Of a DNA stretch of 64,000 nt, positions 1 to 64,000 are shown in pieces. The stretch lies in NCBI GenBank assembly GCA_903842345.1, contig CAIMLR010000028.1:186001-250000 (forward strand), read 5' to 3'. Within the stretch, counting starts at the first letter, position 1; the number at the start of each line of letters is the position of its first letter. The translations under genes and the position numbers were made by a program. The notes under the pieces were generated by a model. The model had not been told where the DNA came from and ran no database searches. It saw only the letters and a list, made by a program, of their open reading frames with translations. This DNA comes from an uncultured Myxococcales bacterium (GTDB lineage Bacteria; Myxococcota_A; UBA9042).

Positions 1-978
1 CACGCGCAGCCACGGGCGCCGCAGGAGTTCGAGGAGGCGTTGCAGCATCGGCAGCAGCGCATAGGTCGCAGCGCCGGCCAGAAGCGGCATGCCGCGCGGC
101 GAACGACCCGCCACGAGCAGCGTCACAAGCAGCACCATCCCGCGCCAGCGCAGATCCGGGTTGCCCCGCGGCTGGAGCGCCGGCAGCACCGCGGGAATCG
201 CCAGCAGCGCGAGCGTCACCGTCATGGGAAAGGCGTTCCAGGCCTGGTCCAGCGTCATGGGCTGGAACTCGGAAACGTACTGGCGGTAGGCATCGCTGCC
301 CGCGACGTGGAACACCGTCGTCCAGACCCGCGGGCCATCGGGGTGCAGCAGCGCCAAGCCGAGCGCGACGCCAAGCGCCACGAGCGGTTGCTGCCAGCGC
401 TTCTCCTCGATGCCGTGCAGCACCACCGCGAGGAGCAGGATCGCCAGCGCCACGACGCCGCCGCGGTGCAGCAGCAGTCCAAGGCCGGCAATCAGCCCCG
501 GCGCAAACCAGCGCTTGTCCGGCTGCCGGCGGGCGCGATCGATCGCCGCCAGGAGCAACGGCAGGAGCGCCGTGGAAAAGATCCGCGAGCGCGGCGTCGC
601 CGTGATCTCGACTGCCGACAGCCACAAACCCGCCGCCAGCAGCCACGTCGGCGGCGCGACGCCATGCGTCAGGCCGGTCGCACCCAGCGTCAGGATCATC
701 GCCAGCAGCACGCTCACGCCCTGGGCATTGCCGCTGAGCGCCAGCAGCAGGTCCGCCAGCGCGTCCTTGCCCAGCCACGGCTGGCCGCGAAACGACCAGG
801 AGAGCGTGTCCTGCGGCAGCGACGGCCCCGCACGCAGCGCTTCGTGCCCCGTGACGAGGTGCCAGAATGCGTCGGGATCGTCGACGAGCCGCCAGGTCGC
901 CAGCAGCGCGAGCGCGAACACGGCCACGCCCACGGGCAGCCAGGTACGCAAGCGGTGGTGAAGGGGGAGCGCGGTCAC
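1..978 (-). CDS. Polytopic membrane protein, GT-C/PMT-like (partial, C-terminus cut by window start)
   Basis: An open frame runs from a GTG at 978 down to base 1 (326 codons, no stop), so the C-terminus lies outside the window. The start is chosen because tRNA-Pro and its promoter lie just upstream. The N-terminus has a hydrophobic helix (about residues 13-30) followed by a short loop reading DDPDAFWHLVTG and then PQDTLSW and PWLGKDALADLLL; this resembles the first periplasmic loop (WWHL..G then D..S and an HEW/KD patch) of bacterial membrane proteins related to dolichyl-phosphate-mannose mannosyltransferases. At least six further hydrophobic segments follow. I infer an inner-membrane glycosyltransferase-like or uncharacterised GT-C protein; the substrate cannot be told and catalytic residues are not certain. 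It is divergent from the tRNA and lysS. Confidence 0.7.
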   Translation of the reverse strand, partial: MTALPLHHRLRTWLPVGVAVFALALLATWRLVDDPDAFWHLVTGHEALRAGPSLPQDTLSWSFRGQPWLGKDALADLLLALSGNAQGVSVLLAMILTLGATGLTHGVAPPTWLLAAGLWLSAVEITATPRSRIFSTALLPLLLAAIDRARRQPDKRWFAPGLIAGLGLLLHRGGVVALAILLLAVVLHGIEEKRWQQPLVALGVALGLALLHPDGPRVWTTVFHVAGSDAYRQYVSEFQPMTLDQAWNAFPMTVTLALLAIPAVLPALQPRGNPDLRWRGMVLLVTLLVAGRSPRGMPLLAGAATYALLPMLQRLLELLRRPWLRV

Positions 979-1016
979 CCGCCGAGGATAGGCCACAAGC
1001 GGTCAGCGCGACAACC

Positions 1017-1045
1017 TTGCGCCACGCGGCAGCCTGTGCTACAAC
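1017..1045 (+). promoter_or_regulatory. Candidate sigma-70 promoter for tRNA-Pro
   Basis: TTGCGC (1017-1022), a 17-base spacer and TACAAC (1040-1045) sit 34 bases upstream of the mature tRNA. Spacing is ideal; the -10 matches 4 of 6 consensus bases, the -35 only its TTG. Prediction by eye only. Confidence 0.4.
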
Positions 1046-1078
1046 TTCGCCCCTCGCGTGGGCTTCCCCTGCGCGTCT

Positions 1079-1152
1079 CGGGGCGTAGCGCAGCCTGGTA
1101 GCGCACTAGACTGGGGGTCTAGGAGTCGCAGGTTCAAATCCTGTCGCCCCGA
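1079..1152 (+). tRNA. tRNA-Pro(GGG)
   Basis: A complete cloverleaf can be folded. The acceptor arm is CGGGGCG (1079-1085) with CGCCCCG (1145-1151), discriminator A1152; the D arm contains AGCCTGGTAGCG; the anticodon arm CTAGA/TCTAG closes the loop CTGGGGG with anticodon GGG; the T arm contains GTTCAAATC. The length of 74 and the CGGGGCG acceptor are typical of bacterial tRNA-Pro. The next three bases are CTA, not CCA, so the 3' CCA must be added by nucleotidyltransferase. Confidence 0.97.
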
Positions 1153-1245
1153 CTACGAATCCCGACAGCAACGTCCCCTGCGCGGGGCGGGTAGCCTAAC
1201 GCGCTCGGGCTGGCTTGTGCGGCCCACAACGAGCGAGGATTCGTC

Positions 1246-2961
1246 ATGCTTGAACGTAACGAACTGATGCGGCAGCGGCTGGCCAAGATCGCCGCCGCTC
1301 GCGCCGCGGGTCACATCCCGTATCCCAACGACTTTGTTCCCAACGCGACTTCTGCCGACGCCTATGCGTGGTTTGCCGCGGATCCGCGCCGCCTTGCGCC
1401 GTTTTCTGCCGTTGCGGAGGACGCCGTTCCGGCTGCGGAAGAAGGCGCCATGAAGCTGCCGGCGCCGTGGACGCGCATGGCCGGTCGCGTGATGGCGATC
1501 AACGTGAAAGGCAAAGTGGCGTTCCTGCGCATCCAGGATCGCTGCGCCGTGGATCTGCCCGCGTGCCGCGCGCACGACGACGATCTGCGCGAAGCCGCGG
1601 GTCTTGAACGGCGCAATCAGGAAGGCGCGACCTTTCAGTTCTTCTATTCGCGCGACGCCGATCCCGAGACGTTTGACGCGCTGTTCAAGCCGACGGAAGG
1701 CGCGGCGTGGGACGGTCCGCGGCTGGACATCGGCGACATCGTCGGCGGGCAGGGGCGCTTCTTCCGCACCAAGACGTCTGAGCCGAGCCTGCATTTGGCC
1801 GCCAACGCGCAGCCCGCGCTGCGGATCCTGACCAAGGCCGTGCGTCCGCTGCCGGACAAGTGGCACGGGCTGAGCGACAAAGAGACGCGGCACCGCCAGC
1901 GCTATGTGGACCTCATCGTCAACGACGAAGTGCGCGAGACGTTCCGGCGGCGCGCGAAAGTGCTGCAGGGCATCCGCAATTTCCTCGACAGCCGCGGCTA
2001 CGTGGAAGTTGAGACGCCGATGATGCACCCGATTCTCGGCGGCGCGGCGGCGCGGCCCTTCCGCACGCATCACAACGCGCTGGACATGCCGCTGTACCTG
2101 CGCATCGCGCCGGAGCTGTACCTGAAGCGGCTGGTCGTGGGCGGAATCGAGCGCGTCTACGAAATCAATCGCAATTTCCGCAATGAAGGCATCAGCGTTC
2201 GCCATAACCCGGAATTCACGATGCTGGAATTCTACCGGGCATACGCGACGTATGAAGACCTGATGGTGGAAGTGGAAACCCTGATCGCCGAGTTGGCGAT
2301 CTCCGTCGCGGGTTCAACGTCGGTGACGTGGGGCCTGAACGCCGACGGTACGCCGCGCGTCATCGAGCTCAATGCGCCGTTCAAGCGCGTGAAGATTCGC
2401 GACGGTCTGAAGATCTGGGGCGGCCTGACGGACGCGGAGATCGCGGACGAGGGTGCGCTGCGCAAGAAGGCGGCTGAGCTCGGCGTGCACATCGACGACC
2501 ACTCGTCGCTGGGCAAGGTCCAGGTTGAACTGTTTGAGGCCGTGGCCGAGCCGCACCTCGTCCAGCCGACATTCGTGATGGAGTACCCGGCGGAGACGTC
2601 GCCGCTGGCGCGCCGCAACGACCAGCAGCCGGATTTTGTCGATCGCTTTGAGCTGTTCATCGGCGGCATTGAGATCTCCAACGCGTTTTCTGAGCTGAAC
2701 GATCCGATCGATCAGCACGAGCGCTTTGAGATGCAGCTGCTGCAAAAAGCCAAGGGCGACGAGGAGACCATGGAGATGGACCTCGACTACATCCGCGCGC
2801 TGGAATACGGCCTGCCGCCGACGGCGGGCTGCGGCATCGGCGTCGATCGCCTGGTCATGCTCCTGACGGACAGCGACAACATCCGCGAAGTCATCCTGTT
2901 CCCGCACATGCGGCCGGAGATTGGCCAGAAGGCTGATTCCGCCGAAGCGCCGGGGGCGTAG
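1246..2961 (+). CDS. lysS: Lysyl-tRNA synthetase, class II
   Basis: This cytoplasmic enzyme charges tRNA-Lys. The 571-residue product has an N-terminal OB fold (about 75-200) and a class II catalytic core: motif 1 around GYVEVETPMM with the LysRS-specific ILGGAAARPF stretch, motif 2 RVYEINRNFRNEG (about 303-315) followed by HNPEFTMLEFY, and motif 3 GCGIGVDRLVMLL near 530. Bacterial LysRS is normally about 500 residues; part of the excess is an insertion of about 29 residues (about 99-127) inside the OB fold. The ATG at 1246 is preceded by a GAGCGAGG ribosome-binding site. It abuts the LolC/E-like permease with no gap (stop 2959-2961, next start 2962), so the two are probably co-transcribed. 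Confidence 0.97.
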   Translation: MLERNELMRQRLAKIAAARAAGHIPYPNDFVPNATSADAYAWFAADPRRLAPFSAVAEDAVPAAEEGAMKLPAPWTRMAGRVMAINVKGKVAFLRIQDRCAVDLPACRAHDDDLREAAGLERRNQEGATFQFFYSRDADPETFDALFKPTEGAAWDGPRLDIGDIVGGQGRFFRTKTSEPSLHLAANAQPALRILTKAVRPLPDKWHGLSDKETRHRQRYVDLIVNDEVRETFRRRAKVLQGIRNFLDSRGYVEVETPMMHPILGGAAARPFRTHHNALDMPLYLRIAPELYLKRLVVGGIERVYEINRNFRNEGISVRHNPEFTMLEFYRAYATYEDLMVEVETLIAELAISVAGSTSVTWGLNADGTPRVIELNAPFKRVKIRDGLKIWGGLTDAEIADEGALRKKAAELGVHIDDHSSLGKVQVELFEAVAEPHLVQPTFVMEYPAETSPLARRNDQQPDFVDRFELFIGGIEISNAFSELNDPIDQHERFEMQLLQKAKGDEETMEMDLDYIRALEYGLPPTAGCGIGVDRLVMLLTDSDNIREVILFPHMRPEIGQKADSAEAPGA

Positions 2962-5364
2962 TTGCACCACGTTCGGCGCCTTGTGACGGGCGTCCTGCTC
3001 GCGGCCTTCGTCGCTTTGCCGGAGGCGCTTGTGCGTTCTGGCGACGCGCAGGTCGGCTTCCAGACGTGGCTCGTCGTGCAATTGCTGGGCGTGATCGTCG
3101 CGGCCATTGCGGTCGCGGCGATTTTCTCCGTCGTCGGTCTGGGGCTCGTGCGGCTGGCGACGCTGCCCTGGCGCCATCGCGCGAGCACGTTCGTCGCGTG
3201 GTCGTTCCTGCGCGCGCCCCGCGTGCGTGCGCCGCTGCCCGTGCGCGCGTGGCGCTTTTATCTGCAGCAGGTCGATGCGCAGCGCGAAGCGGCGCCGACG
3301 ACGTGGCGGCACGGGTTGGAGATTGCGGTCCTGTTGCTGCTGGGCGCGGGCGGCGCGTTCCTGTGGCTGCAAGCGGGCGACGCCACGTGGCCTCTCCTGT
3401 TCTTGCGCAATGCCTTGGCGTGGCTCGCTTTTCACCTCGTGCTGCTGGCGAGCGCGGCGCTGCCGGGGCGCATCCTGCGCTCGACGCCGTTGACGCTGGC
3501 ACTGGGCGTCGGCCTCGTCGTTGCCTGCTGGTTCGCCCGCGTGCCGGCCGTCCTCCAGCGTGTCGAGCCGTTTGCGCTGCTGCTCGGCTTCATCGCCGCG
3601 TCGCTGATCGCCGGTCTGCGCATCGGGGACGAAGTCGGGCGCGCGGAGCGACTGCAGCGCCGTGGCCTCGTCATCGCGGCGCTCGCGCTCGTCGCCGCCT
3701 TGCTGGCGCTGCTTGCCCGTCCGGCGCAAATTCCACTGTTTTCGCTGGCCCTGCCGCTCGCGCTCGTCGCCGGCTACCTGGTGCTGCAAGGCCAAGCCAA
3801 GGTCTCCATCCCGGTGTTCGTCTCGATCGTCGGTGTGGCCGCGGGCGTGTGGGCGCTCATTGTCGTGCTGTCCGTGATGGGCGGCTTTGCCCACGACCTG
3901 CGCCAGAAGATGCTTGTCGCCAACGCCCACGCGCTGATTGAGCGACCGGGGCGCGTGCAGCCGCTGCAGCACATCGCCGATCTGGGGGCGCGGCTGCGGA
4001 AGCTGCCGGGCGTCGCGGCCTTGAGTCCGCAGGTGCGCGGGGACGCGATCCTGTCGTCGGCGTTCAACGTCAACAACTTTGTGGCCGTGCGCGGCATCGA
4101 TCCATCGCTGCCGGAAGTGCAGCGCGAGTTGGGCGGCACGCTCGTCACCGGCGGGCTGACGCTGCTGCAACGGCCGACCGCGCTCGCGTCCGACCGCGCG
4201 CTGGGCCGCAAGGCCGCGTCGGAGCCGGAAGACATGCCACCGGCGCCTGCGGTGACGTCGCAGCCCAAGCCCGCGGGCAGTGACGACATGGACACGCTGA
4301 TGAAGCTGGCGCCTGGTCCGGCTGAGCCGTCGCCGCCGCAGACGGAGCGCCCGCCGAGCGTGGACCCGCGCATGCTGTTGATGCCGACCGGCGGAAAAGT
4401 GCGCATGCTGGGATCCAGCCAGAACCAGCCCAAGCCCGAGCTGCTGCCGGAGCCGCTGGTGATTCCCGCGAGTGCGACGCTCGACGCGGCGTTGGCGCCC
4501 CCGGCGGCGTTGCGCGGCGATGATGACACGCCGTTCCTGGCCACGCGCATGGACATGCCGGTCGCGCCGGGCATCCTGCTGGGCACGGAGCTCGCGCGCT
4601 CGTTGCAGGTGGAGCTGGGCGACCGCGTGGAAGTCGTGACGCCCGATGGCGACATTGGCCCGACCGGGCTGCGGCCGCGCGTGCGCACCTTCCGCGTCGC
4701 GGGGACGTTTGAGACCGGGCTGTACGAGGCGGACAGCAAGGTGGCCTACGTGACGCTGGCGGAGTCCGTGCGCTACTTCAACCTGGACGGCGAGGCCAAC
4801 GTGCTGGAAGTGCGCTTGGACGACCCGGAGCAGCCAGATGCGGTTCTCGCGGCCATTCGCGAGACGCTGCGCACGTCCGGCCAGCCCAAGGACATCGAGA
4901 CGATCGACTGGCGCGAAATGAACCGCTCGCTGTTCTCCGCGCTGGCGTTCGAGCGCCTCGTCGTGTTCCTCGTGCTGACGCTGATCATCCTCGTCGCCGG
5001 TTTTTCCATCGTTTCCGCCCTGACCATGGTCATCCTGCAAAAACGCGACGGCATCAGCATGCTGCGGGCAATGGGCGCGACTGCGGCGACGATCCGTTCG
5101 GCTTTTGTCCAGATGGGCGGCGCGATTGGCCTGATTGGCACGACGGCGGGCGCGATTTTGGGCATCGGCACGTGCGTGCTGATCGAGCGTCTGGGCATCC
5201 AATTGCCCGAGGCGTACTACGTCCGGACGCTCCCTGTGCTCGTCCAGCCGACAGAAATCGCCGCCGTTGCCTTCGCGGCGGTGGCCTTGTCCCTTGTAGC
5301 TACTGTGTTTCCTGCTACAAGTGCGGCCCGCTTCACGCCACTTGAGGGGTTGAGGCATGGCTAA
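2962..5364 (+). CDS. Oversized LolC/LolE-type lipoprotein-releasing permease
   Basis: This is the predicted membrane part of the ABC transporter that extracts lipoproteins from the inner membrane. The second half matches the LolC/E/MacB architecture: a first helix at about 282-310 ([20 protein letters not shown]), a periplasmic core, and three FtsX-type helices near 662-690, 719-741 and 765-788, with [14 protein letters not shown] in the coupling region. Two things are odd. A 280-residue N-terminal module with about eight predicted helices precedes it, and the periplasmic core carries a Pro-rich, low-complexity insert (about 422-533). The product is 800 residues against about 400 for ordinary LolC or LolE. 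TTG at 2962 is the start used here; an in-frame GTG at 2983 is the alternative. It overlaps lolD by 8 bases. With only one permease gene present, a homodimer is plausible. Confidence 0.85.
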
Positions 5365-6145
5365 CCTGGCTGTGGATATGCACGTAACGCCTGAACATGA
5401 TGCCACTCTTGCGCGCGAGCCGTTGATTTCGGCGCGTGGCCTGCGGCGTTGGTTTGACCTCGGTAGTCGGCGCATTGAAGTCCTCCGCGGCGTCGATCTT
5501 GACCTCTATCCCGGCGATATGGTTGGGATTGTCGGCCGATCTGGCTCGGGCAAGTCAACGCTGCTGCATTTGTTGGGCGCGCTGGACGAGCCGAGCGCCG
5601 GAACCATCACCTTTGGCGGCGAAAAACTCGACTTGCGGTCGGATGCCAAGGTCGCGGCGTGGCGCAACCGGAGCATCGGTTTCGTCTTTCAATTTCACCA
5701 CTTGCTGCCGGAACTGACGGCATTTGAGAACGTGCTGATGCCGACCCTGATTGCCCGGCAGAACCAGCGGGAGGCCCGCGAACGGGCGCGCACGCTGCTC
5801 GACCGCGTGGGGCTGGGCGATCGTCTGGCGCACCACCCGGGCGAGCTTTCCGGCGGTGAACAGCAGCGCGTCGCCTTGGCCCGCGCGCTCGTCATGCAGC
5901 CGCACGTCGTGCTGGCCGATGAGCCGACCGGCAACCTCGATGGCCGCACGGCGGAAGAAATGCACGCGCTCATGGAAGCGCTCAATCGTGAGACGGGGAC
6001 GAGCTTTGTGGTCGTCAGCCACAATCCGGAGCTGGCGCGGCGCATGGCCCGCGTGCTGCGGATGGCCGATGGCCAGATCCAAGCCGACGACGGCAGCGAT
6101 GACGACGCGCCCAGTCCTGCCCACGCCGCGGAGGCGCACGCATGA
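5357..6145 (+). CDS. lolD: Lipoprotein-releasing system ATP-binding protein LolD
   Basis: This is the cytoplasmic ATPase that powers lipoprotein release by the adjacent permease. The 262-residue protein has Walker [10 protein letters not shown] (60-68), a Q-loop in [17 protein letters not shown], the signature [15 protein letters not shown], Walker [13 protein letters not shown] and the switch His in [10 protein letters not shown]. The phrase [12 protein letters not shown] is characteristic of the LolD/MacB branch. A 22-residue N-terminal extension and an acidic, Ala/His-containing tail (about 240-262) extend the usual ~230 residues. Its start overlaps the permease gene and its stop overlaps the bamA start (ATGA at 6142-6145), indicating translational coupling of all three genes. 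Confidence 0.96.
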
Positions 6146-8559
6146 GCCTGCGAATCCGTATGGCAGCCAAGCTGTTGCTGCTGCTTTGTGCATCTGTCGG
6201 CCTGTACGCGTTGCGCGCATCTGCGGACGAACCGACGGCTTTTGGTCGTGGCGCCCTGGGCGGAACGTCTGGCTTGAGCCTTGGCAATCCGGAAACGGAC
6301 GTGGAAGAGAAGCCCGCTGACCTGGCGATGGTCGTGACGGCCGTTGAGCTGGGCGGCATCGAGCGCGTCGACAAGCAGACTGTGCTGAACCAGATCCGCA
6401 TCAAGCCGGGCATGCAGCTGGATCCCACGGCGGTCGCCGACGACCAACGGCGGATCTGGACGATGGGCCTGTTTGACGATGTGAAGGTCGGCCTCAAGAT
6501 GGCCGGGCCGCACAGCGTGATCCTGCGCTATCAGGTGCTGGAACGGCCGTCGATCGCCGCGATTGAGATCGTCGGCAACGATGCGCAGAGCGATGACGAC
6601 GTGATGAAGGTTGTGGATCTGCGGGTGAACAACCTGTATTCCCCCAACGACGCGGCGGCCAACATCCAGAAGATCAAGGATTTGTACGTTGAGGAAGGCT
6701 ACTTCCTGGCGACCGTCCGGCACCGCACCGAGCCGATGCCGGAGAACCAGGTCAAGGTCATCTTTGAGGTCCAGGAGCGCGCGGAAGTCAAAGTGCGGCA
6801 GATCGACATCCTCGGCAACGAAGGCGTCGAGGACAAGGACATCAAGGCCGTGCTGCGAACGCAGGAAGGCTCGATCCTCAGCGCGATCTCCAAGTCGGGA
6901 AATTTCAAGCGGGAAACCCTCGAGACCGACGTGCAGATCATGCAGTATCTGTACCTGACCAAGGGCTACATTCAGGCCAAGATCGACGATCCGGTCGTGA
7001 GCCTGTCGCCGGATCTGCGGTACATCTCGATTTCAATTCGCGTGCATGAAGGGCCGCAGTTCAAGGTGGGCAAAGTGCTCATCACCGGCGACAGCGTCGA
7101 GGAGCAGCCGGTCGAGAAGCTCAAGGAAAAGCTGCAGCTCAAGGAAGGCGAGACCTTCAACTACCAGTTCGCGCAGCAGGACGGCCAGATGCTGGCCAAC
7201 GCGCAGAAGAACTACGGCTATGCCCACGCGACGGCGTCCAACGAGTCGGTGCCGGATCCGGACAAGAAGACCGTTGACTGGACGTACCACATCCAGAAGG
7301 GCAAGAAAGTCTACTTTGGCCAGATCTCCGTGCGCGGCGGCGGGTCGACGCGGGACAAGGTCGTGCGGCGCGAGCTGCTGATCGGCGAAGGCGAATTGTA
7401 CAGCGAAGAGAAGCTCACGACCTCGCAGGCGCGCGTCCAGCGGCTCGGCTACTTTGAGAAAGTCGAAATCAAGACCAAGCCGACGGCATTGCCACAGGTT
7501 GTCGACGTCGTCGTCGAGGTCAAGGAGCGCACCACCGGCACGTTCCAGGTCGGCATGGGCTTCTCGTCCCTCGACAACTTCATCGCGACCGCGCAGATCT
7601 CCAAGGACAATTTCTTTGGCCGCGGCCAGCGATTCAGCATCCAGGGCTCGCTGTCGTCGATTCGCACGATGTTCCAGGCGTCCTTCTTTGAGCCCTACTT
7701 CATGGACACGAAGGTCACGTTCTCGACCGACCTGTTCCGCTACGACCAGCTCTACACCGACTTCACGCGCCGTTCCAAGGGCGGCAGCATGAGCTGGGGC
7801 TATCGCCTGAGCGACACGGTCATCCTGGAAGGCGGCTACCAAATCGAGCAGGCGCAGACGCAGATCGGCGGTCTCTCCGGCCGTACGGACGTGCCGATTG
7901 CGTCGCTGTTTGCGTCGGGCCTCACGTCCGCGCTCAAGGCGACGCTCTCCTACGACAGCCGCGACGACCGCATGTTCCCGAACACCGGTTGGTACATCAC
8001 GACGACGGGCGAGTACGCGCTGCCGGCGTTGGGCTCGGACAATGAATTCCTCCGCGTCGTCGCCCGCGTTCGCCGCTACGTGCCGCTGCCCGCGGAAGCC
8101 GTGCTGAAGTTCAACCTCGTCGGCGGCTGGATTCACGCGCCGGAAGGCAAGATTGTCCCGCTGTTTGAACGCTTCTTCATCGGCGGCATCTACAACGTCC
8201 GCGGTTTTGTGCGCAATTCGCTCGGCCCGGCGATCTACATTCCCACGAGCTCCGATCCCGGCGCGACGCTCTCCGCGTTCCACAACGGCGGCACCAAGCA
8301 GTTGTACCTGAACAACGAACTGGAAATGCCGATCCTGAAAGCGCCGATGAACCTGCGCGCGCTGCTGTTCTTTGACATCGGCAACGCGTTTGGCGAAGGC
8401 GAATCGATGACCCTCGCCAACATGCGCGAGTCGATCGGTTGGGGCATCCGCTGGTTCTCGCCGGTCGGGCCGCTGCGCTTTGAATGGGGCGTGCCGCTGA
8501 ATCCGCGTCCGGGCGAGCAGCCGCTGGTGTTTGAGTTCACGATCGGCAATTCCTTCTGA
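6142..8559 (+). CDS. bamA: Outer-membrane protein assembly factor BamA (Omp85)
   Basis: BamA inserts beta-barrel proteins into the outer membrane. The 805-residue product has an N-terminal signal peptide (about 1-28, ending near ASA), five consecutive POTRA domains (about 55-130, 130-210, 210-300, 300-390, 390-465) and a C-terminal 16-strand-type barrel. The barrel contains the Omp85 loop-6 motif VRGF (in [10 protein letters not shown], about 686) and ends in aromatic Phe (TIGNSF), the usual barrel C-terminal signal. Length is like the family (about 800). It is translationally coupled to lolD by a 4-base overlap, and skp lies on the opposite strand 2.5 kb away, so the lipoprotein and barrel export machinery are clustered. 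Confidence 0.96.
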
Positions 8560-8568
8560 GGTCAGACC

Positions 8569-8916
8569 ATGGCGCTTCTGCTGCGACGTGGCGATCCGCT
8601 GCCGGCGCTGACCGTGGCGACGGGCAAGTTGGATCTCGCGCGGTACTCTGGACGCTACTGGGCGATCGTAACCGGGCCGCGAACGGCGCTGGAGCACGCG
8701 GCGCTTGCGAATCTGCCGCTTGTGACGACGACGCCGGATGCGGCCGGGATGACGGCGGCGCAACGCCTGGGCGCGGACTTCGTCGCCGGTGAACCGCAGC
8801 CGCTGGTGGTGCTACTGGACCCGGCAGGCACCGTCGTGCAGAGTTGGACAGACGCGCCGCTGCCGAGCCTGCTGGCGCTGGCGCAGGCCAAGGCAGACGA
8901 ACTGGCGGGAAAATAG
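8569..8916 (+). CDS. Small thioredoxin/peroxiredoxin-fold-like protein lacking cysteines
   Basis: A 115-residue soluble protein with a good TGAGG ribosome-binding site, 9 bases after bamA. The start (RRGDPLPALTVATGKLDLARYSGRY) has the look of the AhpC/TSA entry strand (G..aP.f.L..G....L...rg), and PLVVLLDPAGTVVQSW looks like the later VLID..G.i strand-turn of thioredoxin-fold proteins. No cysteine is present, so redox catalysis is unlikely. I infer a degenerate thioredoxin-fold protein; the family assignment is weak. It is probably co-expressed with bamA and the following gene (1-base gap). Confidence 0.55.
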   Translation: MALLLRRGDPLPALTVATGKLDLARYSGRYWAIVTGPRTALEHAALANLPLVTTTPDAAGMTAAQRLGADFVAGEPQPLVVLLDPAGTVVQSWTDAPLPSLLALAQAKADELAGK

Positions 8917-8917
8917 C

Positions 8918-9247
8918 GTGAAGCAGACGGTTGCCCATGACTTGTCGATGGACCTCGCGCGGCTGGCGGCACGGGCGGCGCTGAAGCACTTCAAGGAGCG
9001 CTTTCCGCACGCGCACATCACGCCGCAGTGGCTGAGTCCGGACGAGGCGATTATCAGCTTTGCGATCCGCGGGTTTCACCTGACGCCGCGGATTCACTTG
9101 CGGCCTGGCGCCATCCAGGTCGAGATGGACATTCCGTTCCTCGCGCGGCCGTTCGAGACCAAGGCGCGGGCGCGGATTGAGCGGGAGCTGGCATTCTGGA
9201 TCGAGAAGGCGCGGCGCGGTGAGCTGAACGAGGCGCCTACGGCCTGA
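8918..9247 (+). CDS. Polyhydroxyalkanoic-acid-system-like small protein
   Basis: A 109-residue protein starting at GTG 8918, one base after the preceding stop; an in-frame ORF reaching further upstream is rejected because it would lie inside that gene. The pattern HDLSMDLARLAARAALKHF followed by W.SPDEAIISFAIRGF, an L.PGAIQVEMDIPFL strand and a C-terminal helix beginning ARIERELAFWI fits the short PHA_gran_rgn family, often annotated as polyhydroxyalkanoate granule-region proteins of unproven function. No phaC, phaP or other PHA gene is in the window, so a role in PHA storage is not supported locally. Its last 11 bases overlap the end of the convergent lipoprotein gene. Confidence 0.65.
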   Translation: MKQTVAHDLSMDLARLAARAALKHFKERFPHAHITPQWLSPDEAIISFAIRGFHLTPRIHLRPGAIQVEMDIPFLARPFETKARARIERELAFWIEKARRGELNEAPTA

Positions 9248-11069
9248 CGGGCTCCGCGGTCGCGGTCCCGGGTGTTGGCAACTGCGCCAGTTCCGGAGCG
9301 TCGCGGACCGTGATGCGGTACGGCGCAGCGCTGATCCGCGGTTTCTCGGCTGCCACAACGACGCGATAGACGCCCGGCAGCACCGACAACGGCGCGTGAT
9401 TGGGCTGCTCTGGCAGACCGGCGGCCAAGTGCGCCATTTCCTGCCCGCGCGCGTCCACGAGGGTGCACGCCAGCCCAGGGAGGCCATCGCCGCCGCACAG
9501 CAACTCCAGCCCCTGCGGCCCTTGGCGGTTGCGCAGGTCCAGGCCAAACGCGTCCACATCGCCCGCGGGCAACAGCGTGCCCGTCCGCTGCCAGCCACCA
9601 TTGGGCAACTGCGCACCCGGCGGAATCGGCAGGAGCAGGTGCTGGGGCGTCAGCAGCGTCAGCAGCTTCATTTCGTCGCCCGCCTCCACTTCAAACAGCG
9701 GATCCGCGGCAGCCGACGATTCCAGGCGCCACGGCTCGGTCGACTTGAGCCCTTCACCTTTGGCGCGCAGCACAAGGCCGAGCCGGCCCGTCGACGCCAG
9801 CACGCCCGCGATGACAACCGGCACGCCTGGCCCGACGCCATCCACGCGCAGCGTGTCCGGACCGTCGCCCACCTGCAGCATCAGCGTCGCTTCCGCCGGC
9901 GGCGTTGCCACCAGCCGCACGACCGCACCGGGCGCGCAACTCAGCTCCAGCGTGTCGACGTCGCCCGCGCTATCCAGAAAGCCGTTCATCGGCTTGCCCG
10001 CCGGGAACTGCTGTGCCGTCATCCGCGTTTCATTGGGCTCGCGCTCGGTCGGCAGGCGGTCCAGGCATTCGGCTTGTTTCGCACAGCCCGCGGGAAGCAG
10101 CGGCGCCAGCGTCAGCACGTAGGGCTGGTCGGGCGCCTGGCCGGAAATCGCCTTCAACTGCACAAGCGTGCGCTTTGGCAGCCGCGACGGCGCCAGGTCC
10201 GGCACCACGATCCCGCCGTCCTTTGTCGACCGGCGCACGAGCAGCGGCTCCTGCGTCGCGGGATCCAGCAGGGCAAGCTCCATCACCACGCCCGGCACCG
10301 GCGTCACGCTCAGCACCCACACGTCCACGCTGCCCGCCGCGGCAAAATCCAGGGCAAAGATGTCGATGTCCGCCTCCGGCGCCAGCGTGCCCTGCATCGA
10401 TTGGCCCGCCGCCAGCGCTTGGCTCGTCTGCCGCGGCGCGCCGTTGGGCTCAAGCTCCTCGTCCGGTCGCGTCGGCCTGGTGAAGACCGCCAGCTTGTAC
10501 GGACCCTGGCCATCGCCCTCACACGTCACGCGCACCAGCGACGCGTGGGCGTCCGGGCCGATCGACGGCAGCACCGGCCGCACGCCGCCTCGACTCCGCG
10601 CCTGCGCGATCAGCGTCCTGCCTGTGTCGTCGTACAGTTCCAGCTGTGCGCACGGCGGCCCTTCGCGCAGGTCGATTTGCACGAGCTGCCCCGGCGGCGT
10701 CGCGGCCAGCCGGTACCAATCGCTGTCGCCGCGTCCCGCTGCCTTGGTCTTCTTGCCCTTGCCCGGCTTCGGCGGCGGCGGGCTCCCACCGGTCGGCGGC
10801 GTCAGCGCACCTTCAATCAGCGCGTTGCTGGAGACAGCCTGCGCCTCATCGGGCCGATTGTTCGGCTCGCGCTCGTGGACGAGTTCCGCGCGCGCCAGCG
10901 TGCCCGCCGCGCTCGCAGGGGGCGCCGCAGCCGTCACACCGGCATCGGGAAACATGTTCTGCTGGTTGAGCTGCTGCTGCGCGTCGCGCCGACAACCGGG
11001 CGCAACGACGACGAGCGCCACGGTGACGCAAAACGCGAAGGGCGTCCGCGCGTTCAGGGCGTGTCGCAC
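9237..11069 (-). CDS. Lipoprotein with repeated PPC-like beta-sandwich modules
   Basis: A 610-residue predicted lipoprotein (GTG start; signal peptide with Cys26 in VVAPGC). It contains three clear modules opening with an E.EPN motif (EREPN at 66-70, ELEPN at 205-209, EREPN at 343-347), each followed 20-50 residues later by a GD.D.Y/F.L strand such as GDSDWYRL, EADIDIFAL and GDVDTLEL, and a fourth, more degenerate one (AGDVDAFGL). This is the pattern of bacterial pre-peptidase C-terminal (PPC) domains, usually accessory adhesion or substrate-targeting modules on exported enzymes. No catalytic domain is visible here. A low-complexity Pro/Lys linker lies at about 92-112. Its start overlaps the end of skp by 16 bases, so the two are likely one operon. 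Confidence 0.75.
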   Translation of the reverse strand: MRHALNARTPFAFCVTVALVVVAPGCRRDAQQQLNQQNMFPDAGVTAAAPPASAAGTLARAELVHEREPNNRPDEAQAVSSNALIEGALTPPTGGSPPPPKPGKGKKTKAAGRGDSDWYRLAATPPGQLVQIDLREGPPCAQLELYDDTGRTLIAQARSRGGVRPVLPSIGPDAHASLVRVTCEGDGQGPYKLAVFTRPTRPDEELEPNGAPRQTSQALAAGQSMQGTLAPEADIDIFALDFAAAGSVDVWVLSVTPVPGVVMELALLDPATQEPLLVRRSTKDGGIVVPDLAPSRLPKRTLVQLKAISGQAPDQPYVLTLAPLLPAGCAKQAECLDRLPTEREPNETRMTAQQFPAGKPMNGFLDSAGDVDTLELSCAPGAVVRLVATPPAEATLMLQVGDGPDTLRVDGVGPGVPVVIAGVLASTGRLGLVLRAKGEGLKSTEPWRLESSAAADPLFEVEAGDEMKLLTLLTPQHLLLPIPPGAQLPNGGWQRTGTLLPAGDVDAFGLDLRNRQGPQGLELLCGGDGLPGLACTLVDARGQEMAHLAAGLPEQPNHAPLSVLPGVYRVVVAAEKPRISAAPYRITVRDAPELAQLPTPGTATAEPVRP

Positions 11070-11608
11070 CGTTTGATGACTTCCGCGGTGATGTCCATCG
11101 CGTCAGCGGCATAGACCGCGACCTGCTTGTTCAGCACGAGGCTGAGCGCGCGCTCCTTGGCAATCGCGTCGATCTTGGTCTTCATCAGCGTCTCGATCGG
11201 CTTGAGCAGTTCGCCTTCTTTGTGGCCCAGCTCTTCGACCGCCTTCTGCTTGGCCATCTCGAATTCCATCGAGTCCGCGTCGAACTTCTTGGCCTCCGCT
11301 TCCAGCGCCGCCGCGCGCTGCTTCAGGTCGTCGCCCGGCGGCTTGCCCTGCAGTTCGCTGATCTTCGCCATGATCTCATTGCGCTTGTCGACGAGCGACT
11401 TCTCGCGCTTCTGCAGATCCTTGCCCTGCTTTTCCAGCGACGCTTTCTTGCGGTCGCGCACGTCTTCAAATTTCTTGGCCGCGGCCTTGCCAGCGACCGT
11501 GCCCTTGAGCACGGCCTGCATGTCAACTACGCCAATCTTCAGGTCGGCAAACGCGGGCACTGCGACGAGAACGCTCAGGCAGGCCAGAAAGGACACGAAA
11601 CGCGACAT
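11054..11608 (-). CDS. skp: Periplasmic chaperone Skp/OmpH family
   Basis: Skp escorts unfolded outer-membrane proteins across the periplasm to BamA. The 184-residue protein has a signal peptide ending near AFA (about residue 21), the typical first strand LKIGVVDMQAVL, then a long charged helical hairpin (KASLEKQGKDLQKREKSL and following, about 50-130) and a C-terminal section with VLNKQVAVYAADAMDIT, matching the family end ...V....Y....D.T..V. Length is slightly above E. coli Skp (161). The neighbouring downstream lipoprotein gene overlaps its stop. Proximity to bamA supports the assignment, though here it is on the opposite strand. Confidence 0.93.
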   Translation of the reverse strand: MSRFVSFLACLSVLVAVPAFADLKIGVVDMQAVLKGTVAGKAAAKKFEDVRDRKKASLEKQGKDLQKREKSLVDKRNEIMAKISELQGKPPGDDLKQRAAALEAEAKKFDADSMEFEMAKQKAVEELGHKEGELLKPIETLMKTKIDAIAKERALSLVLNKQVAVYAADAMDITAEVIKRCDTP

Positions 11609-11654
11609 TTGGAATCTCCGGTCTTGGGCGCAAACGGCGTCCCAGAAGCCGAGG

Positions 11655-11684
11655 ATCGTAGCGCGCAGTTGCGGCTCAAGGCAA
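11655..11684 (-). promoter_or_regulatory. Candidate promoter upstream of skp
   Basis: On the minus strand TTGCCT (11684-11679), an 18-base spacer and TACGAT (11660-11655) lie about 46 bases before the skp ATG, overlapping the last codons of the pirin gene. Matches are partial; a read-through transcript from the pirin gene is equally possible. Confidence 0.3.
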
Positions 11685-12374
11685 GTCGAGGAGCAGAATT
11701 TCCGCTTCGTCGATCGCGCGCAAAGTCACCTGCGATTCTGCGGAGATCGCCACGCCGTCGCGCGCCTGCGCCACCTGACCGTTCACGCTGAACCGCCCGC
11801 GCGCACTCACGATGTACGCGCGCCGTCCCGGCTCCAGAACGTGCGTCATCTCCTGGCCAGGCGTCAACGTGCCGGCGTACAGCGTCGCGTCGGCGATAAT
11901 CGGCGCAGCGTCCTTGTGTTCCGGCCGACCGGAAGCGAGCGGCTGCAGCGTGCCGGCGCCCGACGCCTTGGGAAACTGGCGGTTTTCCCAGCGCGGCGGC
12001 AGGCCCTTGCGCGCGGGCTCGACCCAAATCTGAAAGATCTCGGTCGCCTCCAGCTCCACGTTGTATTCGGCGTGGACAATGCCGGTACCCGCCGACATCA
12101 CCTGCACGTCCCCCGCCGCCGTGCGCCCGACGTTGCCCTGGTTGTCCTTGTGGGTGATCGCGCCTTGCCGGACGTACGTGATGATCTCCATGTCCTTGTG
12201 CGGATGCGGCGGAAAGCCGGACTGCGCGGCAATGTGGTCGTCATTCCACACGCGCAGCGCGCCAAAGTTCTGCCGCGCCGGATTCCAGTAATCGGCGAAG
12301 GAAAAGTGATGGTGCGCGTCCAGCCAGCCGTGGTTGGCGTGGCCGAGTGAAGCGAACGGGCGGATCTCAATCAT
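11676..12374 (-). CDS. Pirin family protein (bicupin; YhaK/YhhW-like)
   Basis: A 232-residue cytoplasmic bicupin. The N-terminal cupin keeps the pirin metal site: HPHKDMEIITYV supplies two His and GTGIVHAEYN the third His and a Glu, as in iron-binding pirins and the quercetinase-active YhhW. The framing GALRVWNDD and the phrase FQIWVEP are family hallmarks, and the second cupin begins at about 140. The length equals that of YhhW (about 231). The physiological substrate of these proteins is not established. The start ATG at 12374 has a GGAGGCACCC ribosome-binding site. It is the first gene of the minus-strand set pirin-skp-PPC lipoprotein. Confidence 0.93.
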   Translation of the reverse strand: MIEIRPFASLGHANHGWLDAHHHFSFADYWNPARQNFGALRVWNDDHIAAQSGFPPHPHKDMEIITYVRQGAITHKDNQGNVGRTAAGDVQVMSAGTGIVHAEYNVELEATEIFQIWVEPARKGLPPRWENRQFPKASGAGTLQPLASGRPEHKDAAPIIADATLYAGTLTPGQEMTHVLEPGRRAYIVSARGRFSVNGQVAQARDGVAISAESQVTLRAIDEAEILLLDLP

Positions 12375-12402
12375 GGGGTGCCTCCGGCGTCATGCCATGG
12401 CA

Positions 12403-12430
12403 AGGATAAGCCGGCCTGCAAACGCGACAA
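12403..12430 (-). promoter_or_regulatory. Candidate promoter upstream of the pirin gene
   Basis: On the minus strand TTGTCG (12430-12425), a 16-base spacer and TATCCT (12408-12403) lie 28 bases before the pirin ATG. Both hexamers match 4 of 6 consensus bases. Prediction by eye. Confidence 0.35.
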
Positions 12431-12551
12431 CGGGCGAAAACGGCAAGACACTGTTTCGTGTTGCGCACAATGACGCCGCGCGGCGTTGTTCCGCCCCACG
12501 TTTGACCTACCCTTGCATTGGGCAGAAACTGACCGCAGTCCGGAGGTTGCT

Positions 12552-14018
12552 ATGAAAGTGCGTTTGTGTCGATGGAGTCTCCTCACCAGCCTCTTGGCGC
12601 TGCCGGTGTTGGCACAGGCGCCGAACGTCGCCGTGACGGTTCCGTCCAGCGAGCTCGCGGTGCCCTCCGACGTCGTGACGTACCGCATCCTCGGCGCGCT
12701 GCTTGTTGGCACGACGCGGTCCGGCCATCTGGTCACCTACGACATCGCGCACCGCGACGCGCCGGTGCGCAGGAGCGAGACGGACGTGGGCGCGCCGGTG
12801 ACGGAACTGCGCGTGGCCGATGGCGTGCTGCTGGCGGTGGGCAAGGACAACAGCATCCGCGCGTTCCTGTTTGGCGATGACGGCGCCCCGATTGCGCTGC
12901 GATGGGGCGGAGCAGCGGCGACCGGCGTGGGACCGGCCATCGCGAAAAAGGGGACTCTGGGCAAAGTCCTGGAGGCCAAGCGCGGCAACATGCTGATCGA
13001 ATTGGAGGAAGGCGCGAACATCGTGCCTGGCGACATTCTGCTGGTGCGATCGCGCAGCAAGGAGCTGCGGCTCAATCCGTTCACGGGCGTCGAGGAAGAG
13101 GTCGCATCCAACGCGCCGAGCGCCGTCGTCGAGGTCATCCGCGTCGAGGGCAATCGCGCCGTGGCGGAACTCAACCGCGGCGACGTGGCGCTCCCCGGCG
13201 ACACCGTGGAACTGAACGACCACCGCCGCGAGGTCAGCCGCTCGTTTCCCGCGCGCAGCGACTACGAGCATTGGTTCCGCGCGACGCTGCGGCCGATGGC
13301 CAACATCGGCGTCATCGACATCGCCAGCCTCACCGACGTCGCATGGGGCTACCACGGCAGTTGGTTCCACGTGCAGGCGCGCATCGCGCCCGTGGGCATC
13401 TCCATCCCGCACGGCGTCGACATCCTCAACGCCCACGCCATCTTTGCCTACTCCAGTGACTTCGCGGAATTCGGCCTCGGCGCGGGCTACTACCGGGAAT
13501 CGTGGGGCGCCACGAGCATGTACGCGTCCGGGTGCGACGTGAACAACGGCGTGACGGTCAAGGACGTGTCCGTCACCGGCGAGAGCGGCGCCGTCAGCCA
13601 GCAGAAGAGCTGCTCCAAGGCTGGCGCGTCGTTTGTCCAGTACCTGCGGCTCGGCGCCACCGACGGCCTCAGCTTGCGGGTCACCAACACAACGGTCATC
13701 TCGGACGGCTTCCGGTTCGGCTACTTCGACGGCATCCTCGACATTCCCATCACGCGCACGCTGAACCTCTACGGCATGGGCGGCGGCTCCACGACCGTCA
13801 TCACCGGCGAATTCGGCGTGCGGACGTACCTGCGCGGCGTCGGCGGCCACCAGACGCTCATCCTGACCACGGGCGTCGGCGGCACGTCGATGCGCACGTC
13901 CGCGCTGTACAACACCCAGCTCCAGACGATCTACGGCACCACGACGCAGAGCTACGTGGGCGGCGAGAATCAGCTGGCGGGTCCGCACTTTGCGGTGGGC
14001 GTGGAATACCGGCTGTAG
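12552..14018 (+). CDS. Exported protein of unknown function, probable outer-membrane barrel in C-terminal half
   Basis: A 488-residue product starting at ATG 12552 behind a CGGAGG ribosome-binding site; a longer ORF from 12486 lacks a signal sequence at its start and is not used. The signal peptide is about 1-22 (LLALPVLAQA). The N-terminal half has alternating beta-type segments such as VTELRVADGVLLAV and GKDNSIRAFLF that could be part of a propeller. The second half (about 235-488) is rich in Gly and aromatics with amphipathic strands (WFHVQARIAPVGISI, FGLGAGYYRESWG, FRFGYFDGILDIPI) and ends in a strand, GVEYRL, which suggests an outer-membrane barrel. Two cysteines about 23 residues apart (SGCDVNNG, QKSCSKAG) may form a disulfide. 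I do not recognise a named family. Confidence 0.7.
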   Translation: MKVRLCRWSLLTSLLALPVLAQAPNVAVTVPSSELAVPSDVVTYRILGALLVGTTRSGHLVTYDIAHRDAPVRRSETDVGAPVTELRVADGVLLAVGKDNSIRAFLFGDDGAPIALRWGGAAATGVGPAIAKKGTLGKVLEAKRGNMLIELEEGANIVPGDILLVRSRSKELRLNPFTGVEEEVASNAPSAVVEVIRVEGNRAVAELNRGDVALPGDTVELNDHRREVSRSFPARSDYEHWFRATLRPMANIGVIDIASLTDVAWGYHGSWFHVQARIAPVGISIPHGVDILNAHAIFAYSSDFAEFGLGAGYYRESWGATSMYASGCDVNNGVTVKDVSVTGESGAVSQQKSCSKAGASFVQYLRLGATDGLSLRVTNTTVISDGFRFGYFDGILDIPITRTLNLYGMGGGSTTVITGEFGVRTYLRGVGGHQTLILTTGVGGTSMRTSALYNTQLQTIYGTTTQSYVGGENQLAGPHFAVGVEYRL

Positions 14019-14131
14019 TTCGCGCTGCGGTCCGCTCGGCTCGCCGTTGCGCTGGCGCTGAAATGGCGCTTGACCCGTGCGCGCCGCCCCGCCATTCTCC
14101 CGGACGTTCCACGTCGATCCGGGAGAACTTC

Positions 14132-15958
14132 ATGCGCATTCATCACACTTTTCTTGCCGTTGCCCTTGCTGCGTTGACGGCTTGCGGCGCCAAGACGTCG
14201 GACCCTGGTGCCGCTGACGCGACGCTCGCCGGTGACGCGGACGACGCGCTTCTGGCCGAATTGCCGGGGACGGATGCGGATGCGACGACCGCCGTCGACG
14301 TGTTGAGCGCAGACACGAGCCCCGCGGTGCCGACCTGTGGCCCGCAGGCGGCGTTTGACCCGACCGCGAGCGGTGCAGCGCCGGGTGCGCCCGTGGGCGA
14401 CCTGACCCTGCCGACGCTGGATGGCGACTGGAACCTGGCGAAGAACTGGACCGGCTGCGACAGCTACGTCTTTGTCTTTACCGCGCCAGACGCCAAATAC
14501 ACGTACGCCCACGCGCTGTGGAGCTCAGCGCCCGCGGACTTGCTGAAGAACTCGCCGACCAACGTGCACTATTTCTTTGGCAGCTATGACGCCGACGACG
14601 ACGCGGCGAACGCGACCGTGCAGAAGCAGAAGGACCGTTTTGACGCCGCGCTGGCCAAGCTCACGCCGGAAAAGCAGGCGGCGTGGGACGGTCGGCTGCA
14701 CTACATCGCCGTCGTGCCGTTCAACCTGGACGGCTGGCTGGGCGCAGCGTTGCAGAAAGCGGGCGTATTTGGCCTGGCGATTGACCGGCAGCAGACCTGG
14801 CGGGAGCTGGGCTCGCTGGCGCTGCCGGGGGCGAATCCGACGTTGAAGTCGCTGGTGTATGAAGTGCAGCGGCTGGAGTATGAGGCCAAGAATCTCAACG
14901 CGGAGGCGGCTGACAAGGCGACGGTTGTGCCGCTGTGGGACCACGTCAATGGCGGCAACGGCTGGGGACCGCCGAAAGTGTACGCGGATGTCACGCTGCC
15001 GGACGCGGCCCAGATGGCCAAGTTCGACACGCTGACGCTGGACATGGCGCACGGCTGCAAGGATGGGCTGGACGCGAATTGCCCGGACTGGGATCGCGAG
15101 GCGTACATGAACGTCTGCGACTACACGACGGAGAGCGCCGCGGGCGTCGCGATGGCATGCCAAACCGGCACGGACACGATGGACTGCGCCTGCGCCAAAC
15201 CCGACGGCCGCAGCAGCGCGGGCAAACGCGCCTGCAACGCCGACGGCAAGGGCTACGGCGTCTGCGAGTGCCCGTGCGACACGGAGTTCGCGCGGCAGAT
15301 TACGAGCTACAAGCGCCAAGGTCGCTGGCTGACGGACGAGTCAGCGCTGCTGCCACTCCTGAAGAAGGGCGGCAAGGTGCGGTTCCGCTACGACACGCCG
15401 GACGGGTGGCTGCTGACGGCGAGCCTGCGGCTTTCCACGCAGGGCAAGGCGACGCGGCCGACGACGATCCTGCCGCTGTGGCACGGCGAGCAGTACGACG
15501 AGACCTACAACGGCAAGTTCAAGCCGATTGACGTGGCGGTGCCGGCGACGGCGAAGTCGGTGAAGATTGTGGCGATCATCACGGGCCACGGCTCGGGGAC
15601 GGATTCCCTGAATTGCGCCGAGTTCTGCGCGCACGACCACCTGTTCAGCGTGGGCGGCAAGACGTTCACCAAAGCCCATCCGCTGGCGGGCACGGGGCAG
15701 GGCTGCCTGCAGCAGGCGACGACGGGCGCGATTCCCAACCAGTTTGGCACGTGGCCGTACGGGCGCGCGGGCTGGTGCCCGGGCATGGACGTGCAGGTGT
15801 GGACCGCGGATGTGACCGCGCAGGTGAAGCCGGGTCAGACGGCAACGGTGAGCTACCAGGCGCTGATCGGCGGCAAGGCGTTTGTGCCGGTGTGGACGGG
15901 CGGCGGCGACTACAAGCCGGTCATCCGGATGAGCAGCTGGCTGGAGTTCGAGGAATAG
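14132..15958 (+). CDS. Lipoprotein related to peptide:N-glycosidase F
   Basis: A 608-residue predicted lipoprotein (Cys18 in ALTAC) starting at ATG 14132 with GGGAGAACTTC upstream; the long upstream extension of this frame is antisense/shadow. After an Asp/Ala-rich linker (about 25-75) and an uncharacterised domain (about 85-270), the C-terminal part resembles the two jelly-roll domains of PNGase F: CPDWDRE (about 316-322) corresponds to the region bearing the catalytic Asp, the RQITSYKRQGRW segment to the R.ITPY...GRW stretch, and NCAEFC (about 494-499) followed by GTWPYGRAGWCPG matches the region bearing the catalytic Glu. PNGase F removes N-glycans from glycoproteins, so this could be a surface deglycosylating enzyme or a PNGase-fold binding protein. 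A Cys-rich insert (about 325-385) separates the halves. Function is inferred from motifs only. Confidence 0.78.
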   Translation: MRIHHTFLAVALAALTACGAKTSDPGAADATLAGDADDALLAELPGTDADATTAVDVLSADTSPAVPTCGPQAAFDPTASGAAPGAPVGDLTLPTLDGDWNLAKNWTGCDSYVFVFTAPDAKYTYAHALWSSAPADLLKNSPTNVHYFFGSYDADDDAANATVQKQKDRFDAALAKLTPEKQAAWDGRLHYIAVVPFNLDGWLGAALQKAGVFGLAIDRQQTWRELGSLALPGANPTLKSLVYEVQRLEYEAKNLNAEAADKATVVPLWDHVNGGNGWGPPKVYADVTLPDAAQMAKFDTLTLDMAHGCKDGLDANCPDWDREAYMNVCDYTTESAAGVAMACQTGTDTMDCACAKPDGRSSAGKRACNADGKGYGVCECPCDTEFARQITSYKRQGRWLTDESALLPLLKKGGKVRFRYDTPDGWLLTASLRLSTQGKATRPTTILPLWHGEQYDETYNGKFKPIDVAVPATAKSVKIVAIITGHGSGTDSLNCAEFCAHDHLFSVGGKTFTKAHPLAGTGQGCLQQATTGAIPNQFGTWPYGRAGWCPGMDVQVWTADVTAQVKPGQTATVSYQALIGGKAFVPVWTGGGDYKPVIRMSSWLEFEE

Positions 15959-15978
15959 CGGCCGCTTCCCGGAGCGCC

Positions 15979-15998
15979 GCCCCGCCTGAAGGCGCGGC
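15979..15998 (+). terminator. Weak candidate terminator hairpin after the PNGase-F-like gene
   Basis: An 8-base stem with one mismatch (GCCCCGCC 15979-15986 against GGCGCGGC 15991-15998) and a TGAA loop lies 20 bases after the stop, without a clear T tract. The rest of the convergent gap to nuoN (15999-16138) shows nothing else I can support. Confidence 0.25.
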
Positions 15999-16138
15999 AA
16001 GTCGGTACTTGTGCGGGCAAGAATCCAGAACGCGCAGATTACGCCGCGGTGTGCGCGCGCGGACTCGGCCAGATTCGACTTGGGTGGCTTGGATGAATGG
16101 GGCGGGCTGCGCGGCCTCGGGGGCGGCGCTGCGCTCGA

Positions 16139-17764
16139 CTAGCGAACGGGCGCTGCCGCTACCGGCTTTTCCAGCGCGACTGCGGCCACGGGCTTGGCGC
16201 TTCCGCCGCCTTTGACGACCGCATACGAGTGCGCCACGTTGGCCGATTCCGTGCCGGCGCGAATCGCCTGTTCGGAGCGGCTCGCCCAGCTCATCGCGCG
16301 ACCCGGCATGATGCCGAGCGCCAGCAGCGCCAGCGCGGGAAGCGCCATCGCCCACGTCAGGCTCGGCTCGCGCACGTACTGGCGGTTGGCCTTGCTGTCC
16401 GGGCGCATGTACATCGCCACCGGGATCTTCAGGTAGTAGTACGCGCTGACGACCGAGTTCAGCACCAGGATGATGACGTGCGGCAGGTATTTGCCGTTCT
16501 CCACCGCGAGCACGTCGCGCAGGATCTGCAGCTTGCCAAAGAAGCCGAGCGTCGGAGGCACGCCCGCGAGCGACAGCACCGAGACCGTCAGCGCCAGCGC
16601 CGCGATCGGGTGACGCTTGGACAGGCCGGCGAGGTGGCCTTCCGTGGTCAGTTCTTCGCCATTCTTGCCGAGGCTGGAGAGCGCAGCGAAGCCCGCCAAC
16701 GACGCAAGCGCGTAGCCGACGAGGTAGAACGGCACGGCGCCCGTCGGCGCAAGGAAAGGCGCACCGAGGGTCGGGTCGTCAATCGTCGCGATGGTCCCCA
16801 GCAGCAGGTAACCAGCATGCGCCACGGCCGAGTAGGCGAGCATCCGCTTGATGGACCGCTGCGTCAGCGCGAGGATATTGCCCACCGTCATCGTCAGCAC
16901 CGCGAACAGGCCGAGCACCTGGCCCAGCGGCAAGTGCAGCGACGCCATCGCCGGACCTGAAAGGCCCGCGTACAGGAACTTGAGGAAGGAACCGAACGCG
17001 GAGGCCTTGACGGCGCTCGACATGAAGCCGGTGATGGGTGTCGGCGCTCCTTCATACACATCCGGCGTCCACATGTGCAGCGGAACGGCGGCGACCTTGA
17101 ACAGGAACGCGCCGCCCGTCAGCACGACCGCCAGACCCAGCCACAGGTCCTGGCCGGGCTTGGGCGCAAGCAGCGCGCGTTGAATCTCAATGAAGCTCGT
17201 GCCGCCCGACAGGCCAAACAGGAACGCGATGCCGTACAGCAGGAACGCCGACGCGACCGAGCCCATGACAAAGTACTTCAGGCCCGCTTCAACTGACGCC
17301 TGCGACGTGCGCTTGAACGCCACGAGGACGTAGATCGACATCGACATGATTTCCAGGCCGATGAACAGCGTCAGCAGGCTCTCCGCGCTCACCATGACGG
17401 CCATGCCGAACGTGGCGAAGTGGAGGAGCGCGTAGTATTCGCCGTAGTGCGACTTCTGTTCGACCAGGTACTCCGGGCTGGACATGTGCGTAATCATGGC
17501 GCACATCGACACCAGCGCCGTGAAAAACAGCGCGTGGCCGGACGCCGACAAGTGGTAGCTGAACGCCGGCGTGTGCATCTCAAACGGGCCGTATTTCCAC
17601 AGGACCGCACAGGCGACGACCGCGAGCGCGGACATGCCAGCGCCAAACAGGCCCCAGAACTTCCGCGAGGCGTCGATCGGCAGGAACGGATCGGCTACCA
17701 GCGTGAACAGCGCGGCGATCAGCAGAATCAGCTGCGGCGTAATCAATGCCAGATCGTGCAACAT
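16139..17764 (-). CDS. nuoN: NADH-quinone oxidoreductase subunit N
   Basis: This antiporter-like membrane subunit forms a proton channel of respiratory complex I. The 541-residue protein has about 14 predicted helices, the conserved Glu in LLTLFIGLEIMSMSIYVL (helix 5), Lys in FLFKVAAVPLHMWTPDVYEGAPTP (helix 7 and the following loop, the family signature), and RMLAYSAVAHAGYLLLG in the later half. It is longer than E. coli NuoN (485) because of loops and an Ala/Pro/Val/Lys-rich C-terminal tail (about 510-541) that is probably disordered. The ATG follows AGGAGTTACCTC. It is the last gene of the nuo operon, 10 bases after nuoM. Confidence 0.97.
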   Translation of the reverse strand: MLHDLALITPQLILLIAALFTLVADPFLPIDASRKFWGLFGAGMSALAVVACAVLWKYGPFEMHTPAFSYHLSASGHALFFTALVSMCAMITHMSSPEYLVEQKSHYGEYYALLHFATFGMAVMVSAESLLTLFIGLEIMSMSIYVLVAFKRTSQASVEAGLKYFVMGSVASAFLLYGIAFLFGLSGGTSFIEIQRALLAPKPGQDLWLGLAVVLTGGAFLFKVAAVPLHMWTPDVYEGAPTPITGFMSSAVKASAFGSFLKFLYAGLSGPAMASLHLPLGQVLGLFAVLTMTVGNILALTQRSIKRMLAYSAVAHAGYLLLGTIATIDDPTLGAPFLAPTGAVPFYLVGYALASLAGFAALSSLGKNGEELTTEGHLAGLSKRHPIAALALTVSVLSLAGVPPTLGFFGKLQILRDVLAVENGKYLPHVIILVLNSVVSAYYYLKIPVAMYMRPDSKANRQYVREPSLTWAMALPALALLALGIMPGRAMSWASRSEQAIRAGTESANVAHSYAVVKGGGSAKPVAAVALEKPVAAAPVR

Positions 17765-17774
17765 GAGGTAACTC

Positions 17775-19409
17775 CTACCGATCCGCGTGTTCGTGCTGGA
17801 TGGCTTCGTGCTTGTAATCGAGCGGCGCGCGCACCTGAAGGATCGCCGGCCGGTGGGCCAGGACCATCGCGTGGACCGTCGTCTTGGAGAGGTTCAGCCA
17901 GCTGGACGGGTAGACGCCGATCCAGAGGATGAAGCACGCCAGGATCGCCATGATGGTCTTTTCACGCCAGTCGAGATCGTGCAGCGCCTTGTTGGCGGGG
18001 TTGGTGATCTGGCCAAAGAACACGCGGCGGACCATGGACAGCATGTAGACCGCGCCGAGGACGACGCCCAGCGACGCGATGCCACCGCCGACGAGGACGG
18101 TGTTGCGCCAGCGACCCGCTTCCGCGACGGGCGCGATGACGGCTTGGACGCCTTCCTTGAAGCTGCCGGCGAAGATGAGGAACTCGCCGACGAAGCCGTT
18201 GGTCAAGGGCAGGGCGATGGAGGACATGGTCACGAACACGAAGAACGCGGCGTAGACCGGCATTTTCGCTGCGATGCCGCCGAATTCGCTGATCTCGCGG
18301 GTGTGGCGGCGCTCATACAGGTAGCCGACGAGGAGGAAGAGCGCGCCGGTGGAGATGCCGTGGTTGACGCCCTGAAGGACCGCGCCCTGCAGCGATTCTT
18401 CGTTGAAGATCACGATGCCGAGCATCACGAAACCCAAATGGCTGACGGACGAATACGCGACGAGGCGCTTGACGTCCGTCTGGACGTACGCCATCAGCGC
18501 GCCAAAGATGATGCCGATGACCGCGAGCGTCATGAGCAGCGGCGAGAACGTGCCCATCGCCGACGGGAACAGCGGAATGGCGAAGCGCAGGAGGCCATAC
18601 GTGCCGAGCTTGAGCATCACGCCGGCGAGGACGACAGAACCGGGCGTCGGCGCTTCCGTGTGGGCATCCGGCAACCACGTGTGGAACGGGAAAACCGGCA
18701 CCTTGATGAGGAACGCGAGCGCGAACGCCGCGAACAGCCACGTCTGCTCTTTGTCCGACAGGTTCAGCGCCGCCAGCTGCGCCAGCGCGAAGGAACCGCC
18801 CGACTTCTGGTAGAGCCAGAGAATCGCGACGAGCATCAGCAGCGAGCCGAACATCGTGTAGATGAAGAACTTCACGGTCGCGTAGATGCGGTCCTTGCCG
18901 CCCCAGATGCCGACGATGAGGTACATCGGCACGAGCATGATTTCCCAGAACACGTAGAAGCTCAGGAGGTCGACCGCGAGGAGCGAGCCGAGCATGCCGG
19001 TCTCCAGAATCAACATGGCAATGCTGAACTCTTTCCAGCGCTTGTCGATCGCGCTCCACGCGCCGGCGAAGATGATCGGCATGAGGAACGCCGTCAGCAT
19101 CACCAGCGGCAGGCTCAGGCCATCGACGCCCAAGGTCCAACGCGCGCCAAAACTGGGGATCCAGGCGTAGTCGTCGACCTGCTGGAGCCCCACGGCGTTG
19201 CGGTCAAAACCGCCCAGCACCACGAGCGCGACCGCAAGCGTGACCAGCGAACCGACAAACGACCAGGCCTTGTGGGCGCTGGTTTGTTCATCGGGGATCG
19301 CCAGCGCCAGAAGCGCGAAACCAAGCGGCATGGCGCACAGCAGCGTCAGCAGCGGAAAGCTGGAAAGGCTGTGAAATTGCAGCCAGTTTTGCGCTATCGA
19401 GGTGTCCAT
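17775..19409 (-). CDS. nuoM: NADH-quinone oxidoreductase subunit M
   Basis: The second antiporter-like subunit of complex I, in the inner membrane. The 544-residue product shows the key Glu in SFYVFWEIMLVPMYL, the helix-7 Lys and signature loop FLIKVPVFPFHTWLPDAHTEAPT, and AYSSVSHLGFVMLG, all typical of NuoM; the family length is about 500. The C-terminal end carries a hydrophilic extension (from about 515). It sits 33 bases downstream of nuoL and 10 bases upstream of nuoN on the same strand. Confidence 0.97.
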   Translation of the reverse strand: MDTSIAQNWLQFHSLSSFPLLTLLCAMPLGFALLALAIPDEQTSAHKAWSFVGSLVTLAVALVVLGGFDRNAVGLQQVDDYAWIPSFGARWTLGVDGLSLPLVMLTAFLMPIIFAGAWSAIDKRWKEFSIAMLILETGMLGSLLAVDLLSFYVFWEIMLVPMYLIVGIWGGKDRIYATVKFFIYTMFGSLLMLVAILWLYQKSGGSFALAQLAALNLSDKEQTWLFAAFALAFLIKVPVFPFHTWLPDAHTEAPTPGSVVLAGVMLKLGTYGLLRFAIPLFPSAMGTFSPLLMTLAVIGIIFGALMAYVQTDVKRLVAYSSVSHLGFVMLGIVIFNEESLQGAVLQGVNHGISTGALFLLVGYLYERRHTREISEFGGIAAKMPVYAAFFVFVTMSSIALPLTNGFVGEFLIFAGSFKEGVQAVIAPVAEAGRWRNTVLVGGGIASLGVVLGAVYMLSMVRRVFFGQITNPANKALHDLDWREKTIMAILACFILWIGVYPSSWLNLSKTTVHAMVLAHRPAILQVRAPLDYKHEAIQHEHADR

Positions 19410-19442
19410 CTGCGAAAGTCCTTGCAGTGAGTGGGCCGAACG

Positions 19443-21554
19443 CTAGATCAGGTACCACGCCAGCGCGGCAACACCTGCCACCACGCCGACGAGATAGGTC
19501 TGCACGTCGCCGGTTTGCACCAGACGACCCACTTGAGAAAGGCCCAGCAACGCGTAGCCGGGCAGTCGCACCATGCACAAATCGATGAGCAGGCGATCCA
19601 CCGCGTGGAAAAGCGCCTGCGAGACCCAGCGGAGCGGCTTGATGACGACCGCGAAGTAGAACTCGTCCACGTAGTACTTGTTCAGCAACGTGTTGTAGAC
19701 GGGCTGCGCCGCGGTGGACAGCGAAGCCGCCTGCGTCGACGGACCCGCTTTGTACCAGGACCAGGCGAGCGCAACGCCAAAGGCAGCGACAGCGGTCGAG
19801 AGCGCCATCAGGCCGTATTCGGTCGACGGCTCGAGGTGGCCATGGACAAGCTCCTTGCCGCGTTCCAGCACCGGGTCGAGCCAGTGTTCAAACAGGTTGA
19901 ACTTGCCTTCCGCAAACGGCATGCCCAGCCAGCCTGCGCACACGGACAATCCGCTCAGCACAATCAGCGGAAGCGCCATCGGCCACGGCGAATCGTGCGC
20001 GTGCTCAAAGGTGTGGTGATCGCCGCGGTATTCGCCAGCAAACGTCATGAAATACAGGCGGAACATGTAGAACGCCGTCATGAGCGCGGCGAGCAGCGCC
20101 AGGCCAAACGCCACCTTGCGCAGCGGCGCGAGGCGCTCGATCGACTTGACGTAGGTTTCCTTGTTCTGCTTGGCAAGCGGCGCGATCTTCGCCTCGTCGA
20201 CGATGCCATCCTTGGTCCCCGCGCGCAGTTCCATGACCGCAGCCCGGGTGAACTGGCCGTCGTAGTACTCCGTCAGTTTCTCCGTCTCCGGATGGAACGC
20301 GACGGTCTCGGCGAGAATCGCGTCCTTGGAGAAGAAGCCCGCGAGCGGCGGCAGGCCGGCGATCGCGATGCAGGAGATCAAGAAGGTCGCGTGGATGACC
20401 GGCAACTTGCGCCGCAATCCGCCGTAGTTGCGGATGTCCTGCTCATGGTGCATCGCGTGGATGACCGCGCCGGCGCCGAGGAACAGGCACGCCTTGAAGA
20501 ACGCGTGGGTGAACAAGTGGAACACGCCAGACGCGAAGGCGCCCGCGCCGACCGCCATGACCATGTAGCCAAGCTGCGAGACGGTCGAGTAGGCGAGGAC
20601 CTTCTTGATGTCGTTCTGCACGAGGCCAATCGACGCGGCCATCAGCGCCGTGAGCGCGCCGACAAGCATGATGACCGTCATGGCGACCGGGCTCAGCGCG
20701 AAGATGAAGTTCAGGCGCGCAATCATGTACACGCCGGCCGTCACCATCGTCGCGGCGTGGATGAGCGCCGACACGGGCGTCGGGCCCGCCATCGCGTCAG
20801 GCAGCCACACGTAGAGCGGAATCTGCGCGGACTTGCCGCACGCGCCGACAAACAGCAGGAGGCAGATCAGCGTGATGGTCGGCGGATGATCCACGGCGTG
20901 GATGCTGTCCGAGAAGTGCGTGCGCAGCGAGTCGTAGTCCAGCGAGCCGCCGGCGTAGGCCAGCAGCAGGAACATGGCGATCAGGAAGCCGATGTCGCCG
21001 ATGCGGTTGACGACGAACGCCTTTTGGCCCGCCTCAGCTTTTTCCATGTCCTTGAACCAGAAGCCGATGAGCAGGTACGAGCACGCGCCCACGCCTTCCC
21101 AACCGATGAACAGCATCGCGAGGTTCTTGCCCAGGACGAGGACGAGCATCGAAAAGACAAAGAGATTCAGGTACGAGAAGTAACGCGCGTAGCCCGGATC
21201 GTCGTCCATGTAGGACGTTGAGTAGAGGTGCACGAGGAAGCCGACGCCCGTGACGACCAACAGCATCATCGACGACAGCGGGTCTGCGAGGAAGGCGAAA
21301 TCGAAACTGTAGCTGCCGCCGCTGATCCACTGGAACAGCGTGAAGCGGAGGGCCTGCTCCGCGTGCGCCGCGCCCAAGCCGCGCAGGCTCAGGAACACCT
21401 GCACGCTCAGCAGGAACGAGGCGAGGACCGTCGTGCTGCCGATGAAGTACGACACCTGACGCGAGAAATGTTTGCCAAACAGGCCGTTCACGATGCCGCC
21501 CAGCAGGGGCAGCAGGATGATGAGGGGCAAGATGGCCGAGTTGTTGACTTCCAC
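19443..21554 (-). CDS. nuoL: NADH-quinone oxidoreductase subunit L
   Basis: The distal antiporter-like subunit of complex I, which carries the long lateral helix. The protein starts at GTG 21554 behind CGGAGCACTCCC. The 703 residues include the key Glu in AMLFIGWEGVGACSYLLIGF, the helix-7 Lys and loop ACGKSAQIPLYVWLPDAMAGPTPVSALIH, and LAYSTVSQLGYM. It is about 90 residues longer than E. coli NuoL; the excess lies mostly in a charged loop at about 420-480 (around AGTKDGIVDEAKIAPL) and a His-rich loop (GDHHTFEHAHDS). The predicted C-terminal end is hydrophobic, as expected for the last helix after the lateral helix. Confidence 0.97.
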   Translation of the reverse strand: MEVNNSAILPLIILLPLLGGIVNGLFGKHFSRQVSYFIGSTTVLASFLLSVQVFLSLRGLGAAHAEQALRFTLFQWISGGSYSFDFAFLADPLSSMMLLVVTGVGFLVHLYSTSYMDDDPGYARYFSYLNLFVFSMLVLVLGKNLAMLFIGWEGVGACSYLLIGFWFKDMEKAEAGQKAFVVNRIGDIGFLIAMFLLLAYAGGSLDYDSLRTHFSDSIHAVDHPPTITLICLLLFVGACGKSAQIPLYVWLPDAMAGPTPVSALIHAATMVTAGVYMIARLNFIFALSPVAMTVIMLVGALTALMAASIGLVQNDIKKVLAYSTVSQLGYMVMAVGAGAFASGVFHLFTHAFFKACLFLGAGAVIHAMHHEQDIRNYGGLRRKLPVIHATFLISCIAIAGLPPLAGFFSKDAILAETVAFHPETEKLTEYYDGQFTRAAVMELRAGTKDGIVDEAKIAPLAKQNKETYVKSIERLAPLRKVAFGLALLAALMTAFYMFRLYFMTFAGEYRGDHHTFEHAHDSPWPMALPLIVLSGLSVCAGWLGMPFAEGKFNLFEHWLDPVLERGKELVHGHLEPSTEYGLMALSTAVAAFGVALAWSWYKAGPSTQAASLSTAAQPVYNTLLNKYYVDEFYFAVVIKPLRWVSQALFHAVDRLLIDLCMVRLPGYALLGLSQVGRLVQTGDVQTYLVGVVAGVAALAWYLI

Positions 21555-21581
21555 GGGAGTGCTCCGGATTTCTTTGGGAAT

Positions 21582-21890
21582 CTACCGTTTCAACAAGCGA
21601 AGTTCGTCGACGTATGTCGTCTGCTTCAACCGGAACACCGCCAACACCATCGCCAGGCCGACCGCAGCTTCCGCCGCCGCCACCGCGATGATGAAGAACG
21701 CCAGCACGTGGCCTTCTGTCCAGCCGTTGTAGCGCGAGAAACCCACGAGCGTGAGATTCACAGCGTTCATCATCACTTCGACGGACATCAGCATCACGAG
21801 GATGTTGCGGCGCGTCAGGACGCCCGCGAGGCCGATGCCAAACAGCAGCGCGGCGAGTAGCAGGATGTGACCGAGCGGAATTGAAGTCAT
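21582..21890 (-). CDS. nuoK: NADH-quinone oxidoreductase subunit K
   Basis: A 102-residue, three-helix inner-membrane subunit of complex I. The start is ATG 21890 (MTSIPLGHILLLA), one base after the nuoJ stop; an upstream in-frame extension to 21959 would lie inside nuoJ and is rejected. Both conserved membrane Glu residues are present, in LMSVEVMMNAVNL (helix 2) and AVAAAEAAVGLAMVLA (helix 3). The length matches the family (about 100). The near-zero gap to nuoJ suggests translational coupling. Confidence 0.97.
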   Translation of the reverse strand: MTSIPLGHILLLAALLFGIGLAGVLTRRNILVMLMSVEVMMNAVNLTLVGFSRYNGWTEGHVLAFFIIAVAAAEAAVGLAMVLAVFRLKQTTYVDELRLLKR

Positions 21891-21891
21891 T

Positions 21892-22518
21892 TTAGTGTCC
21901 TCCGCCATGCGCGTGGGCGTCGTGGCCACCTTCGTCGTCGCTGGGCGCCGGGTGCTCATAGCCCGCGGGCGGCGGCAACGGCCGGTCCACGTATTTCATC
22001 GAGCGCTTGGCCAGCACAACCGCGCCAACCGCCGCAACGAGCAGCAGCACGGAGACGAGTTCAAACGGCACGAGGAACGTCGTGTACATCATGCGACCGA
22101 CTTCCGGCACCGAGCCAAAATTGGCAAAGCCGGGATCGCTAAGGTCGACGGATTGCGCGCCTGCCGTCGTCAGCTGAATCGCCGTTGCCAGCTTGCCGAA
22201 CACGAACAGCGCGAGGATGCCCGCGGCGATTCGCCCTGGCGTGATGCGCGATTCCTGCAGTTCGTCCGCGTTCAGGTTGAGCAGCATGATGACGAACGTG
22301 AAGAGCACCATCACCGCGCCAGCGTAGACGATGATCTGCAGCACGCTCAGCATGTGCGCGGACAGCAAGGCGTAGAGCCCCGCGAGGAAGAAGAACGAGA
22401 CAATCAGCGAAATCGCCGAGTGAATCGGACTGCGGCCCATCGGCGGCAGGAGCATGGCGGCGGACGCCAAGACAGCGCCGCCTCCGAGCAGATAGAACAT
22501 GATTTGTTCGCCAGTCAT
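21892..22518 (-). CDS. nuoJ: NADH-quinone oxidoreductase subunit J
   Basis: A 208-residue inner-membrane subunit of complex I with five predicted helices. The start is ATG 22518 after GCAGGAGTTCATCAG; the longer frame to 22677 runs into nuoF. Typical sequences are NPIHSAI-like SPIHSAISLIVSFFFLAG and LQIIVYAGAVMVLFTFVIML, the second containing the helix-3 pi-bulge region. The soluble C-terminal tail (about 172-208) is unusual: it is Pro-rich and ends with an Asp/Gly/His stretch (GGHDAHAHGGGH) that could bind metal. It follows nuoF after only 17 bases, where nuoG, nuoH and nuoI would normally stand. Confidence 0.96.
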   Translation of the reverse strand: MTGEQIMFYLLGGGAVLASAAMLLPPMGRSPIHSAISLIVSFFFLAGLYALLSAHMLSVLQIIVYAGAVMVLFTFVIMLLNLNADELQESRITPGRIAAGILALFVFGKLATAIQLTTAGAQSVDLSDPGFANFGSVPEVGRMMYTTFLVPFELVSVLLLVAAVGAVVLAKRSMKYVDRPLPPPAGYEHPAPSDDEGGHDAHAHGGGH

Positions 22519-22535
22519 CTGATGAACTCCTGCGA

Positions 22536-23870
<1,335 letters not shown>

Positions 23871-23880
23871 GTTCAAGACC

Positions 23881-24423
23881 TCAAGCGTGCGCGTGGTGTT
23901 GATCGGCCAGCCAGCCAACCGGCGGGCCCAGCTTGACGCCGTCGGTCTTCAGCTGCGCCAGCAGTTCCTTGAACTTGGCCGGCGTGACCTTGAAGTAGTC
24001 GTCCTTGTTGATCTGCAGCGTCGGGGCGCGATCGCATGCGCACAGACACTGCACCGCTTCCAGCGTGAACAGACCGTCCGGCGTCGACTCGCCCGGCGCG
24101 AGGCCAAGCGCCTGTTGGGCGATGGCCATCAGCTCATCGGAGCCCAGCAAGTAGCAGGAAACATTGGTGCAGATCTGCACGTGAAACCGACCAACCGGCT
24201 TCTTGTACAGCATCGTGTAGAACATCGCCGTGGCCAGCACGGAGGCCAGCGGCAGCTCCAGCTTGTCAGCGACGAGCTGCATGACTTCAGGTTTGAGCCA
24301 CCCAAATTCATCCTGCGCCAGGTACAGCGTAGGGATGAGCGCACCTTGCTTGCGCGGATAACGCCCAAGAAGTTCAGCGATTTTGGTGTTCGTAGCGGCA
24401 GAGAAAGCGACGGGTTCCGACAT
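23881..24423 (-). CDS. nuoE: NADH-quinone oxidoreductase subunit E (2Fe-2S)
   Basis: The 24-kDa thioredoxin-like subunit of the NADH dehydrogenase module. The 180-residue product carries the N1a 2Fe-2S ligands as C-x4-C in ICTNVSC and C-x3-C in VQCLCAC, and the N-terminal helical ARYP..QGALIPTLYLAQDEFGWL region. ATG 24423 has a TGAGGTCTGC ribosome-binding site. It is the first gene of the minus-strand nuo operon (E-F-J-K-L-M-N) and is divergent from the nucleotidyltransferase gene, with a good promoter candidate between. Confidence 0.97.
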   Translation of the reverse strand: MSEPVAFSAATNTKIAELLGRYPRKQGALIPTLYLAQDEFGWLKPEVMQLVADKLELPLASVLATAMFYTMLYKKPVGRFHVQICTNVSCYLLGSDELMAIAQQALGLAPGESTPDGLFTLEAVQCLCACDRAPTLQINKDDYFKVTPAKFKELLAQLKTDGVKLGPPVGWLADQHHAHA

Positions 24424-24481
24424 GCAGACCTCAGGAACGTGCGAGCGCGAGCGCCGAAACGCGCGATTCGGGCCCGGCGGC

Positions 24482-24510
24482 GTTCTAGTGCACGGGGACA
24501 GTGAAGTCAA
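24482..24510 (-). promoter_or_regulatory. Probable sigma-70 promoter of the nuo operon
   Basis: On the minus strand TTGACT (24510-24505), an exact 17-base spacer and TAGAAC (24487-24482) lie 58 bases before the nuoE ATG. The -35 matches 5 of 6 and the -10 matches 4 of 6 consensus bases, the best promoter-like site I found in the window. Confidence 0.55.
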
Positions 24511-24585
24511 TTGCCCGCGGAAACCTTGCCGCGTCACGCGCATCCGCTACCCTCGGGCGCGGGCCCTCGCCCGTCGGAGCTTGTC

Positions 24586-25371
24586 ATGCGCGCCTTCATT
24601 CTCGCAGCTGGATTGGGCACTCGCTTGCGGCCGCTGACGGAAACGCTGCCCAAGCCGCTTGTCGAAGTGGCGGGCGAACCGCTGATCGTGCGCGCGGTCC
24701 GCCAGCTGCATGACGCGGGCGTGACGGAAATCGCCGTGAACCTTTTTCACCTCGGCGAGCAGATCCCGGCGCGGCTTGGCGACGGCAGCGCGTACGGCGT
24801 GAAACTGACGTATTTTGATGAAAGGCCGGAGGTGCTGGGCACGGGCGGCGGGCTGAAGAACGCGGAGGCGTTCCTGCGCGGCGACGACGACCACTTTCTG
24901 CTCGTCAATTCCGACGTGTGGCATGATTTTGACCTGCAAAAACTGGTCTTCGCCCACCGTCGCGGTTCGCTGGCGACGATGGCGGTGCACCGGATGGGGC
25001 GGCGGCCAGAGCTGCACAACGTCGGCTGCGAGCCGGACGCGATGACGCTGCGCGACGGTCAGGTGATCCACATCGCCGACCAGCCTGCCGGCACGGATCC
25101 GACGTTTCGGGCGATTTATACCGGCGTGGCCGTGTACGCCACGCGGCTCCTGGACTACCTGCCAAGCGGCAAGGTCTCCGGGCTCGTGACCCATGGCCTC
25201 GTCCCGGCGATGGCCGCGGGCGAAATCGTGCGCTTCTACGAGCCGCAAGGCAGTTGGTTTGATTGCGGCACGCACGCGGAGGTCCTGCGTGCCAGCAGCC
25301 ACGCGCTCCGCAGCCGCGGCCTGCGCATGCGCCTCATCGGCCGCGAAACGGTGCGCTACGGCTACACCTGA
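24586..25371 (+). CDS. Sugar-1-phosphate nucleotidyltransferase (MurU/RmlA-type fold)
   Basis: A 261-residue cytoplasmic enzyme predicted to couple a sugar 1-phosphate to an NTP. ATG 24586 follows CGGAGCTTGTC. The N-terminal signature AAGLGTRLRPLTETLPKPL (about 7-25) is the nucleotide-binding loop with catalytic Arg and the PKPL Lys; ETLGTGGG-like EVLGTGGGLKNA and the metal-binding Asp in LVNSDVWHDFD follow. The short length and SWFDCGTHAEVLRAS end are like MurNAc-1-phosphate uridylyltransferase MurU and small mannose-1-P guanylyltransferases. Substrate cannot be decided. No cell-wall recycling partner is next to it. Confidence 0.85.
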   Translation: MRAFILAAGLGTRLRPLTETLPKPLVEVAGEPLIVRAVRQLHDAGVTEIAVNLFHLGEQIPARLGDGSAYGVKLTYFDERPEVLGTGGGLKNAEAFLRGDDDHFLLVNSDVWHDFDLQKLVFAHRRGSLATMAVHRMGRRPELHNVGCEPDAMTLRDGQVIHIADQPAGTDPTFRAIYTGVAVYATRLLDYLPSGKVSGLVTHGLVPAMAAGEIVRFYEPQGSWFDCGTHAEVLRASSHALRSRGLRMRLIGRETVRYGYT

Positions 25372-25624
25372 CAGGCCGGCTTCGATAAATAGCGCTGAAG
25401 TTGCGGGGTTTATTCCGTGTTTCGGCAGATACTGCTGGCTTTGTGTGCGGAAGTGTGGATACTGCGGCCGCGGATCGGGAAAAACACGCGCGCACATGAA
25501 TCGACACAGTCGAGGCGCGGCGACGTCGTGGTTTGCCCATGCCGGTACAATCGGAACGCGGCTGTTCGCTGGACAGTCGCGTCGCAGTTCTCTGGGCTTT
25601 TCGTCTTTGCTTTTGGGGTCTTGT

Positions 25625-27436
25625 ATGGTTCAGTCGTCTTCGCACCTTCGGCTCGCAACGCGCGCGCTGTTCCTTGGCCAGTCACGTCTCGGCGCACGCC
25701 TCGCGGTTCGCGTCCTCGGGGCACTCGTGCTCCTGGCCACGGCGGCGCCCGCGTACGCGTCGGACAATGGCGCGGACATGAACGTCCTCAAGGTGTCGGG
25801 CCACAAGGACGACATCCTGGGCGTGCAGTCGACGCAGGCTTGGAAGCAGTGGGAATGGACCGCGGGCCTCTGGTTTGACTACATCCACGGCGCGTTGGCC
25901 GCGGAAGATCCGGCGCGCAATCGTCTGGTTGGTCTCGTCAAGGACCAGGTCTTTGCGGACGCGTTTGGCAGCGTCGGCGTCACCGACTGGCTGTCGATCG
26001 CCGTGCACGTGCCGGTCCTGCTCTACGGCAGCGGCGACACGTTGCCCGCGTCGACCGGCACCAAGACGCTCACGGGCGCTGGCTTGGGCGACATTCGCCT
26101 CGGTGCGCGCTGGAGCATCCTCGGCGGCAAGCGCGACGGCTTTGGCTTGGCGCTGGCCGGTGATTTGTCCTTGCCGACCGCGACTTCAGACAAGTTCGCC
26201 GGTACGGTTGGCGTTGCCGGGACGCCCACGCTCGTCGCGGACTACGCCAAGCGCGGTTGGCTGGCGTCCTTGAACGCCGGCTTCCACGTGCGCAAGACGC
26301 AGTTCCTGGCCGGCCATGAGCTGGGCAATGAACTGCTGCTCAAGGCCGGCCTCGCCGCGCCGGTTGCCTGTGGCAAATTCTACGTGCTGGGCGCGCTCGA
26401 AGGCCGCACGAACCCGACCTCATTCTTCTCGTCGCGCTATGACGACGGCCTCGACGGCTCGCTCGGCGTGCGCGCGCATGTCAGCGACTTCGCCATCACC
26501 GCGGCGGGCGCCGGCGGCTTTCTCAACGGCGCTGGCAGCCCGATTTTCCGCGGCAGCTTGGCCCTGCAATACTGGCCGGCCAAATCCGCGGCTGAGAAGT
26601 GCGAAAAAGACGCGGAGCCCATCGTGGTCGCGCCGATCGACACGGACCATGACGGCATCGTCGATGCGGATGACAAGTGCCCGACCGAAGCGGGTCTCGC
26701 CGACAAGCAGGGCTGCCCGAACCGCGACAAGGACGGCGACGGCATCCTGGACGCCGACGACGCGTGCGTCGATGTGGCCGGCGTCGCCAGCGCCAAAGGT
26801 TGCCCGGACAAGGACGGCGACGGCGTGCGCGACAGCGACGACGCATGCATCGACGTGCCCGGCAAGGCGAGCGCCAAGGGCTGCCCGGATGAAGACGGCG
26901 ATAGCGTTGTTGACGCCAAGGACCGCTGCCCGAAAGACGCGGGCTTGGTCGCGCTGGAAGGCTGCCCGGACCTGGACGGCGACCAGATTGCCGACATTGA
27001 CGACAAGTGCCCCGACAAACGCGGCAAGAAAGAAAATGGCGGTTGCCCGGACGTCGCCGCGAAGGCGGTGGTGACCAAGGAAAAGATCGAGATCCTGGAA
27101 GTCGTCCACTTTGACACGGGCAAGTCGACGATCCAGAAGAAGTCAGACGCGCTGCTGAAGGAAGTGGCCAAGCTGTTCGCGGAGAACCTCGACATCAAGA
27201 AGGTGCGCGTTGAAGGGCACACGGACAACGCCGGCAAGGAAGAGGACAACGTCAAGCTGTCCCAGGGGCGCGCGGACGCCGTCAAGGCGCGGCTGGTCTC
27301 GCTCGGCATTGACGCCGGGCGGTTGGAAGCCAAGGGCTTTGGTCCGTCCAAGCCGATCGCGGACAACACGACCAAGGCTGGCATGGCGAAGAATCGCCGC
27401 GTTGAGTTCGTCATCGTCGAACGCAAGCTCGACTGA
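25625..27436 (+). CDS. OmpA-family protein with thrombospondin type-3 calcium repeats
   Basis: A 603-residue outer-membrane protein that probably ties the outer membrane to peptidoglycan. A long N-terminal signal (about 1-46, ending near AYAS) is followed by a beta-barrel-like region (about 60-325) with strands such as [14 protein letters not shown] and [14 protein letters not shown]. Residues about 338-475 hold five or six TSP3 calcium-binding repeats of the type D.DGI.DADDKCP. The C-terminal OmpA domain (about 483-600) has [21 protein letters not shown] and [17 protein letters not shown], including the peptidoglycan-binding Asp and Arg residues of the family. ATG 25625 ([10 protein letters not shown]) is chosen because the upstream frame lacks a signal and reaches into the previous gene. 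The 253 bases before it are relatively AT-rich and probably regulatory. Confidence 0.92.
26638..27050 (+). repeat. Thrombospondin type-3 repeats within the OmpA gene
   Basis: Five to six imperfect units of about 72-75 bases encode Asp-rich loops ([75 protein letters not shown]) separated by Ala/Gly spacers ending in GCP. The sequence shows this directly; calcium binding is known for the family. Confidence 0.85.
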
Positions 27437-27504
27437 GGCGCTCCGCCGCTGAGTTGGGTGCCGCGAAGTCATCGTTTATTTTGGCCATCTGTCAGGAGTT
27501 TCTC

Positions 27505-30500
27505 ATGCATCGCAGTCTGAACTTTCGTACCTTTGCCGTTTCTTGCAGCTTGCTCGCCATCACCGCCTGCGGTGGCGGCGTCGTCGGCGCAGATCAGGCG
27601 TTCCTGAACGCGCTGGACGGTCAGGACCTGACCGACGTGGACCTGGACGGCATCGACGTGCCGGACATTGCGGGTCTTGACGTCGACGTGCAGTTCCCGG
27701 ACACGATTGGCAAGGATGCGGACGTTCAGCCGGACGTTCAGCCGGACGTTCAGCCTGACACCCAGCCGGATGCGCCGAATCCGTGCCAGGGCAAGGACTG
27801 CAACGATCAGTCGCCCTGTACGACCGACAGCTGCGACGCCGCGACCGGCAATTGCCTGCACGCGCCGACTGAAGCCGCGTGCTCGGACGGCTTGGATTGC
27901 ACGACGGACGCCTGCCAGAACGGCGTGTGCGTGGGCGTGCCGAACGACGTGAGCTGCACCGACGAGAACGCGTGCACGGACGACGTGTGCGACCTCGCGC
28001 AGGGCTGCAAGCACCAGGTGTTGACCGGCACGAACTGCAACGACGGCATCGCCTGCACGGCTGAAGACCTGTGCGCGAACGGCACGTGCGTCGGCATGCC
28101 CAACGCGGCGACCTGCAGCGACGGCAACCAGTGCACCACGGACGTCTGCGACCTGAAGCTCGGCTGCACCAGCACCTTCTCGGCCAACGCCGCGTGCGAC
28201 GACGGCAACGCCTGCTCGACCGGCGAACTCTGCACCCAGGAAGGCTGCGGCGGCGGCACGTACAACAAGTGCGACGACGGCATCGACTGCACTGTGGACA
28301 GCTGTGACAGCGCGACCGGCGGTTGCAGCCACATCGCGACCGACAGCCTCTGCGACGACGGCATCGCGTGCACCCACGACGCCTGCACGGACGGCGCGTG
28401 CGCGAACGCAATCGACAGCGTGCTCTGTGACGACGGCAACCAGTGCACCTCAGAAACGTGCGTCGCGGCGGTCGGCTGCAAGTACAACAACCTCGTGGAC
28501 GGATCGGAGTGCACCGATGGCTCGAATTGCACGCTGGGCGACGCCTGCTCGGGCGGCAACTGCGTGTACGAAGCCCTGATGAACTGCGAAGATGAGAACG
28601 TCTGCACCAACGACTTCTGCGATCCGGCGGCCGCTTGCGTCCACATGGGCAACAACCTGCCGTGCGACGACGCCAACGGCTGCACCTACAACGACGGCTG
28701 CTACGGCCCCGGCTTCTGCGGCGGCGTGCTCGCGGCGTTCGACATGGTCTACGCGGCGACGCCGACTGAGATGGCCTATGCGATCACGACGACGGACGAA
28801 GGCGGCTTGGCCGTGGTGGGTTCCAGCGACGCGACGCCGAGCAACATCCTGGAAGTCCTCTTCATGGAGACGGACGCGAACGGCAACACGACCAAGAAGC
28901 TGCTCTACGGCTACAACTATGAAGAGCGCGGCAACGCGATCACCGTCGCCCCGGGTGGCTATGCGGTCGCCGGCTTCCTCGCCGCTGCGCCGACGCCCAG
29001 CGACGCCTACGTCGTGTACATCGCCGAGGACCCGACGCAGACCTGGAAGAAGATGTACGGCGGCGCCGGTTCCGACACGGCGAACGGAATTCTCGCGGTC
29101 GACGACGGCTTTGTGGTTGCGGGTACGCGCACGAGCGCCACGAACGTCCAGTACTGCTGGGTGTTCCGCCTCGACCACGCGGGCAATGTCATGTGGGAAC
29201 AGATCCTCGACCAGCAGGGCCCGTCCGCGTGCAATGGTCTGACCACGGCCGCCAATGGCGACATCGTTGTCGTGGGCACGTCGCAGTACGGCACGCTTAC
29301 GGGCAAGCCGCCGACGCCGAGCGCTGGTCCGCCGCCGATCACTTCCTATGCGTTCATCGCGCAACTCTCGCCCCAGACGGGCGAGATCGCCTGGGAGCAG
29401 GTTTATAGCGGCATGACGTTCATCGGTGGGGCGGGCAAGCTCGTCGTGCAACCGCAGGCCCAAGGCGTGGCGATCGCCCGCGCGGCCGACGGCGGCTTCT
29501 GGGTGCTCGGTTCCCTGTCGCAGTCGAACATCGCCGCCAAGGGCGGTTTGCTCCGCGTGGATGCGTTCGGCGGCGTGAAGTGGAGCCAGATCCTGAACTC
29601 GGAGACGAACAATTCGTTTGGTCGCGCGCTCGCCGCGCTGCCCGACGGCGTCGCCGTGTTGGCAGACTGGAGCGAGAATCCCTATCTCGCCGGCACGTAC
29701 TTCCCGGCCGTCTATCGCTTTGACGAAACCGGTTCCCAGACGTTCGTCTATGCGCGCACGTCGTACACCCAGGCCACTGGGCGCGGCATCGCCATCTCGG
29801 GCAAGCGCCTCGTCGTGACCGGCTTCCAGTACGACGCCGGCACCGGCGCCGACCCGTTCATCTTCGCCATCGACGGCTATGGCCATGGCACGTGCGAAGC
29901 CGTGGGCGTGTGCATTGACCAGACGCTGACGAGCTGCGCGGATAGCAGCCTCTGCACCATCGACGGCTGCGACACCAACGCCGGCTGCACGAACACGAAC
30001 AAGAGCTGTGACGACGGCAATGCGTGCACCAACGACTCGTGCGACGCGATCACCGGCGGCTGCGTCCACACCGCGAACACGGACCCGTGCGCGTCGCAGA
30101 TGGCGTGCATGGTGGGGCAGTGCTCCGCCGGCCAGTGCATGCAGTCGCCCAAGGTCTGCACCGATGACAACAACCCGTGCACGAACCCGGGCTGCGACCC
30201 GATGTCCGGCATGTGCAACGCGCCGAGCATGACCCCGATGCCGTGCGACGATGGCGACCCCTGCACTTCGGCTTCTTCGTGCATGGGCGCGAGCTGCATG
30301 GCGATGCCCGGTCCGAGCGTGTGCCCCGTGGGCCACGCATGCGCGTCCAACAACGCGTGCCTCACCGGCTATTGCCAAAACGGTCTCTGCGCCAATGCGC
30401 CGCCGACGTGCATGGACGGTGCCAAGAATGGCGGCGAAAGCGACGTCGATTGCGGCGGCGGCACGTGCCCCGCCTGTCCCGCCGGCAAGCAGTGCTTCCT

Positions 30501-30585
30501 GAACGGGGATTGCCAGGCGCTTCCCGGCATGATCTGCATCATCACGGACATCACCATGCCCGGCGTCTGCTCCATTATGAACTAG
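27505..30585 (+). CDS. Large Cys-rich surface lipoprotein with Dictyostelium-type repeats and a propeller-like centre
   Basis: A 1026-residue predicted lipoprotein (Cys22 in AITAC) from ATG 27505, preceded by CAGGAGTTTCTC. Residues about 72-88 are a DVQP tandem. Residues about 92-410 and 800-960 are arrays of Cys repeats of the form CDDGN.CT.D.CD...GC.H, the Dictyostelium extracellular-matrix repeat pattern, all cysteines presumably disulfide bonded. The centre (about 411-790) contains recurring segments like [33 protein letters not shown] and [15 protein letters not shown], which suggest a beta-propeller of about seven blades. The C-terminus carries the motif [19 protein letters not shown] infer a surface-exposed structural or adhesive protein; no catalytic domain is seen. 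Its stop overlaps the convergent MOSC gene by 4 bases. Confidence 0.85.
27721..27768 (+). repeat. 12-bp tandem repeat encoding DVQP
   Basis: Two identical copies of GACGTTCAGCCG, a third with one change at the last base and a diverged fourth (GACACCCAGCCG) encode [16 protein letters not shown] in the linker just after the lipidation site. Exact tandem copies of this kind can change number by slippage. Confidence 0.9.
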
Positions 30586-31175
30586 CGAATTTCGGGAGGC
30601 GGCGGTCGGTGCAGCACGCGAATCGCGTCACCGACCGCCACCACGCCCGCGTGCGTCACGCGCATGTACACGCCGCGCAGATTGTGGCTGCGCGTGGGCT
30701 TGCGCGCCACGAACTTCAGCGCCTCCTTGCCAAACCGCGCCTGGAACTTGCTGCAGCCGTTGTGCGGCATGGGCGTCACAACCAGCGTCGCGCCGCCCAT
30801 CTGCAGCGTCGAGCCAATCGGCAGGCTGCCTGCCGTCAAGTCCAACTCCACAATCAGGTTGTCGCCAAAAAGCGTCAGCGGCTGGCCGTTCGCGACCATC
30901 TCCGCCACGCCGCGCTCCATGACGGTCAGCTGCCCGTTCATGGACTTGTGCGGCTTGCGCCCCCACGCGTCGCCAGGAATGCCGCTCGTCGGCGTCAGGT
31001 CCACGCGCTCCGGGCACGCGCGCAGCCCCGCGTCACCGCGCCGCACAATCAGGTGCACGCGCCCCACGTCGCGATCCGGCCGCGGCTGCGTCTTGTAGGC
31101 GTCCTGCAGGTCCGCCAGCGTGCGGAAATACCGCGCATCGCCCACGGAGTTGGAGTGGATGGGCTCGTCAGGCAT
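30582..31175 (-). CDS. MOSC domain protein
   Basis: A 197-residue protein with the MOSC (molybdenum cofactor sulfurase C-terminal) fold, related to YiiM-type proteins. The predicted essential Cys is in [15 protein letters not shown], and [30 protein letters not shown] is the core barrel. Unlike most MOSC proteins it has a Tyr/Arg-rich N-terminal leader and a short C-terminal strand ending [10 protein letters not shown]. Such proteins are linked to sulfur carriage for molybdoenzymes or detoxification, but no molybdenum enzyme is nearby. It starts 3 bases after the stop of the PilT-type ATPase gene and is probably co-transcribed with it. Confidence 0.88.
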
Positions 31176-31178
31176 CGG

Positions 31179-33077
31179 CTACTTCTCGTGGTAATCTTTG
31201 CCAAACCGCTTGGCCAGGTCGGTCTTGTCAATCGCCTTCATCAGCGCTTCTTCGTATTCAATCTTGTTGTCGTTGACCAGCTTCTCCAACTGCTCGTTCA
31301 GCAACATGTTGCCCTGCGCCTTGGCCGTCATCATGATGTTCATGATCTGGTGGTTCTTGCCTTCTCGCACCAGATTGGACACCGCGTGGCTGCCCACGAG
31401 CACTTCCAGCGCGGCAATCCGCCCGCCGCCCTTCTTCTTGCACAGCGTTTGCGCGACGACGCCCTTCATCACTTCTGAAACCACCGCGCGAATCTGGCTC
31501 TGCTGCTCCGACGGGAACACGTCGATGATGCGGTCCACCGTCGAAATCGCCGTCGATGTGTGCAACGTGCCAAACACCAGGTGCCCCGTGTTCGCCGTTT
31601 CCAGCGCGAGCTGAATCGTCTCCTGATCGCGCAACTCGCCCACGAGCACGATGTCCGGATCCTCGCGCAGTGCCGCCCGCAGCGCGCGGGCAAAGCTCGT
31701 CGTGTGCGGTCCGACTTCCCGCTGGTTCACCAACGCCTTTTGGCTGTTGTGCACAAACTCGATGGGATCTTCCAGCGTGATGATGTGCGTCCGCCGGTTG
31801 CGGTTGATGTAGTCGATCATCGCCGCCAGCGTCGTCGATTTGCCCGAGCCCGTTGGCCCCGTCACAAGCACCAGCCCCTTGGGGTGATCGCACATCTTCT
31901 GGATGCTGATCGGCAGCCCGAGCTGCTCCAGGGTCAGGATTTTCTGCGGAATTTGCCGCAGCACCGCGCCGATGCCCCGGTGATCGCGGAACACGTTGAC
32001 GCGAAAACGCGCGACGTCCGGCAGCGCGTAGGCAAAGTCCGTGTCGTTGTCCTCCAGGAACTGCGTCTGATTGCGCTCCATCATCGCCGGCGCCAGCAAA
32101 TCCCACACCGCGGACTCCGTCAGCACGGGCGCTTCGGCGATCTCGCGAATCTCCCCATCCAGGCGAAAGCGCGGCTTGTGCTCCGCCGACAAGTGCAAAT
32201 CGGACGCGCCTTCCGCGACCATCCGCCGCAGCAGCGGGTCCAGCTTGGGCGCGGAGAGCTTGCCAAATGGCGTCTTGCTCATCGGTCGGCTCTGGCTCGG
32301 CGTCGACGTCGGCGTGGCGATCGGCTCGGGCGCGGCAGTCGCCGCCGGCAGTTGGACGTCCGCGAGCTCCGGCATCGTCAGCAGCAGTTGATTGAACGCG
32401 CTGGCGTCAATCCGCATCGGCAGCACGTCCAGGCCCGGCAGGAAACTGCGCGATGCGTGCAGCGCCAGCGAGGTCAGGTCATCGACAAAACCCAGCACCA
32501 GCTGCTGGCCATGGGACCCCAGCGGCAACACGCGCTGGCGATGGATGAACTGGACCGGCAGCATCGTCGCCACGTCGGGCGTCGGCGGATTGGCGGCCAG
32601 ATCGTAGAAAGGCAGTGGCACCTTGCGCTCGGCCTGAAGCGACCGCTGGGCCATCTCGCGGGCGAGCGTCAGCGCGAACGTCGGCGCGCGCTCGGCCAGC
32701 GCCTGCAGCAGCGTCGCGGGAATCTGGAAAAGCAGCACCTGGGGATCAAACGCGACCGCGGACATCCGCCGCGGCAGGCCCAGCAACGCCTCGGCGTCGC
32801 CGATCATCTCCACTTGCTTGGGGCGGTCGATCTCAAAGGCCTCCGTCATCCCCGGCGGCACCATGCGGAGCGACACGAGCCCGCGCAGGATCACGTGGCA
32901 CGCGTCGGCGCGCTCGCCCTGATTGCCGATGACCTCGTCCTGCCCACACGCGCAGAGCACGCCCTGGCTGGCAAACCACGCGAGGGTGTCGGCGTCGATG
33001 GACTTGAAGAGCGCGAGCGTCTGCAGCGCCTGCACCACCTTGGGCTGCAAATCAGGGGAAACTGGCTGCATTTTCAT
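31179..33077 (-). CDS. PilT-type motor ATPase fused to cyclic-nucleotide-binding and GspE-N/MshEN-like domains
   Basis: A 632-residue cytoplasmic protein with three parts. Residues about 15-140 look like a cyclic-nucleotide-binding (Crp/Fnr sensor) domain: LFKSIDADTLAWFA, a GNQGERADACHVILRGLVSLR core and a C-terminal helix. Residues about 155-235 look like the N-terminal domain of GspE/MshE ATPases (VATMLPVQFIHRQRVLPL followed by LVLGFVDD). After a Pro/Thr/Ser linker (about 244-272) comes a complete PilT retraction ATPase (about 275-632): GASDLHLS, Walker A GPTGSGKST (407-415), Asp box LREDPDIVLVGELRD (470-484), His box HLVFGTLHTSTA (499-510). Ordinary PilT is about 345 residues and has none of the first two domains. 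No other pilus gene is in the window; it lies 20 bases after the 2052-residue surface lipoprotein gene. Confidence 0.88.
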   Translation of the reverse strand: MKMQPVSPDLQPKVVQALQTLALFKSIDADTLAWFASQGVLCACGQDEVIGNQGERADACHVILRGLVSLRMVPPGMTEAFEIDRPKQVEMIGDAEALLGLPRRMSAVAFDPQVLLFQIPATLLQALAERAPTFALTLAREMAQRSLQAERKVPLPFYDLAANPPTPDVATMLPVQFIHRQRVLPLGSHGQQLVLGFVDDLTSLALHASRSFLPGLDVLPMRIDASAFNQLLLTMPELADVQLPAATAAPEPIATPTSTPSQSRPMSKTPFGKLSAPKLDPLLRRMVAEGASDLHLSAEHKPRFRLDGEIREIAEAPVLTESAVWDLLAPAMMERNQTQFLEDNDTDFAYALPDVARFRVNVFRDHRGIGAVLRQIPQKILTLEQLGLPISIQKMCDHPKGLVLVTGPTGSGKSTTLAAMIDYINRNRRTHIITLEDPIEFVHNSQKALVNQREVGPHTTSFARALRAALREDPDIVLVGELRDQETIQLALETANTGHLVFGTLHTSTAISTVDRIIDVFPSEQQSQIRAVVSEVMKGVVAQTLCKKKGGGRIAALEVLVGSHAVSNLVREGKNHQIMNIMMTAKAQGNMLLNEQLEKLVNDNKIEYEEALMKAIDKTDLAKRFGKDYHEK

Positions 33078-33097
33078 GGGACGCGGCTCCGCGGAGG

Positions 33098-36000
33098 TCA
33101 GGGGGGGGGTTGGGTGGCGCAGTACGGGCCAAACGACTGCGGGCCGTTGGTGCCGAAGTCGAGGAGTGCTGTGGCCGATGTCGGCTTGTCCGGTGTCGCG
33201 CAGTAGTCTCCAGTGTTGTACAGTGAGCAGTTGGCGATTTTGGCGCTGGTGAAGTCCCAGAATACCAAGGTCTTGGCGTCACTTGTCAGCGTCCACGCCG
33301 GGACGAAGGGCTGTCCGTACTTCGCGAACGCGGTCAGGTGCAACGCGCCCAGCGCACCGCCGATGCGGTTGGTTTGCTGCGTCAAGCCGGCCTCGCGCGC
33401 GCCGATGCGGATGCGGCAACTGCTGTCCCACGCGGTGCTGGTGACGGTGAAGTCGCGGGCTTTCTGGCCGTCGACCCACAGCGAACCTGTGCCGTCGCCG
33501 TGGTACTCCAGCGCGAAGTGCTGCCATACGCCGGCTTTCCAGACCTGCTTGCTCGCGCTCGCCGTGCCGGGGCCAATCGTTGAGGCGTCGGTGCCGTCCG
33601 CGTTCGTTTGGATCGCCCACGCCTGCGACTGCGCCTGTCCGCATGAGCCGGCGCCATACGTCCAGGTAGGAGAGCCGCCGGGTGCTGAAGCGCTGCTGTC
33701 CATTGCGGCGATCGTGCCGATCTTACCGACGCCGGGCAGGGCGGGCAGGCGCACCCAGCCTTCCCAGGTCCACGCCGTCGGGAACGCACAGTCGGCGGCA
33801 CAGAGCGAGGCTGACTCGTTCTTGTCGCACGTGCTGTTGCCGCACGTCCCGTTGGCAGCATTTGCCGGCTTGCTATTGGACGGGTAGGTAATGGCCGGCA
33901 GTTGCAAGAATGGCGCGTACGGGTCCGCACCGCTCCACTGGATGCCGGTGCAGTCGCTCTTCCAAAACACGCCGCATGTGAGGCTCGCCGTGGCTGCCGA
34001 TGTCGGGAAGTAGTTTGTCGCGACGTTCGGCGGGTCCGACCACTCCCACGGCGCTACGTTGCCATCACCGCACTTGGCAGCGGTTGACGCCAGGTAGTAG
34101 TCGTCGCACTGCGTCGGTGAAGTGTTGCCGACGACGACCGCCTTGCCGCTATCGTCGGTCAGGGTCGACGTCGCACCGTCCGCGTGCAACAACAGCCGCG
34201 TCTGTCCGTCGGGATAGGCACGGCGTGGCGGCACGAAGGTGCTGCCATACCGCATCCCAGCGGAGACGCGCACTTCGTCGATCGCGCCGATCCACGCGCC
34301 CGCTGGCGTCAGCGCGCTGATGGCAGTCCCGGTGTCGACCAGCGAAATCGGCGCGCCGGTTGCGTCGCCTGGGAAGGCGCCAATCATCATCGTCTCGGAG
34401 CCGAACGTCGCCGGAATCGGCGGCAGCGGACCGGGCGTCACATCCCATTGGCTGGAAGTGATCTCGATAGCCTTGACGCCGTCCAGGTACACGCGCGTCG
34501 GCGCATAGTTCGCCCAGCCCATCTGAAGTGCGTAGTGGTGCCACTGGTTCTTGTTCACGGTCTGTGGGCTGACGCTGTAGAAGCCCATGCCGGTTGGACT
34601 GGCGGCGTTCGCGCGGGTCAGTACGAGCGCGCCGGTCGCGCTGTCGATGCGGAGCATGAATGCGTTGCACAGGAACGAGGTGACGCCTGATGGGCAGGTC
34701 GCACCGAAAATAACGACGTCGTTCGTGAGGTCGGTGACCATCGCCCAAGCTTCTATGGTCACTTCGCAAGTCGGGCAGAACGCGTCGGGAGCCCACGTCG
34801 AGAACGCGGGAGTTACAATGGCGCTTGTGCCACCGAGGCTGACCTGCCGACGGTAGCGGCAATCCTGGCACACGGCAGCGGGCGCAAGGCAGCCAGGGCT
34901 TGTGGTTCCTTCGCATTCCTCGGTACCGGGGAAGCTGCCACTCGCGCTGGCCACGATGCCGTCGCCGCAGACGCCCGCGCTGGCCGCGGCGCCATAGCAC
35001 GCGTCTACGGCCCAGGTCTGGCCGCTGAGCGTCAGGTTGTACCCTGGCTTCTGTGCGGTCCCCGCCGCATCCGTCGCCACGCTGCCCAACGCTTCGTCAA
35101 AGTGCCACAGTCCGCGCGTTACGTCCGTCGCCACAACCCGCCGTGGTGGGGTGAACGCCGCACCGTAGAGCGGCGCGGCCGCGATGTGAAGGTCGTCGAG
35201 ACTGCCGTTCCAGGCTGCGGAGTCACCAGGCCAGCGCGAACCTAGGGCGAACGTGCCGCCGAGCACTGCCTGCCGCTTGGAAATCAGCGTCGCCGTGCCT
35301 GCAGCGAGGCCGTTGACATAGAACCGCACGTTTTGCCCCGCGACGACAACTGCCACGTGCTGCCACACGCCCGCCGTCAACCCCGTGGTCGCCTTGACAG
35401 TTTCCAGGCCGGCCGCGACCGCGTGCTGCAGGACCAGTTTGCCGCTCGTCACTTCCAGCGAAAGCGCGTACGTCACCACAGCGGGTGAGGCACCGTGGCT
35501 GACCAGCGGCTGGGTGCCGGTGAAGTTCGCCGGCTTTACCCACAGCTCGATTGTCAGGTCGCCGTCCACACCGAGAAACGACGCGTTCCCGGCCGTGCCG
35601 CCGCTGCCGCTGCCGAAAAAGTTGACCGCGGCCCGCGTCTGGCAGCTCTCGCAGCCGTCGCAGCCCGCCGCGTTCCCGTCGTCGCACTGTTCGCCAGCCA
35701 CCAGGAGGCCATCGCCACAGCCTTGGGTCTTGCAGACACCGGCCAGGCACCACTTGCCGTTGGTGCACCCGTTGGTCGTCGCTTGGTCAACGGGCGTCGG
35801 CCCAATGGCTGGGTCGCAGATCGTGCACGCGCCGAGGACGATGTTGGTCCCATAGCAGCCGAATACGCCGCTGCTTGTGCCGCAGCTGTCGCCGGCGGTG
35901 CAGGCGTTGCTGTCGTTGCAGCCCGTTCCGGCTGCCGCATTGACCCAGCCACAGCCGTTCGCCGGTGTGCAGGTGTCCGTCGTGCATGGATTGCCGTCGT

Positions 36001-39000
36001 CGCAACTGACCGCTCCGCCGGCGCAACTCCCAGCGGTACACGTGTCGTTCTTGGTGCACTTGTTGCCGTCGTCGCAGCCCGTACCGGCCAAGGACGCCGG
36101 GTCGTTGCTGCAAGCGCCCGAGGTGGTGTTGCAACTGTCGAGCGTGCATTGGTTCTTATCGTCGCAGGTGTTCGCCGCGCCGGGCACGCAGACTTTGTTC
36201 TGGCAGCCATCGCCCACCGTACAGGCATTGCCGTCGGTGCACACCGCGGTGTTGGCTGTATTGACGCAGTTCCCGGTTGCCGGATTGCAGCTGTCGTCCG
36301 TGCACGGGTTGCTGTCGTCGCAGCTCTTGGGCGTGTCGGCGACGCAGATGCCAGACTTGCAGCTGTCTTTTGGCGTGCAGTTCGTGTTGTCCGCGTTGCA
36401 GCCAGTGCCCTCCAACAGCGCGCCGCTAAAAGCGCAGTTGCCGCTGATGGAATCGCAGGTGTCCGTGGTGCACGCGCTGCCGTCATTGCACGCCTTGGGC
36501 GCGCCGGGCTGGCACGCGCCGGAATTGCAGACGTCGCCGAGCGTGCACGCGTTGTTGTCGCTGCAGGCGTCCGCGTTGTTGCTGTGCTTGCAGCCGCTGG
36601 CCGGGTCGCAGCTGTCGACGGTGCACGGGTTGCCGTCGTCGCAGTTCTGGCTCGCGCCCGCGGTGCACGTGCCGCCCAGGCACGCGTCGCTCACGGTGCA
36701 CACGCTATTGTCCGCGTTGCAGGGCAGGACGTCGCTCTTGGCCGACGTCACGCACTTGCCGGTCGTCGGCTCGCAGGCGGTCGACTTGCACTGGCCATCC
36801 TGGCTGGCGTCGCACTTCACCTCCGTACCGACCTTGATGTGGCAGTAGTACGGCGCGTTCGCTTTGTCGCAATACAGCGTACCGCTGCAAAGGTTGGTGT
36901 TGGCGCCGCAATCGAGATCGGAGTTGCACAAACAGGTGTTCGTGCCCGAAATGCACACGCCAGCGGGATTGCACGTGTCGTTCTGCGTGCACGGGTTGTA
37001 GTCGTCGCAGACTGCGCCGTTTTTGGGCGCGTACGTGCAGCCGCTCGCGGGCGCGCAGGTGTCGGACGTGCACGGGTTGCTGTCGTCGCACACGATCGAG
37101 GCGTTGATGTCATTGCCCTTGCAGCCGCTGATCCCAAAGAACGTCACGCACAGGTCGCCCGACGTGCAGGCGTTGCCGTCATCGCACGGTTTGGCGTTGC
37201 CGGCGTGCAAGCACCCGTTCTTGGGGTCGCAGCTGTCGTCGGTGCAGACGTTGCTGTCGTCGCAGCTCTTGCCGACCCCTTTGCAGGCGCTGTTGGCGCA
37301 CGTGTCCAGGTCTGTACAGGCGTTGCCGTCGTTGCAGGCGCTTGTCAGGGGCGTGTATTGGCATTCGCCGGTCGCGAGGTTGCAGCTGTCTCCGGTGCAC
37401 GCGTTGTTGTCGTCACAGCTCTTCTGGCTGCCGGGAATGCACACCGCGCCGACGCACAAATCGCCCAACGTGCAGCCGTTGCTGTCGTCGCACGCGCCGA
37501 CCAGGTTGCTGTGCTGACAGCCGACCTGCGGATCGCAGCTGTCTGACGTGCAGCTGTTGCTGTCGTCGCAGTTCTTGCCCTTGCCGGTGCAGACGGTGTT
37601 CGTGCAGGCGTCGGGCTCCGTGCACGCGTTGTTGTCGTTGCAGCCAGCGCCGTTCAGCGGCTTGTTGACGCAGGCGCCGGTCGCCGTGTCGCAGCTGTCC
37701 GACGTGCAGGTATTCTGGTCGTTGCAGTCTTTTTGCGTGCCAGAAATGCACACGGTGTCGATGCACTTGTCGCCGACGGTGCAGGGATTGCCGTCATCGC
37801 AGCCGGTCGTCAACGCGGTGTGGACGCATCCGATCGTGGAAGTGCACGTGTCGGCGGTGCAGGGGTTGTTGTCGTCGCAGCTGACAGCGATGCCGGCGCA
37901 TTTGCCGTTGCTGCACACATCGCTGGCGGTGCAGAAGTCCGCGTCATTGCACGCGTTGGCGTTGAGCCCGCTGTGAATGCACACGCCCGATGCGGCGCTG
38001 CATGAATCCGTGGTGCAGCTGTTGTTGTCGTTGCAGTCGACCTTCTTGCCCACCACGCATTGGCCGTCGACGCAGCTGTCGCCTACCGTGCAGGCATCGC
38101 CGTCCGTGCAGGGAATCGCCTGGTTCTCGTGCTGGCAGCCGACTTTCGGGTCGCAGCTGTCCGATGTGCATGGATTCTGGTCGTCGCAGTTGATGTTCTT
38201 GCCCGTGCACAAGCCGGCGAGGCAGACGTCCTCGGTCGTGCACGCGTTGCCGTCCGTGCAGATCAGCGTGTTGGGCGGATGGACGCAGTTCTGGCTGGCC
38301 GGTTGGCACGCGTCGTCGGTGCACAGGTTCTTGTCGTCGCAGACCACGTCGTCCGTGAGGCCGTTGCAATCGTTGTCGATGCCGTCGCAGAGTTCCGTGG
38401 CGGACGGCGATGCCGTGCACGTGCTCAGCCCCGTGGCGCCGCATGAACGCACGCCGGGGCAGGACCCGCCGGTCGCGACCGCGGCGTTGCACGTCGTCGC
38501 CAACTTCTGCGCGGTCGCGTTGGCGTCGCACGGGCATTGGACGTGGCCGTCGCCGCCGGGCACGCGCGCGCACTGCTTGGCGGACTTACCTTCAATGCTG
38601 ACGACGTCCTTGCAGCCATAGCCGTTGGGGCAGTCGCCGTCGATGGCACACTGGCTGCCGCAGAAGCTGCCTTCCAGGCCGCCGTACGCGACGCAGACGC
38701 CTTTCTCATTGCCCAGCGCCGCGCTGCAGAGCTTGGAATTGTCGCACGGCTCGCACAGGCGGCCCCATTTCTGCACGCAGACGTACTGCGCGTCGCCGCC
38801 GGCGGTGTTGATGAGCGTGCAGGAAAATCCGCCGGGGCAAGCGCCGCCGCCGCAGTCGATGCCGCAGCGGTGGCCGTCCGCCACTTCCAGGCAGATGTTG
38901 TTGTCGCAATCGCCGTTGATTTTGCAGGGGCAGTTGGCGCCGCCGGGGCACGTGCTGTTGATGTCGAGCGTCGAGCCGTCGCTGTCGCTGCTGTCCGAGC

Positions 39001-39256
39001 CGCCGTCGCCGGGGAGGAGGCCGTCGCTGGTGCTGTCGCCGTTGCTGCCGTCGTCCGTGCCGTCCGCGAGGCTGTCGGGACCATTGCCGTTGTCGTTGAT
39101 GACCGCATCGATGGCCGTGTCCGGCGCGGTCGTGCTCGCGTCGTCGCCGGTACTTCTGCTGTTGCCGCACGCGCCGAGCGCGAGGGCTGTCAGAAGCGCC
39201 AAGCCAATCGCCGCAGTGGACCGACAAGGGCTGGCCTGAGCCGTCAACTTCCGCAT
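33098..39256 (-). CDS. Giant Cys-repeat and LamG surface lipoprotein (2052 residues)
   Basis: A predicted lipoprotein (signal, Cys30 in LALGAC) from ATG 39256 behind CGAGGAACGG. After an acidic Ser/Asp linker (about 33-80) and a Cys-rich region (about 85-285), a MopE-type metal-binding motif LCDGIDNDCNGLTDD occurs near 290. Residues about 305-1130 hold about 29 Cys-repeat half-units alternating between a type like CDD.NPCTSDSCDP..GC and a type like [13 protein letters not shown], the Dictyostelium-repeat pattern. Three LamG/concanavalin-like domains follow at about 1215-1400 (LTIELWVKP), 1475-1705 (VTIEAWAMV) and 1815-2030 (WTWEGWVRL), each ending near a Tyr-Gly then Phe.P motif. LamG domains often bind carbohydrate or matrix proteins. 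The role is inferred to be adhesion or surface coating; no enzyme motif is visible. It is followed 20 bases later by the PilT-type ATPase gene. Confidence 0.87.
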   Translation of the reverse strand: MRKLTAQASPCRSTAAIGLALLTALALGACGNSRSTGDDASTTAPDTAIDAVINDNGNGPDSLADGTDDGSNGDSTSDGLLPGDGGSDSSDSDGSTLDINSTCPGGANCPCKINGDCDNNICLEVADGHRCGIDCGGGACPGGFSCTLINTAGGDAQYVCVQKWGRLCEPCDNSKLCSAALGNEKGVCVAYGGLEGSFCGSQCAIDGDCPNGYGCKDVVSIEGKSAKQCARVPGGDGHVQCPCDANATAQKLATTCNAAVATGGSCPGVRSCGATGLSTCTASPSATELCDGIDNDCNGLTDDVVCDDKNLCTDDACQPASQNCVHPPNTLICTDGNACTTEDVCLAGLCTGKNINCDDQNPCTSDSCDPKVGCQHENQAIPCTDGDACTVGDSCVDGQCVVGKKVDCNDNNSCTTDSCSAASGVCIHSGLNANACNDADFCTASDVCSNGKCAGIAVSCDDNNPCTADTCTSTIGCVHTALTTGCDDGNPCTVGDKCIDTVCISGTQKDCNDQNTCTSDSCDTATGACVNKPLNGAGCNDNNACTEPDACTNTVCTGKGKNCDDSNSCTSDSCDPQVGCQHSNLVGACDDSNGCTLGDLCVGAVCIPGSQKSCDDNNACTGDSCNLATGECQYTPLTSACNDGNACTDLDTCANSACKGVGKSCDDSNVCTDDSCDPKNGCLHAGNAKPCDDGNACTSGDLCVTFFGISGCKGNDINASIVCDDSNPCTSDTCAPASGCTYAPKNGAVCDDYNPCTQNDTCNPAGVCISGTNTCLCNSDLDCGANTNLCSGTLYCDKANAPYYCHIKVGTEVKCDASQDGQCKSTACEPTTGKCVTSAKSDVLPCNADNSVCTVSDACLGGTCTAGASQNCDDGNPCTVDSCDPASGCKHSNNADACSDNNACTLGDVCNSGACQPGAPKACNDGSACTTDTCDSISGNCAFSGALLEGTGCNADNTNCTPKDSCKSGICVADTPKSCDDSNPCTDDSCNPATGNCVNTANTAVCTDGNACTVGDGCQNKVCVPGAANTCDDKNQCTLDSCNTTSGACSNDPASLAGTGCDDGNKCTKNDTCTAGSCAGGAVSCDDGNPCTTDTCTPANGCGWVNAAAGTGCNDSNACTAGDSCGTSSGVFGCYGTNIVLGACTICDPAIGPTPVDQATTNGCTNGKWCLAGVCKTQGCGDGLLVAGEQCDDGNAAGCDGCESCQTRAAVNFFGSGSGGTAGNASFLGVDGDLTIELWVKPANFTGTQPLVSHGASPAVVTYALSLEVTSGKLVLQHAVAAGLETVKATTGLTAGVWQHVAVVVAGQNVRFYVNGLAAGTATLISKRQAVLGGTFALGSRWPGDSAAWNGSLDDLHIAAAPLYGAAFTPPRRVVATDVTRGLWHFDEALGSVATDAAGTAQKPGYNLTLSGQTWAVDACYGAAASAGVCGDGIVASASGSFPGTEECEGTTSPGCLAPAAVCQDCRYRRQVSLGGTSAIVTPAFSTWAPDAFCPTCEVTIEAWAMVTDLTNDVVIFGATCPSGVTSFLCNAFMLRIDSATGALVLTRANAASPTGMGFYSVSPQTVNKNQWHHYALQMGWANYAPTRVYLDGVKAIEITSSQWDVTPGPLPPIPATFGSETMMIGAFPGDATGAPISLVDTGTAISALTPAGAWIGAIDEVRVSAGMRYGSTFVPPRRAYPDGQTRLLLHADGATSTLTDDSGKAVVVGNTSPTQCDDYYLASTAAKCGDGNVAPWEWSDPPNVATNYFPTSAATASLTCGVFWKSDCTGIQWSGADPYAPFLQLPAITYPSNSKPANAANGTCGNSTCDKNESASLCAADCAFPTAWTWEGWVRLPALPGVGKIGTIAAMDSSASAPGGSPTWTYGAGSCGQAQSQAWAIQTNADGTDASTIGPGTASASKQVWKAGVWQHFALEYHGDGTGSLWVDGQKARDFTVTSTAWDSSCRIRIGAREAGLTQQTNRIGGALGALHLTAFAKYGQPFVPAWTLTSDAKTLVFWDFTSAKIANCSLYNTGDYCATPDKPTSATALLDFGTNGPQSFGPYCATQPPP
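35830..38345 (-). repeat. Array of about 29 Cys-repeat half-units in the giant lipoprotein gene
   Basis: Imperfect units of roughly 75-105 bases, alternating two types, each coding for six or so cysteines around a conserved N.CT core. Nucleotide identity between units is moderate, so this is a protein-level tandem repeat rather than a CRISPR or recent minisatellite. Confidence 0.9.
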
Positions 39257-39443
39257 TCCGTTCCTCGTAGTCCCGGCGTAGTGCGGCGGGATGCTCGTCA
39301 GGCCCCGAGGCGGCCCGATGTGTCGGTTCAGTCTCGCAAATCAACAGCCGCGGCTGCAAGCTTTCGTTGTGGCAGGCAAGCGGCGGAGGCACGGTGCGCG
39401 AGGGGGGATGGCGCATCGGCGGGCCGCTCGTGGGCGGAATCGG

Positions 39444-41120
39444 CTAGATATCTTCCTCGTCATCGTCCAACGGCAACCCTTCAGGCGCCGAGTTCTCGTC
39501 CAAGGTCGTCAAGGGATTCGGCGCCGGTGGCGGCGTCGAGGGCACGTAGATTTGTGGCGACGAACTTTGGCTCGCCGGTGGCGGCGCGATGGCCACCTCG
39601 GTTCGGCCGACCAGATCGGAACGCCGCGGATTGGGCTTGTCCACCGCAGTGGACCGCAGACCGGTGCGCCGCTCCGCTTCCAGGGTCGACGCCGCCTCCG
39701 CGTTGCGCCGCGCTTCTGCGACTTCCGCCGCCCGGGCGGCACCGACCACGCGCTCCGTGTCCTCCGGCGCATTCGCGGCCAATTCGCCACCGGCTGAGCG
39801 CTCAGGAACCTCAATGCGCACGCGAATTCCCGGCGACGTCACCACCGACCTCGCAACCACGGGCAAGTCCTCGGTCACATCGTCATCGTCCGGCTGGCTG
39901 GGCGTCAGCGCGATCGGGTGGCTGTTGCGCAGCGGCGTGTGCTTGGCCGTGCTGCCAAGGTCCGGCCGGCGGTTCGGTTCGCGCAGCGCCGCGGGCATCT
40001 GGATCCCATTGGGCTCGGTCGCCGCCTGCGTGTCGACCGGCAAGTCCTGGGAAATCTGCGCCGCCAACGGCACGCCGCGGCGATACGGCAGCGGCATTCC
40101 AGGCTTGGGCGGCGCATTCAGTTCCGTCTGCTGCCAAGGCCGATACGGCACTTCCTGCGTTTGCGCGTGCTTGCGTACCACAGTCGTCTGGCGGACTTCG
40201 ATCTCGGTCAGCGTCTCCGCGTCAGACGCGTCCGTGCCGTGGATGTCAAAACCCGGGCTCGTGTCTTCCAGTTCGTCGTGTTCCGCGCTCAGGTCGTCCG
40301 GATGCATCGGTAGCGTCGCGCGCGCCGACAGCCGACTGCGCGACTCATCGGGCACCTTGACGACCTGCAGCAACACCACGGTGATGTTGTCCTTGCCGCC
40401 GCCATTGAGCGCGTGGTCGATCAGCCGTTCCGCCGTCTCCGTCAGCTTGTCGCCGCCATCCTGGAGCGTCGCGGCGATGATCGCGTCGTCGACCATGTCC
40501 GTCACGCCGTCCGAACACAGCAGGTAGACGTCGCCCGCGCAGTATTCCTGCACCTGCACGTCCGGCTCGACGGCGTCGCGCAGGCCAACGGCGCGCACAA
40601 TCACGTTTTTGCCGGCAAACTGCTTGATCTGCTCCGCCGACATCGGCCGCGTCTGGATGTAGAAATTCAGCAGGCTGTGGTCTTCCGTCAGCTGCGTCAG
40701 CTCACCGCCGCGCATCCGGTAGATGCGGCTGTCGCCGACGTGCACGAGCCCCAAGCGGTACGTGCCAGCGAGCACGCCAACGATCGTGGTGCCCATGCCC
40801 TTGTGCAGCGGATTGACGGCGGCGGCGGCAAAGACTTCGCTGTTGGCCACGCGCACTGCGGCGTCGAGGATGCGCGCTTCTTCCGCCAGACCGGCGGGCG
40901 TGTCGATGGGCCAGCGGACATCCGGGCGATGGATATCCTGGCTGACAAACCGCACCATCGCGTCGGATGCGATTTGGCTGGCGATTTCCCCGGATGCGTG
41001 TCCGCCCATGCCGTCGCAGACCAGGTAAAGCCCTGAGTCTGGCGAAATCCGGAACGCGTCCTCGTTGTTCTTTCGCTCGCGGCCCACATGGGTGGCCCCG
41101 TAAGCGAGGATTCTGAACAT
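39444..41120 (-). CDS. PP2C-type Ser/Thr protein phosphatase with long disordered tail
   Basis: A 558-residue protein predicted to remove phosphate from Ser/Thr of target proteins. The N-terminal catalytic domain (about 1-250) has all metal-binding and core motifs of bacterial PP2C/Stp: RKNNEDAFR, LVCDGMGGHASGE, GMGTTIVG, VHVGDSRIYRM, LTEDHSL, LLCSDGVTDMVDD and GGKDNITVVLL. The remainder (about 255-558) is rich in Pro, Arg, Glu, Asp and Ala with no recognisable fold and no membrane helix, ending in a strongly acidic stretch (DDDEEDI). Stp-like phosphatases usually pair with Hanks-type kinases, but none is in the window. The 187 bases between its stop and the giant lipoprotein start show nothing I can name. 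Confidence 0.95.
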   Translation of the reverse strand: MFRILAYGATHVGRERKNNEDAFRISPDSGLYLVCDGMGGHASGEIASQIASDAMVRFVSQDIHRPDVRWPIDTPAGLAEEARILDAAVRVANSEVFAAAAVNPLHKGMGTTIVGVLAGTYRLGLVHVGDSRIYRMRGGELTQLTEDHSLLNFYIQTRPMSAEQIKQFAGKNVIVRAVGLRDAVEPDVQVQEYCAGDVYLLCSDGVTDMVDDAIIAATLQDGGDKLTETAERLIDHALNGGGKDNITVVLLQVVKVPDESRSRLSARATLPMHPDDLSAEHDELEDTSPGFDIHGTDASDAETLTEIEVRQTTVVRKHAQTQEVPYRPWQQTELNAPPKPGMPLPYRRGVPLAAQISQDLPVDTQAATEPNGIQMPAALREPNRRPDLGSTAKHTPLRNSHPIALTPSQPDDDDVTEDLPVVARSVVTSPGIRVRIEVPERSAGGELAANAPEDTERVVGAARAAEVAEARRNAEAASTLEAERRTGLRSTAVDKPNPRRSDLVGRTEVAIAPPPASQSSSPQIYVPSTPPPAPNPLTTLDENSAPEGLPLDDDEEDI

Positions 41121-41231
41121 TCCGGGGGCTCTCCCTTGGCCGTGGGCTCTTCAGCCACTGATTTCCGCGCGCTCTCGCCCGGTCACACGTGCGACGCGGG
41201 GGGAGGCGTCGTCACGCAAACTGTTCCGACG

Positions 41232-41260
41232 GAGATAGCTGCAATAGCCACGCTCGTCAA
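41232..41260 (-). promoter_or_regulatory. Candidate promoter upstream of the PP2C gene
   Basis: On the minus strand TTGACG (41260-41255), a 17-base spacer and TATCTC (41237-41232) lie in the 159-base gap between dapA and the phosphatase gene, about 111 bases before the start codon. The -35 is strong (5/6), the -10 weak (3/6). Confidence 0.35.
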
Positions 41261-41279
41261 GCCGCGCCAACACAGCGCG

Positions 41280-42188
41280 TCACGTAGGCAGCAGTCCCAG
41301 CGCCCGCAAGTCCCGCTCCAGTGCCACCCGGGTGGCGTCAGATGCCGTCACGAGCGGCATACGCACGTCCGGATTCATCACGCCGAGCAGGTGCATCGCC
41401 ATCTTGGCGGGCTGCGGATTGGGCTCGGAGAACAGCGTTTTGATGAGCGGATGCAGCGCCTGCTGACCCTTGGCCGCCGCGTCGATTCGCCCGGCGCGAA
41501 AATCGCGGTACAGCGCAGCCGTCAGCGCCGGTGCCGGATTGGACATCACGGAAATCACGCCGTGGCCGCCGACCGCGTACAGTGGCAAGCACAGCGCATC
41601 CTCGCCGGACAGCACGGAGAAGCCCGGCGGCACCAGGCGGCAGAGGTCCAGCACCTGCTCCAGCGACCCTGCGGCTTCCTTCACCGCGACGATGTTCGGA
41701 ACCTGGGCAAGCTCCGCGACCGTCGTCGGCAGGAGGTTGCAGCCCGTGCGTCCCGGCACGTTGTACAGGATGATGGGCAGCGTCACGGAAGCCGCCACCG
41801 CGCGGTAGTGCGCCAGCAAACCCGCCTGCGACGGCTTGTTGTAGTATGGCGTGACAACCAGCAGTGCGTCCGCGCCCATCGCCTGCGCCTTCTGGGAAAG
41901 CGCGATCGTCTTGTGCGTGCTGTTGGTGCCCGTACCGGCGATGACCGGCACGCGCCCGCGGGCAAACCGAATCGTCGATTGCACGACGATCGCCCACTCC
42001 TCGTCCGTCAGCGTCACCGATTCGCCGGTCGTCCCGCACGCAACGATGCCGTCGATCGTGCCGGCGATCTGCTGTTCCACAAGCCGCTCGAGCGCGTCGA
42101 GGTCGAGCGAGCGCGTCTCGTCGTCCTTCATCGGCGTCACAATTGCCGTGAAAGTTCCTTCAGGCCTGAAGGCTGAAGCCGTTGCCAT
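41280..42188 (-). CDS. dapA: 4-hydroxy-tetrahydrodipicolinate synthase
   Basis: DapA condenses pyruvate with aspartate semialdehyde, the first committed step to lysine and diaminopimelate. The 302-residue TIM-barrel protein has the pyruvate Schiff-base Lys170 in IVAVKEAAG, Tyr142 in ILYNVPGRTG, Thr53-Thr54 in CGTTGES (proton relay) and Arg147 in the same PGRTG loop, so the active site is complete. The length matches the family (about 292). The ATG at 42188 lies 38 bases after the stop of the HEAT-type gene, and the gene may be read with it. The surrounding genes are not lysine-related. Confidence 0.97.
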   Translation of the reverse strand: MATASAFRPEGTFTAIVTPMKDDETRSLDLDALERLVEQQIAGTIDGIVACGTTGESVTLTDEEWAIVVQSTIRFARGRVPVIAGTGTNSTHKTIALSQKAQAMGADALLVVTPYYNKPSQAGLLAHYRAVAASVTLPIILYNVPGRTGCNLLPTTVAELAQVPNIVAVKEAAGSLEQVLDLCRLVPPGFSVLSGEDALCLPLYAVGGHGVISVMSNPAPALTAALYRDFRAGRIDAAAKGQQALHPLIKTLFSEPNPQPAKMAMHLLGVMNPDVRMPLVTASDATRVALERDLRALGLLPT

Positions 42189-42226
42189 GCTGTCCTCTCC
42201 GTTTCGGTCGGGTAGATAAATGTCTG

Positions 42227-42817
42227 CTATTTTGCTGGGGTCCGCTTCCCGGCGGGTGCTGCTTCACGCGCCGCAACGCGCTTCAGCGCCGCCATGATAG
42301 CGTCACGCACGGCGATGTCGCGCTCCCGATCAAGGTGTGCCACCAAAACGTCACGCACGCGCCGATCCTCGATGTCGCCCAAGGCATACGCCGCCGCCTC
42401 GCGCACGTGCGCGTCCTTGTGCTCCAGGTACTCGCGCTCGGTTGGCAGCATCTCACTGCCAAAGGCCACCGCCAGCGCGCGCAGACACACGCGGATGGTC
42501 CGCACGTCCACGTTGCGGGCGCGCAGTTGCTCCAGCATTACGGCCTTGCTCTGCGATTCCGGGAACCACTGCAGCCACGAGAGCGCGCGCAGCCGCACAC
42601 CCACCGGCTGGTCGATCGACGTCGCGTACTCCACAAGCAGCGCCGGCACGTCCGGTCCGATCCGCGCCAGCGCCGGCCCCTGGATTTGCGGATGGGGCGC
42701 TTTCAGCAGGGTCATCAGCGCGCCCGCTTGCACGTGCCGCGGCTTGGTCGCCTCGTCCACCGCGTGCGCCGGCAGCGCGCAGAGCAGCGTCAAGAGCACA
42801 AAGAGCTTGGACATCAT
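42227..42817 (-). CDS. Exported HEAT-repeat-like protein
   Basis: A 196-residue protein with a signal peptide (MMSKLFVLLTLLCALPAHA); ATG 42817 and 42814 are adjacent alternatives, and a longer frame reaching 42913 would run into the M16 gene. The mature part is helical with HEAT-type pairs: LLKAPHPQIQGPALARIG, DQPVGVRLRALSWL, KDAHVREAAAYALGDI and RERDIAVRDAIMAALKRVA. It lies 22 bases after the M16-like lipoprotein gene, whose own C-terminal half is helical, so the two may work together in the periplasm. No enzyme motif is present; the role is unknown. Confidence 0.75.
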   Translation of the reverse strand: MMSKLFVLLTLLCALPAHAVDEATKPRHVQAGALMTLLKAPHPQIQGPALARIGPDVPALLVEYATSIDQPVGVRLRALSWLQWFPESQSKAVMLEQLRARNVDVRTIRVCLRALAVAFGSEMLPTEREYLEHKDAHVREAAAYALGDIEDRRVRDVLVAHLDRERDIAVRDAIMAALKRVAAREAAPAGKRTPAK

Positions 42818-42839
42818 GGCGATCGGGGCCTCGCGCCGC

Positions 42840-45818
42840 TTACGGCGCCACAGGTGCGGGGGTGCCAGTCTCCGGCACGGATTCAGGCGCGGCAGGCGGG
42901 GCGCCCGACACAACGCGGTTCACTTCAGCGCGCAGGCGCTTGTCCGTCAGGTCAAATGTGGCAAACGCCGCGGCGCGATGTTTCTCGGCCGAGGCCGCAT
43001 CCAACTTGCCGGCGCGTTCTGACGCAGCAACTTCAGCAAAGTACTTGCACACGTCCGCCGCCGCCAGCGCCAATTCGTGTACAGACAGCGGCCCCGGCAG
43101 ATCCAGCAGCGTCGCCACGTCGGTCTCGTCCGCCAGCGTCTTCAGCGCCTGAATGGACGCATCATCCGCCAGCGCCTTGAGCACCGTGATCGCGATCACC
43201 TTGCCCATCGCCTGATTGCGCACCAGCGTCGCGAGCAGCAGCGGCTGCAGCTTCTGCGGCCCCATTGGCGCGATCACGTCCCGCGCCAAGTGCGCCAGCG
43301 CCTTCTTGGGATCCACCGTGTGCCATTGCGGCTTCTGGTAATGGTCGTCCACCGCGATTTCCGACAACACGCGCCGCAGGCCGTCGAGCCCGCGGTACGT
43401 CACAAGCAGCTCGGCCGCCCACCAGCGATCGTCGGCGTTGTGCATCCGCAGCAGCGATTCCAGCAGCGGGTCCAGGCGCTCGAACATCGCCGCCAGCTTG
43501 GGCTCCGGCATCTCCGCGATGTCGTGGCGAATCGTCTGCATGGTCGCCAGTTGCGCCGCCACGGCGTCGTGCGCCTCCAGGCTCGCGTGCAGGTTCAGGA
43601 GCAGCAGCAGGCCGTCCAGCGAACTCAGGCGGCCGAGCACCTGCAGATCCACATCGTCCGGCACCGCGCCGCTCTTCAGGAATTGCCGATAGCCGGAGAT
43701 CAGCGCCTCATTCGCCTCGGGCGTGGCTTGCGCAACCAGCGCCGCGGCTGCCTCATGGCGTCGCACGTCGCCTGCGATCCAACGCCCCAGCACTTCTGGC
43801 GGCAGACCGGCGCCCAGCCGCGCGAGGTCGCCTTCCGCCAGCCGTTGCGCCCGCACTTTCAGCGCATCGGGCGGCAGTTCGGCGTCCATGCCGGAGAGCG
43901 CCCAATTGGCCAGCTGCTTTTTCGCCGCCGCCGCCGCTTCGGGCGTCAAATCCGGCGGATTGTCCGTGCCCGTGGCGCCGTCGGCCATCGCCAGCACGGT
44001 CGCGCGCAGCTCAGCGTTCTGCTCCGGCGTGCCCGCGCCCAGTCGCGCCAGCATCAGGTTGACCATCTCCGCGGCGACGTCGGGCCAATCCGGCGCCTTG
44101 CGGCCGATCGCGAGCACCTTGCCGGAATTCGCGGACGCCCCGAGCACCGCCAGCGCCTGTGCCCGGTAGCGCGCGAGGTGGCTCGGCTTCGTGACGTAGC
44201 GCGCCAACGCGTCCAGGCCATCGGCCCCTTTGCTCCAGAGCGCAAACGCGTTGCTGCGAGCGGCGTCCGACATCTCCCGATCGCTGCCGATGTAGACCCG
44301 CAGCAGCCTGCCTTGCGCGTCGTGCTCGACAACGCGGCCACAGCGCGCGTCGATCGCCGGCCGCAGCGCGCTGATGTTGCCTGCGAGCACGACCACCGCG
44401 CCGTCCAACTCCGGCCAACGCTCGGCGATCTGCGGCACGCGATCCGCCGGCAACTCTTGCACTTGTTTCAGGAACTGCGCCTGCGCTTCCGGCGGCAGGT
44501 GATACAGCGGCGCCACGGCCAACAGGTCCGCGAGTTCATCGCCGTCGGCCAGGCTCAGGGCGAATTGCCCGGCCAGAAAGCGCTTGGCGTTGGTCAATTC
44601 GCCGTCGCCCGGCGCTTCCTGCCGCAGCTTGTGCAATTGCTCGTCGATGACCGCGAGCGCCTCCAGCGTCGCGTCCGTCCGCACGTTCGCCGCGATCAGC
44701 CACGCGCCGCCGACAAGCCGGCCTTCCAGCCGGGACGACGCGCCGTAGCCCAGGCCGCGCTTCTCGCGCAGCGCGTCAAACAGCCGCGACGACGCGGAGC
44801 CGCCAAGCAGCTGGTTGGTCACCTGCAGTTCCGGCCACAGCGGATCGGAGCGCCGCGGCGCTTCCGTCGCAAGTACGACGGCCGTCTGGCTCGCGTCGGG
44901 CAGCGCGATGAGGTGGCAGCCGCGCGCCGTCGCTTCACTGGCAGGCAAGGGCAGGGCAACCGCCAAGGCGGGCTGATCCACTGCAGCGCCAAACGTCTTT
45001 TGCACGGCCTCCGCGAGTCCCGTGGCGTCCACGTCGCCCACGGCGATCAGGTGACTGCCGCCCAGCCGGAACGCCGCCGCCGCTGCTTCCTGGACCTGCT
45101 TGCGCGTGACCTTCGTCACCGATTCCAGCGTCATCCCCAGCGAGCCGTACGGATGCATCGGGCCGAAAATCAGCCGCCGCGCCAAGCGATCCGCAACCGC
45201 CGCCGGCTCCTGCGCCTCATTGGCCAGATCCGCATGATGGCGCTGCTTGAGCGACTCGAGCTGCGCGCCGTCGAGTTCCGGCGTGACCAACACTTCCTTC
45301 AGCAGCTCAAGCACTTGCGGCAGCCGGTGGCTCAGGACGTGGACGTCGACGATGACCGCGTCCGGCAGCGCGATCAGGTCGATCTGCGCGCCGATGTTCG
45401 CCACCTGCGTCGCGAACGCCGCGCCCGGAAGCGCGCGCGTCCCCATGGGCGCGAGCTCCGCGGCCAGCTCAACCGCACCTTCCGGCCAGCGCGCGGCGAT
45501 CTTGCCATCCTTGCCGGTCATCTCCAGCGCGCGGCCGCCCGGAATCACCCAGCGCAGGAACACGGCTGGACTGTCATGGCGCGCCACGACGTGGACTTGC
45601 ACGCCCTTGCCAAGCTCCGGGCTGCCGATGAGCAGCCGCTCCTCGCTCGGCCACTGCGAGGCGATTGGCCCCTTCACTTCCGGGCGCGTCGGCCAGTCCA
45701 GCGGCAAGCCGTCGGCGTCGAGCGTCGGTCCGGTCTGGACAATCGGGGCGCCGCAGCTGGCAATCAGCAACGGCAACAGCGCCAGACGGCGCATCAGGGG
45801 ATTCAACGGCAGGCTCAT
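42840..45818 (-). CDS. Catalytically degenerate M16-like lipoprotein with helical C-terminal half
   Basis: A 992-residue predicted lipoprotein (Cys22 in LLIASC). The first half (about 60-480) follows the two-domain M16 (pitrilysin/MPP) fold: VHVVARHDSPAVFLRWVIPGG, then QVQEAAAAAF and VAVGDVDATGL, and the partner-domain phrase GGSASSRLFDALREKRGLGYG at about 340. The zinc motif HxxEH is absent at its expected position (around EGAVELAAELAPMG), so this subunit should be inactive. The second half (about 480-992) is predicted alpha-helical, HEAT/TPR-like. The start overlaps the stop of the active M16 gene (ATGA, 45815-45818), as in paired M16B peptidases where active and inactive subunits form a heterodimer. 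Confidence 0.85.
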   Translation of the reverse strand: MSLPLNPLMRRLALLPLLIASCGAPIVQTGPTLDADGLPLDWPTRPEVKGPIASQWPSEERLLIGSPELGKGVQVHVVARHDSPAVFLRWVIPGGRALEMTGKDGKIAARWPEGAVELAAELAPMGTRALPGAAFATQVANIGAQIDLIALPDAVIVDVHVLSHRLPQVLELLKEVLVTPELDGAQLESLKQRHHADLANEAQEPAAVADRLARRLIFGPMHPYGSLGMTLESVTKVTRKQVQEAAAAAFRLGGSHLIAVGDVDATGLAEAVQKTFGAAVDQPALAVALPLPASEATARGCHLIALPDASQTAVVLATEAPRRSDPLWPELQVTNQLLGGSASSRLFDALREKRGLGYGASSRLEGRLVGGAWLIAANVRTDATLEALAVIDEQLHKLRQEAPGDGELTNAKRFLAGQFALSLADGDELADLLAVAPLYHLPPEAQAQFLKQVQELPADRVPQIAERWPELDGAVVVLAGNISALRPAIDARCGRVVEHDAQGRLLRVYIGSDREMSDAARSNAFALWSKGADGLDALARYVTKPSHLARYRAQALAVLGASANSGKVLAIGRKAPDWPDVAAEMVNLMLARLGAGTPEQNAELRATVLAMADGATGTDNPPDLTPEAAAAAKKQLANWALSGMDAELPPDALKVRAQRLAEGDLARLGAGLPPEVLGRWIAGDVRRHEAAAALVAQATPEANEALISGYRQFLKSGAVPDDVDLQVLGRLSSLDGLLLLLNLHASLEAHDAVAAQLATMQTIRHDIAEMPEPKLAAMFERLDPLLESLLRMHNADDRWWAAELLVTYRGLDGLRRVLSEIAVDDHYQKPQWHTVDPKKALAHLARDVIAPMGPQKLQPLLLATLVRNQAMGKVIAITVLKALADDASIQALKTLADETDVATLLDLPGPLSVHELALAAADVCKYFAEVAASERAGKLDAASAEKHRAAAFATFDLTDKRLRAEVNRVVSGAPPAAPESVPETGTPAPVAP

Positions 45819-48364
45819 TGGCTGCCTCCGCGGCTCTTTTTGACGCGCTTGATCGGCGCAAGGTCGGATTCATCCGTGGCCGACGACGACGACGGCAGCC
45901 GGACCGCCGGTGGCGTCGCCGCCTTCGCATCGGGCATCACTTTGTATTCGCCGTCGGTCTTTGGCGCGAGCGTCCTGGGCTCCGCAGCGGGCATCGCCGC
46001 TTTCGCCTTGGCCTCCGCCGCCGCGCGCGCCTCCGCTTCCGCCTTCTTTTCGGCCTCCACACGCGCAAGCGCCGCCGCCTTGCGCTCGACGTCCGCCTTG
46101 GCTTCCGCCGCCGCCCGGGCTTCTGCCGCCGCCTTGGCCTCGGCCGCCGCGCGCGCCTGTGCCGCCGCCTTCGCCTCCATGGCCGCCTTCGCCGCCGCCG
46201 CCGCCGCTTCTTCCTCCGGCGAATGGACTTCCGGCGGTGGTTCCGCCACCGGGGTCGCGGCAACGGGGAGCGCCGCCACGTGCGCAGGTTGGGTCGGCGC
46301 GGTCGCCTTCGCCTGCTTCGCCGTTGCCGCTGCCTTCTTGGCGTCAGCTGCCGCTTTCTTGGCCTCCACGGCCGCACGCTTCGCTTCAGCCGCCTGCGCG
46401 TCCGCGGCCGCCTTCTTCTCTGCGGCCGCGCGCTTCTCGTCCGCTTTGCGCGTCTCGGCTGCCGCCTTGGCGTCCTTCGCCGCTTTTTCCGCCGCGACCT
46501 TGGCGTCCGCGGCCGCTTGGTCCGACGCCGCGCGCGTCGCATCTCCCGCCGTCCGGCTCGCCGCATCCGCCTTGGCCTTGGCTTCCGCCGCAGCGTTTTG
46601 CTCCGCGTCGATCCGCGCAGTCTCCACAGCCTTGGCTTCCGCCGCCGCCTTCTGTTCCGCAGCAATCCGCGCAGTCTCCGCGGCCTTGGCTTCCGCCGCC
46701 GCTTTTTGCGCCGCTGCCTTGGCCTCCGCCGCAGCCTTCTGTTCCGCCGCCGCGCGGGCATTGGCCGCCGCCTTGGCCTCCGCCGCCGCAACCCGGTCCG
46801 CCGTCGCGCGCGCTTCCGCCGCCGCCTTGGCTTCAGCCGCGAGCTTGGCTTGCTCAACCCGCGCCGCTTCCGCCGCTGCCTTGCGCGCATCCGCCGTGAG
46901 TTCGTACTCCGCCTTCGTCACGTAGCTCGGCTTGAGGCCCGCATCCTTGGGCAGCGGGTGGCCCTTGGGCAGCACGTCCAGCTCCACTTCGCGGTCAAAC
47001 GTCAGCAGCGTCCGCGCCACGCGCTGCAGATCCTGCGGCGTCACCGCGGCGTAGCGCGCCAACAGCGTGTTGGCCTTCTGCGCGTCGCCTTCAAACAGCT
47101 CAAACTGCCCGAGAAATTCCGCCTTCCGCGCCAGCGACTGCGTGCCAAAGACCCAGCCGGCGACAAACGTCTCCTGGGCGCGGCGCAGCTCCGCCGGCGT
47201 CACGCCGTGCGCGGCGATGTCGGTGATGGCCGTCCGGATGCGGCGCTTGGCCTCCTCGAGCGGCGGCAGTCCCGGCGCCGCCATCTCCACGTACACCTGG
47301 AACAAATCGACATCGCGCCGACCATCGGTCCCCGCCATGTACTGCGTCGCCAGCGGCAGGTCACGCGTCAGCAGCTTGTCCAGCCGGCTCGACGGTCCGC
47401 CGCCCAGCACTTCCGCCAGCAGGTCCAGCGCGAGCGAATCCGCGTGCGGGCTCGCCGGCACGCGCCACGCGAGGTGGAAAGCCGGCGTCTTGGCCAGCAG
47501 TTCATCGTGGCGCGCGTACACATGCTGCTTCTGTTCCGGCTCGCTGAACGCCGCATGCTGCACGTCGCCCCGCCGCGGCACTCTGCCCACGGTCGCTTCC
47601 GCCACCGCCCGCGCTTCCGCCGCCGTCACGTCGCCGACGAGCACCAGCACGATATTCTCCGGCGCGTACCACTTCTTCCAAAACGCCTGAAACGCGTCGA
47701 GCGGCGCGCGCTGCAGATCGCCCACCTCGCCGATCGTCGAATGCCCCAGCGTCCACGACGGGAACGCGACTTCATCAAGCTGCAAGTGCGCAAGGCCGTA
47801 CGGCTTATTTTCAATGCGCTCGCGCCGTTCTTCCAGCACCGCCTGGCGCTGGTTGTCGACGTGTTCCTGATCCACGCGCAGCGCCACGAGCCGATCCGCC
47901 TCCAGCCACAGCGCCAAGTGCAGCGCCGGCTTGGGCACCACTTCGTGAAAATACGTGCGATCGGTCGACGTGTTGGCGTTCACTTCCCCGCCCATCGCCT
48001 CGATCTGCTTCATGTGCTCCATTTTTCCGACGTGCGCGGAGCCCTGAAACATCATGTGCTCAAAAAAATGCGCGAGCCCGGAGCTGCCCTGCGTCTCGTC
48101 GCGCGATCCAACTTGCGCCATCAGTCCGACAGCGACCAACGGCGCGCGCGCGTCACTCTGGACCACGACGCGCATGCCATTGGCCAGCGTGAACCGCTCG
48201 ATCGGCAGGGGCGCAGGCACGTGGAGCGGCAATGGCGCAGCGAAGGTCGGCGGCAGTGGCGGTTTCTGTGGCGGACGCGCCAACGCGGGCGCGCTCACGC
48301 ACAGGCTGAGAAACGCCAACAGCAAGGACTTTGGGGTATTTTGCATGTGCCGCATCGCCGCCAT
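45815..48364 (-). CDS. M16 family zinc peptidase with long Ala/Lys/Glu coiled tail
   Basis: An 849-residue exported peptidase. A signal peptide (about 1-29, ending SAPALA) precedes the M16 catalytic domain: HFFEH at 99-103 is the inverted zinc motif HxxEH and Glu179 in VLEERRERIEN the third ligand, both complete; GGGPSSRLDKLLTRD and the second M16 domain follow to about 470. Residues about 480-849 are a charged, Ala-rich stretch (repeats of AAEAKAAAEAR type) that resembles the periplasm-spanning TolA helix, with a Pro-rich break near 725-745. ATG 48364, 48355 and 48346 are possible starts; the first has TTGAG nearby. The preceding antisense ORF over aspS is not part of the gene. It is coupled to the degenerate partner gene and may digest peptides in the periplasm. 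Confidence 0.9.
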   Translation of the reverse strand: MAAMRHMQNTPKSLLLAFLSLCVSAPALARPPQKPPLPPTFAAPLPLHVPAPLPIERFTLANGMRVVVQSDARAPLVAVGLMAQVGSRDETQGSSGLAHFFEHMMFQGSAHVGKMEHMKQIEAMGGEVNANTSTDRTYFHEVVPKPALHLALWLEADRLVALRVDQEHVDNQRQAVLEERRERIENKPYGLAHLQLDEVAFPSWTLGHSTIGEVGDLQRAPLDAFQAFWKKWYAPENIVLVLVGDVTAAEARAVAEATVGRVPRRGDVQHAAFSEPEQKQHVYARHDELLAKTPAFHLAWRVPASPHADSLALDLLAEVLGGGPSSRLDKLLTRDLPLATQYMAGTDGRRDVDLFQVYVEMAAPGLPPLEEAKRRIRTAITDIAAHGVTPAELRRAQETFVAGWVFGTQSLARKAEFLGQFELFEGDAQKANTLLARYAAVTPQDLQRVARTLLTFDREVELDVLPKGHPLPKDAGLKPSYVTKAEYELTADARKAAAEAARVEQAKLAAEAKAAAEARATADRVAAAEAKAAANARAAAEQKAAAEAKAAAQKAAAEAKAAETARIAAEQKAAAEAKAVETARIDAEQNAAAEAKAKADAASRTAGDATRAASDQAAADAKVAAEKAAKDAKAAAETRKADEKRAAAEKKAAADAQAAEAKRAAVEAKKAAADAKKAAATAKQAKATAPTQPAHVAALPVAATPVAEPPPEVHSPEEEAAAAAAKAAMEAKAAAQARAAAEAKAAAEARAAAEAKADVERKAAALARVEAEKKAEAEARAAAEAKAKAAMPAAEPRTLAPKTDGEYKVMPDAKAATPPAVRLPSSSSATDESDLAPIKRVKKSRGGSQ
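45880..46925 (-). repeat. Low-complexity Ala/Glu/Lys coding stretch in the M16 peptidase
   Basis: About 350 codons dominated by Ala, Lys, Glu and Arg (GCC/GCG-rich), forming quasi-repeats of 11-21 residues such as AAAEAKAAAEARAAAEAKA. It would be an extended helix. The skewed composition also creates spurious long ORFs on the opposite strand. Confidence 0.85.
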
Positions 48365-48490
48365 GGGCAGTCTCAACGGACCGCCCCTACCGGCGCGACT
48401 GTACACGGGTGGAACGCAGTTGTCAGGCCCACGCGCGGCCCGTACCATGCGCATCCCCGGCCGTTGTGGCCGTCCACGCGCAAGGTTGTC

Positions 48491-50278
48491 ATGGCGATTC
48501 TCGGTCAGCACAAACGCAGTCAAGTCAATGGCAGTTTCCGTCCAGACGCGGTCGGCAAGTCCGTCGTCGTTTTTGGCTGGGTGCAGAGCTATCGGGATCA
48601 CGGCGGCGTGGTGTTCATTGACCTGCGCGACCGCAGCGGCTTTGTGCAACTGCGCTGTGAGCCGACGCCGCACGCTGAAGCGCACGCCAAGGCCAATCTC
48701 GTCCGCAGCGAGTGGGTCATCGCCGCGCGCGGTACGGTGATTTCCCGCGGCGACAACGTCAATCCCAAGATTCCCACGGGCGCGATTGAGATCGCGGTGG
48801 AAGAGCTGGAGATCCTCTCGGAGGCCCAGACGCCGCCGTTTGAGATCCGCGACGGCATTGAGACCAATGAGAACACGCGGCTGACGTATCGCTACCTGGA
48901 CCTGCGCCGTCCTGAGCTGAACAACAATTTTGTCCTGCGCTCCAAGGCGTACCAGATCACGCGGCAGTACTTCACGGGCGAGCAGGGCTTCATCGAGCTG
49001 GAAACGCCGATCCTGATGAAGTCGACGCCCGAAGGCGCGCGCGATTACCTGGTGCCGAGCCGTGTGCATCCGGGCCAGTTCTACGCGCTGCCGCAGTCGC
49101 CGCAGACGTTCAAGCAGCTGTTGATGATCGCGGGCATGGACCGCTACATGCAGATTTGCCGCTGTTTCCGGGACGAGGACCTGCGCGCCGACCGCCAGCC
49201 GGAGTTTACGCAGCTGGATCTCGAGTTCAGCTTTGTAACGCCGGAAGACATTTACAGCGTCATGGAAGGCTACGTGCAGCGCATCTGGAGCGAAATGCTG
49301 GGCTACGACCTGGCGCTGCCGATCCGCCGCATGACGTTCAACGACGCGATGGACAAGTACGGCTGCGACAAGCCGGATTTGCGGTTTGACCTGCCGCTGA
49401 CGGATTTGACGCCGACGCTGAAGGATCGCGTGGAATTCCGCGTGTTCGTCGACGCGATCGCCAAGGGTGGCATCGTGAAAGCGCTGCATTTGCCCAATGG
49501 CGAGACGTTCAGCCGCAAGGACCTGGACAAGACCTTCCCGGAGGAAGCCGCGCCGCACGGTGCGAAGGGCGTGGCTTGGGCGCGCGTGACGGCGACCGGG
49601 GAATGGACCGGACCCGTCGCCAAGGGCATCTCCGAGGAGCTGCGGGGCGAGTTGAACGCGCTGTTGGGCGCCAAGGAAGGCTCGCTGATCCTGTTCCTCG
49701 CCGACAAGCCGAGCGTTGTGAACGCCTCGCTCGCGCGCCTGCGCCTTGTCGCGGGCGAGCGCCTGGGGCTGATTGACGCGAACGCCTGGGCGTTCCTGTG
49801 GGTCACGGACTTTCCGATGTTTGAATGGGGCGAGGACGAAAAACGCTGGTACGCGATGCACCATCCGTTCACGAGTCCGCGCGTCGATCAGCTGCAGAAC
49901 CTGGAATCCGATCCCGGGTCGGTGCTCGCGCAGGCGTACGACCTGGTGGTCAACGGCATTGAGTTGGGCGGCGGGTCGATCCGCATCCACCGTTCAGACG
50001 TGCAGCAGAAGGTTTTTGGCCTGCTGGGGCTGAGCGACGAGGAAGCGCAGCAGAAGTTCGGCTTCTTCCTGGACGCGCTGAAGTTCGGCACGCCGCCGCA
50101 CGGTGGCATCGCGCTGGGCATGGACCGGATGATGATGTTGCTGACGCACTCGGCGAGCCTGCGGGACGTCATTGCGTTCCCCAAGACGCAGAAGGCGACG
50201 GACGTGATGGCGGATTGCCCGAGCGACGTGGACGAGAAGCAGTGGGCGGACCTGCACATCGCCAAACGGCGCGTGTAG
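48491..50278 (+). CDS. aspS: Aspartyl-tRNA synthetase (probably non-discriminating)
   Basis: A 595-residue cytoplasmic class IIb synthetase, ATG 48491. It has the anticodon-binding OB fold (about 20-120), motif 1 (FIELETPILMKSTPEGARDYLVPS), the flipping-loop and motif 2 region YMQICRCFRDEDLRADRQPEF, the bacterial GAD insertion (about 300-430), and motif 3 GMDRMMMLLT near the end, the AspRS length being about 590. In the OB fold the position equivalent to E. coli Leu30 is His37 (in SYRDHGGVVF), the residue associated with non-discriminating AspRS that also charges tRNA-Asn, which would then need GatCAB. It is convergent with the acyltransferase gene (9-base gap) and shares a 126-base divergent region with the M16 gene. 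Confidence 0.96.
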   Translation: MAILGQHKRSQVNGSFRPDAVGKSVVVFGWVQSYRDHGGVVFIDLRDRSGFVQLRCEPTPHAEAHAKANLVRSEWVIAARGTVISRGDNVNPKIPTGAIEIAVEELEILSEAQTPPFEIRDGIETNENTRLTYRYLDLRRPELNNNFVLRSKAYQITRQYFTGEQGFIELETPILMKSTPEGARDYLVPSRVHPGQFYALPQSPQTFKQLLMIAGMDRYMQICRCFRDEDLRADRQPEFTQLDLEFSFVTPEDIYSVMEGYVQRIWSEMLGYDLALPIRRMTFNDAMDKYGCDKPDLRFDLPLTDLTPTLKDRVEFRVFVDAIAKGGIVKALHLPNGETFSRKDLDKTFPEEAAPHGAKGVAWARVTATGEWTGPVAKGISEELRGELNALLGAKEGSLILFLADKPSVVNASLARLRLVAGERLGLIDANAWAFLWVTDFPMFEWGEDEKRWYAMHHPFTSPRVDQLQNLESDPGSVLAQAYDLVVNGIELGGGSIRIHRSDVQQKVFGLLGLSDEEAQQKFGFFLDALKFGTPPHGGIALGMDRMMMLLTHSASLRDVIAFPKTQKATDVMADCPSDVDEKQWADLHIAKRRV

Positions 50279-50287
50279 CGGGTCGCG

Positions 50288-51325
50288 TCAGGCAGTCGGC
50301 GCGGTCCGCGACCGGTTGGCCAGGCGCGCGCGGATTGGCTCGACGAGGACCGACTCCAGCCACACGACGAGCGCGCTCGCCAGCAGGCACACAATCAGCA
50401 CGATCAGCAGCTTGCGCGCGCCGCCCAGGCCGAGACTGTCGGACACGTCGAGCGCCAGCTGGTGCAGCAGGTAGAACGGGTAGGACAGCTGGCCAATCCA
50501 GTAATCCCGGCGATTCCCCGCGCTCGTCTCATGCAGCACTGGCAGCAGGATCCCGACGATAATCGGATAGATCAGGCGATCCAGCAGGTTGTGCGCGTGC
50601 TCATCCGGACGGCCGATGGAGATGTCCGACGGCATCCGGTAGAAGACCATCGCCACGATGCCGACGCTCAGCAGCCACGCGTGGCGGCGGTCGACAAGCC
50701 AAGCCAGCTTCTGGCACACCCACGCGCGGTGCTTGTACAGCAGCATGCCGTACAGGAAGAAATGCACGCCAAACAGCAGCGGCGCATGCTGGCCCCAGGT
50801 CACGAACTGCAAAATGACGCCGATGGTGGCGCAGGCGACGAGCACCGGGCGCTTGGCGTTGATCAGGAACGGCGCGAGCAGGTAGAACGAGATTTCCACG
50901 CCAATCGACCACGTGGGCCGCGTGATGAGATCCTGGACCGACGGCAAGTTGGTGCCAATCATCGTCAGGTTGCCAATGACGGCGATGGTCTGGCGGAGCC
51001 GCGAGAGGCCGCGCGCCGGGTCAAACAGGTCGGGCAGCTTGACCCAGTGCGTCGTCTTGGCGAGGACCACCGTGAGCAGGACGGTCATGAAATAGGCGGG
51101 AAAGAGCCGGAAATAGCGCGAGGCGTAGAACGAGAGCAGCCAGTTCTTGCCGAGGCGGGCGCGGGTGTACTTGGTCGCCAGGACCAGCTGCATGTAGAAG
51201 CCGGAAATCACGAAGAAGCAGAAGACCGCGGTGCTGCCGTTCATCGGTCGAATGAAGGTGGGTAAGCCGCCGGAATCGTGGAAAAAGAGGACGGCGAGGG
51301 CCAGACTCAGGCGGAGGATGCCCAT
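50288..51325 (-). CDS. OafA/YrhL-type membrane acyltransferase
   Basis: A 345-residue inner-membrane protein of the acyltransferase-3 family, which transfers acyl groups (often acetyl) to polysaccharide, LPS or peptidoglycan. Ten or so predicted helices are present. The first helix carries the catalytic-type His (LAVLFFHDSGG, His16), followed by FFVISGFYMQLVLA, KNWLLSFYASRYFRLFPAY with the conserved Arg, and WSIGVEISFYLLAP, all family marks. The ATG 51325 begins directly at the first helix, somewhat shorter than many relatives because no SGNH domain is attached. The substrate cannot be told; no polysaccharide operon is adjacent. Confidence 0.9.
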   Translation of the reverse strand: MGILRLSLALAVLFFHDSGGLPTFIRPMNGSTAVFCFFVISGFYMQLVLATKYTRARLGKNWLLSFYASRYFRLFPAYFMTVLLTVVLAKTTHWVKLPDLFDPARGLSRLRQTIAVIGNLTMIGTNLPSVQDLITRPTWSIGVEISFYLLAPFLINAKRPVLVACATIGVILQFVTWGQHAPLLFGVHFFLYGMLLYKHRAWVCQKLAWLVDRRHAWLLSVGIVAMVFYRMPSDISIGRPDEHAHNLLDRLIYPIIVGILLPVLHETSAGNRRDYWIGQLSYPFYLLHQLALDVSDSLGLGGARKLLIVLIVCLLASALVVWLESVLVEPIRARLANRSRTAPTA

Positions 51326-51679
51326 CAGGTCAAGCCTGCGGGCGCCGGAGCGCGGGAGCGGTCACGCCATTCACAGTGCTGCGCCACATTTCACCCCAAA
51401 GTTCATTCGCGTATGGGCTTTGCGTGCGCCGTTCAGCCTGAAGGTTGAGTCTACTGCCGCGGATCCCGACGTCAAGCGCAGGTGCCCTCCCCAGCGCGGA
51501 GCCGCGTGACCCAGCGCCACCGCGCGCGGATTGCCCCGCCTTGCCGCGATTGCGCAAAATCCGCGCTGCCGGCGCGACAATTTTGTCAGGGTCCGTTGGC
51601 GCGATTTGGTGGCCGGGCCGTGCGTCCGTAGCTTGAGGGCTCGACGCGGCGACAGCGCTGCCTAACCTTGGATGGATGC
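51326..51679 (-). other. 354-bp divergent intergenic region
   Basis: It separates the acyltransferase (minus) and cytochrome lipoprotein (plus) genes and should hold both promoters. I see no convincing coding frame and no promoter I would defend. The only structure noticed is a small dyad, GACAATTTTGTC (51576-51587). Confidence 0.5.
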
Positions 51680-52372
51680 ATGACTTCAAAAAAGCTCAAC
51701 ACGATCATGGTGATGACTCTCGTCTGCAGCGCCTTCGCACTGGGCTGCACCTCAACGGCCGCGAGCGGCGGCGCCAGCGCCAGCCCCGACGGTGGACCTG
51801 GCGCGGATCAATCCGCGGCGGATGCCGGCGGCGACGCGTCGTCTGACGCCAGTAGCCAGAACCCAAATGCCGACACGGGTGCGACCGCCGCGCCTGACGT
51901 CGCGATGGAGAAGGACGCTCAAGCCCCCGAGGACGTCGCCGCCGCGCCTGACGTGCCGGCAGTTGGCCTGGATGCCCACGCGCCTGGGGACGCGGACGCA
52001 ACGCCCGATGTCCCGCCACCCGAGGATGCCGCTGTTGCCAAGGACACGGCCGCGCCTGACGCTGGACCCGTGTGCGGTGATGGCGTTTGCGCGACCGGTG
52101 AAACAACCGCAAATTGCCCCGGCGATTGTCCGGCGCCCAAGACCTGCACGACGTACGCCGATGTGCAACCGATCTTCCTGAGCAATTGCAACGGCTGCCA
52201 CGGCCACGCGTTTGGCAACAGCTGCGCGGCCGCGGCCAAATACGCCACGATCAACACCTACGTGCAATCGGGCGCCATGCCGCAGGGTGGATCGTTGTCG
52301 GCAGCCGACAAAGCAACGGTCTCCGCTTGGGCCGCTGCCAAGAATGCGTGCACGACGGCTGCTTGCCCTTGA
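51680..52372 (+). CDS. Lipoprotein with a C-terminal c-type cytochrome domain
   Basis: A 230-residue predicted lipoprotein (Cys23 in FALGC), ATG 51680. Residues about 25-130 are low-complexity Ala/Asp/Pro. A short Cys cluster (GPVCGDGVCATGETTANCPGDC) of the type found in surface lipoproteins of this group precedes the heme domain (about 155-230): heme motif CNGCH at 170-174, with Met200 in GAMPQGG a plausible axial ligand and AADKATVSAWAAAKN like the C-terminal helix of small cytochromes. It resembles the CxxCH lipoproteins of myxobacteria and planctomycetes. Electron partner and role unknown. A strong hairpin follows its stop. Confidence 0.8.
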   Translation: MTSKKLNTIMVMTLVCSAFALGCTSTAASGGASASPDGGPGADQSAADAGGDASSDASSQNPNADTGATAAPDVAMEKDAQAPEDVAAAPDVPAVGLDAHAPGDADATPDVPPPEDAAVAKDTAAPDAGPVCGDGVCATGETTANCPGDCPAPKTCTTYADVQPIFLSNCNGCHGHAFGNSCAAAAKYATINTYVQSGAMPQGGSLSAADKATVSAWAAAKNACTTAACP

Positions 52373-52380
52373 TGCGGGTT

Positions 52381-52411
52381 CGCGCCACGGGCTGACACGG
52401 CCCGTGGCGCG
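52381..52411 (+). terminator. Perfect 12-bp hairpin after the cytochrome lipoprotein gene
   Basis: CGCGCCACGGGC (52381-52392) and GCCCGTGGCGCG (52400-52411) pair perfectly around a 7-base loop, starting 8 bases after the stop. No T tract follows, so it may act as a Rho-independent terminator without the tail, an attenuator or an mRNA-end stabiliser. Confidence 0.6.
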
Positions 52412-52531
52412 GAATCGGGCCGATCCGTCGCCGCCCTCGCAGACTGTCCGACCGTCATGCGCTGTGTTATGTACGCGGGCTGTGTGGATGAGCGTCGGGC
52501 TCTCCCTCAATCCGTTTACGTGGAGCAAGCG

Positions 52532-54160
52532 ATGTCCCTGTCCCAGCGAAGGCTCTTGATGCTTTTGGCGGTGTTCCCGCTTGGCTTGGCCGTTCCCGTT
52601 CTTGCTGACGAGCTGGCCGCGCCGATGGTGTCATTGCCAGCCGCTGCGTCCGCGACCGACGCTGCACTCGCGCTTCCGGCGGCGGCGACGACGGTCGATG
52701 CCACCGATGGCGTGCTCAAGATCAACGGCGCGGCACGGGCTACGGCTTCACGCACCAGCGCGTATGGCGTCGATCCGAACGGCGCGCGTTCCAGCGATGC
52801 CCTCCAGGGCTCCAGCCGCGCCACGCTGCAAATCGACTTTGACACGGGCCGCCGCTTGGGCGATTGGGGCGCACAAGCCGCCTTGGCGTTTGACGCGGTC
52901 AGCGGCACGTACGCCGGCGCCCCGACGCTGGAAGGCGACAAGATTCCCGGCGCGCGGTTTGAGCCGTTCCTGCCGACCCAAGCGTGGGCGGGCCTCAGCC
53001 TGCGCGACCTCGGGACACTGCGGGTTGGCCTGATGAACAGCCACTGGGGCCTCGGCCTGCTGGCCAACGACGGCAACCACGCGCTGGATTCCCGCCGCGA
53101 TGATTGGTTCGTGCTGCCAACGACGGGCGACCGCGTGGCGCGCGCCCAGCTGGTGATGCAGCCATTTGGCCGGACGTTGACGGCGGCGCGTGGACTCTTC
53201 GTCGCGTTCAGCGTTGACCAGGTCATTGAAGATGCGACCGCGATTCGCGCGCAGGGCGACACCGCGGTGCAGGAAGTCGCGGCCGTGCGCTGGCACTTCG
53301 CCAAGGAGCGTTGGGCGGGCATCTACTACGTGCATCGCGACCAGACGTTCCACAACACGAGCGGGCCGTTCCTGAAAGTGAACGTCCTCGACGCGGCGTT
53401 TGACATGGACTACCGCAAGGCCGGTTCGGGCCTGCGCGTGCAGGGGGAAGGCGCGGTCATTCTCGGCCGGACGGACCTGGCGCCGACGCCGGATCACCCG
53501 GAGCACGACGTGCGGCAGTCGGCGGCCGTGGCGAAAGCGCGGTACGACTGGGCCGACAAGGGGCTGCGTTTTGAACTCGACGGCGGCTGGTTCAGCGGCG
53601 ATGACAACCTGGAAGACGGCGCACTGACCGGTTTCAAGGCCAATCCGAACTTCCAGCAGGGTATCCTTCTCTTCTCGCAGGTGCTGGGTTGGCAGAGCGG
53701 CCGTGCGCGCGTGACGGCTTCCAACCCGCAAGTCTCCGGCTATCCCAGCGCGGATCTGGACCGCCTCGCGACCGGCGGCGCGGTGACGAGCGCCATCACG
53801 GCGTTCCCCAAAGTCGGTTGGAAAGCGACGTCATTCCTTGAAATCTACGGCGGCGCGTTGCTCGCGTTCTCGCCCACCGCGCCCATCGACGCCTTCTCCA
53901 CGCGCATCGGCGGTGGCACGCCGCGCAACTACCTCGGCAAGGCGCCCAATGGCTCGCTGCTCGGCACGGAGTTTGACCTCGGCGCGGTCGCGACGATGGC
54001 GTCGAACGCGTGGCCGTTCACGCTGGCGTTGCGCGCTGAATATGCGCTCCTGCTGCCCGGCGGTGTTCAAACCGGCATGGAAGCCGATTCTCCCGTCCAC
54101 GGCGGCCGTCTGAGTCTGTCGATCGCGCGCACGCCCGCTGCTGTGAAGGAGGCCAAATGA
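52532..54160 (+). CDS. Exported protein, probable outer-membrane beta-barrel
   Basis: A 542-residue protein with a signal peptide (about 1-25, ending VLADE) from ATG 52532 after GTGGAGCAAGCG. The mature part alternates amphipathic strands with charged turns: ATLQIDFDTGRRLGDWGAQA, GLMNSHWGLGLLANDG, WFVLPTTGDRVARAQLVMQP, RVQGEGAVILGRTDL, RFELDGGWFSGDD and FTLALRAEYALLLPGG, as in large (about 18-strand) outer-membrane barrels. It does not show a recognised porin or TonB-receptor signature. It ends with a 4-base overlap (ATGA) with the hydrolase lipoprotein gene, so the two are translationally coupled. Confidence 0.7.
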   Translation: MSLSQRRLLMLLAVFPLGLAVPVLADELAAPMVSLPAAASATDAALALPAAATTVDATDGVLKINGAARATASRTSAYGVDPNGARSSDALQGSSRATLQIDFDTGRRLGDWGAQAALAFDAVSGTYAGAPTLEGDKIPGARFEPFLPTQAWAGLSLRDLGTLRVGLMNSHWGLGLLANDGNHALDSRRDDWFVLPTTGDRVARAQLVMQPFGRTLTAARGLFVAFSVDQVIEDATAIRAQGDTAVQEVAAVRWHFAKERWAGIYYVHRDQTFHNTSGPFLKVNVLDAAFDMDYRKAGSGLRVQGEGAVILGRTDLAPTPDHPEHDVRQSAAVAKARYDWADKGLRFELDGGWFSGDDNLEDGALTGFKANPNFQQGILLFSQVLGWQSGRARVTASNPQVSGYPSADLDRLATGGAVTSAITAFPKVGWKATSFLEIYGGALLAFSPTAPIDAFSTRIGGGTPRNYLGKAPNGSLLGTEFDLGAVATMASNAWPFTLALRAEYALLLPGGVQTGMEADSPVHGGRLSLSIARTPAAVKEAK

Positions 54161-57141
54161 GCCGCACTACTCCGTTCTATCTCTGCTCCTTCGCGCTGCT
54201 GGCCTTCGTCGGCTGCGAATCCGCGGCGCCCGCTGGCTTGGCGCTCACCCCGGATGGCACCGGCGCGCGCGTCAAATTCGACACGGCGCACAAGCCGCTG
54301 CCGGAAATTCCGCTGCCCAATGACTTTGCCACGCGTTTTGACGCGACGTCGCCGAGCAAACGCCGCATCAACGCGAGCCTCGTGGCGCCGACGGTGTGGG
54401 AGCAAAAGACCCGCGCCAACCTCGACGCGCTCGACGGTTGGGGCACGCTCGCGCCGATCTCCGTCAGCTTTGACGCGCCGCTGGACGTGACCAACATCCT
54501 CGCGCGCCATGACGACCGGTATGAGCCCAAGAATGACGTGATGCTGCTTGTCGACATCACCGCGGGTTCGCCGGATCGCTGCAAGCCGATGCCGATCGAT
54601 CTGGGGCAGAACCTCTTTCCGATCGCGCTGGACGAAAATTACAACTATCCGGCCGATCCGCGCGCGCAGTTGTCGCAGCTGATTTTTGAGGAAGTGGAAG
54701 AAGACCTGAACGGCAACGGCGTGCTCGATCCCGGTGAGGATACGGATATGGACGGCGTGCTGGATCACCCGCAGACGCGCAACGCCAAGGACGGTTCGCT
54801 CATCAACTTTTATGAGCGGGAGACCAACACGCTCATCGCCAAGCCGGTGATTCCGCTGCGCGAAGGCACGACGTACGCGGTCGTGCTGACCAAGAACCTG
54901 CTGGACGCCAAGGGCCAGCCGGTGCGGTCGCCGTTCGATTTTGTCAATCACACCGGCCAAACGGAGGCGCTGGCGCCGCTGCCCGAGTGCCTGGGGACGA
55001 TTGGCCTCGGCACGTCGGACGTCGCCTTCGCGTGGACGTTCACGACGCAGACTTGGACCAAGCCGTTTGTCGCCGTGCGCGACGGCCTGTACGGCATTGG
55101 CCCGCTGTCCCGCCTCGCCGCCGAGTACCCGCCGGACATGACGCTGCAGGATCTGCGCACGAATGTGCCGGCCGGCCAGTACGCCAAAATCGTCAGCAAC
55201 GTGGACTTTACGCCGCTCGCCAAACAGCTCTACAGCCAGTTTGGCCCCAAGTCGACGGCGGATGAGCTGAAATTCTTCTTTGATAACTTCGCGTTCATCG
55301 ACTTCCACGTGCTCGGGCAGATCGACTCGCCGCAGTTCTTCCCGCGCTTTGCCGCCGACGGCACGACGCAGCTTTCGCTGAACGACCAGACGTGGCAGCT
55401 CAATCCGGACACCGGCGAAGCGTTCACCCGCCGGGAGGGCGTGACGTTCTGGCTGATGGTGCCGAAATTCCGCACGGGGCCGGCGCCGGTCGCGATTTAT
55501 GTCCACGGCCACGGCAGCAACAAGTTCGACGCGATGAACTTCGCCGGCTTCCTCGCGCGCCAGGGCATCGCGACGCTGGGCATCGACGCGGTCAGCCATG
55601 GCGTGGGTCAGGACCCGGCGCTGCTGGACATGGTGCTCGCACTGTTTGATGCGCAAAACATCATCGGCATGGGCAAGGCGATCATCGCCGGTCGCGCGCT
55701 GGATCAGAACGCGGACGGCAAGCTGGATTCAGGCGTCGATTTCTGGACGTCGTACATTTTCCACACCCGCGACGTCGTGCGGCAGACAACGGTCGACCTG
55801 ATGCAAGTGACGCGGACCCTCGCCTCGTTCGACGGCAAGCGCACGTGGCATTACGACGCCAACGGCGACGGCAAGGACGATCTCGCGGGCGACTTTGACG
55901 GCGATGGCAAGGTCGACGTGGGCGGCTCGGCGCCGGTCCACATGGTCGGCGGCTCACTGGGCGGCATCCTGTCCAGCTTCGTCGCGGGCATGGAACCAAA
56001 AATCGAGACGACGGTGGCGATCATCGCGGGCGGCGTGTTGGGTGAAGTGGGCACGCGCAGTTCGCTCGGCGGCGTGCGCAACGCCATGATCCTGCGCATG
56101 ATGGGCCCGCTCATGCTGGCGCACGACGGCGCGCTGTACGAGGCGTTCCCGGACTTGGTGGAATACAAGGAAGTCAAAGTCGCGACGTTGCCGGTGCTGA
56201 CGCCGGGCAAAATGGCCGTGCTGGAGAACCTCGATTCCGGCGAGTACCGGTGCGGTCGCGTGCAGCCCAATGGCCAGCTGCGCGTCGCGGTGTCCTCGGA
56301 CACAGGCGCGCGCCTGCGGCTGTCCCTGTACGACACGGAGCTGCCGAGCCGCGAGCGCGAAGGCTGCGAGATCGTCGGCACGCCGTCGCTCGTCATCGAC
56401 ACGTTTGCCGAGGCCTTCTCCTACAACGGCATCGACCACAAGGCGGGCGCGCCACTGGTGGCGTTGGCTGACGGTTTTGGCCTGCGTCGCGGCAATCCGG
56501 AGCTGCGGCGGATGCTCGGCATCGCGCAGGTTGCGCTGGATGGCGCAGATCCGGCCAACTCCGCGCCGTTCATCCATCAGGATCGCGTGCTGACCTACGG
56601 CACCGGCGAGTCGGTCGGGACGCGCATCCTGTACATCAACACGCTGGGTGATCCGGGCGTGCCAACGGCGTCGGGCGTGGCTCTGGCGCGTGCGGCGGGG
56701 CTGATCAACTACAAGGACGTCGACGCTCGCTACAACAAGAGCGTGCAGCAGATGCTGGTGGACGTTGGCCTCGTGGAAGGCGTGGACGGCACCAAGCGCT
56801 ACGTCGACGCGACCGGCGTGGGTGTGCTGATGGACGTCGACAACCTCGCCAACCTCGTGGCGGAGGGTGACGGCTTTGACCAGCCGCGCCTCAATCCGCC
56901 GCTGCGCAACATCCGCCACAATGACAGCAAGGTCGGCGGCATCAGCGGGCAGCTGTTCCCGGACATGACGCCGCACGGTGTGCACGGCTTCCCGGTGCCG
57001 TCGCCGGGCAAGCCTTTTGACCTGGGCTCGCTGCTCGTCAACCAATTCGTCCACTACATGGTCACCCACGGCGAGTCGCTGGATTTTGACCTGTGCCAGA
57101 TGAAGTGGAATTGCGCGTGGTTGCCGACGGTCCAGCCGTAG
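54157..57141 (+). CDS. Large alpha/beta-hydrolase lipoprotein with EF-hand-like loops
   Basis: A 994-residue predicted lipoprotein (Cys20 in AFVGC). An N-terminal region (about 30-400) with Ig-like segments precedes an alpha/beta-hydrolase core: the oxyanion strand PVAIYVHGHGS (about 446-456), a FLARQGIATLGIDAVSHG loop and the nucleophile elbow GGS600LGG. Calcium-loop-like Asp clusters occur three times: DLNGNGVLDPGEDTDMDGVLD (about 184-204), DQNADGKLDSG (about 517) and DANGDGKDDLAGDFDGDGKVD, directly before the elbow. The layout resembles large bacterial virulence-type lipases. Likely substrates are lipids or esters at the cell surface; the His and Asp of the triad are not pinned down. Its stop is 11 bases from the convergent small lipoprotein gene. 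Confidence 0.75.
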   Translation: MSRTTPFYLCSFALLAFVGCESAAPAGLALTPDGTGARVKFDTAHKPLPEIPLPNDFATRFDATSPSKRRINASLVAPTVWEQKTRANLDALDGWGTLAPISVSFDAPLDVTNILARHDDRYEPKNDVMLLVDITAGSPDRCKPMPIDLGQNLFPIALDENYNYPADPRAQLSQLIFEEVEEDLNGNGVLDPGEDTDMDGVLDHPQTRNAKDGSLINFYERETNTLIAKPVIPLREGTTYAVVLTKNLLDAKGQPVRSPFDFVNHTGQTEALAPLPECLGTIGLGTSDVAFAWTFTTQTWTKPFVAVRDGLYGIGPLSRLAAEYPPDMTLQDLRTNVPAGQYAKIVSNVDFTPLAKQLYSQFGPKSTADELKFFFDNFAFIDFHVLGQIDSPQFFPRFAADGTTQLSLNDQTWQLNPDTGEAFTRREGVTFWLMVPKFRTGPAPVAIYVHGHGSNKFDAMNFAGFLARQGIATLGIDAVSHGVGQDPALLDMVLALFDAQNIIGMGKAIIAGRALDQNADGKLDSGVDFWTSYIFHTRDVVRQTTVDLMQVTRTLASFDGKRTWHYDANGDGKDDLAGDFDGDGKVDVGGSAPVHMVGGSLGGILSSFVAGMEPKIETTVAIIAGGVLGEVGTRSSLGGVRNAMILRMMGPLMLAHDGALYEAFPDLVEYKEVKVATLPVLTPGKMAVLENLDSGEYRCGRVQPNGQLRVAVSSDTGARLRLSLYDTELPSREREGCEIVGTPSLVIDTFAEAFSYNGIDHKAGAPLVALADGFGLRRGNPELRRMLGIAQVALDGADPANSAPFIHQDRVLTYGTGESVGTRILYINTLGDPGVPTASGVALARAAGLINYKDVDARYNKSVQQMLVDVGLVEGVDGTKRYVDATGVGVLMDVDNLANLVAEGDGFDQPRLNPPLRNIRHNDSKVGGISGQLFPDMTPHGVHGFPVPSPGKPFDLGSLLVNQFVHYMVTHGESLDFDLCQMKWNCAWLPTVQP

Positions 57142-57152
57142 CTTCCGCCGGT

Positions 57153-57383
57153 TCAGTGGTGGCTGTAGCCGCCGCCGTGAAAGCCGCCGCCGGTGTAGCC
57201 CCAGCCGCTGCCGCCGCCCCAGCCGGGCGCGGTGCGGTACGTCGGGGTGCGATAGCTGTAGACCGGGCGACCGCCGCCGTAGTACGCGGGGCGCATGCCG
57301 TAGCCGTGGCCCGGAATGCAGCCGGAGAGCGTTGTGGCGATCACGGCAAAGAGCGCAAGTGAAGTGAGCGTGTGGCGCAGCAT
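57153..57383 (-). CDS. Small Gly/Tyr-rich lipoprotein
   Basis: A 76-residue product with a short signal peptide and lipobox LSGC (Cys22). The mature protein is only about 55 residues, nearly all Gly, Tyr, Ser, Pro, Arg and His (repeats of GGG, YR, GWG, HGGGYSHH), so it is probably disordered. Similar short lipoproteins of unknown role occur widely. It lies downstream of a terminator-like hairpin and has its own start. Confidence 0.7.
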   Translation of the reverse strand: MLRHTLTSLALFAVIATTLSGCIPGHGYGMRPAYYGGGRPVYSYRTPTYRTAPGWGGGSGWGYTGGGFHGGGYSHH

Positions 57384-57407
57384 GTGAGCCTCCCGCGGGT
57401 CGCACCA

Positions 57408-57438
57408 TCGCCCGCTGTCAGAGGAACGCAGCGGGCGA
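57408..57438 (-). terminator. Hairpin between the DCC oxidoreductase and small lipoprotein genes
   Basis: A perfect 10-base stem (57408-57417 with 57429-57438; core CGCCCGCTG/CAGCGGGCG) with an 11-base loop sits 22 bases past the stop of the minus-strand DCC gene. No T run is visible. Confidence 0.5.
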
Positions 57439-57459
57439 CGCGCCTATTCACCCGTGGAG

Positions 57460-57894
57460 CTATGGCAGGAAGCGGTCGCGCTCCGCCGGCGAAGGCAGGC
57501 GACAGGACGGCTTCTGGCCAAACCAGGCGTAGCGATGCCGGGCGATGAACCGGTAGAGGCCGTCGCGCAAGGGCCGCGGCACGAGCCAGAAAACCGCCCC
57601 AAGCCGCCACAAACCGCCCACGTGTTGGCAGATCCGCAGCGCTGCGGCGGACTGCTCGTGGCGGCCGTGCGCGTCGACAAGCACGATGGTCGTAAAGGCG
57701 TCGTCCGCGGTCGTGCCAAGGCGCAGATGCGCCGTCTCGCCCTGCAGCGGCGCAAAGCGCAGCACGTGGCGCCGATCGGCGCGCAGCAGGATATCGACTG
57801 CGGAGTTGCACAGGCCGCAGACGCCGTCAAAAAAGACGATGGGCTGCGGATCTGGGGGACTTCTAATGGTCAGCCGCCGCGACGTGCGCTTCAT
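57460..57894 (-). CDS. DCC-family thiol-disulfide oxidoreductase-like protein
   Basis: A 144-residue protein of the DUF393/DCC family. The defining motif FFDGVCGLCN (Asp23, Cys26, Cys29) is at the start of the domain, followed by the usual helix (SAVDILLRADRR), the FAPLQG strand and a C-terminal helix pair with FWLVPRPLRDGLYRFIARHRY. These proteins have a thioredoxin-like fold and are thought to act in thiol exchange; physiological partners are not known. The start ATG overlaps the 3' end of gcvH by 32 bases, so translation is probably coupled to gcvH; the overlap also makes a later, non-ATG start possible. Confidence 0.88.
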   Translation of the reverse strand: MKRTSRRLTIRSPPDPQPIVFFDGVCGLCNSAVDILLRADRRHVLRFAPLQGETAHLRLGTTADDAFTTIVLVDAHGRHEQSAAALRICQHVGGLWRLGAVFWLVPRPLRDGLYRFIARHRYAWFGQKPSCRLPSPAERDRFLP

Positions 57895-58246
57895 ACGCCG
57901 CCGGGTCCATCAGGCCCGACAGGTCGCCCTTGGGCGCAATGCGGACCATCCAGCCTTTGCCGTACGGGTCGGTGTTCACGAGCTCCGGCTCGCCGTCCAG
58001 CAGCGCGTTCTTCTCGACGATTTCGCCGCTGATCGGCGCGTAGAGTTCGCTGACCGACTTGGTCGATTCGACCTGGCCAAAGCTCTTGCCGGCTTCCAGG
58101 CTGCCGCTCGCGGGCACTTCCACGTACACGACGCCGCCGAGCGACGACTGCGCGAAATCGGTGATGCCCACGGTCACGGTGCCGTCGCTCTCAAGGCGGG
58201 CCCATTCGTGGTCGTCGGTGTAGCGCAGGTTGGCGGGAATGCTCAT
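57863..58246 (-). CDS. gcvH: Glycine cleavage system H protein
   Basis: GcvH carries the lipoyl arm that shuttles the aminomethyl group from GcvP to GcvT. The 127-residue protein has the lipoylation Lys63 in VESTKSVSELYAP, the N-terminal RYTDDHEWARLE and the ITDFAQSSLGGVVYVE strand, plus a C-terminal ENPYGKGWM-like TDPYGKGWMVRI. The length equals the family (about 129). It follows gcvT after 34 bases. gcvP is not in the window. Confidence 0.97.
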   Translation of the reverse strand: MSIPANLRYTDDHEWARLESDGTVTVGITDFAQSSLGGVVYVEVPASGSLEAGKSFGQVESTKSVSELYAPISGEIVEKNALLDGEPELVNTDPYGKGWMVRIAPKGDLSGLMDPAAYEAHVAAADH

Positions 58247-58280
58247 GGTGTCCTCGATTGAAAAAGGTTGTTTTTGACTG

Positions 58281-59411
58281 CTAGTTGGCCGTCAGGCCGG
58301 TCTGCACGAACGGATAGGCAACCACCTCGGCCTTGCGCGGCTCGCCACGCAGCTCCACGGTGATGACGGTCCCAAGCGCGGTCAGCTCGGTCGGCACGTA
58401 GGCCATCGCGACCGCCTGCTTCAGCACCGGCGAGTGGGTGCCGCTCGTCACATGGCCGATCTTCTTGCCGTCCTTGACGACGGGCGTGCCCTCGCGGGCA
58501 ATGCCGCGGTCGACCATCTTCAGGCCCACAAGCTTGCGCTTGACGCCCGCCGCTTTGATCGCCGCCAGCGCGTCGCGGCCGATGAAGCCGCCGGCCTTGT
58601 CCAGCTTGATGGCCCAGCCGACTTTGGCCTCGTAGCCGTTGGTGTCGTCGTCCAGCTCGTGCCCGTAGAGCGCGTAGCCCATCTCCAGCCGCAGCGTGTC
58701 GCGCGCGCCAAGTCCCACCGGGCAGATGCCCAGGTCCTGACCGCCCGCCATCAACGCCTTCCAGAGGTCGTTCGCGACTTCCGGCGGGCAGTAGATTTCA
58801 TAGCCCGGCTCGCCCGTGTAGCCCGTCGTCGCCACCATGGCGTCGGCGCCGCGGAAGCTGTGCACGCGGATGCGGTTGCGCGGCAGGCCCAGCGCCTCGC
58901 CCGGCAGCACGCGCTCCATGATTTCCAGCGCCTTGGGACCCTGCAGGGCAATCTGGGCAAAATCGTCGGAACGGTCGTGCAGCAGCTCCGGATGGCTGGC
59001 GTGCGCCTTCATGTAGGCGTAATCCTTGTCCTTGTTGGACGCGTTCACGCACACAAGGAACCGCTCCGGCCCGAGCCGGTACACAAACAGGTCGTCCACG
59101 GTGCCGCCGTTGGCGTGGCACAGCAGCGCGTAGCAGGCCGCGCCCTCTTCCAGCTTGCTGATATCGTTGGTCACCAGCGCGTTCAGCGTCGCCGTCGCGC
59201 CCGCACCTTCCACGAGGATCTCGCCCATGTGGCTGACGTCAAACAGGCCCGCCGTCGTGCGCGTGGCCATGTGTTCCGCCACAACGCCGTGACCCGCGTA
59301 CTGCACCGGCATTTCCCAGCCGGCAAACGGCACCATCTGCCCGCCCGCGGCGACGTGGGCCGCAAATAGGGGCGTGCGCAACAACTTTTCGGACGCGTTC
59401 TGTTCTGACAT
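58281..59411 (-). CDS. gcvT: Glycine cleavage system T protein (aminomethyltransferase)
   Basis: GcvT releases ammonia and transfers the one-carbon unit from the H protein to tetrahydrofolate. The 376-residue protein starts at ATG 59411 (MSEQNASEKL) with GGGAGTTTGAAG upstream; the longer frame is in the folD gene. It shows the folate-binding family features FDVSHMGEI (with catalytic-type Asp), TTGYTGEPGYEIYCPPEV and GLGARDTLRLEMGYALYGHEL. The C-terminal beta-barrel ends in AYPFVQTG. It lies 2 bases after the folD stop. Confidence 0.97.
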   Translation of the reverse strand: MSEQNASEKLLRTPLFAAHVAAGGQMVPFAGWEMPVQYAGHGVVAEHMATRTTAGLFDVSHMGEILVEGAGATATLNALVTNDISKLEEGAACYALLCHANGGTVDDLFVYRLGPERFLVCVNASNKDKDYAYMKAHASHPELLHDRSDDFAQIALQGPKALEIMERVLPGEALGLPRNRIRVHSFRGADAMVATTGYTGEPGYEIYCPPEVANDLWKALMAGGQDLGICPVGLGARDTLRLEMGYALYGHELDDDTNGYEAKVGWAIKLDKAGGFIGRDALAAIKAAGVKRKLVGLKMVDRGIAREGTPVVKDGKKIGHVTSGTHSPVLKQAVAMAYVPTELTALGTVITVELRGEPRKAEVVAYPFVQTGLTAN

Positions 59412-59413
59412 CT

Positions 59414-60322
59414 TCAAACTCCCAAGCCGCGGCGTTGCCGGCAGGCGCTGACTGTGTTGGCCATGAGCATGGCGATGGTCATCGGGCCAACGCCGCCGGG
59501 CACGGGTGTGATCGCGCGGGCGCGCTGGCTGGCGGTGGCAAAATCGACGTCGCCCGTCAGCTTCCCGTCTTCGCCGCGGTGGATGCCAACGTCGATGACG
59601 ACCGTCCCTTCCTGAATCCATTCGCCTTTGACGAGATGGCGCTGACCCGCAGCCGCGACGACGAGTTCCGCCTGCCGCACCGCGCTCTCCAGATCCGGCG
59701 TCCGGCTGTGGCAAATCGTCACGGTGGCGTCCGCGCCCAGGAGCAGCAGCGCCATCGGCCGGCCCACGGTAATCGACCGGCCAATCACCACCGCGCGCTT
59801 GCCCGCGGGCGTCCAGCCGTGCGGCTGCCCCCAGCGCTTCAGCATTTCCATCACGCCCCACGGCGTACACGCGACGAGCCGCGGCTTGCCCTGCGCCAAA
59901 CGCCCGAGGTTGTCGGCGCCAAAGCCGTCGACGTCCTTTTCCGGGGAAATGCGCTCGACGATCGCCTGCGTGTCGAGACCGCGCGGCAATGGCAACTGCA
60001 CCAGAATGCCATCCACGCTGTCGTCTGCGTTCCACGTGTCAATCAGCGCCAGCACTTCCGCCGTCGTCGTCGTTGCCGGCAGGCGCGCTTCAATGGACTG
60101 GATGCCGATTTCCTTGCACGCCCTGATCTTGCCGCCGACGTATACCGCCGAAGCCGGATCCTCGCCGATCAGCGCTACGGCCAAACCAGGGCGCGTGCCG
60201 TTGACCAGCATCGTTTGAACGGTGGCGCGCAGCTCGCCGCGAATCGCCGCGGCCATTGCCTTGCCGTCGATCAGCTCGGCGACGTGGGCTGCTGGGGATG
60301 CAACTACAGCAGAATCCGTCAT
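59414..60322 (-). CDS. folD: Bifunctional methylenetetrahydrofolate dehydrogenase/cyclohydrolase
   Basis: FolD interconverts 5,10-methylene- and 10-formyl-tetrahydrofolate, feeding the one-carbon pool that GcvT fills. The 302-residue product starts at ATG 60322 (MTDSAVVAS); the frame upstream lies in the next lipoprotein gene. Key residues are the catalytic Tyr61-x3-Lys65 in YVGGKIRACKEIGI, DGILVQLPLP, KDVDGF and the dinucleotide-binding GRSITVGRPMALLLL. Near the end is the PVPGGVGPMTIAML signature. Being 2 bases upstream of gcvT, it forms a folD-gcvT-gcvH operon in which all products share tetrahydrofolate. Confidence 0.97.
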   Translation of the reverse strand: MTDSAVVASPAAHVAELIDGKAMAAAIRGELRATVQTMLVNGTRPGLAVALIGEDPASAVYVGGKIRACKEIGIQSIEARLPATTTTAEVLALIDTWNADDSVDGILVQLPLPRGLDTQAIVERISPEKDVDGFGADNLGRLAQGKPRLVACTPWGVMEMLKRWGQPHGWTPAGKRAVVIGRSITVGRPMALLLLGADATVTICHSRTPDLESAVRQAELVVAAAGQRHLVKGEWIQEGTVVIDVGIHRGEDGKLTGDVDFATASQRARAITPVPGGVGPMTIAMLMANTVSACRQRRGLGV

Positions 60323-60332
60323 GGCAACCTGG

Positions 60333-60656
60333 CTATTTGCAGTGGAAAGTGATGCGCCATTCGGTTTCGGCGCGCGTGGTCTGGGTGCCGTTGACGCTGT
60401 ACCGGCCGTAGGAGGTGTTGCTGCTCGTGACCGTGCCAACCTGCGCTTCTTCTTCGCGGTCGATGAGGAAGCCGTTCGGGCACTTGTCCGTCATCATCTT
60501 GACCGCCTTTTCGCGCGACGATTCGTTGTTGGCGGGCATGGCGATGATGCCGCCGTTGCCGTCAACGGTGATGAACCGCGCGCTGCCGCAGGCCAAACCC
60601 CATAGGCCGAAGCTGACGGCGCAGAGGGCAAAGAAACGGCGGGACAGGGTGGGCAT
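60333..60656 (-). CDS. Small lipoprotein of unknown function
   Basis: A 107-residue product from ATG 60656 (MPTLSRRFFAL), preferred over an ATG 12 bases upstream because TTGGAGAAAGCC precedes it. The signal peptide ends at a GLAC lipobox (about Cys23). The mature part has one conserved-looking core (ARFITVDGNGGIIAMPAN followed by Lys/Met-rich helix and a CPNGF turn) and ends in a strand with Cys (RITFHC); the two cysteines may pair. It is 10 bases upstream of folD. I do not recognise a family. Confidence 0.65.
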   Translation of the reverse strand: MPTLSRRFFALCAVSFGLWGLACGSARFITVDGNGGIIAMPANNESSREKAVKMMTDKCPNGFLIDREEEAQVGTVTSSNTSYGRYSVNGTQTTRAETEWRITFHCK

Positions 60657-60673
60657 GGCTTTCTCCAATCTTA

Positions 60674-60693
60674 GGGCGCGGATTGTCGCGCCC
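60674..60693 (-). terminator. Hairpin after the MBL-fold hydrolase gene
   Basis: GGGCGCG (60674-60680) pairs perfectly with CGCGCCC (60687-60693) around a 6-base loop, 73 bases past the stop of the minus-strand hydrolase gene and 18 bases before the next start. It could terminate or attenuate. Confidence 0.4.
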
Positions 60694-60766
60694 GCCTCCG
60701 CTGCGTGTCAATGCAGGCAGGCGGTCGTGCGCGTGGATCTGACACACTTGTGACGTGGCGCGAACG

Positions 60767-61693
60767 TCACAGCAGATCGCGCAGCGTCGTCCAACCCAAC
60801 ATCGGCAACACCCGCGTGCGCGGCGCGGACGGATGCGCCGCGACTTCCTGCAGGAACCCGGCGAGGTCGTTGCTGGGAATCTGCCGCACGGGCACGTCGA
60901 TCGGCCGCCAGAACTGGTCCCAATGGCAGGGCAGCACCAGCTTGGGCTGCAGCGCGTCGATCAGGCGGTGGGTAAAATGCGGCGTGGAGTGCCGACCGAT
61001 CGTGCACGCCAGCACGATGTCCGCGCGCAAGCCGAGCAGCTCCGCGTCCAACAGCGCCGCCGAACCGACGTGCGCGACCGTGATGCGCCGCCCGGGCAGC
61101 AGCTCCGCCGAGACGTGGGGGATCAGCACTTGGCCCACGCGCCAGGCGGAAGCCGGCGCCGGAACCTGAAACTGCCGCAGGATGTGCCCGGGAAACGGCA
61201 CGCGACCCAGCGCGAATGGACTGTGCACCGACCGCCGCGCGCCGATAGCGAACGGTCCAAGCTGGTGCAGCGCGTCGTCGCCCGCCAGCAGGTGCAATTG
61301 GCCGTCCGGCACGCCCATGCCGCGACAGTAGGTCAGCGTGTCCGCGGCACCGTAGACCTGCGCGCCAAAGTGCTTGGCGAGCACCGGTGCGTCCATCGCA
61401 TGGTCATAGTGGCTGTGCCCCACCAGCACGCCGTCCGCGGCGTCCACCTGCGCCAACACGCGCGATTCGACCGGGGCAATGCGGCCCAAACCGACTTCCA
61501 GCAGCGAATGTCGGCTCAGGTGTGGGTCAAACCACAGCTGCTTGCCCTGAAACTGCAGGCGAAAGCCCGCGGTGCCCAGCCATTGCAGCGCGGGCTGTTG
61601 GTCATCATCCGGACGCGGCTCGTGGTGAAAGGCGATGCCCGCCAGCGAGGGCGAGAGGCGTTGGCCCAACGTACGGCGCGGTGCGAGGTGCAT
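60767..61693 (-). CDS. Metallo-beta-lactamase-fold hydrolase (UlaG/NAPE-PLD-like)
   Basis: A 308-residue protein with the MBL zinc motif HSHYDHAMD (His93, His95, Asp97, His98), a first strand WLGTAGFRLQFQGKQLWFDPHLS and later metal ligands in VAHVGSAALLD and LPCHWDQFW. This set of motifs is nearest to the UlaG/NAPE-PLD-like group, which cleaves phosphodiester or lactone substrates. No signal peptide is seen, so it is probably cytoplasmic. It starts 9 bases after the stop of the lipocalin-like gene, suggesting co-transcription. The substrate is unknown. Confidence 0.88.
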   Translation of the reverse strand: MHLAPRRTLGQRLSPSLAGIAFHHEPRPDDDQQPALQWLGTAGFRLQFQGKQLWFDPHLSRHSLLEVGLGRIAPVESRVLAQVDAADGVLVGHSHYDHAMDAPVLAKHFGAQVYGAADTLTYCRGMGVPDGQLHLLAGDDALHQLGPFAIGARRSVHSPFALGRVPFPGHILRQFQVPAPASAWRVGQVLIPHVSAELLPGRRITVAHVGSAALLDAELLGLRADIVLACTIGRHSTPHFTHRLIDALQPKLVLPCHWDQFWRPIDVPVRQIPSNDLAGFLQEVAAHPSAPRTRVLPMLGWTTLRDLL

Positions 61694-61702
61694 GGCGGTT
61701 CC

Positions 61703-62743
61703 TTACCGAACTTGCGCGTACTTGTAGCGCATCTGGAACGGCTCCAGCAGTTGCGCGGCCTCCGTGGCGTTCAACTGCAGCTCGCCGACCGCCTGGCCCT
61801 TGAGGGTGTACGACACCGGGTGCATCAGCGCGCCGACCGCCTTGCGCGCGAGGAAACCGAGGTCCTTCAGGTCGTCCTCTTTCCCCACTTGCTTCTCCGC
61901 GTTCAGGCGGATCGCCAGCCGCGCATCGCCGCGCTTCGCGAGGATGGTCACCGTCCACGGCACTTGATAGTCAAACTCGCTGTCGGCGTGCTCATTCTCG
62001 CGGCTTTCCTTGACGACTTCGCCCACGAACGTGCGGCCCTTCTGGCTGATGGCGGCAAAGCCCAGCGTCCGACCGCCGCGATCCGCGGGCAGGTCGATGT
62101 AGTCCACCACGGCAAACGTTCCGCCGCCCATGTTGTGCATCTGCACCGCGCGGTCGTAGACCTTGTGCGCCGTCGCGTTGGACGCTTCGTGCACCGCAAA
62201 CCCCGGCAGGGACATGTCCAGCAGCCGCTCGCCGTCCTGCGCGTGCACCGCGATGCGCGCGATGGGCGCCATGATGTCGCGCACGATGAAGTCGCCGCGG
62301 CGATCCGCCACCGTCAGCGGTCCGACTTGCGGCGTCACGTCCACCGTCGCCTTCAGCGTGTCAAAGGCGAACGTTGCGATCAGGTGGCCGTTTTGCACTT
62401 CCAGGCTGTGACCGCCGGCTTTGACGGACAGGCGATCGGTCGCAACGGTGTAGTCGTCCCGGGAGAACTTCTGCTCGCCGTAGTAGGTGCCGCCCGTCGC
62501 CTCCTGGCGGAACGTCACGGTCAGTTCGCCGCGCTTGAATCCGGCATTGGCCATGGAAAAGCGCACGAACAGGCCTTGGCCCGCAGCGTTGCGGCCGCTG
62601 ATGGTGACGTGTTCCACCGCCTGGCCGTCGTCGTTGAAGCTGGAGCGCGCCCAGTAGAGCGGCGTATTGGGCACAGCGGCAAACGCCAAGCTGGGCAGCA
62701 GCGCGGTCAGGGTCAGGAGCAGGGTGAGGATGCGGGTTTTCAT
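61703..62743 (-). CDS. Exported protein, possibly double-lipocalin fold
   Basis: A 346-residue product with a signal peptide (about 1-24, LLPSLAFAAVPN) from ATG 62743; a longer frame to 62881 would overlap the thioesterase gene and carries no signal. The mature part alternates short strands and turns over two halves (VEHVTISGRNAAGQGLFVRFSMAN, GELTVTFRQEATGG, HSLEVQNGHLIATF; then IARIAVHAQDGERL, TFAVVDYIDLP). This resembles the two-lipocalin fold of Svf1/CrtC-like proteins, which bind hydrophobic ligands, but I hold the assignment only weakly. No catalytic motif is seen. It could instead be an unnamed conserved periplasmic protein. Confidence 0.7.
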   Translation of the reverse strand: MKTRILTLLLTLTALLPSLAFAAVPNTPLYWARSSFNDDGQAVEHVTISGRNAAGQGLFVRFSMANAGFKRGELTVTFRQEATGGTYYGEQKFSRDDYTVATDRLSVKAGGHSLEVQNGHLIATFAFDTLKATVDVTPQVGPLTVADRRGDFIVRDIMAPIARIAVHAQDGERLLDMSLPGFAVHEASNATAHKVYDRAVQMHNMGGGTFAVVDYIDLPADRGGRTLGFAAISQKGRTFVGEVVKESRENEHADSEFDYQVPWTVTILAKRGDARLAIRLNAEKQVGKEDDLKDLGFLARKAVGALMHPVSYTLKGQAVGELQLNATEAAQLLEPFQMRYKYAQVR

Positions 62744-62804
62744 CGGGCGCTCGTCACGGCGTCTGGGCCGTCTGGAGGGAGAACGCGGCAGGCTGCGGCG
62801 CGAT

Positions 62805-63281
62805 TCACGCGTGTTTGGCACGCGCGAGGCGAATCGCCCGGCGCTCCATGGCCTCCGCATGCCGCTGCCGATCGGCGTCATTGTCGAGGATCAGCCCTGG
62901 CACTTCGCGCGGCTTGCGCTCGGCGTCCACCGCCACGAACGTCACGTACGCCGTGTTGGCGTGCTCGGTCGTGCCGTCGTAGCGGCCGCGCTGCACGTCG
63001 ACCCAAACTTCCATGCTGGATCGGCCGACAAGCGTGATGCGCGCGCAGATGGTGACCACGTCGCCCAAGCGAATCGGCGTGACGAAATGGACGTCGTCAA
63101 ACGCGACGGTGACGGCGGTGCAGCGCGCGTGGCGACCGGCGCAGATGCCCGCGGCGATGTCGATCCACGACAGGATCTGGCCGCCAAAGCACGTGCCGAG
63201 CGCGTTGGTGTGCTGCGGCAAGATGAGCTCCGTCATCTGCACGGTCGATTCATTCGGGTGGCGCGCCTGATATTCGCTCAT
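62805..63281 (-). CDS. Acyl-CoA thioesterase, hotdog fold (YciA-like)
   Basis: A 158-residue cytoplasmic hotdog protein that should hydrolyse acyl-CoA. The N-terminal strand (STVQMTELILPQHTNALG) leads to the active helix TCFGGQILSWIDIAAG, whose Asp and the neighbouring Gly-Gly resemble the YciA/BFIT active site, then AVDDVHFVTPIRLGDVV-like FDDVHFVTPIRLGD and an R.SMEVWVDV strand. The Glu/Arg/His-rich C-terminal helix is family-typical. ATG 63281 follows AAGGAAGTTCACG. It is 15 bases after the stop of the hydrolase gene. Confidence 0.92.
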   Translation of the reverse strand: MSEYQARHPNESTVQMTELILPQHTNALGTCFGGQILSWIDIAAGICAGRHARCTAVTVAFDDVHFVTPIRLGDVVTICARITLVGRSSMEVWVDVQRGRYDGTTEHANTAYVTFVAVDAERKPREVPGLILDNDADRQRHAEAMERRAIRLARAKHA

Positions 63282-63296
63282 CGTGAACTTCCTTGG

Positions 63297-64000
63297 TCAA
63301 TTTGGGTGGCAGCCGTCGCCGCCGCACACGTCGATGATCTCGCCGGTGTCGAGGAAATGGCCGAGCTGGTCGTTGCGCCAGTCCAGATCCTGCGGGCGGT
63401 CGTGCGGATCGTCCAGCACGCAGACGTTGCTCTCACACTGGTACCACGGCCATTTCGGGCAATCGGCGTCGCTGTCGCAGTGGCTGCCATACACCGGACC
63501 CGCGGGCGGTTGATTCCCCGGCGCGGCCCAGGCGTTGCCAAAATCGTAGATGACGATGCCTGAGCCCACGTACGGATACGCCTGCTCGACGACGCCCGCA
63601 ACCGGCTTGCCCCACCCTTGCATGAGCTTGGCGAAGCCGCCGCGGGCGACGATCTCGTTGCTCACCGGCGCAACCTGAAAATCCCCGCGCGCGGGCACCA
63701 GCAGCACGTCATGCGGCGGCGTTCCCGGGAACGGCTCCTGCTTCAAATGCACGTAGTAGCTCGCTGGATCCGCCGCGTCCCAGAGCATCTGGATGAGGGA
63801 GAGCGCGATGAGCCGATCGCCCGCATCCGGATAGCTGCCCTTGATGAGCATCAGGAACGCCTCAAAGTCGGTCGACCGCTGCAGCAGCAGCGAGTAGCTG
63901 TGACCCGGAACGCCCAAATGGCCGCGCGTCACGTCCTGGCTCAGCGCCATGTACGTTCCGCCGTAGATGCCGCCCTGGGAGATGCCGGTGTAGTACGTCC
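63297..64000 (-). CDS. Secreted alpha/beta hydrolase, C-terminal part (5' end outside the window)
   Basis: The frame is open to the window end (about 234 codons). Its first visible residues contain a nucleophile elbow, YTGISQGGIYGG, which is GxSxG with Ser as the likely nucleophile; an ATG 50 bases inside is not the true start. The chain goes on through ALSLIQMLWDAADPAS and PPHDVLLVPARGDFQVAP, a plausible acid-residue loop, to a small Cys-rich stretch (CDSDADCPKWPWYQCESNVC) and ends in a His-containing tail (GGDGCHPN). It resembles the hydrolase lipoprotein at 54157-57141 in placing a Ca/Cys-rich region around the core. Confidence 0.75.
   Translation of the reverse strand, partial: TYYTGISQGGIYGGTYMALSQDVTRGHLGVPGHSYSLLLQRSTDFEAFLMLIKGSYPDAGDRLIALSLIQMLWDAADPASYYVHLKQEPFPGTPPHDVLLVPARGDFQVAPVSNEIVARGGFAKLMQGWGKPVAGVVEQAYPYVGSGIVIYDFGNAWAAPGNQPPAGPVYGSHCDSDADCPKWPWYQCESNVCVLDDPHDRPQDLDWRNDQLGHFLDTGEIIDVCGGDGCHPN

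Follow-up and report, generated by a model that had tools for sequence, protein, structure and literature searches.

The stretch of DNA analysed here, referred to as the window, comprises 64,000 nucleotides from the genome of an uncultured Myxococcales bacterium (G000), and carries a gene in which a CRP-type cyclic-nucleotide-binding domain (CNBD) and a GspE-N/MshEN domain precede a PilT motor core. Judged from its sequence, the 632-residue product is a genuine PilT to which an unusual regulatory arm is attached. The reading that we favour, and consider fairly probable, is that this fused PilT is an ordinary retraction ATPase of a T4aP system to which a regulatory arm has been added, that it has displaced the operonic pilT, and that in the family of the window the arm is either independent of ligand or answers to some other signal.

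The control of pilus dynamics known so far involves expression of the machine, partner proteins and the action of c-di-GMP on extension ATPases, which bind it through their MshEN domains, and PilB and PilT compete for the same socket (PMC11656802). In the literature searched, which comprised open-licence papers, no report of a CNBD–PilT fusion was found. A retraction ATPase with a CRP-type domain of its own would mean that retraction receives a direct allosteric input.

Gene layout and motor core

The original prediction gave the bounds of the open reading frame exactly, and its description of an intact PilT core with Walker A, Asp box and His box agrees with the alignment, in which all three elements correspond to those of Pseudomonas PilT (Table 1). 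Residues 279–619 score 454.9 bits with the PilT/PilU family model TIGR01420 of NCBIfam (cut-off 319.1), the Pfam T2SSE profile matches residues 279–596 at 172 bits, and the structures in the PDB closest to the core are those of PilT, with E values down to 1.6e-107. His506 of the His box also aligns with the Pseudomonas protein, and the roles of the catalytic glutamate and of the His-box histidine in the PilT ATPase are supported by earlier work (PMC6858323).

Table 1. Position of the fused gene, its domains and motifs, and the adjacent genes within the window
Feature	Residues	Window position	Strand	Evidence
Fused CNBD-GspE_N-PilT gene, ATG start	632 aa	31179..33077	(-)	ORF, Pfam/NCBIfam, orthologs
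CRP-type cyclic-nucleotide-binding domain (CNBD)	about 15-145	32643..33035	(-)	PF00027, Foldseek, dN/dS
Phosphate-binding-cassette region, IGDAEALLGLPRRMSAVA, Glu96 in place of small residue	92-109	32751..32804	(-)	Column counts, signature pattern
GspE-N/MshEN domain, without RLG c-di-GMP motif	155-236	32370..32615	(-)	PF05157
Linker rich in Pro/Ala/Ser/Thr	237-276	32250..32369	(-)	Identity, dN/dS, pLDDT
PilT core	277-632	31182..32249	(-)	TIGR01420, PDB PilT matches, dN/dS
Walker A, GPTGSGKST	407-415	31833..31859	(-)	Conserved in alignment; aligned to Pseudomonas PilT
Asp box, IITLEDPIEF	432-441	31755..31784	(-)	Alignment with Pseudomonas PilT
Walker B and catalytic Glu481, DPDIVLVGELRD	473-484	31626..31661	(-)	Aligned to VGEMRD segment of Pseudomonas PilT
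His box, TGHLVFGTLHT	497-507	31557..31589	(-)	Alignment with Pseudomonas PilT
AVSNLVRE, counterpart of the PilT AIRNLIRE motif	565-572	31362..31385	(-)	Alignment with PilT structures
Upstream neighbour, Dicty_CTDC/LamG lipoprotein-like gene	2052 aa	33098..39256	(-)	Pfam, synteny; judged outside the system
Downstream neighbour, MOSC-domain gene		30582..31175	(-)	Pfam, synteny; position not conserved

The N-terminal arm

The identification of the N-terminal segments as a CNBD and a GspE-N domain, also part of the original prediction, is upheld by sequence profiles for both and by fold matches in the PDB for the CNBD. The Pfam profile cNMP_binding (PF00027) matches residues 46–130 with 26.8 bits on the whole protein, just below the cut-off of 27.5, and with 28.5 bits, above that cut-off, on residues 1–278 alone; MshEN (PF05157) matches residues 155–232 with 24.4 and 26.2 bits, over its cut-off of 23.1 in the whole protein and in residues 1–278. 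Both profiles match in 33 of the 33 N-termini of fused proteins that were scanned. Structure prediction had been suggested as a check on these domains, and the AlphaFold2 model built for residues 1–259 (mean pLDDT 81.9) finds its best Foldseek matches in the PDB among the cyclic-nucleotide domains of GlxR, CRP, PKA and PKG, with E about 1e-10. Because its best 50 fold matches are CNBD proteins only, the GspE-N assignment rests on the sequence profiles. Linker residues 242–259 have a pLDDT under 50, and AlphaFold2 modelled the whole protein too poorly (pLDDT 53.5) for use.

Comparison of the members of the genus gives a dN/dS of 0.26 in the CNBD, 0.20 in GspE-N and 0.07 in the PilT core; in the linker it reaches 1.13, and identity there is 35%. 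The two domains are thus constrained and the linker evolves neutrally. The RLG-type 24-residue c-di-GMP motif, searched for in the MshEN domains with a pattern that we take to represent it, is absent from every fused protein, and binding of c-di-GMP by the MshEN domain of the fused protein was rejected for this reason. The length of 24 residues and the duplication of the c-di-GMP motif of MshEN are those given in the literature (PMC11656802).

The phosphate-binding pocket

It was originally proposed that the ATPase could be switched directly by a cyclic nucleotide, with the reservation that the sensor had no clear phosphate-binding cassette. Each of these statements divides along a family boundary, as the cassette is altered in the family of the window and canonical in most of the distant orthologs, and the proposed switching gains support for the latter and becomes doubtful for the former. 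We looked for the phosphate-binding signature with a pattern of the PROSITE PS00889 type. Of the 23 fused proteins from outside the family of the window, 16 match it; of the 19 from inside, none does, neither the window protein nor the 18 other members. All 23 orthologs outside the family have Gly, Ser or Ala at position 96, and all 19 inside have Glu or Asp, the latter count representing one ancestral change that was kept and not 19 independent events. Position 105 is Ala in all 23 proteins outside the family and variable inside, and Glu/Asp94 and Arg103 are mostly retained in the family of the window.

The small residue of cyclic-nucleotide pockets lies against the cyclic phosphate. On the strength of the sequence, an acid at position 96 should therefore disfavour the ligand, and could pair with Arg103. 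The exchange of Glu and Asp at this position suggests that the charge is under selection, although the ancestral change itself is shared. The pocket in the family of the window is probably rewired and ligand-independent, and to judge from sequence it may contain a Glu96–Arg103 salt bridge. Direct gating by a cyclic nucleotide seems plausible for the distant orthologs and doubtful for the window protein. Nine class III cyclase domains are encoded in the genome of the window, so that cAMP or cGMP is probably made there. On contig C15 (G000:C15:62385-67186), a class III cyclase domain and a PilT-like paralog are separated by about 3.2 kb.

Distribution and origin of the fusion

The fusion itself, for which a search of relatives for the same domain order had been suggested, proved to be real. 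Of the 22 genomes that represent the window's family, 18 have it at full length and two more have it truncated at a contig end; it is missing in the remaining two (G008 and G017). The same domain order occurs in about 40 genomes from 13 families of Myxococcota: 6 of the 12 families sampled from the class of the window, and seven further families among 379 genomes sampled from the phylum, where 19 genomes were counted by hand from rows covering the N-terminal part together with ORFs. This conservation, both in the family and in others, led us to reject chance or misassembly as the source of the fusion. A scan of named genomes with a narrow N-terminal alignment picked up the nearest relatives alone, all of them MAGs under the titles Myxococcales, Deltaproteobacteria or Proteobacteria, and several of them from lakes according to the title.

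A tree of 85 motor cores, built by a quick search with SH-aLRT as its only measure of support, shows that the fused PilTs have a single origin in Myxococcota: the 35 CNBD-fused cores form a single clade (SH-aLRT 100) and group with PilT, not with PilB. The sister of this clade (joint branch 98) consists of Myxococcota PilTs that are extended by a duplicate of the PilT N-terminal domain, an identification to which hhalign gives a probability of 97.6%. The operonic PilTs from this class are placed apart in the tree, together with the PilTs of Geobacter and Aquifex, and this separate placement leaves a derivation of the fused core from the operonic PilT unsupported. Genomes that hold both forms suggest that the fused PilT began as an extra copy beside the operonic one. 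Since the CNBD and GspE-N module is also found on PilB/GspE-type ATPases, the arm may have come from such a protein by domain shuffling. In one distant case a CNBD–PilT gene (L135:4637-6445, G114:C37) lies directly downstream of genes that, to judge from sequence, are bacterial microcompartment shell-like (about 1995-2581).

Pilus gene content

At the loci examined the fused gene never adjoins pilus genes, and the earlier remark that none are nearby is true locally, the T4aP system of the window's genome being found on other contigs. Contig C27 carries pilB-pilC-pilS-pilR followed by a prepilin gene (pilA) at 216988, and contig C42 carries pilM, pilN, pilO, a pilP-like gene and pilQ, where PilP is assigned by operon position and homology only. 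The PilQ secretin of this genome (ORF L085:13145-19894, G000:C42) is 2249 aa long, with an AMIN domain at residues 59–152, a secretin domain at 2083–2239, and about 1700 residues between AMIN and the first secretin-type domain.

The gap between pilB and pilC in the window's genome is 17 bp with no pilT in between, the fused gene lying on another contig, and in all 16 family genomes where one contig carries both genes, the pilB and pilC profile hits are too close together to leave space for pilT. In the sister families the operon order is pilB-pilT-pilC-pilS-pilR, with pilT between pilB and pilC in seven operons, and the interval of 1128–1361 bp encodes a PilT of about 365–450 aa. The operonic pilT has, on this gene content, been lost in the family of the window. 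Operonic and fused PilT are found together in five genomes outside the family (G022, G035, G038, G039 and G050; in G035 a contig end truncates the fused gene, so that the core alone is visible).

The fused gene is the sole PilT-family member above the model cut-off in the window's genome, where two PilT-like paralogs reach 314.5 bits (contig C4; cut-off 319.1) and 244 bits (contig C15). In G005 and G012 it is the only PilT-type gene of any score, PilB/GspE-type ATPases apart. A T4aP set and no operonic pilT in the family indicate that the fused PilT is probably the main retraction motor; it would have taken over as the main PilT of the family, and in some genomes as the only one. Some members of the family and class have single ORFs in which two complete PilT cores follow each other as a fused PilT–PilT dimer, of 749–769 aa (L089:9169-11418 in G010:C171, and others in G016:C25 and G018:C80) or of 1013 aa in G043 (L090, G043:C819). 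In the genomes with such a tandem, as in the window's genome with its two paralogs, another motor could do the retraction. As for the two family members in which the fusion is missing, G008 is also devoid of the pilB/pilC pair and of any other PilT and keeps pilM, pilP and pilQ (L087, G008:C98), possibly as a remnant or as a repurposed alignment complex, and in G017, which is 92% complete, the pilC pair is present and no fused PilT was found.

Neighbouring genes

The gap of 20 bp between the fused gene and the 2052-residue LamG/Cys-repeat gene was given correctly in the original prediction, which went on to suggest a test for conserved linkage to LamG lipoproteins. Such linkage is confined to all five members of the genus and to one neighbouring genus (G005). 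The other family loci examined have no same-strand LamG/Cys-repeat neighbour and often have glycine-cleavage and folD genes nearby, and in G016 a Cys-repeat protein adjoins the fused gene in the opposite direction. With linkage this limited, and with six LamG proteins in the window's genome, the link to surface display is weak, and on synteny a functional tie to the LamG lipoprotein was rejected as a general feature. On the other side of the fused gene, the MOSC gene was recognised in the window and in G002 only. The plus strand of the window (27454-30585) encodes another Dicty_CTDC Cys-repeat protein, 1043 aa long, whose gene shares a 4-bp end overlap with the convergent MOSC gene.

Mechanism and alternatives

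If the fused PilT acts as an ordinary retraction ATPase, its hexamer would dock on PilC and retract pili by ATP hydrolysis as usual, and the N-terminal arm around the ring may control either docking or ATPase activity. The arm of the distant orthologs would be gated by cAMP or cGMP. In the family of the window, Glu/Asp96 would sit beside Arg103/104, where the phosphate of a ligand would otherwise lie, and the arm would be held in a ligand-independent form or would read another signal. The fused motor seems to have replaced the usual stand-alone PilT, and this points to the motor itself as the place where pilus retraction is regulated. The significance of the family contrast is that orthologs with a canonical pocket are an extra PilT whereas those with an acid in the pocket are probably the main one. 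A bolder formulation, which we offer tentatively, is that of a retraction motor that senses a second messenger directly through its CRP-type domain and that in one family displaced the housekeeping PilT once its pocket had become self-liganded, an acidic side chain taking the part of the cyclic phosphate and so locking the domain in the active state.

An unlikely alternative is that cAMP or cGMP binds the CNBD in the family of the window as well and switches the ATPase on or off. The fold and Pfam match of the domain, the signature in 16/23 orthologs outside the family, the largely retained Glu/Asp94 and Arg103 and the nine cyclase domains of the genome are all compatible with it, but the signature is found in 0/19 proteins of the family itself, and all 19 carry, at the position predicted to point towards the phosphate, an acid that should repel cyclic phosphates. 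The altered pocket would suit an arm that serves as a docking or polar-localisation module without a small-molecule ligand, like the N-terminal domains of PilB, in which the CNBD fold acts as a scaffold; a GspE-N domain without the RLG c-di-GMP motif and purifying selection on both domains fit this too. We nevertheless think it rather improbable, as the canonical pocket in most of the distant orthologs points to ligand sensing as the role that the arm had at first.

Two further proposals concern the partners of the motor. The fused PilT might be a PilU-like helper that modulates retraction by another PilT-like paralog, such as those on C4 or C15 in the window's genome, and paralogs do exist there and in several relatives, just as fused and operonic PilT coexist outside the family. 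The chance of this appears slim, however, given that no PilT-type gene besides the fused one is present in G005 and G012 and that the paralogs of the window's genome score below the family cut-off where the fused protein exceeds 450 bits. Slighter still is the prospect that the fused PilT and the LamG/Cys-repeat lipoprotein form a separate motility or surface-display system. The 20-bp gap on the same strand and the adjacency in the five genus members and G005 speak for such a private system, which the original prediction had put forward, but it is not borne out: other family loci have different genes at the neighbouring position, six LamG proteins are encoded in the genome, and T4aP genes are present elsewhere in it, as a set without a normal pilT of its own.

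Comparison with known systems

The fused protein combines features of several well-described groups. With the PilT retraction ATPases (Pseudomonas 3jvu, Geobacter 6ojx, TIGR01420) it shares the full-length core at residues 279–619 and every catalytic motif. It departs from the standard PilT in its 276-residue N-terminal extension of CNBD, GspE-N and linker, in the location of its gene away from the pil genes, and in the grouping of its cores in a Myxococcota clade of their own. The extension ATPases PilB, GspE and MshE likewise have a GspE-N/MshEN domain ahead of the motor core, but the core of the fused protein is of the PilT type and the c-di-GMP motif of MshE is missing. The CNBDs of CRP/FNR and of PKA/PKG have the same fold and, in the case of the distant orthologs, the same phosphate-binding signature; unlike CRP/FNR, the fused protein has no DNA-binding domain, and in the family of the window the Gly/Ala of the CRP/FNR and PKA/PKG pocket is exchanged for Asp/Glu.

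Within the phylum, the Myxococcota PilTs with a duplicated N-terminal domain (L120-L132, L152, L153 and L157) form the sister clade and are likewise extended at the N-terminus, although their extension is a second PilT N-terminal domain and not a CNBD; some loci of this group carry two such genes in tandem. The same CNBD and GspE-N module is found in the CNBD-MshEN-PilB-like ATPases of a sister family, f5 (ORFs L154:4518-6506, L093:9023-11011 and L094:9227-11272, with cNMP_binding at 45.5 bits in L154). Their N-termini resemble those of the fused PilTs with a best phmmer E of 6e-23, whereas their motor core is of the PilB/GspE type and falls outside the PilT part of the tree.
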